A program made the translations under genes and the position numbers. Below are positions 1-64,000 of a stretch of 64,000 bases of DNA, one piece after another (position 1 is the stretch's first letter; each line of letters starts with the position of its first letter). The DNA comes from Physcomitrium patens (lineage: Eukaryota > Streptophyta > Bryopsida > Funariales > Funariaceae): the NCBI RefSeq assembly GCF_000002425.4, contig NC_037270.1:11447509-11511508 (forward strand), written 5' to 3'. The notes under the pieces are model-generated. The model worked only from the letters and a program-made list of their open reading frames with translations, was not told where the DNA came from and searched no databases.

Positions 1-185
1 TTAATAACAATAAGAATAGCTCTACAATAATATTTTGACATCTTTCTTTATTCTCTAGCAAATTATTTATATGTAGAAGTGCAAATTTCAAATATTGTAT
101 GTTATTATGTTTTTCAGCATTGAACAAATCTTAACAATACATTATGTATAAATCATTGTTTGAAACTCTTTCAAATATGTTTTAG

Positions 186-190
<5 letters not shown>

Positions 191-231
<41 letters not shown>

Positions 232-236
232 ATATG

Positions 237-268
<32 letters not shown>
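191..268. repeat. Compound (TA)n-(TG)n microsatellite
   Basis: An uninterrupted TA run of about 39 nt is followed by a single C, then a TG run and short TATG units. This is a simple sequence repeat in an intergenic spacer. Length variation between individuals is expected for the class. Confidence 0.95.
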
Positions 269-269
<1 letters not shown>

Positions 270-3200
270 AATGAAGTATATATAATATTTTAGATTAATA
301 TTATTGGAAGTTAAAATATATCTTATGTTATTACATTCTATGCATAAGACTATACAAAAAAACAAGAAAGTGAATTAAAACTTTATACTAAGATAACCAT
401 GTAAAATGACATGATATTAAATTTTCTATATCTTCATGTACAATTATGCAATTTGAAAGAATTCTAGACTTTTCATAAATTTTTGTTTTTATTCTCTAAC
501 TCAACATGCTTTTAACCATTTATAATTTATTCCAACCTCAAATTAAAGTACCATTATTATCAAATTATTTATCTATCTTGTCATGATTATCTTTCCACAT
601 TAATTTTTTATATTCTACTAAATTCTTTTACATTATTTTTATGATGTGTGAGTCTTTTCAACCACATCTTTAATAATAAAGACATTATATTAAATTTATA
701 TAATTTATAAATAAAATTCATAAAAAAGAATTTAAATTTTACAAAAATAATTGAATCTAAAGAATAATTTAGAAGCAAAATTCCTTGTTACTAATTGAAT
801 TCTTTGAAAGGCTCTAGACATCCCAAATTTGTACCTAATATATATATTAATAATATTATCTAAATCTTTATATGCTTTGTTTAAGAATATTTTTTAAAAT
901 CAATATAAAGTTATTTCTAATATTCAATGCATAAAAAAAGAACAATTTGTAGAAGTAACAGATTTTTTTTCCTTTCTATTCAATTATCATTATTTTTTGC
1001 CAAATTAATCATGATAAGATAGCTTCTTTTTGAAACTTACTCTTATTCCTTCTTCCTACCTTCTTTAATATAAAATCTATAAAATATTTAATAGAATTTT
1101 ACATTAGAATCTTAAAATATTTTTGATTATTTAATTGAATAAAATAAATAAATAAATAAAATTATAGATAATTATAGATATCTAATTAGTACAAAAATAG
1201 TTTCTTTTTCTTCTACGCCATGCCATCAGGTAAAATATTGTAGTGCCTTTATCACATTGAATATCTTTTTAGATATCTACAATTCTATATCATAGTATAC
1301 TGTTCAACTTATTCATTATGTTGCTTGCTACTCAATTAGCAATAGCATGTTGGTTGATCAAGTCTTCAACACCAATATATGTATATTCAAAGATAAATAT
1401 CCAAATGACAAATTTGCTTGTATTTATCAATTGAAATGGTGATGCATGTAGTTTCTATTTGCAAGTATTATTGTAATACTTCATAGTATATCTTGTTTGA
1501 TTGGACTTGATAATAGATGTTTCATAATGGTTTTTGATTGCATCATAACAAATGGCTTTTATTAATCCATTACTACTACTCAAAATAATACCCATAATAA
1601 GTTGATTGGTCATTTTGAAATATGATTCATGTTCAAAAAATTCCTATTAAGTATGGTTCTTGCAACACACTCTTTATCTTTGTCCCATGGTATAGCACAT
1701 TGTTCCAATTGGTTATCACCAGCCATATAGAGTATTGTGTAAAAGAACATAGACAATACCAAAATCAAGAAATATATCTCTTGCTTTCAAATGAAGGCAA
1801 CTTAAAAATTAAATAAGGTATGAACCCATGCATAGAAATTACTCTATCAATATTAAGTATATTTTAAGTAAGTTTTTTTTCATTTTTTTTTATTGAAGGA
1901 AAATATATTATTGCAAAGATTTCCATAAACTAGTCTCAAAATTTTCCTAGAAGTTAAAGATAATTTTTTATAACAAAATATTACATACTCTTTGTATATT
2001 TTTTAAGAATTTTGTCAAGAATCATTTCAAGTTTCATAAAATGGAAATCTTCTAAATATGCTTAAAGCAAGTACATGCTTTTATTACTAGAAAATTAATC
2101 CTAAAAGAACTTAATTGACTAGATGAAGCAACTAATGTTTATAAAGTCATGATTAGTAGATATAAATCATCGCCATCAATAATAAAATCACAAATTTTAT
2201 AAATTATATAGAATAACTTAAAAGATCTTCTTATTCAAATTATAAAGCATGTCCAAGTTGTCTAAATCTTGTAGTGTTAGGTGTACTCTCAATGGCCCTT
2301 GAAAATCAAAAAGTATAATTTTTTATTATACTCAATTGTACTTATAATCACATTAAATCTCCAAGGTAAACAACCTCGGGTTAATAGAAAAATGTTGGTA
2401 AGAGAAGTTAGCAAAATAGATTTGTAACTTTGGAAAAAACATTGGCTCTTGAGATTAAACCTAGAAGACTTTGCCTTAATCCCATAGGTTGTTGGAAATC
2501 TATCCAAGTTGTTCTTGTAATGAAGGTAGACTCTTGCATGCCAACAATGAAATAGACTTAAAACATTGAGGTAGAATTCAACCTCCACCTTGCCTCTTTT
2601 TCTAGATAATAAACAATCGACTTAAAACAAGTATGGACAAGATAAATCTAAGTATTTAATACTACTGAATTTTATTTTATTTTATTTTATTTTATTTTTG
2701 ATTTCTTGAGAATCTATTTTTTTGACCATGGCATCTTAAAATTTCCAATGTTTTTGTCAAGTTGAGGATTAAGGAAAAGAAATACCAAAGCAAACAGATT
2801 TACTTTCACTATCCAAGCAATCATATATTTGCAAAGCATAAGTACTATAGTATACTCTCTATTGAATATTCATCCATCATCACAAGCTCAAACAAATTTT
2901 CATCTCAAGAATAAATAATAAATTGATCATTCAAAGAAGTATGCCCTTGACAAGTACGACTTTGATATATTATTTGGTATGTCAAGACCAACTTTTGATT
3001 CTTCAAAACTTCACACAAGTTTTCTGAAGAGGCTCATTTATTGCTGATTTTAGCAACTATCAAGATTGTGGTGGTTACATGGCTCATTACTTTAGAACCA
3101 ATTAGTCCTTTTTTTGATCAATTATTATATACATTTTTTATTTGGCAAGCTTGAATAAAGGATAATCTTACCATTATAGCCTTAGTAGAATAATACTAGT

Positions 3201-4572
3201 TTTTGATACAATCTATCACATGATTGTGTAGTTCATCAACAACTTGCCGATTTATAAGAAAGAATATCCACTCATATCACAAATCAAGCTACTACCAATC
3301 TATATAAAGCATTACAAATAATACACAATCTTTCTTATCATACATCCAATCTATGCAAAGCATTGCAATGGTCTCTATGGATATTGATATAATATGATTT
3401 TTGTTTAATATTCTAAATTTCAAAATAAAAAAAAAAAAAAAAATGACCAAGCATAAATAAACAATATAAGTAATTATGATTCTTATAAGGTAGCCAAATG
3501 TCTTGTCATCTAATTAGTGGCACACATGAATGGATTAATAAGATTCTCACTTTTCCTATCTATTATCTAGCAAAAATATATCCAAAAGAACAAACTTGAA
3601 AAAATTAGCAAAGATAGAAGATAAAAATATTGTTTTGATTTGCTAGGCTTCAAATAGATAAGAATTTATTTGTAAAGCTTGGCATATAATTCCTTTATTT
3701 TTGGGTGGGATACATAATATATATATATATATATATATAAAATAATTTTGGCAATCATAGAAGTTGTGGCAGAACGGTGAGGTGAAGAATTTGTCATAAG
3801 AGAAAAGAAAACAATGACATCAAGAAGAAGATGAAGTGCTGATGATCGTAGAGGACAAAAATTGATTAAATATATAAGATGGAGAAGGAGAGCTCGAGCA
3901 ACAACTTGAACCTACTCCAATGTTGTATAGTAATACAGCCATTAGGAGAAAGCAGAGAGGGAATTTTTTTATTATAGAAGAGCTTAAATTAAAAAATAAA
4001 TAAATAAATAACAAATTATCTTAAAAATATAGATAATAGACAAAGAGGTAGTAAAATTAATAAGAGCTAATATTACCTTCTTATAGAAGAAACTTATATT
4101 TACTTTATAGGAACATAAATGAGCCAAATTAAAATAAATAAGATATGTAATTAATATAGGCATCTTTAGAAAGAAGTTTAAAATGGCTTTTAAAAAAATT
4201 ACCTTAAATTACTAAGAATTGATATCTGAAGAGGACCAATTATGAATCAAGGTCAAAATTAGATCTTAAGGAACAAAACCATATACCTACAATGACTCTA
4301 GAGTTTTTAGCTCAATTGAAAAATGGGATTTGGAAGAAAACTTGTGACAAGATTTTTGAAAGTTGATTTCATGTGATTTGAAGGTATAATGAGGTTTTGA
4401 GAGCTTTTCAAAGTGAGAGATGTATTCTATAGTTTGGATTTTATGAAATAAAAAGAAGTTTATAAATTTGATGATTTTGTGATTGTTGCAATATACTTAT
4501 ATGTGAAAATTTGTTAGTTGTTTAGTGTGCTTTTTATAAATGTGTAAGAAAATTTTTATATCAATTGAGTAG

Positions 4573-4667
4573 TTCAATCTCACTAACAAACAAATTAAAT
4601 TTTATATTCAATCTTACTAACAAACAAATTAAATTTTATATTCAATCTTACTAACAAACAAATTATA
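4573..4667. repeat. 34-bp tandem repeat, about 2.8 copies
   Basis: Copies start at 4573, 4607 and 4641. Each begins with TTCAATCT, continues through ACTAACAAACAAATTA and ends in an AT-rich tail. The first two copies differ at one base (C or T after TTCAATCT) and the third is truncated. The near identity suggests a recent tandem duplication in the spacer. No gene overlaps it. Confidence 0.9.
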
Positions 4668-5636
4668 TTTTTAGAAAAATTAGTTGTATGCACTAAAGGG
4701 GCCTTTATGCTCAGAAGCCTACTTTAAAAAAACATGGTACAAAAGTCTTACAAATTACTTCTGCTAGTATTAAAAATAAAAATAAAAATAAAGAAACTGT
4801 CTTTTGAAGTACTTGGCATTTGGACACTTTATAGAAGAAAAAGATGCCATAAGATGAACCAAAAATATTTATTATTATAAGTATTAGTATATTAGTTCGT
4901 ATCTGGATTCTAACAATTATGGCAAAAATAATAATTATAACAATAAATAAAAATTAACCACTAAAAAATCAACCATTAAAAAGATGAAAATTCGAATTCC
5001 AATTGAGTAAGAAATTACTTCAAATAACAATTAAAATTTGAGTTTGTATCCTTTTAATAGTTATCTTAAGCAATTTCTTACACAACTTTTTAAATTTTAG
5101 TAAAAACCAGCTCTTGAATTAGATCAACAAATTTCAGGAAACAGACTATTCATGTCACATAAGAAAAAATTATATTGATTTTCTTTTTCTTTTATAACTT
5201 TTGGGCTAAGTTTCCTAAATATAAAACTAACTTAATTTTTGAATTTCTACCAATCAAAGAATTTAAAAGTTATCACCTCTCACCTTCTGTCATAAGTATA
5301 AAGACAAATTGATTAGTACTCAAGAAAATACAACTGGTCTGCCACAACAAACACAAGGCTATTGTTTTTAATGTAGAACAAATATTACCCTGAAAGTTGA
5401 GCAGTTTTAACCTGATCAATAACAAATTTCTGAGCACTTCGATTGGCAGAACATCAGTTGCAACTTCACTAATGAATGTTAACGATGAACAAAGCCTGGC
5501 ATTCGCACACACACACTGTACTCACTAGACGAAAACAAGAAGCTACATTTAAATCCTTCCCAAACCAAAGAAGCTGAGGTGAACAAATCATATGAACATT
5601 TTTTTAGTAAGAACTCTTTCTCTATTGTTACAAGAA

Positions 5637-8600
5637 CTACACCGCGGGCTCAGCTTCCTGGGAGGGCATAAATGGATGAGTAGTAGTGCGTGGGTACATG
5701 ATCACCGCCAGCATGGCCATGATGGCTGTGCCAAGGGCCCCAGCTAACGGGTTTCTAACATGTGCACCTGTGAACCAGGTGGGCGCATTGTGCATATATT
5801 GCACTATCCCTCCAACAGTTAACACATAGTTGATTGATACAAGGCCCGCGTGGAGTCCTATAGGAAATGCCAAGTTGCGGTTCATCTTCGCCCGTGCACC
5901 TGCTAAGGCCACCGATAGAAACCAAAGGCCTGGCATTGCCGGCGGTGACCTGCACAGCCAACATGTAAAATCATCTCAGTATCTCTAACATGTTCAAAAC
6001 CGATTTTGTAATTAGCGAATATATATATATATATGATGTGTGTGTGAGAGAGAGAAATAATGATAAGAAACGAAAATTTTCCAATGCATGAAAATTTCAC
6101 CCACCAGTGCACTAGTGCAAATGCAACAGCGGATAAAAACACAGCTTTGTGAAACCCCAAATCAACCGCAATCTCTTCTTGCAACCACGCTCTGAAAAGA
6201 ACTTCCTCTACAAGCGCCACCGCCAGTCCAACTCCGACTGCTTGTCCCAAAAGCTTACTAATTTTGATGAATGTAAACAATGCGACTCCTGCAGTACCTA
6301 CTTGTCACAAAGGCCCCAGATACTTTTTCAGGATACAAACAGAAGCAAAAAATTCTTACTTGAGACAAATTGAGGGTAGTAGCCAGAACAAGAAGGTTTA
6401 CAGTAACTTTTACCAGGAAGTTTGGGATTTGTAGCAAACAGCACATTCCAATTGAATTGTACGTAGCCCAAGATGAAATTTGAGCTGTACAAGAATGTGA
6501 CCAATCCACCACCCAAGGCTAAGCCCAAGCCTAAATCTTTAGCCTAGACAGCGGATAAACAAACTGTTAGTTGGGTATAACAGAATAAAGTGTTGTGCAA
6601 GCGCTATTATGACATCTTAAAAGCAACTTGAAGAATGTACCTTTCGCTTAGACCAGAAACGAAGACCATAACGTAGAAGAGGCTTATTGTAGCCACGAAC
6701 TCGCTTCCCCCAGATTGTAACGAGAATGAGAATAGCCCCATACAAACCAACCACAGATGCAGCATCGGCGACCCCGCCTGGTGCTTTGGTAGCCCATTGT
6801 TGCAACAATGAGGGCAAGACGGGTATCAATACAGGAGACCACAACAATACAACCATTGCAGCAAATCCAACAAGCCTGTTATACAAGGGACACAAGAAGC
6901 AACTCGTCAACACCAATTCAAGAAATAAAAATTGACAAAACTTGGCTCCTTGAATATATCGCAAACTTAGCTTCTCTCATTCTGTGCGTAAAGACAAATT
7001 GTTGTTTCTAGTGAAGGCAAGTCTTGCAATGAGTAGAGCAAAGGATTAGGAGCACCTCAGATGTAGTGGACGTTGATTCACTTGTAAAAAGACTAGAAGA
7101 CGATCAGTAAGGCTCATAGCACCCCGCAGACCACCCCATAGAAGCGCTACTTTACCAATAAGTCGAAGGAAGCCACCCCTCTGCCCAAGTTCTGCTAACA
7201 TTGCCACCAACCTGCATGAAAATTATTTTCCACAGGTTTCAAGGTACTAAAATAAGTCCATCTTCATCCTGGGGGAAAATCTTGTGTAGGCGCCATATAA
7301 AAGTGTTCCTATGTATGGCATACACACTAACTAGTTACCAGTTTGTTCAATAGAATAAATGTAAATCCCAATTTTTACTCACGTACCTCTCATGATCTAT
7401 CTCCCCATCCTCCTTGTGAGGAACCACTGGCGCTGCTACTGATAATGCCTTCTCAGCCAAAGGATGGATGCTGGAAATGATACCTGCTCTAACACGCTCC
7501 TTTTCCATATCCTTATTAACACCCTCAATGGGTTGACCATCTTTTTGCACTCCTGGATCATCCTTGTTCGACATATTCATTCCGGCAAGTGTGGCGCCAC
7601 CGGTGACAGCTGCAGCCATCATATTCATAACTTTGCTTCGCTTATTGCCTTCTGCTTTATCTTCCTCAACATCACATGATTCTTCCAATTCCGAAGATTG
7701 ATCATCCTCATCGGATGTACCACCATCTACAGCTTCCGCTGCCTCCACTTCAGGATCTTCCAACTCAGAAAATCCACTTATCGGGCTTTCACTGCGGCGG
7801 TTTATACTTAGAACTGGAACATCCACAGCAGATTCTTTTACTTTATGCCATGAAGAGTTGTTAGATTCAGCATCACTAGCACATGGGTCTTCTTCGGGTT
7901 CTTTGGCTATTTCTTCTTCTCCTTCACCACCAACTTTCTTATTATCCTCTTCTTTATCCTGGTCCTTATCAGTGACGATTAAATACACTGCACCTAGGGA
8001 AGCCAAAATAACACCCGTTAGCACTCCAATAGGAACCAATCCGCCCAAAATGCGGGTGCCTCCCATGACGGTGCCAAGAGCACTAATTACCGTATCAGAT
8101 GATAAAATTCCTGATTTTCCAGCATCTAACCCACCAGCACTGGATCCCTTTTTCCACCTTTGAACTGCAACAGCTACTGAATTAGCTACCTTGCCAACCT
8201 CTTGCTCTAAATCGATTCCCAGAGATTCCATTCCTGCAACTCCCAACCTTCTCAGTAATTCCAACTTTAGAGCATCCTTCAACATATCTTCAATTGGGTT
8301 TGAAGCCTTCATTTCATTGATTCCCGTCACCTCTGCCTCGATGGTCCCGTCATCGTGCACTGTATCTTCTCCAGAACTGTTGTCTTCATTACCGATTTCC
8401 TGGTCGATTTCCTGTGACAACTGCTCTATGGTCATGCCACTAATAACTGGCTTAGTAGAATCTTCTACTTGCATCAACTTTCTTTGTTGAGTTTCAAAAG
8501 CTTCCTGTCCTACGGAAAAGCCTTTGGGTTTGGAGGCTACACCATTCACACTTGGGAGTGAGTCATCAGTTGATGATTCAAGAGTTCGACCATTCAACGG

Positions 8601-11600
8601 ACGCTCTACAGTAGTGAAATTCCCTTCTTTTTGGATCAGCAAAACTTTAGACTGTGGCTTTTGAACGGAATCTCCATTCAGCAATTTGGTAGAAAGCAGT
8701 TTCATTGCGCTCTCCTTGATGTCCATCACTTGATTGGATTTCTCAGGTACGTTTGTGGTCTCCCTTACTTCATTGACCTCCCCTTGATTCTTGACACCTA
8801 CGTCTGCAGCAGTTCCTTTCTCTATGATCTCATCAGTTCGGCGAGTGTTGCAACCATTTTCTCCGCCATAAATAATCTTCTTAGAGTCTTTGTCTGCAGC
8901 TGCTGCTGCTGCTGCCTTCGTTGCTCCATCTTTCTCAATATGCTTAGAAAGAGGTGAACTACCCGCGACCTTGCTGTCGACTTCTTCCTTCCCATTCCCT
9001 GTACCACAGTTTTCCTTACTGTCGACTTCACCTTTCCCATTCCCTGCGTCACCGTTTTCCTTACTGTCGTCTTCCTTGCTTCTCTCATTGTTGTTACTAA
9101 TCTTACTACTCCCTTCCTCTTTAACATATTCTTTGCTACTGTCTTGGTCATCGGAACCTTCCTTTATATTGGCTGCATCATCCTCTGCAGCTTCTTTCTG
9201 CTCCTGATCCAGTTTCTCCAGCATGCTCTCGACGACACCGAAAACATTAGTCACGGCCATTTGTGTTGAATCATCAAATCCTGTAAGGGCTTGAAATGCT
9301 AATCGCATGTCCAAGGGAGAAATAGGGGGCACAGATGGGGCGCTAGTTTCAGAAGTAGGAGCAGGAGGAGGAGGCGGAGCGCTATTCTCAGAGGTTGGAG
9401 CAGGTGGAGTTGGGGTGGCAGCAGCCGGAGACTCAGGAGTAGTTTCCTCCACAGGTTTTTTCTCTTCTTTTGCATTCATGCTGCCAGTAGTAGGTGCTGT
9501 ATCTTCTGCCTTCTTATCTTCTTTCCGAGCGGCCTCCCCAACTGGAGCGTCTTCCGCTACATCCTGGTTTCTGTCTCCGGTTTGTTCGATTTCTTCTGGT
9601 TTATCACCAGTAGATTCGCGCTTCCCTTCAAATGGCTTGCTTTCCGTGTTGTCTTTGAGTTCTTCCGAGTTAGGCTCTTTTGAATCCTGCGGCGCATCCT
9701 TTGATGCATCCTTTGCTGGATCTTTCAGCGTGTCCTTCGGTGCATCCTTCGGTGTATCCTTCGGTGTATCCTTGGCTGAATTCTCTCCAGAATCGTTTGG
9801 ACCACCGGACTGATTCTTGTCCTCTTGCTTAACATGTTCACTACCTACATCTATATTCCCATTCTCATGTATTAAATCTCTTCCCTCAATCATAGCACAT
9901 GTATACTGAGAATAAGATTCTTGTCCACCGCAAACACGCATATTTAGATAACTAGGTGGATAGGATTTTTGATACTGCTAAAAAACAAATCCTTGTTTCA
10001 TAACACGAAGCGTTGTGATTCCTATGTGACCTAAGCCATTCAACCTTTCAACAGGACAGCATGCACACAAAAGTCACAGAGTTCTAGGCAAGTAAATATA
10101 GAAAATGCAATATACAATTACCAAAGGACATGCTATCTCATACTCACCTTGCTTATCAGCTTTCTGCACTTCACTAGGATTTGCCACTGGATTTGATGGG
10201 GTTACGCCATCTTCATTTTCACGTGATGCAGGAGGTGCACTTTGAATATTCTCAAGACCCCCAGAGGTCAAACTGTCACCAGACAAATGTGGAGGATTGG
10301 TGACAGATTCTTCCTTCCCACCAGAAACCGAAGATAACTTTCCCTTGATACTGTCAATTAATCCAGTAGGAAGAGTTGGAGGAGGTATTTTCTTGCCAAA
10401 TCCAACCAAATTGAAACTAATTCCTCTTGCTTGCACGGCCCCTGATACTGCCGCAGCCATACTTCCTCGCACTTCCTCGGGAACGGCCTCCTGCAATGCT
10501 GTCAGAATGCTCTCTCCTTCTCCTACAGCTTTCAAGACCTGAAACGGGTATATCCGAGATTTGTATTAGCATGCACCGACACACTGTTTATTCTACTTTT
10601 AAGGCTTATGGTTGTCATTGTATGATGAGGGATCTGAGTTCAAGAATTTCCGACCTGAGCTTTTTGTTCATCTGATAGAGTGCCAGGCATCGTGATATCC
10701 AACACATTCATAACACTCTCAGCTGCTGCTTTCATTTGAATGACATCAGGGACTTCTTCAGCCACTTCTTCAACCACGTCTTCTTCTGGAGGGTTCTCTT
10801 GGAGCTCTGAAGAATTATTATCTGGGTCTTGCAGGGTACCATTCGTTTCTAAAGAGTTGCGCTCTGTTTCAGAGGAGGAGCTCTCTGCCCTCAGATCACG
10901 TTTCTCCGAAGTTTTAGAACCATCCGTTCCTTCTATCATTTCATTTCCTTCAGCTTCCTCAGCTTTCGTAGCCAACAAATCCCTCTCTTCTTGCATGAAA
11001 GTATCATCCTTTTCATCCATAGATGTGTCGTCACCTTTCAAAGCTGCAGAAACAACAAATAATCACTCAAAAATGAGTGTGATAGGCAAAGATTCCACCA
11101 TCACAGAACCCAACTACCGTGTCCAGGTTTTGAGTGCCGTTGTTAAACAGTGCAACTTTACCAGGTTCTGATGAAGATTCTCGAAAACAGCGACCAAAAT
11201 GAGATATGCGCACGTTTAGAACCAGCTGCGCTATGGAAATTGTAATCGAAGGATTTACTTACCTGTTATCATTATACATATTTCTCTTACATACTTGAAT
11301 GACGCATTTCAGCAATTAAACAGCAAATTTAAGTAACCGAAACCTCACCTTCAACGGAATTATCCACCTTAGAGTTTTCGAGACTTGGAAGTATGTCTTT
11401 GACTTGAATTGGCACGTTATTCAGCACAGGCGGCTGCTCTCTTGCATTTGTATTACTTTCTGGATCATAAGGATTAACTAAATTAAGAAGTGGATGCTGC
11501 CCCTTCAGCAACGCGACTTCCACTGCTGCTAGCCACTGCGGTTCAAACCAAATCACTTCTAAGTAAAGATGGGATTGACAAAATTTGACATACGACAATA

Positions 11601-11682
11601 ATAGCTCAACTGGTTCCAGTCAACAGATCCATCAGATGTTACCTAATTTTTCCATTTCCGAAACTGTGTGCATTGGAGAGCA

Positions 11683-11718
<36 letters not shown>

Positions 11719-14408
11719 TCTTTTTTCTTACTGATGTGTGGGTATGTCATAAATGAAACCAATCCGAGTGGGTATGTATAATCAATCCAACTCACCTCAA
11801 AGGCAACGGTGTGACTCCATTCATGTCCTGATGCACTGCCGGGCTCTCTGACAACCCTCTTAGCAGAAGTTGAGTTACTCGCGGGAATCTGTGCCACAAG
11901 GGCAGTAGTAAATGGATTTGCTTCAAGGATGCTGTAAGGAACGGAAGTCGCTGGAATTGCAAAGTCCTCTCCCTGCTCAAAGTAAGACACATTAACAAAG
12001 TAAGACCTCTTCAGAACCACATTAACCTTGAAGTGGAACCCAAAAAGGTTCGTAAGCTCAAAGTATCAGCAAATAAAAGTAACAAACCAAAATATATTCA
12101 CAAGCAGCAAACTACATTGTAATAGGGTAACGTCGACTTAGTCTTAATTGCAAGCTATACGCGAAGTGCATGCGCACTATTGCGATCGGCAAGAACTTAG
12201 GAAAGCTGTGCAAAGCTAAGCAATGATATGTCTGGATACTTGTATGCATGACCTTGATAATCATCATGAATCAATATAACACTATACATGCGAAACTGTT
12301 CAAAAGTGGCCTCATCATTACGGCTAAGTACTTACTCCCCAGCGTATTAGTACTCATACTCCATGTGAACATTTTGAGGTTCACTTTCTACTGGTACGAT
12401 TACATCATAAATGAAAGTAGCCTTGCCAGACCAACTAATTTACGTGCCGACACAATAGATGCAGACAAGTTTATGTGTTTGCCTGAACACACAAAAGCGG
12501 GACTTGCACTGAGTTGACATATCTTGCAGAACTAGCGGCAGAATAAAATTCTTCAAGAGTATCAAAACCGTAAGTCACTCTTGAGATGGTTGCATCGAAC
12601 TCGCGAACTGAAGTAGACGCCAAAGCTGTACTCAAATCGAAACCTTTCTTGTGTCCCACAAAAAGCACCTACGCACAAAAAAGCCCAGAGTATCAAGCAG
12701 TGAACTTCTAAATTGCTACATACATAGCTGTAAGAGGTCAAAACCAACTACTCGTACCTTATTCGCTTCAAGAATGCTCACAAGGCCTTTAGCCATAATG
12801 CGATCGAATTGTCCATTATTTGTCATTCTTAAATGCATGGATGACTGATGCAAATCGAAGGGATTGGAAAGGGCTACAGCAGCCATTAAAGGAGTGGACC
12901 CTGCTTCTTCACCCAGATACTTAGTCAACATGTTGGCACCCCAGCCCCAGCCAACACCCATTAGTGTTGACCCCGGTCGCTGGCGAACGATGTGCTCAAC
13001 AACCAAGCGAACATCATCACTGTCTGCCCCTGAAAACACCCTAGTCCAACCACCCAACAGTCAAATTTTTCCCTTCAGCAAAGAATGAGAATTAGAGGTC
13101 TAACACTTGGCATGCCTTGCTCTTTGAGAGCGGTATGAATGTCTGTCGCAAATCCATTACAATGCAAGCAATGCTTAAGGCATATTAACCTAGTGCTAAG
13201 GAAACAGAGGAAAAACAAGGGCAAAAGATAAAAACTGAGAACAGGCGTTAAAGAATGTGCCTGGGAGTCGTCACTGGAGAGTTGGCACAGCCTCGTGGGT
13301 TTAATACCACAGGAAAGTAGCCATAGTGCATGGCATCATTGACAAACTGCTTTACTCCCTCATCTTCACTTCCCTCCGTCGTTCCTGCACAACTTCCAGA
13401 CAATAAGTGATCACAGATAAACTATGACATTTCTCAATACAAAACGCCAATAGCTAACAAAGATGAACGTCATACAAAAATACAGTGTAACAATTATTAC
13501 AGTACATTTTAAAACATGACATATACTGCTACCTTACTGCAGATTTTTCACTCATTCTTATTGAAATTTTCTTTTTAAAAAAATGAAGAATTATAAATTT
13601 CGATATAAAAAACAGAAGGGAAATAAGAGAGCTCAAAGAAAATTGAAGCTACATGTCACTAACCGGGAACGAGCAGCAGAATATTGGCAAAGTTGTCCTC
13701 GTATGTATCGAAATCGAGCTCCACCGGCCAATCAATTGCCACTACTCCCCCATCGGGCGCATGCAAGCACACCCTCTGATACTTCATGTATGTTCTTTTA
13801 GGTACTAGAATCTTTGCGGAACGAAGTGATGACATCGAAGGGCAACGCATTGACACACAACGATGGAATTGAGAAGGGTGTGACACAATGACCAAAGAAT
13901 CCTCCAGACGTTCTAGGTGACTCTCATTGTCAGATCTTACTATGATAGTCGCAACAGCAACGATGGCCGCTAGGATGACTGCGGCCAGCAAGGTTTGAGA
14001 CTGAGAGATCGAATAAGCCTCGAGCAGAAAATTCAGTAAGGGGTGCGTTATAAGAGGAACTGTCGACTCCGTTGACTCTGCTGATATACCCAGAGATTCT
14101 GCAGGCACCGCTTCTAAGTTCGATGATAGCTGAGAAACTGTACTTACTACATTCAAAGATATAGACGAGTCTTCTACCCTTGCAAATGGCATCGGACGTA
14201 GCTGAGTCGTAAAAATTGAGCAACTATGTAAAATTCTTAATGATTTCCCTTTTCGATTCCTATCCATGCTATTCAAACCTAGGCTGGCTACTTCACATTT
14301 TAAAGTGCAAGTTTTACAGAGAAATAGTGCGAAAGATTCTCTTCGCTTCCTGTGCGGCGACAAATATGCCGGTTGTATCATGCTGGATGCTTTTATCAAC
14401 CCCGCCAT
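5637..14408 (-). CDS. EMB8-type alpha/beta hydrolase fused to CPBP (CAAX-type) membrane protease
   Basis: I build 14 coding exons: 14408-13664, 13384-13261, 13040-12758, 12668-12483, 11972-11796, 11535-11349, 11043-10655, 10538-10148, 9919-7387, 7211-7056, 6875-6641, 6543-6414, 6297-6105 and 5949-5637. They total 2,013 residues with consistent phases. The start is the first ATG after an in-frame TGA. Residues 1-80 resemble an organelle transit region, followed by a membrane segment. An EMB8-like hydrolase follows (NPRGC-x-NSPVTTPR, then a G-W-G-W-G elbow near 320-324). A long acidic linker sits in the large exon. At the C-terminus is a CPBP protease with EEVLFR, FALVH and HAGLVSIN motifs between membrane helices. 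The architecture matches Arabidopsis At2g03140 (about 1,800 residues). The elbow serine is replaced by glycine, so hydrolase activity is doubtful, while the protease glutamates and histidines are kept. Introns after 13261 and 12483 use GC donors. The substrate is unknown; plastid membrane location is an inference. Confidence 0.88.
6019..6057. repeat. (AT)n-(TG)n-(AG)n microsatellite in intron
   Basis: A compound simple repeat lies in the intron between the last two coding exons of the fusion gene (5950-6104). It occupies about a quarter of that short intron. Confidence 0.9.
9683..9773 (-). repeat. 12-nt coding repeat (Lys-Asp-x-x units)
   Basis: Within the large exon of the fusion gene, a 12-nt unit is repeated about seven times with drift. 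It encodes four-residue units of the form K-D-(T/A)-P and variants, around residues 877-905. The array lies in the acidic low-complexity linker. It probably grew by slippage or unequal exchange and should vary in copy number. Confidence 0.85.
11686..11715. repeat. (TA)n microsatellite in intron
   Basis: An uninterrupted TA run of about 28 nt lies in the intron between coding exons 11535-11349 and 11972-11796 of the fusion gene, about 80 nt from the upstream exon edge. Confidence 0.9.
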
Positions 14409-15900
14409 TATTCAGGAAAGAATTCTCCAACCTCAAACTCCGCTCTGTTCAAAGATATCAAAGATGTTCGTAAATAAGCATATATCTTGTGAGCAATGAA
14501 TTTCAATCAGCAACAAACAGCGATATGAAAATCACTTCAAAGAGCATAAAAGTGAAAACCAGAAATCCATGCACTATCATACTCACGCCACCATGAGTAT
14601 GCACATTGACGGTCATTTCCAACTCAATCGTGTAAAGATCGAACCAACATATTTGGCGTACTTCTTCACTTTATATATCCTCACCAAAATCAAGATCATG
14701 ACGAGGCATCATTTGAAGATGAGGACCATAGACCTGGTCATGACCCTAAACCTAAACCCTATGAAGCGATGAAGGTTTACTAACTAGTGGTTCCAAAGCA
14801 ATGGATTACTGTTGCAAAAAATTAAGAATATTCATGGGAATGTTTGTACGATTTACAATCCCATGAGATTCATTAACATAATGCACCTGACCCATGTCCA
14901 GAGAAATTAGGAGCGGACGTCTGTACTTTGGCTTACATGCAAAGATCTCGAATTCGGTTCTCTAATGCTGCAGAGAGTAGAAAGCTTGAGACGATTCGGA
15001 AACAGCTCAAAATGCAAACAGACTGAAACATGTAACCAGACCACTGGTATGTTAGCCATTGCACGTAAGCAGAACTAGGTTTCAGAACAGAGGCTTCAGA
15101 TTCATATGTTTAAGTCCAAATCTAATAACTGAAAACTGAATCTGCAGCGTTCTCGCTATCTCATACATCTACTGTACACACACACACACAACAATAACAG
15201 AATTAGACCTATCCAAACTGAAGGGAATCACACAGCGAATGCCTCCTATCCATTTCTATCCTTGGACAACTATCAATTGATCACATAGACATATTCTCTG
15301 AGTTACAGTCCAAGCCCAAACAAGTAACACAATACTCTAAAACCACGATTGGATTACATCCACGTCTAAACCATGCGCCAATCTTCAAATTAACTAAGCA
15401 ATCCAAATATTCTGCACACCGAGACCAATCCACTCCACGCAGCTAAAAATTTCGTCCGCCAGTTCAGAGCACAAGTGTCATAAGGGCATAAACCCGAACC
15501 TTAATAACTTCACCCCTATCTCAAAACTAATCTTCATTGCCGTCGTTCTCAGTACAAAACTCCAGCCACATGCTCCCAAAAATTTACGAATTCTAGCAAA
15601 TAGCTGAATCATCCCCGGAATTCCAACTGCCAGCAACGACTAACACTGTTCAAACTCACCTTGACTCGCGAAAACGTTCCAGAAAGGCCACTACAAGTAA
15701 GATGCCTCCCTCGCTCCACGCCGCATGCCAACCGCTTAAACGGCTGTAGGCGAGATCGCTGCACTGCGATTGCGAACCAGCTGGAAAAAACAAAAACAAA
15801 ACAACAATCGTGCCCATTTCCAATTGACAGACGAAAGGAAAGGTGGAGAATAGTTCCTGCTCCCGCAGCAATGTCGAGCGCCTTCCGTTTCTAGGATGAG
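14409..15900 (-). other. 5' leader of the fusion gene with a 1.2-kb leader intron
   Basis: A strong donor (GTGAGT on the minus strand) ends a leader exon at 15660. An acceptor with the core TTTGAACAG opens a 36-nt leader exon at 14444-14409, directly before the ATG. The implied intron, 14445-15659, contains a (CA)n run near 15177-15190 and a telomere-like CCCTAAA/CCTAAACCCT cluster near 14743-14760. I see no protein-coding exon inside. Leader introns of this size are common in moss genes and often raise expression; that role here is inferred. Confidence 0.6.
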
Positions 15901-15915
15901 GCCCGGATGCATAAG

Positions 15916-16007
15916 ACCCGGTGGTCCCAGTCCTTTCGATGTAAGGGTTGAGGACGGGATCTGTACAACCCGGTGGTTACAACCGCTTCCGGTTCTCTAC
16001 CCACGTG
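15916..16007. promoter_or_regulatory. Probable promoter segment with repeated 10-mer and a G-box
   Basis: Just upstream of the leader exon, the 10-mer ACCCGGTGGT occurs twice in direct orientation (15916-15925 and 15968-15977, 52 bp apart). A palindromic G-box core CACGTG lies at 16002-16007. Paired identical 10-mers next to a G-box suggest transcription-factor sites. No binding factor can be named from sequence alone, and the transcription start is not visible. Confidence 0.35.
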
Positions 16008-16029
16008 CTCGACCAGTCTTCAACAGGTC

Positions 16030-19000
16030 ATGGGTGGCTTTACTGCTAATTCGTTGAAATGAATTTGTTTCATCCATATTTGTGGGTGATTGGGCGTTAG
16101 AATTCTTAAGTAGTTAAGTCACTGATGGTGCTTTTGGGTTGATTCATGTAGGCTGACTATAGAGAGGATTTGATGTAGCAAATCCCTGATTAATTTTGAA
16201 TTGTGTTTTTTAGGTTAGGTGTCAAAAGTTTGTTTAACCATGGACAAATTAAAATATTAATTCTAAAAAATCCAAAATTTTCATTGAAATGCAATGAATT
16301 TTATATATATATTTATACATGAGTTAACTAAAACTAAACACATAATACTTGAATAAATAGGATAACAGGTATAGTCTCTCCTGAGGCATTTTTGAGTAGA
16401 TGGTAATATTGTTTTATCATCAATAAAATAACTTCTCATGCCTTGAGAGTGTAAATAACACAATATTCATTGATACTGTTTTTAGAATATTTTAAAATGC
16501 GGAATTTTTATTAAAAAATAATTTTTTGTAAAATAGAAATAGCTTTTCAATTAGCAAGTAAACAACAGGCAATCAGAGTTAAATTTCATTTAATATGTCT
16601 TTTTAATGTATATATATTATATTTTTTAAATTCAAATTATAATACAAATTTTTGTATAAAATATAGTCGTAAACAAAAAAAATTGTTAAATAGGTACGTA
16701 AAACCTTGTAGATATGTACTGATTTCTTGTTTGTTCTTCTTGAGCACTATTGTTTGATTTAAAGTTCTAATATATACATTTGTATTCAAAGAAGAAGAAA
16801 GTATAACTTATAAGTAATTTCTCTTAGAACAATCAGTACAAAAACAATGCTTTAGTAATTCCAATTTAAATTAGATGGTAATTCTTTACTAATTTTGTAT
16901 AAAACAAAATACATAAAGCAATTATCTATATAACTACATTTAAACTATAATTGGACTAAGATAGATAATAGAAATCTAAATACTAATTTAAAACTCAGGT
17001 TTCATAGACTAAATTTACCAATTTTAATTAATTAATCATATGCATTTGTTCTATCTAAATAAACATAAGTAGGTTAAAACAATTACAAATAAATAGAGGT
17101 AAATATAGATAGATTAATTAAATGGTATTTATGAAAATTTATAAAAAATAAAAAACCATGATAGAAGCTACTTAGATTTTGATAAAATGTACTTAGATTT
17201 TGCACTTGCCAAATTGCTATAATATTAAATTTGTAAGCTGTTTTTAGACCTCCAAGATTAATATAGATGGGCTTCAAAACTTTGATACTTGTCCATGAAC
17301 AATTCCTCATGACCAAGACCTTCTAATGTAGGACGTTGTCCTATTTGTCATATATTAATTGTTTTTTAGAAAGCAATTGCACATCTTTACTAGGAGAAGA
17401 AAAAACTTTACTTTTCTCTATTTTGACTTATTATGCTTAAATTCCATTATTTCTAATAATATCCTTCATAACATTTTTAATATATTTTTTTAATTTACCT
17501 TATATAGGAAAAATAAGATAATGTCCTATATTAGATATGCCTACTTATGACCTTCTCATTAATTAGAATATACAAGGATAATTTCAAGTTCATATTTAGT
17601 TTTATCATTGTTGTATATTTATTTACAATTCAATTCTTTATTGTAGTTTCATTAGATTCTTTGGTTTCTTTTACTTAGTAATAACCACTTAAGTTCTTAC
17701 ATACTTTTTAGAATATACTTCTTAATTTTATATAAATAACCTTTTTTTTTCTTTTTTCTTTTTTTCACGAGTTTGTATGAATTCATATCCTTGATTTGAT
17801 TTGTTATTTAAAGATGAATAATTTGTATTACAGTTGACATCCTAATACTAACTCTATAATACTCAAAATAATATCTAACATCAACAAGATTATAATTACT
17901 ACATTTGTAAATAAGTAAATAACATGTTTGTAAATAAATATTTGGTTTGAATGAAATATGGATCTTTATCATGAAATTTGATGATAGTGATGTAGTTGAC
18001 AATATGTTTAATACTAAATATGCTCAAAGAAAGATGTGAAAATATTATTTTTTGTGCACCAAAAATCTACATTGATTCTAAATTGATGTCAGATAGTTTG
18101 TAGCAACTATATTTTAATATTAATGTCATGTAGTTATTGATGATCACCAAAAATATTTACATTTAGTAAGACAAAACTTTACATTTCAATTGGATTCTAT
18201 CAATAAGACCAATTCTTTGTGTATTTTCACTATTAATTTTATATTTTAAAATTTTAAAATTTAAAGTAAAAGCTAAATTCTGTGCAACCATTCTTTGAAA
18301 GAAAATTGATTTATTTTTATTCTGGTGCATTTTTTATTTTTTATTTTTTATACAAAAATTATACTTTGTTATTTCATTGTTAATTCTCTATTACTTCAAA
18401 AATAAAAAAATAAAATAAAGTGTGAACATATGTATATTGGTAATGATTTAAAGTGATTAAATCATAGTCTTTTCCCGGCTAGTTTTAAATTACATAAATG
18501 TTTATCTATATATATATATATATATAAATGTTCAGTTTATTATTATTATTATTATTATTGCAAACATTCAAGACAATATGATATTATGTTATTCTGTCAC
18601 TCATGGTGATTTATTGAAACATGGAGTGATATATCATACAGGACTTGGTAGGGTTCATCATGATTGAAAAATGTATTGGAATTTAATAATTATGTAATTT
18701 ACACACCTTTCTTTTTAGTGCATTTAGATTTTGCACAAAAAACTTATATATCATACTTAAGAAAATGCTGCAATGTTGATAAATACAAAAAAGTTCAATA
18801 TTAGAACAGCTTTTTGTTGTATGTTCGGAAACTCTTATTTGTGGATCACTTACTAAGTTTTTTAGATTTTGAGTTGAAATTTTTTGATAATTTTTGCTGT
18901 ACATTGTGAAGTAATTAGTATCAACATTCTATTTTCAAACATTACTTACTGAATAAGTTATTTGGCTTAGTGTTGAAAATAAAATATAAGATTCAAAATT

Positions 19001-19960
19001 ACAAAAATTGTGTGCCAATTGACACACACCTTCAAATGGAAACATCCTTTCAGAGCATGATGTTAAACTGCCAGCATGAGTGTAAACAATATAATGAATG
19101 TTTTCATGACATAAATAACGGTTTAATTTGGAATTTAATCAATTCAATTTTGGAGAATTTATGTTGATAAACCACCCATACTATTTCCTAATATATTCTA
19201 ACTCCAATACTGCATTTTATATAGTTGAGGCATGTCATTATTTCACTGTGTATGTTTTTCATTATAATTATATATTTTTAAATGAAAAAAATGCTTCTAA
19301 AATTTTACAATACATGAATTCCAAATAACCAACCTTATTAATTACAACCTACCATGTTGTATACCATGTGAATGCAAATTGAATAATGATGAATTTGTCA
19401 ATTCAACTCACACACACATTACATATTTCTTAAAATCAGTGTGACAAATGTACGTAACATATTACTTTTTCATACAATATCATACAATGTATCAATTGAT
19501 TTATTCACTCTTACTTCGGATCTTTATTACCCATAAAACCCATTTAAATTTAATAACAATACATTCATAAGTAAAATTGACCTTTCATTTTGAGCTCTTT
19601 TTAAATCGAAACTGAGGGAGACAGTTTTCGTCACCTTCAGCAATTACAGCTGCTCAAATCTCACGTCGACTCAATTCAAGCCACTCTGTAAACGAGACCT
19701 TGTTCAAACTCCTACTCTGACATTGTTAACCCAAAAAGAAATGCTTCAATTAAAATAGACTAAGAAAGACCTGGGTCCATATAAATATTCCTGTAGTAAG
19801 TGGGAAAAAGTGAGAAAAGAACGGTGTCTTGACCCAAAAGTCCTCTTTTTAGGGTTCGAGGTACTGGGGTTCGAAAGCTGTAGGCTCTTGCGAAGCAGTG
19901 CTTTTGGGACTTGGTTTTCGTAGATTTGCATGAGAAGCGAAGAATCCCAGTTTGCCGCTC
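16030..19960. other. AT-rich intergenic spacer
   Basis: AT-rich sequence between the promoter of the minus-strand fusion gene and the leader of the plus-strand Vma12-like gene. It includes (TA)n at about 18505-18527 and (ATT)n at about 18537-18560. Reading frames are short and low in complexity. I see no gene. Confidence 0.6.
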
Positions 19961-20003
19961 AGTCCCTTGGCTTGCAGTTCACGATCTCTTTTTCCAACTG
20001 CCG

Positions 20004-20019
20004 AAACCCTAACCCTAAA
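20004..20019 (+). promoter_or_regulatory. Telo-box (AAACCCTAA-type) element
   Basis: AAACCCTAACCCTAAA occurs about 400 bp upstream of the proposed Vma12-like start. Telo-boxes of this form are known plant promoter elements near the start sites of housekeeping and translation-related genes, and they recruit telobox-binding proteins. That fits a promoter or leader position for an assembly-factor gene hosting a snoRNA. The regulatory role is inferred. Confidence 0.5.
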
Positions 20020-20349
20020 TTATTCTTTCTTAAGTCCTCGAGCTGCCCAAGCCGGAGTCGTAGTTCCAGCAGTTACTAAGCTTGGAGCCGAGCCGGACTC
20101 ATCACCTATGTGATCGTGCTCATCTGTATGTAGGTCGTTGGCGGGGTTGTGACTGAAAATGGGGTCCATTCTCCGATCCTTGGCTCTGTTTGTTGATCTG
20201 TTTACTTACTCTAATGAGATTGCCCAAGTTAAAACTTTTTTTGTGTGATGAGGTTACCCCTGCTGTAGGGCTCGCTCCCTTTTAGCGTCGATATACCATT
20301 CATTTCATGGATTCGGTAGAGCAGTTCCAGTGGTTTTGAGGCAGTAGAT

Positions 20350-20434
20350 AGCCCGAGGACGATGGAAAATTCTGCAATGCTGATGTAATTTATTGCAAGT
20401 GTTGATAAAACTACACATTCAAATCTGATGGGCT
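20350..20434 (+). pseudogene. Degenerate copy of the box C/D snoRNA
   Basis: This segment aligns with the intronic snoRNA about 600 bp downstream. It keeps the guide TTCTGCAATG (20370-20379), the CTGA box after it (20380-20383), a terminal CTGA (20425-20428) and a short AGCCC/GGGCT stem (20350-20354 with 20430-20434). The box C position reads ATGGAAA (20362-20368) instead of ATGATGA, and the stem is shorter. It is probably a decayed or weak duplicate. It overlaps the ATG proposed for the Vma12-like gene, which adds doubt to that start. Confidence 0.6.
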
Positions 20435-22074
20435 TTGAAGGAAATTCTCGACTTTTTGCTTTGGAAAGCGGAAGGTCGGTTAGAAATCATCGTATTTGGA
20501 GTGGTTTGGTTCTGTAGATTTTTGATTGTTGTGGGTGAGTCACAGTCCTTTGTTTATTCAGTTCTCCAGCGAATGAAGTTCAACTTTATGTACGCGTAAC
20601 GTGTTTGTTTGGTTACAGCACAGCAACTGGACTTGTGCTGCACTCGTGCCCCAATATCAAGTCCCTGCTTTCCAACGCTGCATCTTCCGAGAAGATATCA
20701 GTAGATCTGCGAGATGCAGCTCTGCTTTACTTGGACGCCCCTAGTGTGCCATATCCAATTATCCGGGATACATGGGCTCAACTTACTCCCGGATACGGCG
20801 TTCCCTTTCACCAAGTGCTTGCAGGCAGCTCATTTGTGCTCGAGAGTCCAAAGCCACGAGAGAAGGTATCCATACTGGAAATTCCTACTGTCGTAAGCTG
20901 TGTTGCAAATTCTCTCGATTCGAGTCCGTTCTGTTAAGGAATGGGTAGAATCAGGGTTCCGATGATGAAGATAAGTTCTGCAATGCTGATGTGAGACATC
21001 ACATGTTGAGAAATCAACACACAACGATGAACTGACGGTCCCTGATGTCTGTAAGTGTCATGTATCGATGTGTCGCTTTTGGTTTGTCATGTTTCACACA
21101 AGGTTCATCCTTGCTGGCATCTCTCTGCAATCATCTCAGGTTCATGGCAGAAAGTGACAATTTAAAGAGTATCTTAGTCGCTCTTTACATGTCCTTTTTC
21201 CAATGTACATGTCATCATCTGTGTCTTTCATGTCGAAATGCAAGTACTGGTAATTGGATTTTCTCTTTTGGTTCCTGTGACTAATCCTATTGATTCTGTG
21301 TGCAGTCGAAGGAGCTGGTAGATCGCCTTGCCAAGCTTCAAGACCTCGCTGATAAAAATGCTTATAAAGAACTTGTGAAGGATGTAACTAAGAGTGCCGA
21401 TGATGATCGAGAGTACTTTTCCTCGTACAAAAATTCTCTTGGATTTGGTAATTGCATCTCGCTGTCTTCCATTTTAATTTACATTATCTCCACACCTACT
21501 GTCATTCTCATGCTGCTACGTGTTGTATGTAAGTGCGGGATGCCCCAAGCACGTTGAGTCTTTCCTTTGAAATTTACTGCTTAATTTCATTTTTCCAGGG
21601 ATACACGTGTTGTTCATCATGTTCACAGGCTACATGTTTGGATACGCAATTGTTCGGTCACAGTTTCCGGAATCACCACCAATGGTGGGTTTCTGATCCT
21701 TACCAATTCTCGCAGTTCATCCGCTTGTTTCTCTCATGGATCCCGAAATAGTTTTTTCCTAAGATATCGGTACGGCTATCTAAACATTGGATGAATTTGT
21801 GCAGCATGCAGTGGGAGGGGTATTTGGTCTTATCGCCGGGATGTTCGTAGAGACTATCCTTTTTATCACCCGGGCACAGATGGCGGAGAAAAGACAGCAA
21901 CTGAGAGCTAATGTGAAAGCCAAGGCTGGAAAGCAGCCGCCATCAAATTTTGAGCCTGTGGCAAACACCTCATCAAACGCATCAGAGATTCTTGACTACC
22001 AGTCTGAGATTCAGGAAGAAGAGGCATCTACAGGAATACGCCAACGTCGTGGAGTGCCGAAGTCTCTAAATTAG
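20428..22074 (+). CDS. Vma12/TMEM199-like ER factor for V-ATPase assembly
   Basis: Four downstream exons are well supported: 20619-20865, 21306-21447, 21599-21684 and 21805-22074. A tentative first exon at 20428-20474 gives 263 residues with consistent phases. The N-terminal half carries the SVPY and SPKPREK blocks, followed by a helical KELVDRLAKLQ segment. Two membrane helices follow (HVLFIMFTGYMFGYAIV and VGGVFGLIAGMFVETILFI) and then a basic to acidic C-terminal tail. This matches the plant Vma12 family (Arabidopsis At5g52980 type), ER membrane proteins that help assemble the V0 sector of vacuolar H+-ATPase. The first exon is uncertain: its donor is weak, its ATG overlaps a snoRNA relic, and a much stronger donor (GTGAGT at 20532) follows in non-coding frame. 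The intron 20866-21305 hosts a snoRNA. Confidence 0.82.
20950..21046 (+). ncRNA. Intronic box C/D snoRNA, guide for 5.8S rRNA Gm79 (snoR39BY-like)
   Basis: Box C ATGATGA is at 20962-20968 and box D CTGA at 21032-21035. The flanks form a terminal stem: ATCAGGG (20950-20956) pairs with CCCTGAT (21040-21046), then a small bulge, then CCG (20959-20961) with CGG (21036-21038). An internal CTGA (20986-20989) serves as box D'. Upstream of it, TTCTGCAAT (20976-20984) is complementary to AUUGCAGAA of plant 5.8S rRNA. The fifth base before D' (C20981) pairs with G79, a methylated site in Arabidopsis 5.8S assigned to snoR39BY. That assignment is from memory. The RNA would be released from the Vma12-like intron. 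A possible second guide lies upstream of box D; I do not know its target. Confidence 0.82.
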
Positions 22075-23111
22075 TTGTACATTGCACACGATTACTGCTT
22101 GGGCCAACAACCCGAAGAGGAGGTAATTATACTTCCAGTTATATCCCATGTACACTACCAAAATCTGGTAGAAACATGAGTAAACGCTCGAATCATGTGT
22201 ACTCCGTTACACACTCATCCCCTCTTGAATAAACTTCAACGGATACAAACTACCAAAACAATATTCTCGTTCGATGGCATCCATTCCTACCTCTACTTTG
22301 AATCTAAACTGTCTTTCTAAAACACGCTATCAGCATCAAAAACGGCCATTTGCATACATTATCTACACTTCCATTTTCACTTGCTTTCGAAGCAACTGCC
22401 AGTGAAAAGTTATATGTAACTCACTTACTCAAAAACCTTTTAAGTGCCCATTAGCACCTGTAAGAACAAAATTCTGCTTCATGAATGTTTTCTTTAACTT
22501 ATGACCCTCAAATATATGTTTCATCATAGTCAAAACAAAAACTATCTATCCTATACAAATATTATGTACCATCGTAAGAATATAACCGGATGTCTACAAT
22601 CATAGTCAATATTAATCCTTTCAAATCGTTAGAAATGAAAATACTTCATTTCCTAAAAATAAAATATTTACAACTTGATTATATTTTCACATCGATAATA
22701 CCAAAGTCCATTACTCTAAAACTATCATTCTTCAATTACATTACGCTCAAATATACACACATCATATCAATGAACTAGGTTGCTTAAGACAAGAACATAT
22801 TCCCATTTACATCTAGTGTTTAGAAAACATTAGTACTTTCTCATGTCCAGAGGATGCTGTCATTCCAATATACTGCTAAATTACATTTAGAATGTCTACA
22901 AGACATAGACGGAGATCCTAAACATTAGTATTCCCTAGCGCAACGCTGAACTATTTCACTCCAACCACTCATAGCTAGGTTGGTCTTAACTATTTTAACT
23001 CTTAACTCCATACAAAGACCAACCTTGCAATCGAAGGTGTGACACACGATCCTAGTCAGAAGGACAAACATGCGCTAACGTACACGTTTTCCCGCTATGA
23101 TTGGGGAAGGT
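22075..23111. other. Spacer between convergent genes
   Basis: This stretch lies between the stop of the Vma12-like gene and the stop of SMC4, which face each other. It should hold both 3' UTRs. It is AT-rich, with short frames only. I see no further gene. Confidence 0.6.
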
Positions 23112-26100
23112 CTAGCAGGGGCTCATTACTTCTCCAGCTGAATTTTCGGGTGATTGGGTCTCTCGTTTTTCATCTGAGCAAGAACAGCAGCGTCAAGGTA
23201 AGTACATAAGGGATGTGTGTGGACTTGTAATGACGTGGACACACTGGTGGGTAAGCATGAGACAAAAATCAACACATGATTTTACTTCCTGGAAGTTTGA
23301 GACGGATAAACAGCGACGCATGAGCTCAGAATATACTTAACAAGTTATCAAAGTACGAAGTTGTTCAGTCCAGTATGCTATGGTCAACAGTGACTCTTGT
23401 TGAACAATCCTATAAGCTATAATGATTGAAGCCCAAGTCGGAAGTATCGCAGCATAAAGACATAACATAACGTGATATGGACCGCTGTAAAGATTCAGAA
23501 AGACATGGAAGCGTATGTGTTGGAACCAACAAAGTGTCGGACTTACCAGAGGTCACTGGGACCAAGAAACTGTGAGGGTTGATCGTAATGCTCTTAGTGC
23601 AGTTGTCAGTCTTGTAGATACCTATCAGGTAATCCGCTAGCTCGAACATGTTGTTTCGCAAGCTGAAAATCAATCCCCAGTGACTGATCGATTAGAACTA
23701 TTACCAGATTTTTCTACAATAGACCGTGCAAAAGTGCATCACAAAAAAGCAGCTCCAAGTCCGGATACACAGGGCAGGAGCGGGGAGTAGTCTCCATGTA
23801 TGGTAGCGCCCATGATAACGTAGTCAAGAGTAACCACTCTGGGAAACTGATAATATTGCCACTCTAGATATTCCAGGCCAGAACTTTTCCAGTGATGTGA
23901 ATTGATGTAGACTTCAGAAACATGAGTAATTTAACTTACATAATTAATGTCTGAATTGCCTACGTAGAAGCTTTGTATGCTACTCTATTCAATTCCTCCA
24001 TTATTCAGATAGAGAGAGTAAAATTATGGTGACATGAAGAGCTAACCTGATTATAACAAATTGGGCATCTTTCGTTCGCTCCTTAATATAATGTCCTACG
24101 ATTGACACATTTTTGAAATCTGCAAGCAGTAACCAACTCCGAGTATTTAGTGAAATATCAATGCATTTTAAATCAACTCAATTTTTTAACAAAGTCACTG
24201 AATCTTTCTTCTCTGGCATCGACATATAAAAGTGACCTAAAAATACAAACGCATTAGATTCAATAGTCTCGAAGGGGGAAAAACATGGTTGGGAAAACTC
24301 AAAGCATGTTAAGTGAACGTACCCAGAGCTGCGTCGATCTCATCCATAACATAAAGAGGAGTTGGCTTGTAATGATGAAGGGCGAACACAAGGGCTAACG
24401 AGCTTAAGGTCTGTATCATCCAAAACATTCACCGTCAGACACGTCAATGCTAGGCAGAGACTCACATAATTGAGTATCAGAGATTGAAGGATTCACAAAT
24501 TTGCGGGTACCTACATGCTCGCAAATGATCATGCCCTCAATTCAACATAAGTCCATAGTTCTCATCACATATTTGCTGAGAATAATTGGACAAGTCTTAG
24601 ACAATCATAAATGATCGAAACTAATTGAACCTTTTCGCCTCCGGACAAATTGGCTATGGCTTTCCAGCTTTTCTTCGGCGGCCTGACAGTGAACACAACA
24701 CCCTCTGCAAATGGATCTAAGGAGTCCACGAGCTCAAGCTCTGCGTCACCTCCTAGAGTTATCATCTGAGCAATTCAAATGACCAAATTCCGTCAATTAA
24801 ACATCATGAAAACATAGGAACGTCTATGTTAGTTTACCTTTGAAAAGACTGGATCTAATCAGAATGTCTGCAGCTTCAGAGAAACAGAAGGATACATGAT
24901 TAGCTATAAGAAACGAGTTCTAACCACCAACGTGATTTCTATTAGTTCCAACGAGTGGCGAACTTAAAACTTGAAGTACAAGATAAATTAAATATAGTTA
25001 GATGCACGACTAAAACATTTACGACTAACATGATAATGGTGAGACTGCTTCGATTGTAAATAAAACGAACCTGATACATCTCCTTCAGTTTCATCGAGAT
25101 GGAATTGAAACCTCCCATGAATTCGTCTAACCTGTTGTAGGTCAACACAAGAAATATCAAGCTCTTTAGATCTAACAGTCTTGGGGTGCTAACCTGGACA
25201 GGCTTCCTTCAATTGAAAGTCTCAAGCGAAATTCAGTTAAAAGATTTAAATGTGATTAGATCAATTGTGTTTGCTCCATTACGCATAGAGATTGAAATTG
25301 TCTAGTATAGCTAACGAAAGCGACTCAGTGAACAGAAGAAGCAAAGACTATTGTGAGTAGGACTCATTTACTGAAGACGAACCTTCTCTTTCGTAAGTCG
25401 TCGTGACTCTTTTTTATCTCAGCTGCAGCTTCGGAAACCTGGTTGAGCTCACGTATTCTTTCATCATACATGGCGGCCTTTCGACGGTACCTAGAGTCAT
25501 TATAAACGACGCAACTGTCATTAACTACCACTCTTACAACAATTCTAAATGAAGTCTGAGATTCTGATATGATAGCCAGACAATGTGTCTAGTGCTGTGT
25601 CCGCGTACGGGGGACACGCCATATCTTAGAGAGGACTTACTCTGCAATCGAATCCAAACTTGGCTGCATGTTCTTGATTTCTCCTTCAAGTACTTTGACG
25701 CTTTCCTTAGCACGTGCTAGGCTGATCTCTGAAGAAGGCTCTTTGATAGACACTTCTAAAAGCGCCAGGTCAATGCCTTCTTTTTGTACTCTGCATTGTA
25801 AACAAATGCATCAGCATTTCACTCCAACGTCAAGGGTTACGGTTATCGATAAATCGGTTTAATCCTATGGCATTGTCTTGTTCCATCCCAAGTGAGCGTG
25901 AAAAGGATAAAATAAAACGGCAAAGCATGGTGATCAGCTTAATTAATGCACCGCCCATTTATACAAAGCTATTGAAACCTCCCCATTTCACCAGGGTCCG
26001 GTTTCTACATCATATTGGATTTTACAAAAGGTTAGAAGATGAAGCAAGCACAGGGAAGGATTGGAACTGACTGTTCAATTTGATCCTGCAACTTTTTGCT

Positions 26101-29100
26101 TAACTCCTTGTATTCCCTTTTGAGAGCCTCAGCCTTTCCTTCCCACAATCGAGCTGTTTCTTTGATGTCCTTGAGCTTGAACTCAGCATCTAACTGTACT
26201 CAGAAAACCAAATGCAAGGCTTCAATAAGACAATGATACATGAAGAAATTTCTGACAAGGCGACTAACCATCAAACTCTGAGATTCAATATAATGTATAA
26301 CGTCGATGGTGTTCCGAATCTGGGCTAAAATATCAAAATGTAGCTTGCATACCTCCACTGCCCGCAATTCATTGATGACCTTTTGGCGCTCCATATACTT
26401 CTTCTTAATCACTTCTAGTTCCACGGTGTCTTTGGAAAGAGCCTGGAAAAATATGCACCTATTTAGTTGCTTCAGATTCATGACAGAAAACACTTCTTGG
26501 ACTTAGGCTGGAAATGATCCATGCGAAATATCTTCCAAGAAAACGATGCTTTCATACTCTTTACCAGATTCGCATGCCAACTGGGAACTTTTACGATGTA
26601 AAGAGTTCGCAAGGGGAAGAGATGCACCGGCGCATAAGCTGGTGGCAGAAAGCACAAAAAGCACAGCCCTAAATCCCACACACACCTCTTGCAGTTGGGT
26701 AAACTTCTCTTGAATCACAAAAGCCTTAGCTTCAACGTTCTTGAATTCGCCTTGTATAGCCTCCTTATCTTGGATAAACTTTTCTTTGTCCTTGATGCTA
26801 TCTTCGATTGATTTTCTGAGCTTCTCAATGGTTTTACTACTAGTCGATATTAGGACCTGCCTCTTGTTGATTTCAGTACTTGTTTTGTTGATATCCTGAA
26901 CCACATGATCAATCATGTCAGATACAAGGCCTCTTCGACAATCCATGCGATCTTCATATCATACAAGTTCATCATCCAAAAACTAGACCTCCATGTACGA
27001 TTGTCATACCAACACAACAACAAATACGGTTCAAAATTCGAAGGAAAGAAAAGATAATGATATAAAAGAAAGTTCCAAATCTACAAGGTAAACAATGGCT
27101 TCAGTACATGAAAAAAAAAAAACAGAGTAAGAAGAGAAAAATACGAGAAGGTGGCATAAATTGCAGTACCGTCTGAAGTTTTCCGACCAATGCTTTCTTT
27201 TGCTTCAACTCATCTCCTCCAGCATTTTCCATTTTGTTTTGTAGGTCTTGAGACTGCGGAAAATTCAACACACGTACAACCCTCTAATGTTACTGCAATA
27301 TAGGATGGTTTTCACGCTTTCAGTGATATTCACATAGTTTGGCAACCTCTAGAGGATAACCAAAAGCGCTAAATAGAATTGTACCTTGGCTCTTAGTTTA
27401 CTCGACTTCTTATTCAGGTCAGCAAGAAGTGATTCTCCTTGAGCTACCTCCTCATCAAGGGTCTGGATCTCGTCGAGCTCTTCCTTGTTAGGCACTGCAT
27501 CAGTCTTCAAAGCCTCGAGTTGCTTGCTTATATCACTCTGTTGACCTTTCAGGGCTTCCAGCTGCTCAAGTACAGACGTCATTCTCAGCGTATAAATTCA
27601 AATAGGTTATTAAAGAGGCAAACTACATCATATCCTACTTTCAGAAAGAGAAAAATGCATCTCAGATGCACGTAAACCGAACTATGCATGATATTAATGA
27701 GCATGCTTACCTCCATTTTGATCTTAGCAATATCCAATTCGAGCTGAGACACAGACTTCAGAGCTGACTGATGTTGTTGTGCAGCCTCAGAAACTCGTTG
27801 GCGGGTAGCCGATAGCTCTGCCCTTACATCCTCAAGATCTTTCTCGGCACTTGCCATACTTTCACGAGACACAGTAGAATCCTTTATAGCAGTTCCCATC
27901 CGACCGCCCCTGGGCTTGCCACCACCTCCACTCATTGTTCCAGATTTTTCGAAAACTGCTCCATCGAGAGAAACCACTCTTCGAAATTCGACAGCTGGGC
28001 CATAAGCTATTCTTGTAGCCTAATTTTAACAACATAAACGTTAGAAACCCCCAGAGTGTGTACTTTTTCGCACGAACAGGTATAGGGAGGTCACTCTCGT
28101 CTTACATGCATACCTGATAATAGAGTAAAAAACAGTAACATATAATTACATAAAGCCGAGCAGAGTACATATCAAATCCCTTTTTAGGGATCCCGAATGC
28201 AGACCAAATGTGTGCCATTACCGCTGTTTCAATATTATAGAACAAACCTGATCGAGATTTTTGGCGACCACAGTATTGCCAAGCTGCGAGTAGAAGGCAA
28301 GACGCAGGCGTTCATCTCGGACAGTGACCAAATCAAACAAGCGAGGAACATTCTCTGGAGTAACAACTTCTTGATTCATCCTTTGAATGAGACCACTTTG
28401 TTTGTCCTGTAGTCATACAACTATGGGTTGGTACAAGGCTTCCGAATCCAAGAATGAGCACGTGATCCAAAATATACAAGCACACCATACTAAAATGAGA
28501 TTTCTTCTATTGCACCATCTAAGACTTATAATCAGGAAATGTGTAACTGAAAGTTGTTACTTCCTTATCCATTAGTGCATATAAAATCAATACAACTGAA
28601 ACCAGTAAAAGCATAAGGTTTAAATTCGTATCCAGCTCACAAGAATGAGAAAGGTGGCAACACCCAGCTGCTTGGTTCTCAACAGCTCCACACAAGCTTG
28701 AGCCGAGTTCGTAGTCTCAACGACTATAAAATCCAATCCTCCACAAGCGGTGGAAATTGCGACGTCATACTTTGCTGCACACATGTTAAGCATATTAAAG
28801 CACTACTGATGTGGTTTACAAGAATCAAATTTACAAACAAGAGGTTATGTTACTTACCGTCGATTGCGCCTAAATCTCCAAGTCGACCGTGTATTCCTTG
28901 TATTTGACCTGACTCTCTGGCTTGAAGAATGGCCTTCACAACTGAACCCTGGTTCTTTTCTGTGTCTACTACTGCACGCATCTCCCCCACTTTCTGTTGG
29001 AGTGCTTGCTCCTGTGCTTGTAACGACTCCTCAGCCTTGCTGGCTACCTGTCAGATCACAACGACTCGGGTAAACTACCTTTCATGAACTTTCAATCGCA

Positions 29101-32100
29101 AACTGTGGATTGTGAACCCAACATGGCGAAACAAGTAGCATGATTTCCAAATACGATACTGAGAGGCTAGACATTCTGACAGAACAAAGGAACATAATAA
29201 TGACAATTTCTTTAACTCTTGAATTATCACCTGTTCTTCCTCTTTGGCGGTGTTTAAGCTTGTTTGAAAGCGGGCAAGCTCGGTCATAAGACGAACTAGA
29301 TCATCCTCTTTCTTGTTGATTTCAAGTTTAGTTTCTTGAATTTTTTCCACAGCGGCGTCATATGCTTTCCTCCCTGCCTCGTGCTGAAAAATAATGCACA
29401 TGATTCAAAATCACAAAGTGCTCAAGATAGTGTGGTTTATTCCGTTGGATATATTACCAGACATATCATTCCGGAAAATCAAGACGTGACAAAACGGAGC
29501 AGTCTTCGAGTAGCGACATACTCAATCGAAGACTATTCACACCTATCCGCTATGCTCGAATAAATTTGCCAGTTTAGAAGAACTTTTGACTTGAATATAC
29601 TCACTTTGTCTTTTAGGAGTTTGCTAGCCGCGCTGGTGACACCAATCTTGCTTTCGCATTCAATAATGTGCTTCTCCCAAGGTTCAAGCTCCAGCCGAGC
29701 AGTGTTGAGTAGCTTATGATACATTTCTATCTCACCTATGCCAAATGTACCGAATATCTTTTCAGAAATTTTATGCCCGAAAACTATGATATGCAGTGCC
29801 ATGCAGAAATAGGTCTCTGGATATGAATCAGACATTAAAAGTTTCATGATGTTGTATTAAAGCGTGTTATACAGGATATGAGTAAGCTAAGTTCTAACGC
29901 ATACCTTTGCAACCTTCCTGCAATGCTTCAAGAGTTTTCTCTTCCTCTCCAAGCTGTTCAGTGAGTCGGGCAACTTCAGCCTCCATCTTGGGAATCAGCA
30001 CAGTAGACTCTGCAGTCTCCTTCTCTACTTCTTCAATCTTAGCAGTATCCTGATGCACAAGAGAGATTTGTTTGTTTTTGAATAATCTTATCCTACAAAT
30101 ATCTCCCAAGAAATTGCATCATTGAAAGCACTCAAGACCCTGAGTGCAATAATGAGAAACACACCAAAGTTAAGGCCATAAAAAAACAACCCAACTCACA
30201 GAATAATAAAAGTGTTTTCACAGAATTGAGAAACATATGACATTCTAAAACATGAACTTAAAATAGACATTACAAATCATCCTCAAAACTACTGGTCAAA
30301 GTCAAAGGATCTCCACAAAGAAGTCGATGTTACTCAAACGAAACACCAGAACGTATTTCAGGAATCACCTTGACAATTTTGTCTTCCAACTTCTTTAGCT
30401 TCTGTTTGACGTGCTTGAGATCCTCTTGGTACTTGAGATCTTGACGCTCAAAGCTTTTAAATTGATCCGAACAGCTTTTCAGATCTCCCTCAATTCCCTA
30501 CAGTTCAGCACAAAACAACAGTCAGATCAGCCATATTATCTCATTGAAATGGTAAAAATACTCAGAATCTGCAAATTCATATTAATTGGACTAGAGTTAT
30601 TTGAAAACATGGTCTGCGAACCTCATGATGTTTCGTCTGTTTCTTTAACTTCATCTCCAACTCCTTAATCTCAGCGGAATGCGAAGCATATGTTTCACTG
30701 CTCAAAAGTTGATAACGATCGCGCGAATCAGAATTAGGCTACAAATTAACATCTGTTGTATATCCTCTTTATTTAGACCTGGCTACGTTTGGATAAACAA
30801 AAAAAATGATAATCGAAGCAAGAAATCCCACGCTTTAAGAAGGCGCATACATCGAGTGCAACAGAAAAGCGTCTTAAATACACTCACTAACTTAAGTTTT
30901 TCATTCCAGAATTACAAAGTGGGCTACTATCTACTCCTCTATGGCATTAGACAATAACTTCACATCGGCATCAAGGCAAGACAAGACATTCTACTTATTT
31001 CGATAACTTTTCGATTATTTCTTCAACTTCCCTGACTGTAAACAAATGCTGCAATGACTTTTTGCCTAAGCAACTGCAGCTACGAAGGATGGATTAAAAT
31101 ACACAGCTCCAAAGGCAATCAATATTACAAGGCTGTTCGCTTGAATGAGTCACCATGTAGGTGAGATAGACAAAAAAATAAACAAATAAAATAAAATAAA
31201 ATATCCGCGACTTCGGAGATGAGATTTAAGAACTGTACCGTTCTTGTTTCAGAGCATTTTCCAGTTCGGTTACTTTCTTTTTCAGTTCCTCAGCTTCCGC
31301 ATCAGCTTCCTTAAGTGTGAGCCCCGCAGCATGTCTCTTCCACTTTATTAATTCTGCTTCCTTCAACATATACTGTTCCGCTTCGTTTTTGGCACCCTAT
31401 CACCATACCAGCATTAGTACAAGCTCAAGTGATTACCCTGCCCTGAAGGGAAATTTTTTCACCAAATATACACAGGTTGATAACGCAGTGCCGAGAGCGT
31501 AGGTAGACACTACGATCCTCAATGCTTCCACAGGTCCACTGTGATGTAGATCTTTAAGTACACTCTCACGACCCATAAAAACTTAAAAATAGCCCGATTA
31601 ATAGATGGAGCACACCTCAAGACCGCCTTTTTCTTTTTCCGCAACTTTTACTCGCTGTACCATGCTGTCTTTTTTCTCCGTTAACTCTTCCAACCTAGAA
31701 CACACCAAACACATCCATGAAAAAGAGCAATAAACTCCACTTCAGACAGCCGTAGTAATCGTGGAGTAAAAATGCCTTGAAATATTCACGTGCAAGGTCA
31801 CATTTGTTCGCATCAACAGCATTAATATCACCATTTAGGCCATGTAACTAATACGGAAACTATCATGAAAAGTAATTGTGAAAAAACTTAGAGCTGGGGT
31901 TAAGGTGGCGATAGGATCATTTCACGAAGCTGGCTTACTGCTTGCTAGATGCGTCAATCCGCTCCACATATTTGTTGGAGCCAATGATGTCCTCAAGGTA
32001 CTCAAGGAAACCTTCATCATGTGGAGTTTGTGCCTTGGGTTTCATCAAAGAGATTTGTTCCACCTCACCCTGCAGAGAAAAAGCAACAGATACTATAAAT

Positions 32101-33643
32101 TGATCTTCTCTTCCAATTCTCACTTTTGCATTGCACGATAAAATTTAGAAGAAAATACGTTCCAACAGCAAACAAAAACAAATTGGCAAAACACTGATCT
32201 CATGCCTCTAGTATGGTTAGCTAACCGAAGGAAAAAAACAGGTTAGTTAGTTCATTGGGGTCAAATGATATAATCAGATGCTAAATGTTGCTGAGAAGCA
32301 TTTCCCCTTTGGAGTCAGGAGTCACTTGAAACTCAAATTAACGCCTAAACTAGACTCACAAATAATGTATATTCTCTACGAAAAGGTAATTTCAAAAACA
32401 TTATTATCAAATCGTAACCACAGTATGTAGGTCGTTCATCCCAATTCAGCAATGAAGCATCGATAAAATTAAGCGCTGATGAGCTTCTAAGTCTCATCAG
32501 CAGTTTAATAGTTGAAGTGAAGCCTGACCTGTAAGATAAGGAAACGGTTATGCTCAAGGTCGACTCCTTTGGCCATCAAGATCTGAGTGACTTCAGTGAA
32601 CGTGCTCATCCGACTATCTAGGTAGTACTTGGATGAGTTATCACGAAATGCAACTCTTGTGAGCACAAAGTCTGAGTCCGGCACGACCTCGTAATTGTCA
32701 TTCTCCTGTGCGAAAATAACAAGGCGCTTCTTAACAATCCCAATGCCAGGATAAGCCATCAGAAAATAGAAAAATGAACTCAATCATGCAAGCTTGTTAC
32801 TTACACAAAAGTTGTACTTGGCATGAAAACTGAGTAAGAGAAATGTGACTATTACCAGATCAATAATTTCCTGAAAGTGAACTGACACGGAAGCCTTATC
32901 AAGATTCTGATGGTTTGTGGAGTTGTGAATGAGCTCTGACACCTTGTTTAGCCTCATCTGAAGGACGACAGCCAGCGTATCATGAGATTCATAAAATTCG
33001 ACATGACAGTACTCCATAATCGAATGATAATAATCGAATGCTTCGTGCCAAAACCTAGCAAGCAGCCTTAACGAGTTCAGAATCTGTTCGTAAAATGTGG
33101 CGGACGAGAGAGTTACTACTGAAATGGGAAAATTGAATCGCAATGAGGGATGTCAGAAAAATCAAGTGAATGGGCTTCTTAACGGTGCAAGTTACACTGC
33201 GTGTTAACATTAAACCATTTTCAAACACCAGAAGGTAGAGTATAGTTCGAATGAGACGATCAGACAACAGCAAAATACGGATCAAGCAAACGCCAGGAAG
33301 CAGCACCTGTTTGGCTCGCTTGCCGAAAACAAAGAGCATGGCATCAATCACGTTGCTCTTCCCGCTACCATTTGGCCCAACCACAGCTGAGAAACACTGC
33401 AGATTCAAAAACAGACTGTCAAGCTGCTTACTGACACCACGACACCAATTCTCTCACATACATAGCAATTCGATAAGATAACGATGATATTAGCACGGCT
33501 CGTACCTTATGAAAAGGCCCAATATACTGCTTCCCAGCATACGACTTAAAATTCTCCAAAACCATTTTCTTAATGAACAGCCGGGGTTTCCCTCGTCCCC
33601 CGGGCGACGGATTATGCCCCGCAATCTCGACTTCCCGACCCAT
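23112..33643 (-). CDS. SMC4: Condensin subunit SMC4 (CAP-C)
   Basis: Twenty-nine exons give about 1,259 residues with phases consistent throughout; the first is 33643-33506 and the last 23173-23112. The start is the first ATG after an in-frame TAG. The N-terminal ATPase half has Walker A GPNGSGKS (about 53-60). Two long coiled coils flank a hinge at about 555-620 ([20 protein letters not shown]). [17 protein letters not shown], a plant SMC4 hallmark, follows the hinge. The C-terminal half carries the signature LSGGEK (about 1142-1147) and Walker B/D-loop MDEIDAALD (about 1168-1176). Length and order match Arabidopsis SMC4 (about 1,240). SMC4 pairs with SMC2 in condensin I and II to compact mitotic chromosomes by ATP-driven loop extrusion. 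The exon starting near 27561-27564 has two possible acceptors differing by one codon. All catalytic motifs are intact. Confidence 0.96.
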
Positions 33644-34029
33644 GGCCAACAACTACCCCTGCTTCAACACGAACTGGACAACGCGAGCAATGATCCCTAA
33701 CAAATACCTCGCACATGGAGCACCAATGAGGCTCCTACACTTCCGGACCCCTACAATCGCAGAATATCGAACCCCAATCCAGCTTTCCCTCAACACTCCG
33801 GGAAGGCCCGATCCCGACACACCCGAAGGACCAACACTCAGGCTCAGAAAAAGGGCGAATCATACAAGACGGTTGTCAACGAATTTGCGACAACTGCACT
33901 GAAACCCCGCTCGGATACTGTGCCGTTTGGCTCAAACCACGTTCATCGCAGCCCTGAAGTTGCGATTTCGGACCAAGAATTTGAAATTTCAAGTTCAAAA
34001 TGAACGGAAGCAGAGGAAACTCGGGCGGG

Positions 34030-34037
34030 CGCGGGAA
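34030..34037 (-). promoter_or_regulatory. E2F-like site upstream of SMC4
   Basis: On the minus strand the sequence reads TTCCCGCG, close to the E2F consensus TTTSSCGC, about 390 bp upstream of the SMC4 start codon. Condensin genes are cell-cycle genes often under E2F or MSA control, so the position is plausible. It has one mismatch and lies in a short GC-rich tract, so chance occurrence is possible. Confidence 0.3.
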
Positions 34038-34779
34038 GCTCTGCCGCTTCAAGCGCCATGTCGCCACCCAATGGATGATTAAAAAGGCATAATCAACAGA
34101 ATTTGGATACTTTCATCCTTATCCCATCCATTCGTCTTGTCCTGGGGCCCTATCTTCGCTCACTTTCTACACTGCTGTTGTTTTTATCGTGTCAAGAGTT
34201 TCTGCATGTGCGAGAGAGTGTTTGCTTGTGTTGGAGTTGTATAACCCATGCTCAGTCTCCTTACCAACGCCCTCTCCATCACCATCAGTTCCATCCAGCA
34301 TGGCTTTCTAACTTAGTTTCCTTGCGCATTAAGCTTCAAACGCTTGTTCGAACATCGCTGCTTCCTTATTCGAGGTGCTTGCCGCGAGGATTTGGAGGAG
34401 CAGGAATGTGCCAACAAGTGTGATCAAACACTGACGGTGCGTGTGCAGCCGAAGGTATAACTGCCAAGCGAGTGCGATGGTGTCCCGAGTATTAGGGGAT
34501 TAATATTGCGCTCATTTTCGATTGTAGTGGCTATCATCGATATGTGTTAACTATTAGTTTATGGATATGAATAAACTCATTTATGTTGTACTAACAAGTA
34601 TTTGGATGATATGCATGATTTATAACTCTTTTGACGGGTTTTTAAAGTATAATTTCATGTAATAAATATTGAAATATCTTATACAAGTATGATCATTGAG
34701 TAATTAGATGTTTTTGAAATTGATAGTGAAAGATACCTAAATTATTGGATAAATTGCAATGTGAATTTCAAAAAATATA

Positions 34780-34865
34780 TTCTGAAATATTGTCGTTGGT
34801 TTATAACATATATATATGTTTAAATATATATATATATATATATATGTTTAAACATATTGTCTTTG

Positions 34866-34900
<35 letters not shown>
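34780..34900. repeat. Paired (TA)n runs with duplicated flanks
   Basis: Two (TA)n runs are each preceded by a similar block (TATTGTCGTTGGTTTATA and TATTGTCTTTGGTTTTATA), with GTTTAAA/GTTTAAAC between them. This looks like a local duplication of a TA repeat together with its flank. Confidence 0.7.
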
Positions 34901-34902
<2 letters not shown>

Positions 34903-35581
34903 AAGAGTTATAGTGCTACCATAACCATCATTTAAAGTTGGTTTGCTAATATTTATATTTTAAGTATATGTGCAGAGTGAATCATCCAGCAAAAGGTATT
35001 ATTAAGGCAACATCGAAGATTTTCGACACATCAGTTGTGCGTTATTAGTGGGTTGTTTATTCAATCCACATTGTGAGTTGATTAATCTGAGGAGAATTTA
35101 CTGGGTGTCCTTCTGAAGAATGAATGCCCAGATGGCATTGGAAGACAATGCAAAGGTCGAATCATGACCAAGTGCACGAAGACTAGCTAAATTGAAGAAT
35201 CATGGATATGTTTATTTAAATAATACAGTTGTTTTTCTACATTATGAGTCATCAAAAGTAGTAGAAATTCAGAAAAGTTTTATGACGATCTTGATGAGAT
35301 CTACAATTGTACAATCATTTTTACAAATTCCTCAAAAAAATCAAAATAAACAATAAACAATATTTATACATAGACATTTATAACACTGCACATAATAAAA
35401 TATGTGTGCGTACCTTACAGGTCATTGATTGAATTTGAATATGTTTGGTGTATGAGTATGTTATTTAAGTAATTATATTGTGTATTGCATATATCCAAAA
35501 ATTACATTTACATGTCAAAGATACAAAAAGAAAAAAACAAGGATAAAGTATCAATTACAAATCATTATAGAAACCACAAAG

Positions 35582-35584
<3 letters not shown>

Positions 35585-35617
<33 letters not shown>
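35585..35617. repeat. (TA)n microsatellite
   Basis: An uninterrupted TA run of about 33 nt in the SMC4/glycerate kinase spacer. Confidence 0.9.
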
Positions 35618-35619
<2 letters not shown>

Positions 35620-37619
35620 AATTACTTTCAGTTGAAGCACTATGTATCATTTTATTAAATAATTGTTATATTCGTAACTTGAAATTTTGAAATTTCCTTT
35701 TTTAGTTAATTTCTCTCTCAACCAATATTTTCTCTATATTACCTATTTTTATGTTAATTTTTAAGCTTTTAAGCTTTTAAAAATACAAATATGTTTTCTT
35801 TTACTAACTTGTAATGTAACCCTTATTTTGGTAGGTTTTTATATTAACCAGTAGTCAACTGATTATTGCTAAGTTTTTGGTATTTTTTTGCTTTAGATAA
35901 TCACATTGCCTAAGTAATGTTTGTTGGTGTAAAGGATATATTGGTTTGAAGTGGGAATTAAATTAATAATTTCTGATGATTAGATTGCTAGAAGTTTTTT
36001 CATATTATTCAATGATACATGAAAACAGTATAGAATGGGAAATAAAACAATTGAGATTGTGATTTCATGTCATAAAACAAGTTTTTAAAGTCTATAGTTT
36101 AAAATTCACCAACAAATAAAATATGCAAATAAGGCTTATCAGACCAAATTAAATATATTTTATAATTTAAGGAAATATTAGAAGAAACTTGACTTCAATT
36201 TCTCAAATGCCTATTTAATTGTCAATAATATAAATTTACTATTTTTTTCTGTTTATATTAGAAAAATAGAAAATCAATAAAAATATGGTACATGTTATAT
36301 ATCACAACATATACATTGAGTTTGATTGTATCAGTAAATAATTAGTATTCTATACTCTAAATGAAACTGAAAAAAATTAATTTTATCTTCTTTGATTTAT
36401 AAACTTTGCAATAAGAATAATATGAGTAAAAATACCAAATTAAATATACAATAAGGAATAGATTTATAATTATTTCTTTTAAAGTAAACATGAATGCATT
36501 AAAAAAATGTTAGAACTTAACAAATTAAATATTATTTTGATAATTAATTATATGTTAATAATTTTTGAAAAAAATTATTAACCTATTATTTAGTCTCTAT
36601 GAACATTAAATCTAAACAAAAATTACAATAAATGTAAGTCATTGTTCACAATGGTATTTGTGATAATTCAATATCAAATGTGTTTTATAACTACAACATA
36701 ATGTATATAATACAAGCTATCAAATATATTTTGAACAAAGTACAATACCAACTATCACTTAATCGACATCTTCGTTTCCATGACATGATCAATAAATGCA
36801 TCTAGTAATATCTTCTTTAAAAAGTAGAAGGTCTAAAATAAAGTTCAATAATACATTAAATATTTGGCAGCCAAATATTTAACTCTAATATTAATCCAAA
36901 AATAAAATAAATAAATAATTTTTTTTTGTGTTAATGGCAGTTAAAGATTAATAATAATAATAAAAGAACATATTATAAACTTGAATTAAATATTTTTGGT
37001 GACAAGTACTATATTTTTATTTTTATTTTTAAAAAAATAGCTTGCAACCTATTTTTTTGTAAATTATTTGTTGTTTTCCTCTCAACCACCACCCTTTCTT
37101 AAAGCAAAGAAAGAGAAAAATGTGCAAACAAATGAATCATGTTATTAGCTAGTTGTCTACAAGGAGTTCACATGGGGTGTAGCAATATTAATTGGAGATG
37201 TAACATTAACAATTCTCTCATATTATACAATGGTGACAAATCTAATATTGTAATACTAAAAAAATTATAATACTAAAAAAGAAAAAATATATTATAATTT
37301 TTTTAATATAGAGTTTGTGCAATATCAACATATATTGACTACCTCTCTTTAACTTTTTGCATACACATCATTCACCCTTTTTTTTTTTCTTTCTTTTTTT
37401 TTTTCTCTCTCTTAGAACATAAGAACCTCTAACCTTTCGACATTTAATCATTTCTTATTGAAAGATGTCACATGCCAATGTAGTTTTTTTAAATAAATCT
37501 TATTAAATGCAAAAACCCCATTGAAAGTTGCACATAGAAAGATCAACATTGAATACAAGAATGGTAAGTAATTGCTCAGAGTAAGTTTTTTGAAATCGAA
37601 ACCATTACAAACAATCATT

Positions 37620-38453
37620 TACAAAATTGTTGGAAATGTGTATTGAATTCCCACCAAAGTCACTAGAAACAAAGGAATTTCTACATTATGAGCCAATATA
37701 TCCCCCAATTAAAAAAGCAGCACCATGCAACACATCAACATCTCCAGCGGGCAGAGGTGGGCAGTGGGACAAGAGGTCCTGGTTGTTGCCGGGCAGCGGG
37801 CAGCGGGCAATAGGGCAGCAAGGTTGTTTGCGAGGGGCAGCCCTCATCCGCTGTCATAAATATAAGCGGATGACAAAGTATTCATCCAAATCTGAGACAA
37901 GAGGAGCGAGGAGTGGGACGTGGTCTGGATGGGGATGGACGTGATTCGATTCCCCGCGAAGCCCATTAGCAGATTGCGCCACGCTGGCTCATCCATCCGT
38001 AGTTTCATCCACACATACAGTGATCCACCCATCCATACGAGGAAGATGATGATCCATCTCTTCACTTCGCCTCGTTTGTGGTTTCCGTTCTCGGGAATTG
38101 GGAGACTGCCTACGTGGGTTCGGTGTTGGATTTGGTGCGGATGGATTGATCGGGGCGCCCTCGTGTGAGGTCCAGTTTGGGTCGATTTCTGAGTCCGGGG
38201 TCGTTGCTCCCGGGCCTACATTGCTTGACTCGAATCCAGGGACATGTTTGCTCTAGATTAGAATTGTTCCTGCTCTTGGCATTCTTTGCGATTTCGGAAA
38301 TTCTCCTGCAATTCTGGGACCCTGGAAGCTGCAGATTGGCAATCCTCCCTTTGATGTTATCGTTTGCTGAGTTTGTGCATCGCATTGTGGAATTAGAGCT
38401 CGGCATTTGGTAGCGTGAATCCGGGAAGGAGTGTTGGAGAAGGTGCGTGAGAA
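37620..38453 (+). promoter_or_regulatory. GC-richer leader and promoter region of glycerate kinase
   Basis: Base composition shifts sharply from the AT-rich spacer to mixed or GC-rich sequence ahead of the glycerate kinase ATG. It includes short GGGCAG-type repeats at about 37741-37825. It probably contains promoter and 5' UTR. No TATA box or transcription start can be fixed, and frames here start without good ATGs. Confidence 0.4.
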
Positions 38454-38761
38454 ATGGAGGCCGCTGTCATGCTGGGGTCGAGTGCGGTGTCCATGGCGAC
38501 ACCGTTAGCCTCTTCAAAGGTGCCAATTCTTGGGGCGATTGGAAGGAGGCGGGTTGGGCTTGAGAGCTCCATGACGGGGACAATGGTGGTCATCCCGCAG
38601 CGCAGGAGGGATGTAATGAGGATGTGCATGGGGGAGGTGGGATTAGCTGGGGAGGTTGTGAAGGTGAAAGCTGAGAGTGAAGCTGCCAAGCCGCCTGTAT
38701 TTCCTTTGCTGGATTTGTTCGAATTTATTTGCAGGTGAGGCTCAGATTTCTATTCTAAATC

Positions 38762-38794
<33 letters not shown>

Positions 38795-41700
38795 AGTTCG
38801 TTCTTTGTTTTCTGTCCAGTTTTTGCAATTTCCCTGGAGGATTGAATGCCGTCAGCACGACTAGGAGAGCTAAAGAATCCAATTCTCTTTGTTATTGTAA
38901 AGTTGATTTTGATGTTAGTTTACGAGACACTCTTGTGAGCGACAGTGAGTGACCGATCATGTTACGGTAGCAGGATAGCACAGATGGTGACGTGTTTAGA
39001 GAATATATCAAGCATGAGAATTTAAGAAACTATTGGGAAGGGTTCCTATTTAAGAATGAATGGATTTGAGAGAGTACAATTTGTATGCGGATATGCACTG
39101 AAACCACGCAAATACTGCTTAAAAATTGAAACATGCGAGATGGGAGCAGTCACCAGTGTGGAATTCAATACTCGGATGCATGATTTTGACTTGCTTGCTA
39201 GAAGAGTAAATGATACTTTAATTTTGAATGCGATGAGATGAAGAGACCTTACTGCATTATCACGTTGTCAGTTGTTACACCGCTTTTCTTTACGTTCTTC
39301 CAAGATGTGGCAGAATGGCAGTGAAAAGGAATTCCTATGAACTGTAAAATGGCAATTTAGGCCAGCCAGGTGGATGGCATTTCAACTAAGGAAACTTCTC
39401 ATGATCTGTGTAGAAGGAAAAGATGCAATTGATTTTAGTGGCATCGAGCCATATTATTCCTCGCTCATGCTCTTCTTTCCATTGGCTTGCTCATGTGCAG
39501 TGGGCCTTTACTGGAGAAGACAAGGTTCACCAAAGAAAAGGTCGCAGAGCGGATTGACGAGTGGCTAGCGCTAGGAGTCAAGCTTTCACGCCAACTGCGG
39601 TTTGATGAATTTAATCTTTCTCACTCAGAGAAAGTTCGTATCTATCATTACTATGTGCCCGTGTTTTTATGGTGCAAAGACGAATTGGAAATTCATACTA
39701 ACAAGTTCAAATCAGGCGAAGAAGTGCCTCCTTTGGTGGTAATTATCATTTCCTCATGTCCTTCTATATTCGAAGTAGTATGCTCGAGTACGACATCTGC
39801 CGTTATCTGAATTGGATTAGAGATAAATAGTGTTCAAACATGAACACTGCATTGCGGGAAGTTGATCTTTGAAATGATTATGACTATGTTAACTGGATGT
39901 AGCCAAGGATTGCAAGATGATATGGGCTTTGGCACGACTTACAAGATAGATGTGATAGTTAAGCGATGTCTGATTACTTGTGTACCCTCTGGCCTATCTA
40001 CAGATCGGCATCAGTGCTCCGCAGGGTTGCGGGAAAACAACGATTGTCTATTCCCTAGAGTATCTGTTCAACTCTTGTGGCAGGTAGTTTATATTCCTAT
40101 TCGTGAATTGTTTATGTACGGACTTTGAGTTTGTCTGAGATTGTACTGTGGGGTATTTGGGTTTATGATTGAGAGGTGTTTGCATATTGTGGTGGGTCTA
40201 ACAGTCGAGCTGCCTCTATTTCAATAGATGACTTCTACCTTACAGCAGCTGAACAGGTATGATTTGGAGTTGCCTCTTGCACACTTATTGCCATGGATGC
40301 TGCTTGCTTTATTTGAACCTGGCTTAGCAGAACAATATGTGGATCCTTTGAGGAGTAATTCACATGAATCGAAAGCAAATCCAAAGAAGGGATCTGTTAT
40401 TACCTCATTATCGTGCAGAGAGTGGCAGCCACATCACAACTTACATTGTTTATGATACTTTCTTTGTATCCTGTTGATGTTGCAGAAAAAGCTCTCTGAG
40501 AGCAATCCCGGAAACAGACTTCTGGAGGTAACTTTCCTTAACTGATTATCAGGTTTTGGTTGCAACATAATGCAAACATCGTATGATTATTCTTTTTACC
40601 TTATTATTTTTCCACTTTGATGCTCGGTTAAATTCTCACCTGAATATGTCCCCACAATGCATTCTTTTTTAATGAAAACGTTGTACGTGCGCAACCAGTT
40701 GCGGGGTAATGCGGGAAGTCATGATTTGAAGCTTGGAACTGAGACATTAGAGGCTTTGCGGTGCCTCACAACCAGTGGTTCGCCTCCACCTGCCTGGTTC
40801 AAGCCCTAGCTCTCCCTTAGTAGCATATGCGTCGGAGCCACCCAGCCTGATCCAGAGGCCCATCTTTTGCTCTTCCGTCTGCAAGCCATGTTTTGGTGAC
40901 TTATGAGTCGAAACCAATGGCTGCTTCTGCAAATCGTGCACCCCCATGCAAAAGATATAAAAAGAGCTAGCATATAGCGTCGTGGCTGATTTTAATATAT
41001 TTGAAAACATGTATTCTGCGTACTCACATACGCGTATAAGTGCTTATCACTTGGGGATTCTCACATAGTATTTTCTCTATTGTTTTGCAGGTAAGGAATT
41101 CAACCTCCCACGATATGACAAGGTAATGGATCGTCTCTGTTTTCCTCTGGTTAACTTCCCAGGAAACTACGGTACACCAATTTGTTCACTGTTGAGTGTA
41201 CAGGAGACTCTCTTGTTCCCTATTCCCAAGACTTGGTAGGATTGGAGCGTGAATGATTAATATGTCAGAGCTTGTGAATGCTGATGTGCTCATTCTATAA
41301 TCAATTGTTGTTATTTATGAAAGTAGATGGAATTAACTCTAACAATGCTTCCCGACTGTTGCAGTCTGCATTTTCGGGTTCAGGCGACCGAGCAGATCCA
41401 TCAAAATGGGAAAAGATTGAGGGTCCAGTGAAGGTAGTGCTTTCCTTCTGTGTTTTAGACTAGCCCGTGATTTTCTGTCCAGATTGCTCCAACCTCTTTG
41501 CATCTTATCTCTCTAGAATAATAGTTTTCCTGAACTATGCGGAGCGTGTGTAGCAATGCCTTGCAATTCTATTGTCAGCCTGCCAGATGGTGTGGTCTAC
41601 CTAATGAAGTTAATTTTTAAATTTTATATGACCCTATGTAGCATTCCATGTGAGTGATTTATTTTATATCACTCTTGAGGATTTCAAGCATTTACCCCAC

Positions 41701-42808
41701 GTAGTTCTTCACATGATATCGTTTAGTGTAATCTTCGGGCCTAGTTTTCTCAGATTTGCACTTCCTGAATTAAAGACTCCATGTGTCTTTGTTGCTTCAT
41801 TAACCTATGCATTATGTATCTTAGGGGTTCCTTACATAGTTTGCGGATGGCCTGAACAGGTAGTGCTGTTTGAAGGTTGGATGTTGGGGTTTGAACCTCA
41901 GAACGAAGCTGAAGTTACTTCCGTTGACCCACAGGTATGCCAGTGGGTCGTCCCGTCTACACTTTTAAAGCTGTGTTGAAAGGCTTTTGGTATTGTAGAA
42001 TTTATCTCATATTTGTGTGTTCTGATTTGCATGTGTTTTTGCAGCTTGCACCTATCAACAAAAATTTGGAAGCATACTATGATGCTTGGCACAAATATAT
42101 TGACTCTTGGATCGTTATTCAAGTCGATGACCCTACCTGGGTATTCCGCTGGCGTTTACAGGTAAGAACTCTAAAGTATGGCAGTTTGGCTACGTGATGC
42201 TTTTGTGAATGGGTTGGGCAAGTCAAAGACACGTCTCGTCGTACTTATCTTTGCGAAGTCTACTGAATGTAGCTGGAGTTCAGATGTACAATATTGAATT
42301 CCAATCAAGTAGCAGTTAATACTCTGGCCTCGAGATGTGACTCAAATGTGGATGTTGGCCAGGCGGAGATCGCAATGAGAATGGATGGAAAGCCAGGAAT
42401 GACAGACGAGCAGGTTATCTCCAAATCCTCTTCTTTTATAACTAATTCCACGAAGCCTGATAGACATTTTTTCATTGCTCCTATTCCAAATTCCGAGTAG
42501 CTCAGATGAATCAAAGGGTCGATATTTGACAATTAAACAACATCAAATGTTATCGTTTCTGTAGCAACTCGCAGGGCATTCAACCCTAGATACTTTCTCC
42601 CCACAGATTCTTGTAATGTCCTTTCTGTTGATTTGTATCTCATGCAGTACTTCTGCGTTGTGTGACTCAGGTGGCTGATTTTGTCTCAAGATACGTGCCT
42701 GCGTACAAAGCCTACTTACCAGCTCTATATGAGCACGGACCCAAGGGTTCGGAAGGGGAGCATTTGTTGATGCTCCACATTGACGAGAACCGCAACCCCA
42801 TTGGTTGA
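38454..42808 (+). CDS. GLYK: D-glycerate 3-kinase, chloroplast (photorespiration)
   Basis: Twelve exons: 38454-38734, 39501-39738, 40004-40083, 40205-40256, 40486-40527, 40699-40774, 41091-41122, 41365-41433, 41860-41934, 42045-42161, 42363-42413 and 42671-42808. They give 416 residues with phases closing exactly. The first exon has a Ser/Thr/Arg-rich chloroplast transit peptide. The core has a P-loop APQGCGKTT (about 178-186), SIDDFYLT, RGNAGSHDLKLG-x-ETLEAL, RYDKSAFSGSGDRA, VVLFEGWMLGF, and the C-terminal VADFVSRY-x-PAYKAYLP block. This is the plant GLYK family, which phosphorylates glycerate to 3-phosphoglycerate as the last step of the photorespiratory cycle in the stroma. Arabidopsis GLYK is about 456 residues, the difference mostly in the transit region. 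All key motifs are intact. Confidence 0.96.
38764..38793. repeat. Poly-T tract (30 nt) in intron 1 of GLYK
   Basis: Thirty consecutive T residues begin about 30 nt after the first donor of GLYK. As sense-strand T it is not a retroposon tail of this gene. It is a mononucleotide repeat and a likely spot for sequencing or assembly length error. Confidence 0.9.
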
Positions 42809-44093
42809 TGCATCTCTAAGCCCTGATCCTGTATTCTGTATGAGTATTCTAGAGGTCGAATCGTTTGCAAACAGGGCTTCAGTTGGAAGACTTATTTCAG
42901 CTTATTTTAATCGAAAGCAAGTCTGATCATTTCAGTCTGTTTTGGCTTCCATCAGGGATGCTCAATGCCAATTTCATTGTGAATGCTTCTCTTCCACAAT
43001 GCATTTGATCAAAGAATTATATTCTTACTGAAGGTTATTATCGTCTGACTGAACTTAATGTGCTGGACTCGTGTCAAATAGAGGTGGACATCCTCAGTCT
43101 TTGGAAGTTGTTCGAAGATGTCACTCTTCCTCCATTATAGTGAATCATGGTATTGAATCATTGTTCACCTGCTGATTTAGCCAGAGTACTATAGGTATGT
43201 GTTATTCTCCGTGTGGAAAATCACTTTACAAAAATTGTTAACTCATAGATTGTAAACTGTGTTTCAATAGTCGCCTTCAGTATTTGAACTTTCTTTTTCA
43301 GAAGTATTTTGGAGGGTATTATTTAGAAGAATGTTTGTGTTCTTCCAAAGCATTATTCATATCAGCCTCTAGTCACGGTCAAGGATTGCAAATTTCTAAT
43401 TACTGACTGAACTTTAAAGCGTCTTTAGCTTTTATTACTCTAAGAATCAAACATGGTAACTCTGGGAGACCGTTGTTGATTGTGAATGCTTCGAGTTTTT
43501 ATTTTTAGTCTTCCTTTCAACCCAACATTGCCTGATTCACTCCAAACACATGACCTAAATTCTGAATTTGGAGTTCATTCCCAACCTATGAATGTTTAAT
43601 TTTTGAGCAAAATGTATTTTGCAAAATTCACTATTCGTGGAATTTTTTTCAAAAGGTTATTTTTGATACTTGTTCATATTCACCTGCTACTGCAGTATTT
43701 CATGAACGTGAGAAATTACTGAAATGATTCATATTTTATGTTCAGATGTGATTGCAATTTGTTATAACAATTTTAAGTTAATCAAAATCTATTTGCAGCT
43801 TTTAGCAAGCTTCCTTTCCTGATTCATGTTTTGAAATATGTCCATGTGTTGACCAATTCATAAATCCGTGATGAACACATGAGTGAAGAACCGACACTGC
43901 CTTGAATAAAAAAAACAATAAAATTGGAGCAGAGTAATATACATTTTCAAGTGGATTACAAGGCACACCAAGCAGCATTGGCAAGTGACTTACCTTATCA
44001 AGAGGGCTTGTGCTTACAGGAACACTTTGGCAGTGGGCTCGTTCTAGATTCTTGAAGATTAAGTTCAAATCTTTTAATGACTTCTATGACTTT
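42809..44093. other. Spacer between convergent genes
   Basis: Expected to hold the GLYK 3' UTR and the 3' end of the minus-strand gene at 44094-45194. A strong minus-strand donor (GTAAGT) occurs at 43996, so that transcript may extend and splice here, but I see no supported coding continuation. Confidence 0.5.
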
Positions 44094-45194
44094 CTATGGA
44101 CTAGAAAACAAATATGCGTCGACTTGGTGTATTACAGCTTGCATATTGCCCATCCTGTCTTTGATGTCGATAAATCTCTCCGCCATTGAAAGTGTTTGTT
44201 CCACCTTACGAAGTGGAGATATCACTTCGTCAGAGGTCGACTGTTGCTTACTTGATAAAAGCGTTAAATGAACAGTTCTCAATATATCAACAGTGAACTG
44301 GGTCACATGAGGTCGGCACACCTTGCTCGAAGATGTAGAACCTGCAGCCAACGGGTATCTAGGAATTGGGCAGCAAAGGGGAAATGCACAAGGATTGCGC
44401 TAATGTGCTTTAAGATTGTGTAAGCAATGGATCTCCAGAATTTGAGTGCAGCTCCGCATGAGTTCTGTTTCGCCAATGTTTAATGACGATCGTCCAGATT
44501 CATCACCCACCTGCCCACATTCTGAGCACGTCCTCTCGTGCCGAAGAGTAGGGACCTCCTCTACCCCAGTCAAGTCCCTAATCATATGATTCCCGGGGTC
44601 AAGAATATCAATTTTACCCAGAGTATCAACCTTTCGCATTGTAGTGATTGGCACCTTCAATGATTCTTTCATATTGACTTGTGGATATAAGTCAAATTAC
44701 TTGTGAGGTTGTTGTTCCAAACCATCTGAAATTGCTGCTACTGAGATTGGAGCTTCTCTGCTTTCATGACGCTGTGAATTCTCCGCACTCGATAGTGCCC
44801 TTCCGACCAAAGTAGAATTCGAGACTTCATGCTCAGCGACAGTGCGAGAGGCTACTAGTGGTCCATCCGAAGGATTCAAGGTCTTCTCACCTGCAGCCGT
44901 AGACCTCATTTCCCCAATGTCAGCCTCATTCATGGTTAGTCTTGAATCATTTTAACAACTTGATTTAGAAGGAGTACGGTGACTTCTCTGCACATGAGGC
45001 TTACCGGTAAACCCCAAACCGACTACCGCATTACCTGCCGATTCTCTTAAGTTTGCAGGGTCATGCTCACAAGCTGAACATGTACTTGCAGTTCGACCAG
45101 TGGAGACGACAGCCGCAGACACTCCATTGCCTGGAACTACTGGATCTACTTGAACTTGAAGAAGAGATGGATGCTTAAGTCCGCTCAAATTCAT
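44094..45194 (-). CDS. Unrecognised protein, four-exon model
   Basis: I do not recognise this protein. One minus-strand frame stays open across the region except for three stops. Each stop is removed by an intron with acceptable consensus and matching phase. The exons are 45194-45005, 44890-44701, 44577-44507 and 44341-44094, giving 232 residues. The N-terminal part is Ser/Gly/Val-rich with a C-x-x-C-like SACEHD; the middle has TCSECGQ. The last exon is clearly protein-like and predicted helical (TQFTVDILRTVHLTLLSS, then KVEQTLSMAERFIDIKDRMG). Intron lengths are 114, 123 and 165 nt, all multiples of three. The reading frame may extend upstream through an acceptor near 45240 to further exons, since the sequence before the ATG is also open. 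A pseudogene with three stops is the alternative reading. It lies convergent to GLYK and divergent to the SUVR3-like gene. Confidence 0.45.
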
Positions 45195-46560
45195 CTTTAC
45201 AGTATATACCCCTGTCGGACACGACGAAAGTCGACTGCATTACAGCAATTAATTAAAATGTCAATGAAACTTGAGAATATCACCTAACCTTCCGCATGAC
45301 ATTAAGTACTACGAAAAAGAGCTAGACTAGATTGGATGTACACGATCAAGACGACTACTGCACGACAACACGTATTTCCTGCTAAGTAACAAGTGTATGG
45401 CCTCGCATATATGTTCCATGAGTATGACCTAGAATCAACAAGATTGTTTGGCTTGCCAATTCAATAATCCGATCGTGCACATTTTTTCTGCACGAAACGC
45501 GAACACGTGATTTATACTGCATCTAACTTTACCTTATGTTTTAAGAGATTGCTCTTAAGGGAGATGCAAACCGCTAGACTGCACATTCTCTTGTAAAAGT
45601 GGCGTCGTAAATCGAAGGATGGATAAGAGTTAGCAGAACCACAAATAAATCAAGGAGAATAGACCAGTGAGCCTTACCAAATCTTGCATGTAATGTGAGA
45701 TTGTCAAAGGATGGCCTTCTTCAGCACATGCAAATATCTCTGGAACTGGAGAACCCTTGTCTCAAGCCTTGCACAAATCTCTTGAACGGTCAAACCTGGG
45801 ATCCTGTGCCTACTTCTTCATCCTTGCCCTTCATTTTATTAAATGAACTCAAGTAAAGTTTTTGAAGTATCATAGTCTTCGAAAATCCATGCCAATTCAG
45901 TTTTTAACATTTTTTTGTATTTTGTTTTCCTCTTTCTAAAGCATGTAAAAGTGCTTCTACTTACTGTACATTTTTTAAGTAGAGTTTTTCTATTTTATTT
46001 TAAATGGTATGATTTTTTGAAACAATTTCTTTGTAATTAGTTTTTCAACTACCTACTCCTTGAAAACAATTCAGTTGAAGGTGCTATACACATCTCCTTG
46101 CTCTAAGATTTTACATGCATGTGCTCAACTTAAACAACTTAAAGATATCTTTGAAAACAAATTCATCCAAAAAGTTAGAAATCACAAGTTAAAAATCACA
46201 GAAATTGTGCCTAGCACAAGTCTTACTAAGCTTTTTGTGCAACACCAAAGAACAACTTTTTCCTAGGCTTTGAATGTTATGATCTCTTACATGCAATGAC
46301 CTTAGCACCTAAAATTTGGTAGACTAACCCTAATTTAAGTTAGGATCAAGATCTTACTGTTGAAAGTGTTGAAAATGCAAAAAAGAAAAAAGATATGGAA
46401 AGTCATTTTGTTGAAAGGGGTGTTTTTTTTGGCAGTTTTGGAAGGCAAGTTAACACAACGAACTTCGGGGTTTTTCGACATTTATTTTGTAAATGCTTAT
46501 TTTACAGCACATTTATGGTCATTACAATGCTCAGATTGATAGAAGTTTGAGCTTGATATT
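45195..46560. other. Upstream region of the unrecognised gene, otherwise empty
   Basis: A strong minus-strand donor (GTAAGG, 45679-45684) suggests a leader or N-terminal exon just upstream at about 45685-45850. That exon includes open frames with helical-looking sequence (TVQEICARLETRVLQF). I could not join it in phase with the main exons. The rest is AT-rich with no gene visible. Confidence 0.35.
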
Positions 46561-46589
46561 CCAAATCAAGAACAATCGTTGTATGTCAA

Positions 46590-46895
46590 TACAAATGAAG
46601 AGAGAGAATCAACTGCTGCAATTGTTCCAATCGATGTCTTGATGAGAATCATGGATGATGTACAGCTTGAGCTCAAATAGGAAATGTCTGCATTCAGCTT
46701 CTGATAGCATTGAAATCTGGAGCAACAGAACTGGGGGAGAATTCGGAAGTTGTGAGGGATTCCAGTTCTGCACCGAGTGACAGTTACAGAGTTGAAACAG
46801 TTGAATCAATTGGTGCTATCTCTTCATTGTTCGAGAGATGCTCATGTTCTTCGACCCTTTCGGGGTGGAAATCGAGTAGGTTTTTCTGTTCGTAG
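46590..46895 (+). pseudogene. Possible remnant of a protein-coding gene
   Basis: Three adjacent plus-strand segments in different frames read like one continuous polar protein: a VPIDVLMRIMDDVQLEL segment, then KCLHSASDSIE, then a longer Ser/Glu-rich segment from about 46710 containing ENSEVVRDSSSAPSDSYRVE and ending at 46895. A stop and two apparent single-base shifts separate them. The product is unknown. It could be a decayed gene, a sequence with indel errors, or a chance open stretch in the SUVR3-like upstream region. Confidence 0.28.
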
Positions 46896-47109
46896 GGCTT
46901 CTGATCGTCGACTTCTTAACTAACTCCCTGTCAGTTGTAAACGATGTTGGGTCGTGATGAGTTGCCAATGTGTGAGGTTGCAGATGTGCGATTCGAAGAT
47001 AATGTTAATCTGAATGTAAATTCCGCTTGAGTTTGCGTGCAAGGCTGCAAGCAACGCACATATGGTTTGCACGGAAGAAATTAGCTGGATTTGTTAGTTT
47101 CGTATTGAG

Positions 47110-48775
47110 ATGAAGAGGAATATTTGTGGAGGCGATGGGATATCGCTAGGTAAAGAAGCAGGGACTAAGATTTTGGAGTTGGTGATGGCGTGGTTGCGAC
47201 CGCAGGAGCTTGCGAACCTTGCATGCGTGTCTCAATTCATGGCGACTGCTGTCCGGAACCTTACTCATCGCAGGATGGCGGACGCAGCTCAGGGACTGGA
47301 GCGGTGGCCTGTGCCGGTACGCAATGACCTTGATTCCCTCCGCTACCCGTGGTTCCAATATACCCCCTCTTGTTGCCGCAATGCATCGAGGTATGCGCAC
47401 CCTTGGGGTGTGGAATCCGATTCGTGTACAGAGCATGGTTCTGTAATGCGAAGGTGTCAGGAGGATCTGGGTATTTATCCTTTCTCCGGGGTTTTAAGCT
47501 CCGTGGGATGCAGGTGAGCATAGTCCTAGAATCATTTTAATACCGTCATAATTTAGGGTTTAGAGTTTAAGCACTCGTATTTCTTCTTATTTTATACTTG
47601 CCTGCACGCCCTCTTTTGATCAATCTTAATTAATTCGTGGATACTACAGATGGCAAATTTCGGGTTTTTGCAGTCTTTTCACATTCGATTATGTTGCAGA
47701 ATTGTATTTATACTTCTGTTGATTGACCAGTGGAGAATATTGTATCAGGTAGTTGTGATGCTAACTATTACTCTTGATAATACAGGTGTGCTGACCGTTG
47801 CGTTCTTGCACAGCAGAATCATGGCGATGGTAAACATGTCATATCTGACGATACGAATTCTACGTGTGCCTGCGGGTTCACAAGCGACGGAGTGAACGCA
47901 TACACGCACGAGTCCAAGATGCAGTTAGTGGACAAACGTAGCAATGGGACAGATGCGTCTAAAAATAGGATTGACTCAAAGTCCATCTTTTCTAATGAGG
48001 TTTCATTGAAGGCCAATGATGCCTCAGAAAATATGACTTTCTGGACTGAGTGGAAGTCCCTCGAACTTTCTGATGACGACAGTGGTGTGAATGAAGAACC
48101 GCCACTTGTTTTGGAGTGTGGAGGAGCATGTATCTGCAGTGCAGATTGTTGCCATCGAGTTACACAGCAAGGTCTCTCTGCCCGCGTCGTTGTCACTCGT
48201 CAACGTTTTACGGGTTGGGGTTTACACGCTGCACAGCACATCAGCAAAGGCTCATTCGTCTGTGAATACGCAGGTGGGCATGAGATCATCTCTTAATTTA
48301 ATGAATTTTGTTATCATATATTTAACAGGGGGATCATTAAAGAAATGCAAAAAGAACTATATATTTACTACTGAAATTCTTTTGCACAGGTGAACTGCTA
48401 ACAACTGTGCAATCTCGAGAGCGTCAGAGCTTATATGATGCCGGAAATACCTCATGTGGTTCTGCGTTATTGGTTGTGCGAGAGTACATGCCCTCAGGAG
48501 AGGCGTGTGTTCGGATCAACGTAGATGCTACTAAAGTAGGAAATGTGGCTCGTTTTATCAATCACGCTTGTGACGGGGGCAATTTGTTGCCCTGCTTAGT
48601 GAGAGCATCTGGTTCAGTAATCCCCAGATTAGCGTTATTTGCCAGGCAAGATATTCACGATGGAGAAGAGTTGAGATACAGCTATGGCAGTTGCGGCGGA
48701 GTAGCTGGGAAAGTGTTACCATGCTACTGCGGAACTCCTGCTTGTTTTGGCACACTTCCATCTGAGAGCACATAG
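47110..48775 (+). CDS. SUVR3: SUVR3-like histone-lysine N-methyltransferase (SET domain)
   Basis: Three exons, 47110-47390, 47786-48273 and 48390-48775, give 384 residues with exact phases. Residues 1-94 form the leucine-rich, F-box-like N-terminus typical of SUVR3 (LELVMAWLRPQELANLACVS), then DSLRYPWFQYTP. A Cys-rich pre-SET stretch follows (CACGF and CGGACICSADCCHRVTQ). The SET core has RFTGWGLHAAQHISKGSFVCEYAG, the AdoMet-binding NVARFINHACDGGNL (about 308-322), ELRYSYG and a post-SET CYCGTPACFG. Plant SUVR3 belongs to the Su(var)3-9-related group and lacks the YDG/SRA domain; it is expected to methylate histone H3 in the nucleus. Arabidopsis SUVR3 is about 340-355 residues. The usual NHSC is NHAC here, a mild change at a variable site. 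Confidence 0.92.
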
Positions 48776-49549
48776 TTCTTGAGCAATATACTATGGTTGC
48801 TTGTGCTGTGCACTAATCTCATAATCGCTATTCATACTCCAATTCTTTCCGTTCTTCTCACGGCGTCTTTGTCTACGAAGTCAAAGCCGGACGCAAGTTG
48901 ATTGACATCAGCCTAAGAACATTATGTCCCATCTTCTCGCTGTCCTGTTGAAATTCCAGGTTTTGCTTTGATGTTCTGTTCTTTCATTTAGAGGTACGTG
49001 TATGTCCGAGCATTGATGGTATCTAATTCACTTTTGTTACAACATTGCGTGGCTAATTGGGCAAAGTTCAGTATGAATTTCCAATAAGTAAAAAATCTGT
49101 GCAAAATTACAAAATTAGAGTCGGTTCTCGGGGCTCAAACCCACTGTAACGAAATAGAGACGAGTTAACATGACATTTGAAAATTTCTTTGTACAAACGA
49201 AAACGCCCTACACTTGCCATGAAAATGACTACAGAGTGGTCTACATATCAAGCAAAATTGATCTCTAACAGACGCCATCAAAAACACAGGGTTGGAGTAT
49301 TCAAGAACGACACTAGGTGTTGATAGTATGCATTTGCATTCATCTAAAATAAAAATATTTACACTTGCAGTATGAGTAACTACATTTGCACTTCAGTGCT
49401 GATGTTCCTAGCACTAGAACTCAATCACTCCGAGTCCCTACAGAGTTTCTCTGCGAGGGGGTGATGAAAGAATTCACTAGCGTTACAATAAATGCTCATC
49501 AATGATCTCTTCATTGTAGATGCTACATGAGCGCCCAGCTAGCTCTGAA
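48776..49549. other. Spacer between convergent genes
   Basis: Lies between the stops of the SUVR3-like and BODYGUARD-like genes and should hold both 3' UTRs. I see no additional gene. Confidence 0.6.
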
Positions 49550-52032
49550 CTATCTCGATCTAGACCACTGGGCATCTCCGTCACGGATTGCCTTCTCGAT
49601 CAAAGACGAATTCTCCTTGGCCCGACCCCAGACCACATCAACATGCCCTTTCTCAGGCACTCCCACAAGCTTCACGTTCGAGAAAGTGCGGCTCATCTCT
49701 TCTGCCAAATGGAACTGGATCGATGTGTCAATCTCACCGTGAATGACGAGAACTTGGTGCCCACTTTCCCTGAGATTTATCAATGCTGGAATGACAGCAT
49801 GTGTGCCCGCCAGCAAGGAGTTGTGAGCGATATGCCAAGCAGCGTCATGGTAGTTTGTAAGATAATCGTGGATAAATGATCTTGGATACTCTTTCCTGCA
49901 AGCCAAGTCCACCTCTCAAAATTCACACATATTCTCAAAGAATTGATGACTGAAGCTCAAAGAATCCCCGAACTAAATTTGCAAGGTGCGCTACTAGGGA
50001 AATTTAACAAAATCAATTAAGGGAAGAATTTTAGGACATTTAGAACCAGGATGCACTCCAGAAACGTAAAGCTGCACAGCTTGGGTGGCAATTGAACTTA
50101 CTTTTTGCCAATGAGGTTGTGGAAGCGATCCACCCAGAACGTATGTTTCGCGTAGAATAAATGCCCTAGAAGTCGGCTGATGTTATAGTACTTGCAAACA
50201 GTGAGCGCACGGATACCTTTCAACTGCCACAACAATTCACGAGCGCATAAAAACAAAATCCCAGTAAACAAAACCCCAGCAAAGAATGCCATTGCCCCAG
50301 CAAAGAATGCCATTGAGTTAACCTTAGAAAAGCTCAGCAAATATGATTTGGAGCATTAGAAATAAACTTACTGTTAGCGGATCGAGGAAGGAGAAGAAGG
50401 CATCACATGGGACATGTGCAATTTCCCCGTCCTCGTTTAGACAGCTGGGAGGATACACAGGCGCAATCAGGGTAATTGACCTAACCCTCCGAGGGCAGCG
50501 TGCAGCGAGTGCAAGGGCAATGATCGAGCCCATGGAGTGCCCCACCAAGTGGAAGCTCTCTAACTTGTATTTCTGTATAACGGATTTCTCTATGGCTTCA
50601 ATTTGGTCTGTAAGGGTGTAGAGACTGTCAACAGGACGTGGACTTCGTCCACATCCTAGAAGGTCTGGCGCTAATATGAGATGCTGATTCTTCACTTCGT
50701 GTGATAAATTGGAAACTATATCAGTGTCGAACCAAAATGTGGCGGAGCTGAACATGCCGTGGATAAAGATCACCGCAGTGCGTTCTGCACCCATGCAATC
50801 TCTTTAGTATCAAGAACTTCAAGTTCCCATTCTCTTCCTTTTAATGGAAATTCGCATGAAGACTTTACAAGCGCTGTTCAAACGTGTGCACGCTAAACAA
50901 AAGCAATTCGCAGGACACGAGTTTCTGGTGGGGATAAAAGATAGGATAGGGGCTGCGGAATAAGCGCGTTACCTTTTCCTTGAGTGACATCGTGGGACGG
51001 ACACCCGGCAGCTGACTTCGAGGGATTCGGTGACGCCGAACATGCTACGCTTGAGAGCTCTCCCTGCTTTCCTGAGTAAGTCTCTTCGCTCATCACATAC
51101 AACTTGTCTGATGCAACACGCATGGGCATCAGTAGCGGGGCACACTGGCTGCAATGACATTCGGACCACCGAGGCCGAATTACGGCTCCGTTCTCTCCTT
51201 CCTGACACCACTCCAAAATCCATCAGTCCCCATATTGTGCAAGGTCGACTAGAAATAACTAGAATCTTGATGATGGTCCAACGAATCGGCGAACGATAAT
51301 GTGGTGGAAACATTCGCAAATCCTTTCCTCAAGAGAAGAGTTCACCTGTGAGCGTGTGCCAACCGCCACAACATTATCTTCAAGTTCGTTTCGGATTTCG
51401 TCTCTCAACTCAATTGACTGGCTCTGTGGCAAAATTATTTGGTCGTCTTTGGATGTATTTGAACCCAATTTCTCCTCCGGCAACAAATCCTTCACTCTCC
51501 ATCCCCAGCACTCGCACCTCCGTCGGGGTATAGGCTTCGAATTGGAGCAATCCCACACCCAGCGCGTCCTAATCCTCTTAATCTCACCTCTACGCGGCGG
51601 TCTTTGTAAAACTTGGCTCCCATGCAATGCCTCTGCGTCGTAAGCCGTCTTCAAATCATCGTAATCAACAGACTGGGACAAAACGCTGCTGATGACAATA
51701 CTCTGCTGTTGTGATGATCTGTGCTCCAGGAATAAATCCATAATCCAATAAATGACGCCCACTAGGAGATCGATGATAAACATGGTCAGATACACGAGAT
51801 CCCCTAGAAATAGCCGCAGCTTCGTGGCATATTTCCGACGAAGTTGCTTGAATGCAACTTTTGGATTGACACGGGCGCGGCCATTTCTCTGATTGCGTTC
51901 AAACTTGCTGCGCTTGGCCAATGCGAAGGTGCCCCACACGGAGCACAACGCGGCAGCAGAGATCACACCCCAGTACAACGCCGGTGGATGACGCACGCTC
52001 TCCACCATTGTTTGGGCTGCCGCTCGATCCAT
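49550..52032 (-). CDS. BODYGUARD-like alpha/beta hydrolase
   Basis: Five exons, 52032-51283, 51201-50973, 50784-50372, 50223-50102 and 49895-49550, give 619 residues with exact phases. The ATG follows an in-frame TGA. The first exon (250 residues) carries two hydrophobic segments (about 20-40 and 75-105), the second a likely membrane anchor (LVYLTMFIIDLLVGVIYWIM). A basic/acidic stretch and the family block PRWSECHCSQC follow. The hydrolase domain has oxyanion FIHGMFSSATFW, DLLGCGRSPRP, nucleophile elbow GHSMGS (Ser near 410), VIHGEIDTSI (acid) and EKGHVDVV (His). Arabidopsis BODYGUARD proteins (about 470 residues) act in the epidermal wall and are needed for cutin and suberin deposition. This protein is longer at the N-terminus. 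A cuticle role is inferred from the family; the triad appears intact. Confidence 0.88.
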
Positions 52033-53259
52033 CCTACCCAATCAAACGAGCCCCCCCGCAACTCACAACTCCCCACTCAAATCACCTCCAAATATCGTTA
52101 CTCCAACACGTATGCACTGCTTCTGGAATGCAAAGCTTCCGGGCTGAGCCGAACTAGCTATGGCTTTCGGTCTAAGGATGCTAATCTGCTGTTCCTAAAT
52201 CTCCAACATAGTCAAATTCCTACAGCTCGAATTCCTAACTAATATCAACCTGCACCAAAACTTGGACTTGAGAGCAACCCAGGCTACTAATCCAAATTGC
52301 AACGATCGAGATGTAATTAATCCAATCCTACAAATGTGCCGCGTTACCCAGGCACCACTTAACGTCTCTGATAGTACAACACTTCGTGGCATTGACCTTC
52401 AACACTTAATCCCTCACTTCTGCATGGCAACCCGGCGCTGTACAGAGCGTCAAAGGTTGACCGCTGAAATTCAAGTTACGTCAGAACGCGCTGAAAATTG
52501 AGTTTAACAATTTTCTATTGTTGCAAACCATGCACGGTTGTATTGAACAATCCGGTTATTCTCCGTTCGAGCCAAGCGAAGCAAGAACCTGACGCGAACT
52601 CATGCAGACTTTGCGAGGAATTACTCGATGCATTTGCTATCAAGACCATAACAAGATCCTAAAGCAGAGCTTGGGTATCCATCTCAAATGACTTGAGCAC
52701 GGCTCTCTGTGGGCACAGCCGCAACTAATACCTGAGTCATGCAGGACAGACGGTGTAAACACGCAGTCCTTCATCCAGCACACAAAAGCGCACATTTAAA
52801 ACTGCGTTATTCTGGAAACTGAACACCCTCCCATCAACCTAATTCCAAAAGAACAAAGCCGACTTTCTAAGCTAGCACAGGAACACGAATGACGCAGCAG
52901 CGCAGCTGTTTCCCAGAGCCTCTGATCCAGGTTCAAGCCAGAATTTACAAATAAAAAAAAACAGAATCCTGTGTCTGAATCCTACCAATTCGCAAACATC
53001 AGCAGCCCCAACTTCCTCCAAGAAGAACACGACCCATCGTCGGTCCACTAAACCCACATGGTGCGAAGAGAGAGCACCCATTGTAGGTCTACCAACACCA
53101 TCATCTCCTGAAGCACGTCGCCGATTGGATCCAGAGACGATACGACACACATCCTACGAATCTCCGAGGATCTAGACACGTCCCTGAACGAAGATGCAAC
53201 GACGCGGATGGCTGAAGATGTGAAAATCTGTTACTTTATGGAATCTCGTGCGGTACGTG
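52033..53259 (-). other. Upstream region of the BODYGUARD-like gene
   Basis: Moderate-GC sequence expected to contain the leader and promoter of the BODYGUARD-like gene. Frames on the minus strand (for example 52872-53150) are open but have no recognisable protein features. A leader intron is possible, but I cannot place it firmly. Confidence 0.35.
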
Positions 53260-53445
53260 TCAGTAATCGACAGACGGCTTCCCCCATTCACTGATTTGTT
53301 TTACCAATGTGTGGAGCCCAGCATCGATGTCCACTAGGCTCCTTTCCATGCAGTCCAGCACATGTGCGAGAAGTTCCTCTCTTTTGCTTCCAAAGGCGAT
53401 CTGATCCCACGTCCTCCCGTGGCGGTGAATTCCAGGCGTTCGTGA
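53260..53445 (-). pseudogene. Coding-like fragment, family unknown
   Basis: A 62-codon minus-strand open stretch bounded by TAG and TGA reads like a real protein end (RHGRTWDQIAFGSKREELL, then DCMERSLVDIDAGLHTLVKQ and GKPSVDY before the stop). It has no ATG at its 5' end and no clear acceptor. The adjacent minus frame 53453-53713 is also open. It could be a terminal exon, a relic of a gene, or chance. I recognise no family. Confidence 0.3.
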
Positions 53446-53794
53446 CTAGATTCTAAATATCCATCGCCTCCGCGATTTTTGGTGGATGAACGTGGATAAG
53501 CCACGGGCATGGGCTCCGGCGAATATCGTCAGTGTCTGGTAGCCGTGGTTTGGTGCACCCTCCGCCGTGCTCTGTATTCGTAATTTGAGATGTTGGGGGC
53601 ATGCCAAAGTCGAATTTTATTAATCTTTGCACACTTTCCAATACAAATATATCTCTTACATGAAACAAGGGAATAAACTCGAGGAGACAAAAATCATCTC
53701 TACTTGGCTGCATATTTATTTATTTTCATCAAAAGTGAAGTAATAACTCAACTTTTGATTATTTAGAGATGTAAATTTGTATGTTATTGTTGCA

Positions 53795-53880
53795 GATTGC
53801 CGAGAGTAGCACACAATGTGGAACAACATGGAACATAGTGGGACAGCATGGAACTTAGTGGAACAATATGCAACAGAGAG
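53795..53880. repeat. Imperfect short tandem repeat
   Basis: Units resembling GTGGAACAACATGGAACATA recur about three to four times with substitutions and small length changes (GGAACAACATGGAAC, GGGACAGCATGGAAC, GGAACAATATGCAAC). This is a decayed tandem array at the edge of the AT-rich spacer. Confidence 0.6.
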
Positions 53881-55348
53881 TTTCATGTTATATGAAGCTT
53901 CAAACAAGAAGATTACTTTACAATACATAATTTACAATGTTTTTTTTGTGGCCAACGACAGTGGTTTCCACTAATTAGTATATACATGTGTATATACTAA
54001 TTTTGATATGAAAAGTGCACCATCTATATGAATCATGGCATTTATATATCACTACTTTTTTTTTTGTGTGCAAACATTTATGATGATTCTACTTCACAAT
54101 GGGTTTAATTATATAGGAGAGTATCTCTACTATGTTACTTGTTTGTGACTGAAGGAGAATGATAAGTTAAGATTGTTCTGTTAAAAGATTGAGATCATAA
54201 CAATTTATCATGTTAAAGAGGCATCTTAATGCTTCTATAAACAGTAGAGGTGTCATCAAGTTGGTGGATTTACTATTTTTTGTATTTTTTATTTTTTTAT
54301 TTTTTTTCAAATGTTAAAACGTGGTGGTTTAATGGTATTTTTGTAGGTTGAGTATTTCAACAAATTGGAAGTATATTTAGTATTGTAAATGTCATAATCT
54401 GTATTAGAATAAAATTGTACTCTAGCCTAAGAAAGAAAAAATTAATCACTATGGTTGTTGGGCAAAATATATCTTAGAGTAGTAAGTAATAACTATTTGA
54501 GATATATTTTTATTCTCATATATCTTATAACAACAAAAAAATATATATTTTTATTTTTTCAAAAAAATAAAAAATAAACATAAAATATAAACAACTTTAA
54601 GAATTTATAACATGTAGTATCAAACCAATGTGTTTTAAATCTTTTGAAATACTTGGTGGTCTACTCAAAAGTTTTTAGTTAAGAAAGTAACAAAATTTGG
54701 TTTTATTCAAAACATGAAATAAATTTGTCAGTAGTATATATTGTAATGTTATTATTAAAATTGATATGACTATATTGTTTGGATTGGTATATATCATGAT
54801 TGTATAACTTGTGTTGTATAAATATATCATACTTTATTGGTTTCGTCTTATGGTACAATAATAAATGCTAATTAGCAAATAAGTGTGAACATGTAATGAT
54901 AATATTCAGTATATTTCTATTTTTTTTTTAGGTTCTATATAAAAATATCATCAAAAAATAAACATGGTAATTTTATACATTATCTTTATAACAAAAAAAA
55001 AACAAAAAAATAAAAAAGATAATTATTTGTGTATATATACATATGTATATACTCATATATTATAACTTTTTTGTAATTCATTCTAATTAATATTTGGAAT
55101 GTTTTTTTCTTTAAATATTTGAGATTCTTCAAAGAATGCAACAATAATGTTGCTTCTTATTATTTCTTATTTTAATACAACATAATTTATAAAGGCCAAT
55201 CCAAAATTTACATTTTATTGTTTTACTTATACCTGTAATAGTTTAAATTTCAACATATTTATAAATACAAAAGATTAAATATATGAATATAAATATAAAT
55301 ATTTTAAAATAAAAAGATATTTGTATTTATATAGTCATGTGTATATAA

Positions 55349-55379
<31 letters not shown>

Positions 55380-56096
55380 TAATTTTCTTATTCATGATTT
55401 AAAAAAAAAAAAAAAAAAAAACTTTAAATTCCATGTGACTTTGTAAAAACAATTTAGCCATCTTGGGATAGTGTAGAGTTTCTTTGAAATAATGTGTGAT
55501 ATTCTTTACTAATATTTAAAAAAAAAATTGTTAAATAATTTATTTTTAATTAAAAATATACATATATTTTTTAATTTTTTAATGAATCCCATAACTAAGC
55601 TTTAAGTTTTTTTAAGGTGCAATTTGTAGATACTCTACAAAAAACTTTCAACACAGATGTTATGTAAAAGATTAAATGCCTCACTTTATATATATGTATA
55701 TGTATATATATTATATTGATTTTTTATTTTTTATTTATTAAACTTTACCTATGTAGTGATAAGTTGATACATACTTTAAAAAATTATTTAATATCTATTA
55801 GTTGATTAAAGTCCAATCTACTTAATTGCCTAATTTTATTTTTTTGTTTTCTTTTTTTAAAAAAATCTCAAGGAACTACAGGCTATACAATTTTATTGAT
55901 TTTAAATTAAATTATATATTTATAAATTATTCAAAGTAGAAATCAGATTTATCAGGATTTGAGTAAAATTTTATTTGGTAATGAATGCTTTAGTACTAGA
56001 TGTTGCTACTGCTATTGCTTTTCTTTGTTATTTAGTATTTGTTGTTGTAATCTACATGTTTGGTGTTTCTTGTTGCAATCCAATTTTTCAGGGCTC

Positions 56097-56120
56097 TTTT
56101 TTTTTTTTTTTTTTTTTTTT
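56097..56120. repeat. Poly-T tract (24 nt)
   Basis: Twenty-four consecutive T residues in the AT-rich spacer. No coding sequence adjoins it, so it is treated as a mononucleotide repeat rather than a retroposon tail. Confidence 0.85.
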
Positions 56121-56809
56121 TATTTCTTTTTACTATCAGATGTAACTGACTATTTACTTACAAATTATTGTTTACACATCAACCATTATTTAAATTAATG
56201 TTTATTTTCAACATATACATTTGTCAGGATTTTTAATAATTTAATACACAATGTTATTTATTTATCTATTATAATTTTTTTCTCTAATATGTTTTAAATT
56301 GCGGCATCTTCATGCAGATAAATTATAATGTAATAAAAAACTAAAAATACAAGAGAACAATTTCATTTGAGGTTTAACCATCATTTGTCAATTCTTTCCT
56401 GTTGTTTTTAATTTTAATATAAATTTTTTTACTTGGTTAAATTTTTTTTGTGGTCTAGTGGTTGTCATAAATACAAGTATTTTCAAATTCTCAATGAAGT
56501 CGTGCATAAAAATATCATAGTTACACATATTACTTAAAGTGATTAGAAGTATTTTTGCATTTTTTGAGTATATCACATTAATAATGTGTTATTCATAAAA
56601 TATGAAGAAAGCTTATTAGATCTGAATTGGATTCAAATATATAATATAATTAGTATTATTCAAAAGATCTTTTACAATGAATAGTTTGAAGTATAATTTT
56701 AAAAACAAATAACAAAAACTTCAAAAAGTTTGAACCACGTTACAATTGAATGTTGCAAATTCATGCATCATTTTCAACTTGTATACAAATTTGAATCTCA
56801 TTTATTTAG

Positions 56810-56810
<1 letters not shown>

Positions 56811-56846
<36 letters not shown>
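56811..56846. repeat. (TA)n microsatellite
   Basis: An uninterrupted TA run of about 36 nt in an AT-rich spacer. Confidence 0.9.
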
Positions 56847-56852
<6 letters not shown>

Positions 56853-57239
56853 AAAACACCTTCTAATACTATTTCTATTGATTTGGTGTATGTAAGTCAT
56901 TATAATCAAGTGGCAAGTAAGAACAATAACATCGAAAAGTAGAAAAGAGAAAAGAAAAGAAATGAACTCAGAAAAGCTACACACTTGGAGGGTCTACACA
57001 CTAAAATGTGGAAGATTCATGAAAGAAATCAAACTGCAAGCCAGCGAGGAAAAACATTTGTCTTTTAAATCAAAGTGGAGAGGCAACTAACATAAAACAG
57101 GAGTAATAATCCTTCACTTTTTGTCTATTTGTAATAGAATGTGATAAAATCTAAAAAAAATCAACTTGGATTCCCAAAGATTTCTTTCTCTCCACCCACC
57201 TTCTCAAATATAATTTCAAGTGCAGAAATAAATTTTATG

Positions 57240-58868
57240 TGTATTAAAACTAGAAAGAGAGTCCACCGTATGCCTGAGCTCCGAAAGGGATGCCGACGCC
57301 GAGGCAGGAGTCGGAGAAGCTGGGCACACATGGTGCTCTCTTTACTGCACTTGAGATTGTACGTGTGTGTGTGTCATTCTGATTTTTGGCTTTCTCACCG
57401 CCGCTCTCACTTTTTCCACCCCATCCACAGATTCACTCCACAACAAAAAAAAACAATGGGTGGTGACGCTGCAGATTCCAATGCGTTGAAGTCTTCCGCA
57501 GCGCATGCTCGGGTGTAGATTGCCAGCAGGTGACTCCCGCTGACGGGGATGATACTGGCCTTTCAGAGCGAGGAGGTGATTGTTGCTGATTGCGAGGCTT
57601 GCTTGTAGGGTCACATCGCAGGTGCTAACTTAGTACAATCGTGGAAGCTTTGAGGAAAATATAAAAGCCTGGGAACAGTGCATTGTGTAGGATTTTTATT
57701 GTTGCGAGGGTGGGTGTTTCTTCTGGATGGTGGAAGAGCTCGTGGTGTAGGACGTTTGAGCCCTGAGATGAGTCGGAGGTGAATCTCTTTTATGCTGCAG
57801 CTGCCGTGAGGTGGGTGCATTCGCTGACAAGTTGAACGGTGCATTTGTGTGGTTTGAAGGGTGGAGTTAACGGTTTTGAGGATTCAGCAAGGAAGGAGGG
57901 AGGTGGAATTTTTTCAGAGAGCGACGCTCCGAGGGGTTTTAGGTTCTTGTGATGTGTGTTGATATATTTGCCGGCTGTTGTGAGGGAAGTTGCGTTGGTC
58001 GCATTTCGATTTTAGAGCTTGTGAGGAAGCTTTGGCAGTGTGTAGGAGTTGGGAAGTGGGTGAGAATGGATTCGAGGGCTGGTAGTGACATTTTGAGCGT
58101 TGCTGGCTGTGGGAAATTGTTTGCGAAGACAAGGTAATAGTTTAAGTGGATCTGATACTGAGGTACGCAGGGGCTGCGTTGAGGAGTCATGCGGGAGGCT
58201 TTCACAAAGTTCCCGTTTAGGCGGCAGAGCCATCACTCAAGCCATGCTCATTTCTTGGTCAGTGGCTTTTTCTCTGGCTCCAGATGTTCGGCATGTTTCC
58301 AAGTGTTGGCTTGGTCGTTGTCAGTTGGAATTTGAAATTGTTAGAAACATTCAAAGACCTGTGGTCTTCCGCACTTGCTATTTTTATACTAGCTATGGTT
58401 TCAATCCTCCTTTCTCACAGCACCCACTAACCAAACCACCAAACACTGTGGGATATGCATTTTGAGACATTCACAAGGAAGCACAAGTACTTCGAGAGTC
58501 CTCGAAGCACAATGTAGACTTACGAATTACCCTAAGATAAAGCTTTCAGAAAGCTTTGGGAAATTTGTATTGAGAAGTTGCTGTGTCTGGAATCTTGCAC
58601 ACTGAATGGTCTGGGATTAACAGCAATGGTGCCTATGTCTGAGAAGGGTAGAGACCTAATAACTTCAACGTAAGCGTTTTTGTAGTCACATACAGTAGAG
58701 GGATCTTTATATTTTAGCGAGGGATATGTTCAGGAATCGCAATTTGGTTGTTATCAAACTTGGGCGTCTGAGATGCAGCTTGAGAGATTTCCCGTGTGAG
58801 GTGTGCACGAAAGGAACACCTTTTGCAGCGAGAATACCAAGTGTAAGTTGTTGCTTCGGTTTATTTCT
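57240..58868 (+). other. GC-richer, probably transcribed leader region
   Basis: Composition changes from AT-rich spacer to mixed sequence near 57.24 kb. It contains several short ATG-initiated frames, for example 57455-57517 (MGGDAADSNALKSSAAHARV), and donor-like sites such as GTAATA near 58134. It could be the long, intron-containing 5' leader of the coding candidate at 58869-59502. I see no convincing conserved protein in it. Confidence 0.3.
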
Positions 58869-59502
58869 ATGCAGGATTGTAGGGTCGAGGAGGACCGGAC
58901 CATCTCCGCCGCTGCAGTGCACGGTGTGCCGCCTTTGGAGACCTTCGAAGCTGTGGAGCATCCATCGGAGTTAGTGAATGTTGATCAGCCAGCTTCGTGC
59001 CCGCCCCCAGAGCGCTGTATCCAGCAGGATGGGTTGATGTAGAAAGAAAACCACGAGAAGAATCCACGGCAACAAGGCTTCGTTGTGGCACGCACAGGCC
59101 TCCTGCCACGCCAGCTAGTCCACCACAGCCCCCGGGAAAAGTACCTGCTCGCAACGCACCGCGCACCGAAGTGCACAGTCACAAGAGTGAAGGAGTGATT
59201 TGGTTCCTTGGTTATCGATCATTGGCGCAGCTAGTGGTGCAGGATCCACAGATGCATTTGTACAATGTTTTTCTCCGTCATTTCCTGTATCGGAATTATC
59301 CACTGAAGAAGCAGCCGCACAGAGTTCGGAGACAGGTTCGAAGCAAGTGGACTCGGGCCTGTACACACAGCATGGTTGAGTTGGGTGCCAATGTGATCGG
59401 CACATTGGTTCTCCCACAAGCCCATCTCCAAATTCTCCAGCGAGATCACCCCTGCTCAGTCTCGATGATCGTCGCTACTCTGGGTCGATCGCATCCATTT
59501 AG
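58869..59502 (+). pseudogene. Frame-disrupted coding candidate, family unknown
   Basis: A good start at 58869 opens a 57-residue segment with a strongly protein-like pattern (ISAAAVHGVPPLETFEAVEH, then DQPASCPPPE) and a stop at 59040-59042. From about 59033 another frame continues with a basic Pro-rich segment (VERKPREESTATRLRCG, PPATPASPPQPPGK). From about 59214 the third frame runs Ser/Glu-rich (SELSTEEAAAQSSETGSKQ). After one TGA it ends in SPTSPSPNSPARSP and a stop at 59500-59502. The gaps are too short for plant introns. It may be a decayed gene, a gene with sequence errors, or a 57-residue small protein with unrelated 3' sequence. Minus-strand frames here are also open because the region is GC-rich. 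Confidence 0.33.
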
Positions 59503-60760
59503 ACTTGAACTACACAACTGCTTTTCTTTCTTCCTTTTCTAGAATTGTCCAATGACTGCATGTTGCCTTTGTTCGAGCTTGTTGTCGTTGCAATCTTATG
59601 ATGTGGGAGCCTCGGTTTGGCAGGAACGAGACGTCCCGAGAACGGAGACGAGCCACCTGAGAGTTTCATCTCGTTAAAATACTGTGAATTAAGAACTCTA
59701 AGCTTTCAATATGTATATACATATATAAAATTGTTTTTATTTCAAGCACCAACTCAAACCTCAACTCAGATGCCTTTTTTCTTCTTTTCGTTTCGTCCCA
59801 CACAACACTGGCGTCTTCCATTCCAATTAACAAGCAATTTGTGAGGGTTATAGCTTGATCTTAGTATTGGTTGCGTGCCACTTCCTACACAACCTCTATA
59901 CTCAGCCATTATCATTAATTCACTCTAGTTCCATAAGTATGTATTCATTTGCTGAAATTTCACCTGCTTCTGTGCCCATACTTCAGCGCATCATGCTGTG
60001 TCAGCTGTGTTACGCTCTGCGCATGCTTGCGCTCATGCGATTTGCGTGCGATAAAATTAGGTCCACTCCAGCTTTGACTCGACCGAAATCCTGTCTCTGC
60101 CAGGAATGGCCGCCACACAGCGCATGTCTGAGGGAAACGATCGAAAACAATCAACGCAGGTCGTTGTTGTCTGAGATTGTGTGACTACAGAATCTAGGGA
60201 CGATAAGCGCAGACTATTTCTCACGCGGCGATAAATCGATTACCAATGCTAGGAAATTGGCATGGAGGATGCTCCCATGAGCTTAATTTGTACAGCTCAC
60301 CCTCATTTCGCTGCGGGCTAGTAAATATTTTTTCATGATTTTAAAATGTTTTTCTTCTACTTCTTCTTCTTCCTCTTCTTCTTTCTTGGACTGGGGAATT
60401 GCATAGAGAATTATGCAGTTCAATTGGAGCTGCTTCCGAGAGCACACAAGCTATGTTCGCTCCTGGTACTTTTTGCAATTGTGGTCAATGTTTCTGTTAA
60501 GCCAACATAGTATCTTGCTTTCCTTTAGTTCAATAGGAACCTCCCAACGAAAAACACACATGTTCGAAGAAATATCCCTTCAACCAGACTGATCAGCCAC
60601 AGCACGTCATCTTGAATTTCTCGCAAGAGATGTGGTGCTATAAAGTGTTGCGACTTTACAGTCTTTCGCATCGTGGTACCCCGAAGATGACACCACAATT
60701 GACAAAGGCAAGGAGAACTAGCGATTCTGTTAGTTACTGTTGCTAACTTTCGAGCACTTA
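59503..60760. other. Intergenic, no gene seen
   Basis: Mixed-composition sequence with a CTT/CTTCTT-rich tract at about 60355-60390. No conserved coding exon or RNA gene is visible on either strand. Confidence 0.5.
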
Positions 60761-60762
60761 CA

Positions 60763-61080
60763 ATGTCAGCTGCAGCTGTACTTGGCAACATATTATGGGG
60801 CGAATTTGCATCCTCTGCAGACCTATGGAACGTCGGGCAATTTGGGGTACCGATCAAGGGCAGCTTCACTATCAACCCGACATAGAATTTGACGCAGCAA
60901 AGCCATTAGAGCATATTTGAAAACAACACGATGGAAGAGAGCCTGCATGAGGCCATTGAAAACATTCACGAGGTTCAAGTAATTGATCAACTTACTAAAT
61001 AATTTCGAAGATGTACAGGATAAGCGCAACGACGCTCTCAATCTGCAAATTGCCGAAGAAAGAATCAACGACGACTCCTA
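60763..61080 (+). pseudogene. Short coding-like fragments
   Basis: Three plus-strand pieces look protein-like: 60763-60885 (40 residues, VLGNILWGEFASSADLWNV), 60931-61002 (23 residues, LHEAIENIHEVQVIDQL) and, one frame over, about 61007-61080 (EDVQDKRNDALNLQIAEERI). They are separated by stops and a frame change. They could be remnants of one small gene, or chance. No family is recognised. Confidence 0.22.
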
Positions 61081-61194
61081 AAAGTCTCTTGCGCCGCTTC
61101 TGTGACGCCATAGCTGGCCATAGCTCGCCATCGCCATCGCCATCGTGGTGACGTCTGCGCTTGAGAGCGGACTCGAGGACGTAGGGTACCGCGG

Positions 61195-61407
61195 GAACAA
61201 CCCTAAACCTTGACCTCTTCCTCCTCCCTTGACGCTAGAGTCTGGAGAAGCTAGGTTTGTCCTGGCTTTTGTATAGTGTCTCCGCTGGCCCTGTGCCGTT
61301 GCAGCTGCAAGCTTCCACATTGTCCTGTTCCTCTAGTTTGAATTCGTTGTGCTCTCCTTCGACGTTCAGCCTTTCCAAGTGCGCGTCGGCGTCCTACTCT
61401 GGCAGCG
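61195..61407 (+). promoter_or_regulatory. Leader/promoter region of the SR-like gene with telo-box-like motif
   Basis: A CCCTAAACC motif near 61201 precedes a pyrimidine-rich leader that ends at the ATG of the SR-like gene. Telo-box-like and pyrimidine-rich elements are typical near starts of plant RNA-processing and translation genes. The exact transcription start is not visible. Confidence 0.35.
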
Positions 61408-63226
61408 ATGGTGAGTACCTGTTGGTTTGTGAGGATCCCTTGCTGTTGTAGTTGTCGGTATAGGTGGCTGTGTGAGTGCGCACCGAAATAAAAACCCTTT
61501 CTTGGGTTGAGTGCGCGGAGGCGGATGTTTTTATCTGCCTTGTGGTGCTAATCAAAACTCAGTCGTGAGTGTTTTTGCAATGCGAGTCGGGGGCTGTTGG
61601 GACTAGTTTTGTCTGTGGCATGCTTTGGTTTATAGGGTCGTATTTTTCTATTGGGTTCAGAATCGTGCTTAATCAAACCTCGTGTTGAGGTGTTGTCACG
61701 GGAGTTCTTGCTTTTCTAAGAGGTGTTTCGGATGTTGTTGTGGTCCACTGCATTTTTGTTCTACGATGAACCTGTGTATGTGCTTTGACGAATGTTTTCC
61801 AAGTCTGAGTCTGGACCTCTAATGTGGCACCTCAGGGCGACACTCCACCTCCACGTCACAGAGACATCTCTCCTGTACGTCACAGAGATGTCACCCCACC
61901 TCCTCGTCACAGACGCAGGTATTTCTGCTGCCTGCAGTTGTGAACTTAGGCTTCAGATGTTTTCTCAGTCTGAGTAAATGGGGTGCAGATATATTGGTTG
62001 TACTCATTTACTGAGATATTTGATTTTATGCTATTTTTGATATGTTTGGAGTTTGGGCAGGAGCATCATTTTTAATGCATTGTTTGTTGTTGACTGATCG
62101 ATGTCCGTGTCAGTACTTTCCAAAGTCTGCAAGGCTGCGGATACTGGTCTCTCCGACGGGTAGTTGTCATCGCGACAGAAATGTTTGTTTAGTACTGAGA
62201 ACGCCTTCAACTATGAGTATGTCTTGGGATGTATTCACGTGTTGAGGTGGGTGGTTCAGGTACTCAAGTTCGCCTTCTCCAAGAGAGAGGCTGCTGGAGC
62301 GTTCACGGTCACGTAGCCCTCCCCGACGGTTAGTTTCTCCACGGTAACACTTCTGACTAAGTTACGTACAGTTCCTTTTTTCCGAACTTATTGGAGACTT
62401 CAGCCTGTCGATAGTGTCATTTTTCTCTTATTCCATTCTCCTTATTCTTTTATGTTAACAGTGGCAAGCCTACCAACGATGCTCTGGATCGTTCAAGGTC
62501 CCGGACGCCTCCTCGTCGGTGAGTCTTCAAGACCAAAGTACATTTAATTTTTCCTCTTCATTCTACTCGTCTTTATCTTTGCTAGAACGTAACTGCCATT
62601 TATTTGCTAGTTATATTGTGCAACATCTGGTCCTCGTGGATGTTAATGTGAATCATTTTCTGGATGCAGGGAAAAGCCTGGGTCTATCAACGATGGGCGG
62701 GATCGATCAAGGTCCCGGACACCTCCTCGTCGGTTAGTGCAGTAAACTTTCAGCTGCTGTTTGATTCATTTCAAAGTTTGGGAACGTCTCTGGGGTGGGC
62801 GGCATAATTTCTGATTGCACAACCCCTTGTCGGAATTTTTGCAGAGCCAGAAGAGGTGAACCTGATGCCTTAAACCCAGGAAATAACCTGTACGTCACAG
62901 GTTTGTCCACACGGGTGAATGAGAAGGATCTTCAAGAGCATTTCTCTCGAGAGGGCAAGGTGACTTCCTGGAAGCTCCATGCATCGTTGTTGCTTTGTGT
63001 ATGAAATTCACAAATTAGTTCATACGAACTAGTTTATTGCACACCCAAGCAGTACTCATTCTGAAACACTGGGCAGGTCTTGGAATGTCGTTTGGTACTT
63101 GACCCTCGCACCCGTGAGTCGCGTGGATTTGGATTCGTCACAATGGAGCATTTGGAAGATGCAGAGCGGTGCATAAAATATCTTAACCGCTCCACCCTGG
63201 AAGGACGAATAATTACCGTGGAGAAG
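61408..63226 (+). CDS. SR45a/Tra2-like splicing regulator, 5' part (3' end not seen)
   Basis: Seven exons: 61408-61410, 61836-61918, 62260-62328, 62462-62518, 62670-62732, 62845-62959 and 63077-63226. They give 180 residues with phases agreeing. The ATG alone forms the coding part of exon 1, directly before a GTGAGT donor. Residues 2-92 are an Arg/Ser/Pro-rich RS1 domain with repeated RSRSRTPPRR and PPPRHR. The RRM follows, with RNP2 NLYVTGL (about 105) and RNP1 RGFGFVTM (about 144), ending in IITVEK at a strong donor. This order matches plant SR45a and animal Tra2, which bind GA-rich exonic enhancers and direct alternative splicing. The expected next block, a TPTPG-type linker and RS2 domain, is not found before the window end. 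The gene either continues past 64000 after a long intron or is cut. Confidence 0.85.
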
Positions 63227-64000
63227 GTGAGTAAATTTAGGTTAACGGAGTTCAGGATATCTAATAGTCCTGCACTACTACTTGTCCTGAATGTTACTGG
63301 TGCAGTTTCTGTTGAGCCAGGCTTTGCTGATGGTCTGCTCATTTTGACCTCTTGGTCATCCAGAATCAAGGCTCCACACCACTTCCGCAGATTCCCTCCC
63401 ACTTAGTCCATTCTGCGGCGACAGTAACGATCGCAAGAATCAACCTACTGTTGGAAATCGGGTCCGTGTTATCGATTGGTTCTTGGCAGGAGATTCTCAA
63501 CCCAGTAATGGAGATTTTGCCATGTGCCTAGAGTATCACCTTCTCTTCTTCAGCTGCTGTCCAAGCTGAACTAGAGATCGACACGTAATTGCCTAGCTGG
63601 TTGGCACAACTCGACCTGCAGTAATCAAATATCGCTAGTCTAATCTCAACCGATGGAGAGATGACACGGCGAAGAGAACGACTCTAATCAAATCTCGATA
63701 GGCTTAAACAATTCAATGGAGTTTCCGACCCTTGCTATTTAACCAGAGACGGGCACTATTTGTCCATCACGGCTGGCAGGGTGCAATGATTTCGAAAGCC
63801 AGTAGTCATATTCAATGGAGTGCCTGCAACCAGCATTGTCGGCTTATACGAACTTTTGAACCCTTCCATCCGGGCTACTCCCTACTTCTCCCAAAGATAA
63901 TGTCGAAATTTTTTCGGCGCCTCCTTTAAGTCTCCGGTTTCTCTTGAATGTGGGAGCTATGAGCACGAGTCCAGCTTTGCAGGGACGATTTTCGTTCCTT
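63227..64000. other. Probable intron or 3' region of the SR-like gene
   Basis: Follows the donor at 63227. Mixed-composition sequence with stops in all frames and no RS2-like Arg/Ser or Gly-rich coding. Either the start of a long intron or unrelated sequence. Confidence 0.4.

Follow-up and report, generated by a model that had tools for sequence, protein, structure and literature searches.

The analysis of a 64,000-nucleotide stretch of the Physcomitrium patens genome (hereafter the window) indicates that positions 20950-21046 very probably encode an intronic box C/D snoRNA that would guide methylation of 5.8S rRNA (copy 2), and that a second, diverged element just upstream is its paralog (copy 1), the two lying 606 nt apart. 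Box C/D snoRNAs are stable RNAs bound by fibrillarin, Nop56/58 and the 15.5K protein. Copy 2 matches the RUGAUGA consensus of box C and the CUGA consensus of box D exactly, and in both copies a terminal stem, of 7+3 bp in copy 2 and 6 bp in copy 1, adjoins these boxes and brings them together (Table 1). Box C, box D, the internal D' box and the bulged 7+3 bp stem had all been described in the original prediction and were confirmed here; to these can now be added box C' and, between it and D', a hairpin of 5 bp. The MFE fold of copy 2 (-26.3 kcal/mol, z -1.90) contains the terminal stem, and its energy alone is weak evidence, since 9 of 200 shuffled sequences fold equally well. Part of the guide is paired with bases beside box D in this fold, a pairing that is absent from the centroid.

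Table 1. Features of the putative snoRNA locus and of its predicted host gene, in window positions.
Feature	Position	Strand	Remark
Double telo box AAACCCTAACCCTAAA	20004..20019	+	upstream of host coding exons
Putative diverged box C/D snoRNA, copy 1	20350..20434	+	stem AGCCCG/TGGGCT, 6 bp
Degenerate box C AGGACGA, copy 1	20356-20362	+	
Guide AATTCTGCAAT, copy 1	20368-20378	+	11 Watson-Crick bp to 5.8S
Box D', copy 1	20380-20383	+	
D'-C' hairpin, copy 1	20384-20397	+	
Box C' TGTTGAT, copy 1	20400-20406	+	
Box D, copy 1	20425-20428	+	exact
Coding exon upstream of the copy 2 intron	20619..20865	+	
Intron GTATCC...GTGCAG holding copy 2	20866..21305	+	exon frame continuity
Putative box C/D snoRNA, copy 2, with terminal stem	20950..21046	+	boxes, stem, fold, guide scan
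Terminal stem of copy 2, 7 bp, ATCAGGG/CCCTGAT	20950-20956 / 21040-21046		
Terminal stem of copy 2, 3 bp, CCG/CGG	20959-20961 / 21036-21038		TT/T internal loop between parts
Box C ATGATGA, copy 2	20962..20968	+	exact consensus
D' guide TTCTGCAAT, copy 2	20976..20984	+	9 Watson-Crick bp to 5.8S
Box D' CTGA, copy 2	20986..20989	+	
D'-C' hairpin, 5 bp, TGTGA gaca TCACA, copy 2	20990..21003	+	
Box C' TGTTGAG, copy 2	21004..21010	+	
Box D CTGA, copy 2	21032..21035	+	exact
Remaining coding exons and introns between	21306..22074	+	exons 21306-21447, 21599-21684, 21805-22074; stop TAG 22072-22074

The assignment of a target rests on a 5.8S reference composed of the best copy in the genome (on contig C24, scoring 120 bits and with damage in its 3' part) and of the Arabidopsis sequence. 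Against the genomic copy, the predicted nine-base pairing of the copy 2 guide was borne out by nine Watson-Crick pairs, which a G.U and an A-U pair extend to 11 bp. Opposite guide position 5 (the fifth base counted upstream from D') lies the G of the 5.8S motif ATTG, which corresponds to G79 in the Arabidopsis sequence. On that numbering the D-plus-5 rule lands, as had been proposed, on G79 (D'+5), and the fifth guide base thus faces a known 2'-O-methylated residue. Methylation of G79, invoked in the original prediction, has indeed been mapped in Arabidopsis (PMC8351944, PMC8053127), the equivalent human site being Gm75 (PMC8351944), and one report tabulates Gm79, Gm80, Gm78 and Gm75 together, which from the note to that table we take as the Arabidopsis, tomato, tobacco and human sites (PMC11542601). 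The Arabidopsis snoRNA that was said to serve this site also exists, as SnoR39BY, and methylation of G79 is reported to be strongly reduced in the hid1 mutant (PMC8053127).

On the D side of copy 2, the spacer segment 21018-21026 (CACACAACG) can pair over 5+3 bp with the 5.8S segment CGTAGTGTG, directly upstream of the target, with -10.1 kcal/mol and 30 of 1000 shuffles as good. The D spacer of copy 1 gave no such additional pairing with 5.8S (289 and 240 of 1000 shuffles were as good), and we do not claim the one in copy 2, which is one of six tests and has no counterpart in copy 1. Given that the D-side guide has no recognised target and differs between the copies, each of them probably acts as a single-guide RNA.

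Copy 1 was overlooked in the original prediction, which implied a single snoRNA, and our own scan of the window for box C and box D pairs could not register it, its box C being too degenerate. This box has two mismatches to the consensus and retains both GA dinucleotides. The block formed by guide and D' is identical between the copies at 17 of 17 positions, and in the remainder 40 of 63 ungapped columns agree. The innermost three pairs of the terminal stems are alike save for one G-C that is matched by a G.U, and the outer parts differ. Between the D'-C' hairpins there are two changes that preserve pairing, one of them two-sided and the other one-sided; covariation between two sequences is not significant in this case, since 254 of 500 shuffles reach the same level. 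The fold of copy 1 has a z of -1.85, equalled by 12 of 200 shuffles. We regard copy 1 as a paralog that carries the guide of copy 2 and is either a second gene of lesser strength or one in decay.

The exons that flank copy 2 and those that follow share one continuous reading frame, so that copy 2 looks like an intronic element in a gene resembling an assembly factor of the proton pump (V-ATPase). The predicted protein matches the Pfam Vma12 family (PF11712) with 26.0 bits, barely passing the gathering cut-off of 25.5, and the Vma12-like host put forward earlier is thereby upheld, with copy 2 between in-frame exons. A search of the genome with the host protein returned four matches, each one of the host's own exons, and hence no paralog of the host was found. 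Several short first exons are possible for this gene. One candidate starts at the ATG at 20362 and encodes MENSAMLI; its GTAATT donor lies at 20385 and would join it in frame to the exon that follows. An alternative, ATGAG/GTTACC at 20248, yields MS. The MENSAMLI frame (20362-20384) overlaps copy 1, and coding and guide use may therefore compete there. If, on the other hand, the first exon of the host ends upstream of copy 1, then copy 1 sits in the first intron.

The route from this locus to a modified rRNA would be a standard one. We infer that RNA polymerase II would transcribe copy 2 within the Vma12 pre-mRNA and that the element would be freed from its intron either by splicing and debranching or by an endonucleolytic cut, after which its ends would be trimmed to the terminal stem. 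The resulting RNA would join the standard C/D proteins, fibrillarin among them, and its D' guide would direct 2'-O-methylation of the 5.8S residue that corresponds to G79 in Arabidopsis and to G75 in human.

Three other accounts of the locus deserve consideration, the simplest being that boxes and a nine-nucleotide complement came together in an intron by chance. The fold energy of copy 2, unexceptional by itself, would agree with such an accident, and the motif of guide plus D' cannot be called rare on its own, since it is found exactly at 33 places in the genome searched (470 Mb, 101 contigs; the window lies on contig C18), two of which are the window copies. Yet in a control of 400 sequences of 64 kb, generated by a first-order Markov model and scanned on one strand, no box C and box D pair was accompanied by both a stem of 5 bp or more and a nine-nucleotide 5.8S guide, a combination that the window has once, in copy 2. 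Moreover, two copies of common architecture occur 606 nt from each other beside the exons of a single-locus gene, and a coincidence of this kind strikes us as highly improbable. It is a good deal easier to conceive that copy 2 is the sole working gene, copy 1 being either a dying pseudogene in which decay has yet to reach the guide, or a guide stretch that has been kept for some other reason (e.g. because it closes the first coding exon). The divergent box C of copy 1, an MFE fold that pairs its guide bases and the several possible start codons of the host, that of the MENSAMLI model among them, are all compatible with this reading. The guide of copy 1, however, pairs better with 5.8S than that of copy 2 (11 Watson-Crick pairs and -16.0 kcal/mol versus -13.7 kcal/mol), the 6-bp terminal stem beside box D has been retained, and so has the D'-C' hairpin, through one two-sided change. 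We thus see a decayed or repurposed copy 1 as a serious contender that falls somewhat short of probable.

The remaining account, in which the element is the snoR39BY ortholog and serves both 25S G814 and 5.8S G79, appears very improbable to us. The 5.8S target is common to the element and to Arabidopsis SnoR39BY, but a guide of the CTTTCGGG type, which we take from SNORD2 to be the form directed at 25S G814, is present in neither spacer of either copy, and the 5.8S guide occupies the D' position, the side that in the chicken homologue of snR39b/snoR39BY carries the guide for 28S. The original prediction had suggested a comparison with the snoR39BY family of Rfam; neither copy has a plant snoR39 family among its matches at E<=10 in Rfam 15, a release that may or may not contain snoR39BY. 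With the G814 guide absent and the 5.8S guide at D', the data point to a target shared with SnoR39BY rather than to a demonstrated family membership. What the two have in common is a box C/D structure and the 5.8S G79 residue as a site of 2'-O-methylation. SnoR39BY is reported to guide 25S G814 besides 5.8S G79, and SnoR39BYa belongs to the polycistronic HID1 cluster, whereas copy 2 lies in the intron of a protein gene (PMC8053127).

Our preferred reading, a duplicated intronic guide of 5.8S, is also informed by comparison with other known families. No Rfam family reaches its cut-off for either copy. The best match for both is RF01499 (Afu_191), with 23.2 and 19.8 bits, roughly one third of the gathering cut-off of 60 bits. 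Afu_191 is fungal (Aspergillus fumigatus), and nonetheless has the same D' guide with D' (TTCTGCAATnCTGA), a C' box TGTTGA and a CnACAC stretch before box D; judged by eye, its consensus would also permit a D'-C' hairpin. This resemblance, which does not establish descent, could stem from an ancient guide RNA or simply from a common target. In human, 5.8S Gm75 is guided by SNORD96, with the guide placed beside box D rather than D'. Rfam holds a SNORD96 family, which is absent from the matches of both copies at E<=10. Human Gm75 is the counterpart of Arabidopsis Gm79 (PMC8351944), the site considered here.

Further copies of the element were sought in the window and across the genome. On both strands of the window, four candidates have box C, box D and a stem no shorter than 5 bp, and only copy 2 among them carries this guide, which likewise turned up in none of the 100 sequences of a smaller Markov control. 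All the other 31 exact occurrences of guide plus D' in the genome were examined, and none has a convincing C/D layout; three of these places (L016, L035 and L038) show weak layouts at lax settings, and were rejected for their mismatched box C and stems of 4-5 bp. A box C followed by the guide is found at 49 genomic places. One of them is copy 2, 17 were rejected after examination by eye, and the other 31 were judged, from the printed letters only, to be one repeat. Querying the genome with the DNA of copy 2 returned copy 2 alone; copy 1 was missed too, which shows the short reach of this search, and diverged copies may exist elsewhere.

A separate moss snoR39BY was also looked for. The pattern CTTTCGGGNCTGA has 10 genomic sites, none of which shares a contig with the host gene; this number is at the level of chance, since the reversed control pattern gave 9; a weak C/D layout was seen at only one of these sites (L062). 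A looser pattern occurs at 445 places, and among the 100 that were listed, the 19 places (20 loci) examined did not reveal a moss snoR39BY. One of the regions matched is a tandem array (G000:C4:2815389-2826009, including L116 and L121) with at least 7 matches, mostly 1175-1184 nt apart, each of the form TGATGT...ATGTCATCTTTCGG. In the two units examined, AGCTGA follows ATGTCATCTTTCGG, and the arrangement resembles box C, a 25S G814 guide and D'. We rejected this array as snoR39BY, as no box D or stem was seen in it and Rfam gave no useful match.

The genomic setting of the locus can be compared with that of other plant snoRNAs, which are reported to be mostly polycistronic, with few intronic (PMC5122169); in rice, 31 of 109 snoRNA loci are intronic (PMC3022908). 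Telo boxes mark the promoters of ribosome-biogenesis and snoRNA genes in rice and Arabidopsis, including those of intronic-snoRNA hosts (PMC3022908, PMC4660826). As in the intronic loci of these two species, nested in introns and with many hosts bearing 5' telo boxes (PMC3022908), copy 2 is nested in an intron and a double telo box precedes the coding exons of its host. By analogy, co-expression of the host with ribosome genes seems plausible. The locus differs from those of rice and Arabidopsis in having a V-ATPase assembly factor as its apparent host, in belonging to a moss and in showing a telo box without site II upstream of copy 1: no site II, the usual partner of the telo box, occurs in the stretch from the telo box to copy 1, and the TGGGCT at 20429 is a strand of the copy 1 stem. 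The telo-box count is not evidence alone, since the two occurrences of AAACCCTAA in the window, against 0.71 expected, are reached by 14 of 100 shuffles. The sole other AAACCCTAA telo box in the window lies at 47553-47561 on the minus strand.

The locus adds one more case to a familiar class of RNA gene, and its mechanism is standard. In the sources searched we found no precedent for the host, for the duplication or for a 5.8S guide kept apart from that of 25S. The original prediction considered the host arrangement undescribed and, consistent with this, no title on a Vma12-hosted snoRNA, or on a moss snoRNA guiding 5.8S, was found among the titles listed, which came mostly from non-subscription literature. 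The V1.6 annotation of P. patens describes snoRNA loci (PMC3729371) and may list this one without comment on host or target. It is tempting to go further and propose that the guide of 5.8S Gm79 in this moss is a stand-alone, duplicated Vma12-intron snoRNA, distinct from the 25S guide of SNORD2/snR39b type; we put this forward tentatively, regarding it as possible and somewhat doubtful. Were it true, the 5.8S guide would either have been brought into snoR39BY in flowering plants or have left it in mosses, and would have passed between snoRNAs, and between the intron of a protein gene and a polycistron. The literature searched yielded little on snoRNA guides of early-diverging land plants, and the locus offers, for one such plant, an RNA that may guide a 5.8S methylation common to flowering plants and human. 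The history of guide turnover is made testable by the host and by the absence of a 25S guide, and the presence of two copies in one gene allows a simple deletion test.

Remnants of rDNA were encountered at several points of the analysis. The assembly contains no exact copy of an ultra-conserved 25S motif, and intact rDNA thus seems to be missing from it; in the other sequence collections, the search for eukaryotic 25S gave a fragment in one contig and a second contig without an Rfam match. Positions 3337-3544 of the window hold a fragment of nuclear 25S rRNA (25% GC, 66 bits to RF02543) that resembles a decayed rDNA insertion. Degenerate 5.8S copies occur on different contigs of the assembly (G000 C5, C18, C1, C9 and C25; L041-L045), with 68-80% identity to Arabidopsis 5.8S where the two align and, by eye, many C-to-T-like changes. 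Elsewhere in the window, three of the seven reading frames submitted to a domain search gave matches, namely a SET domain (48407-48775), an alpha/beta hydrolase (50324-50794) and an Rce1-like CAAX protease (5903-6280).
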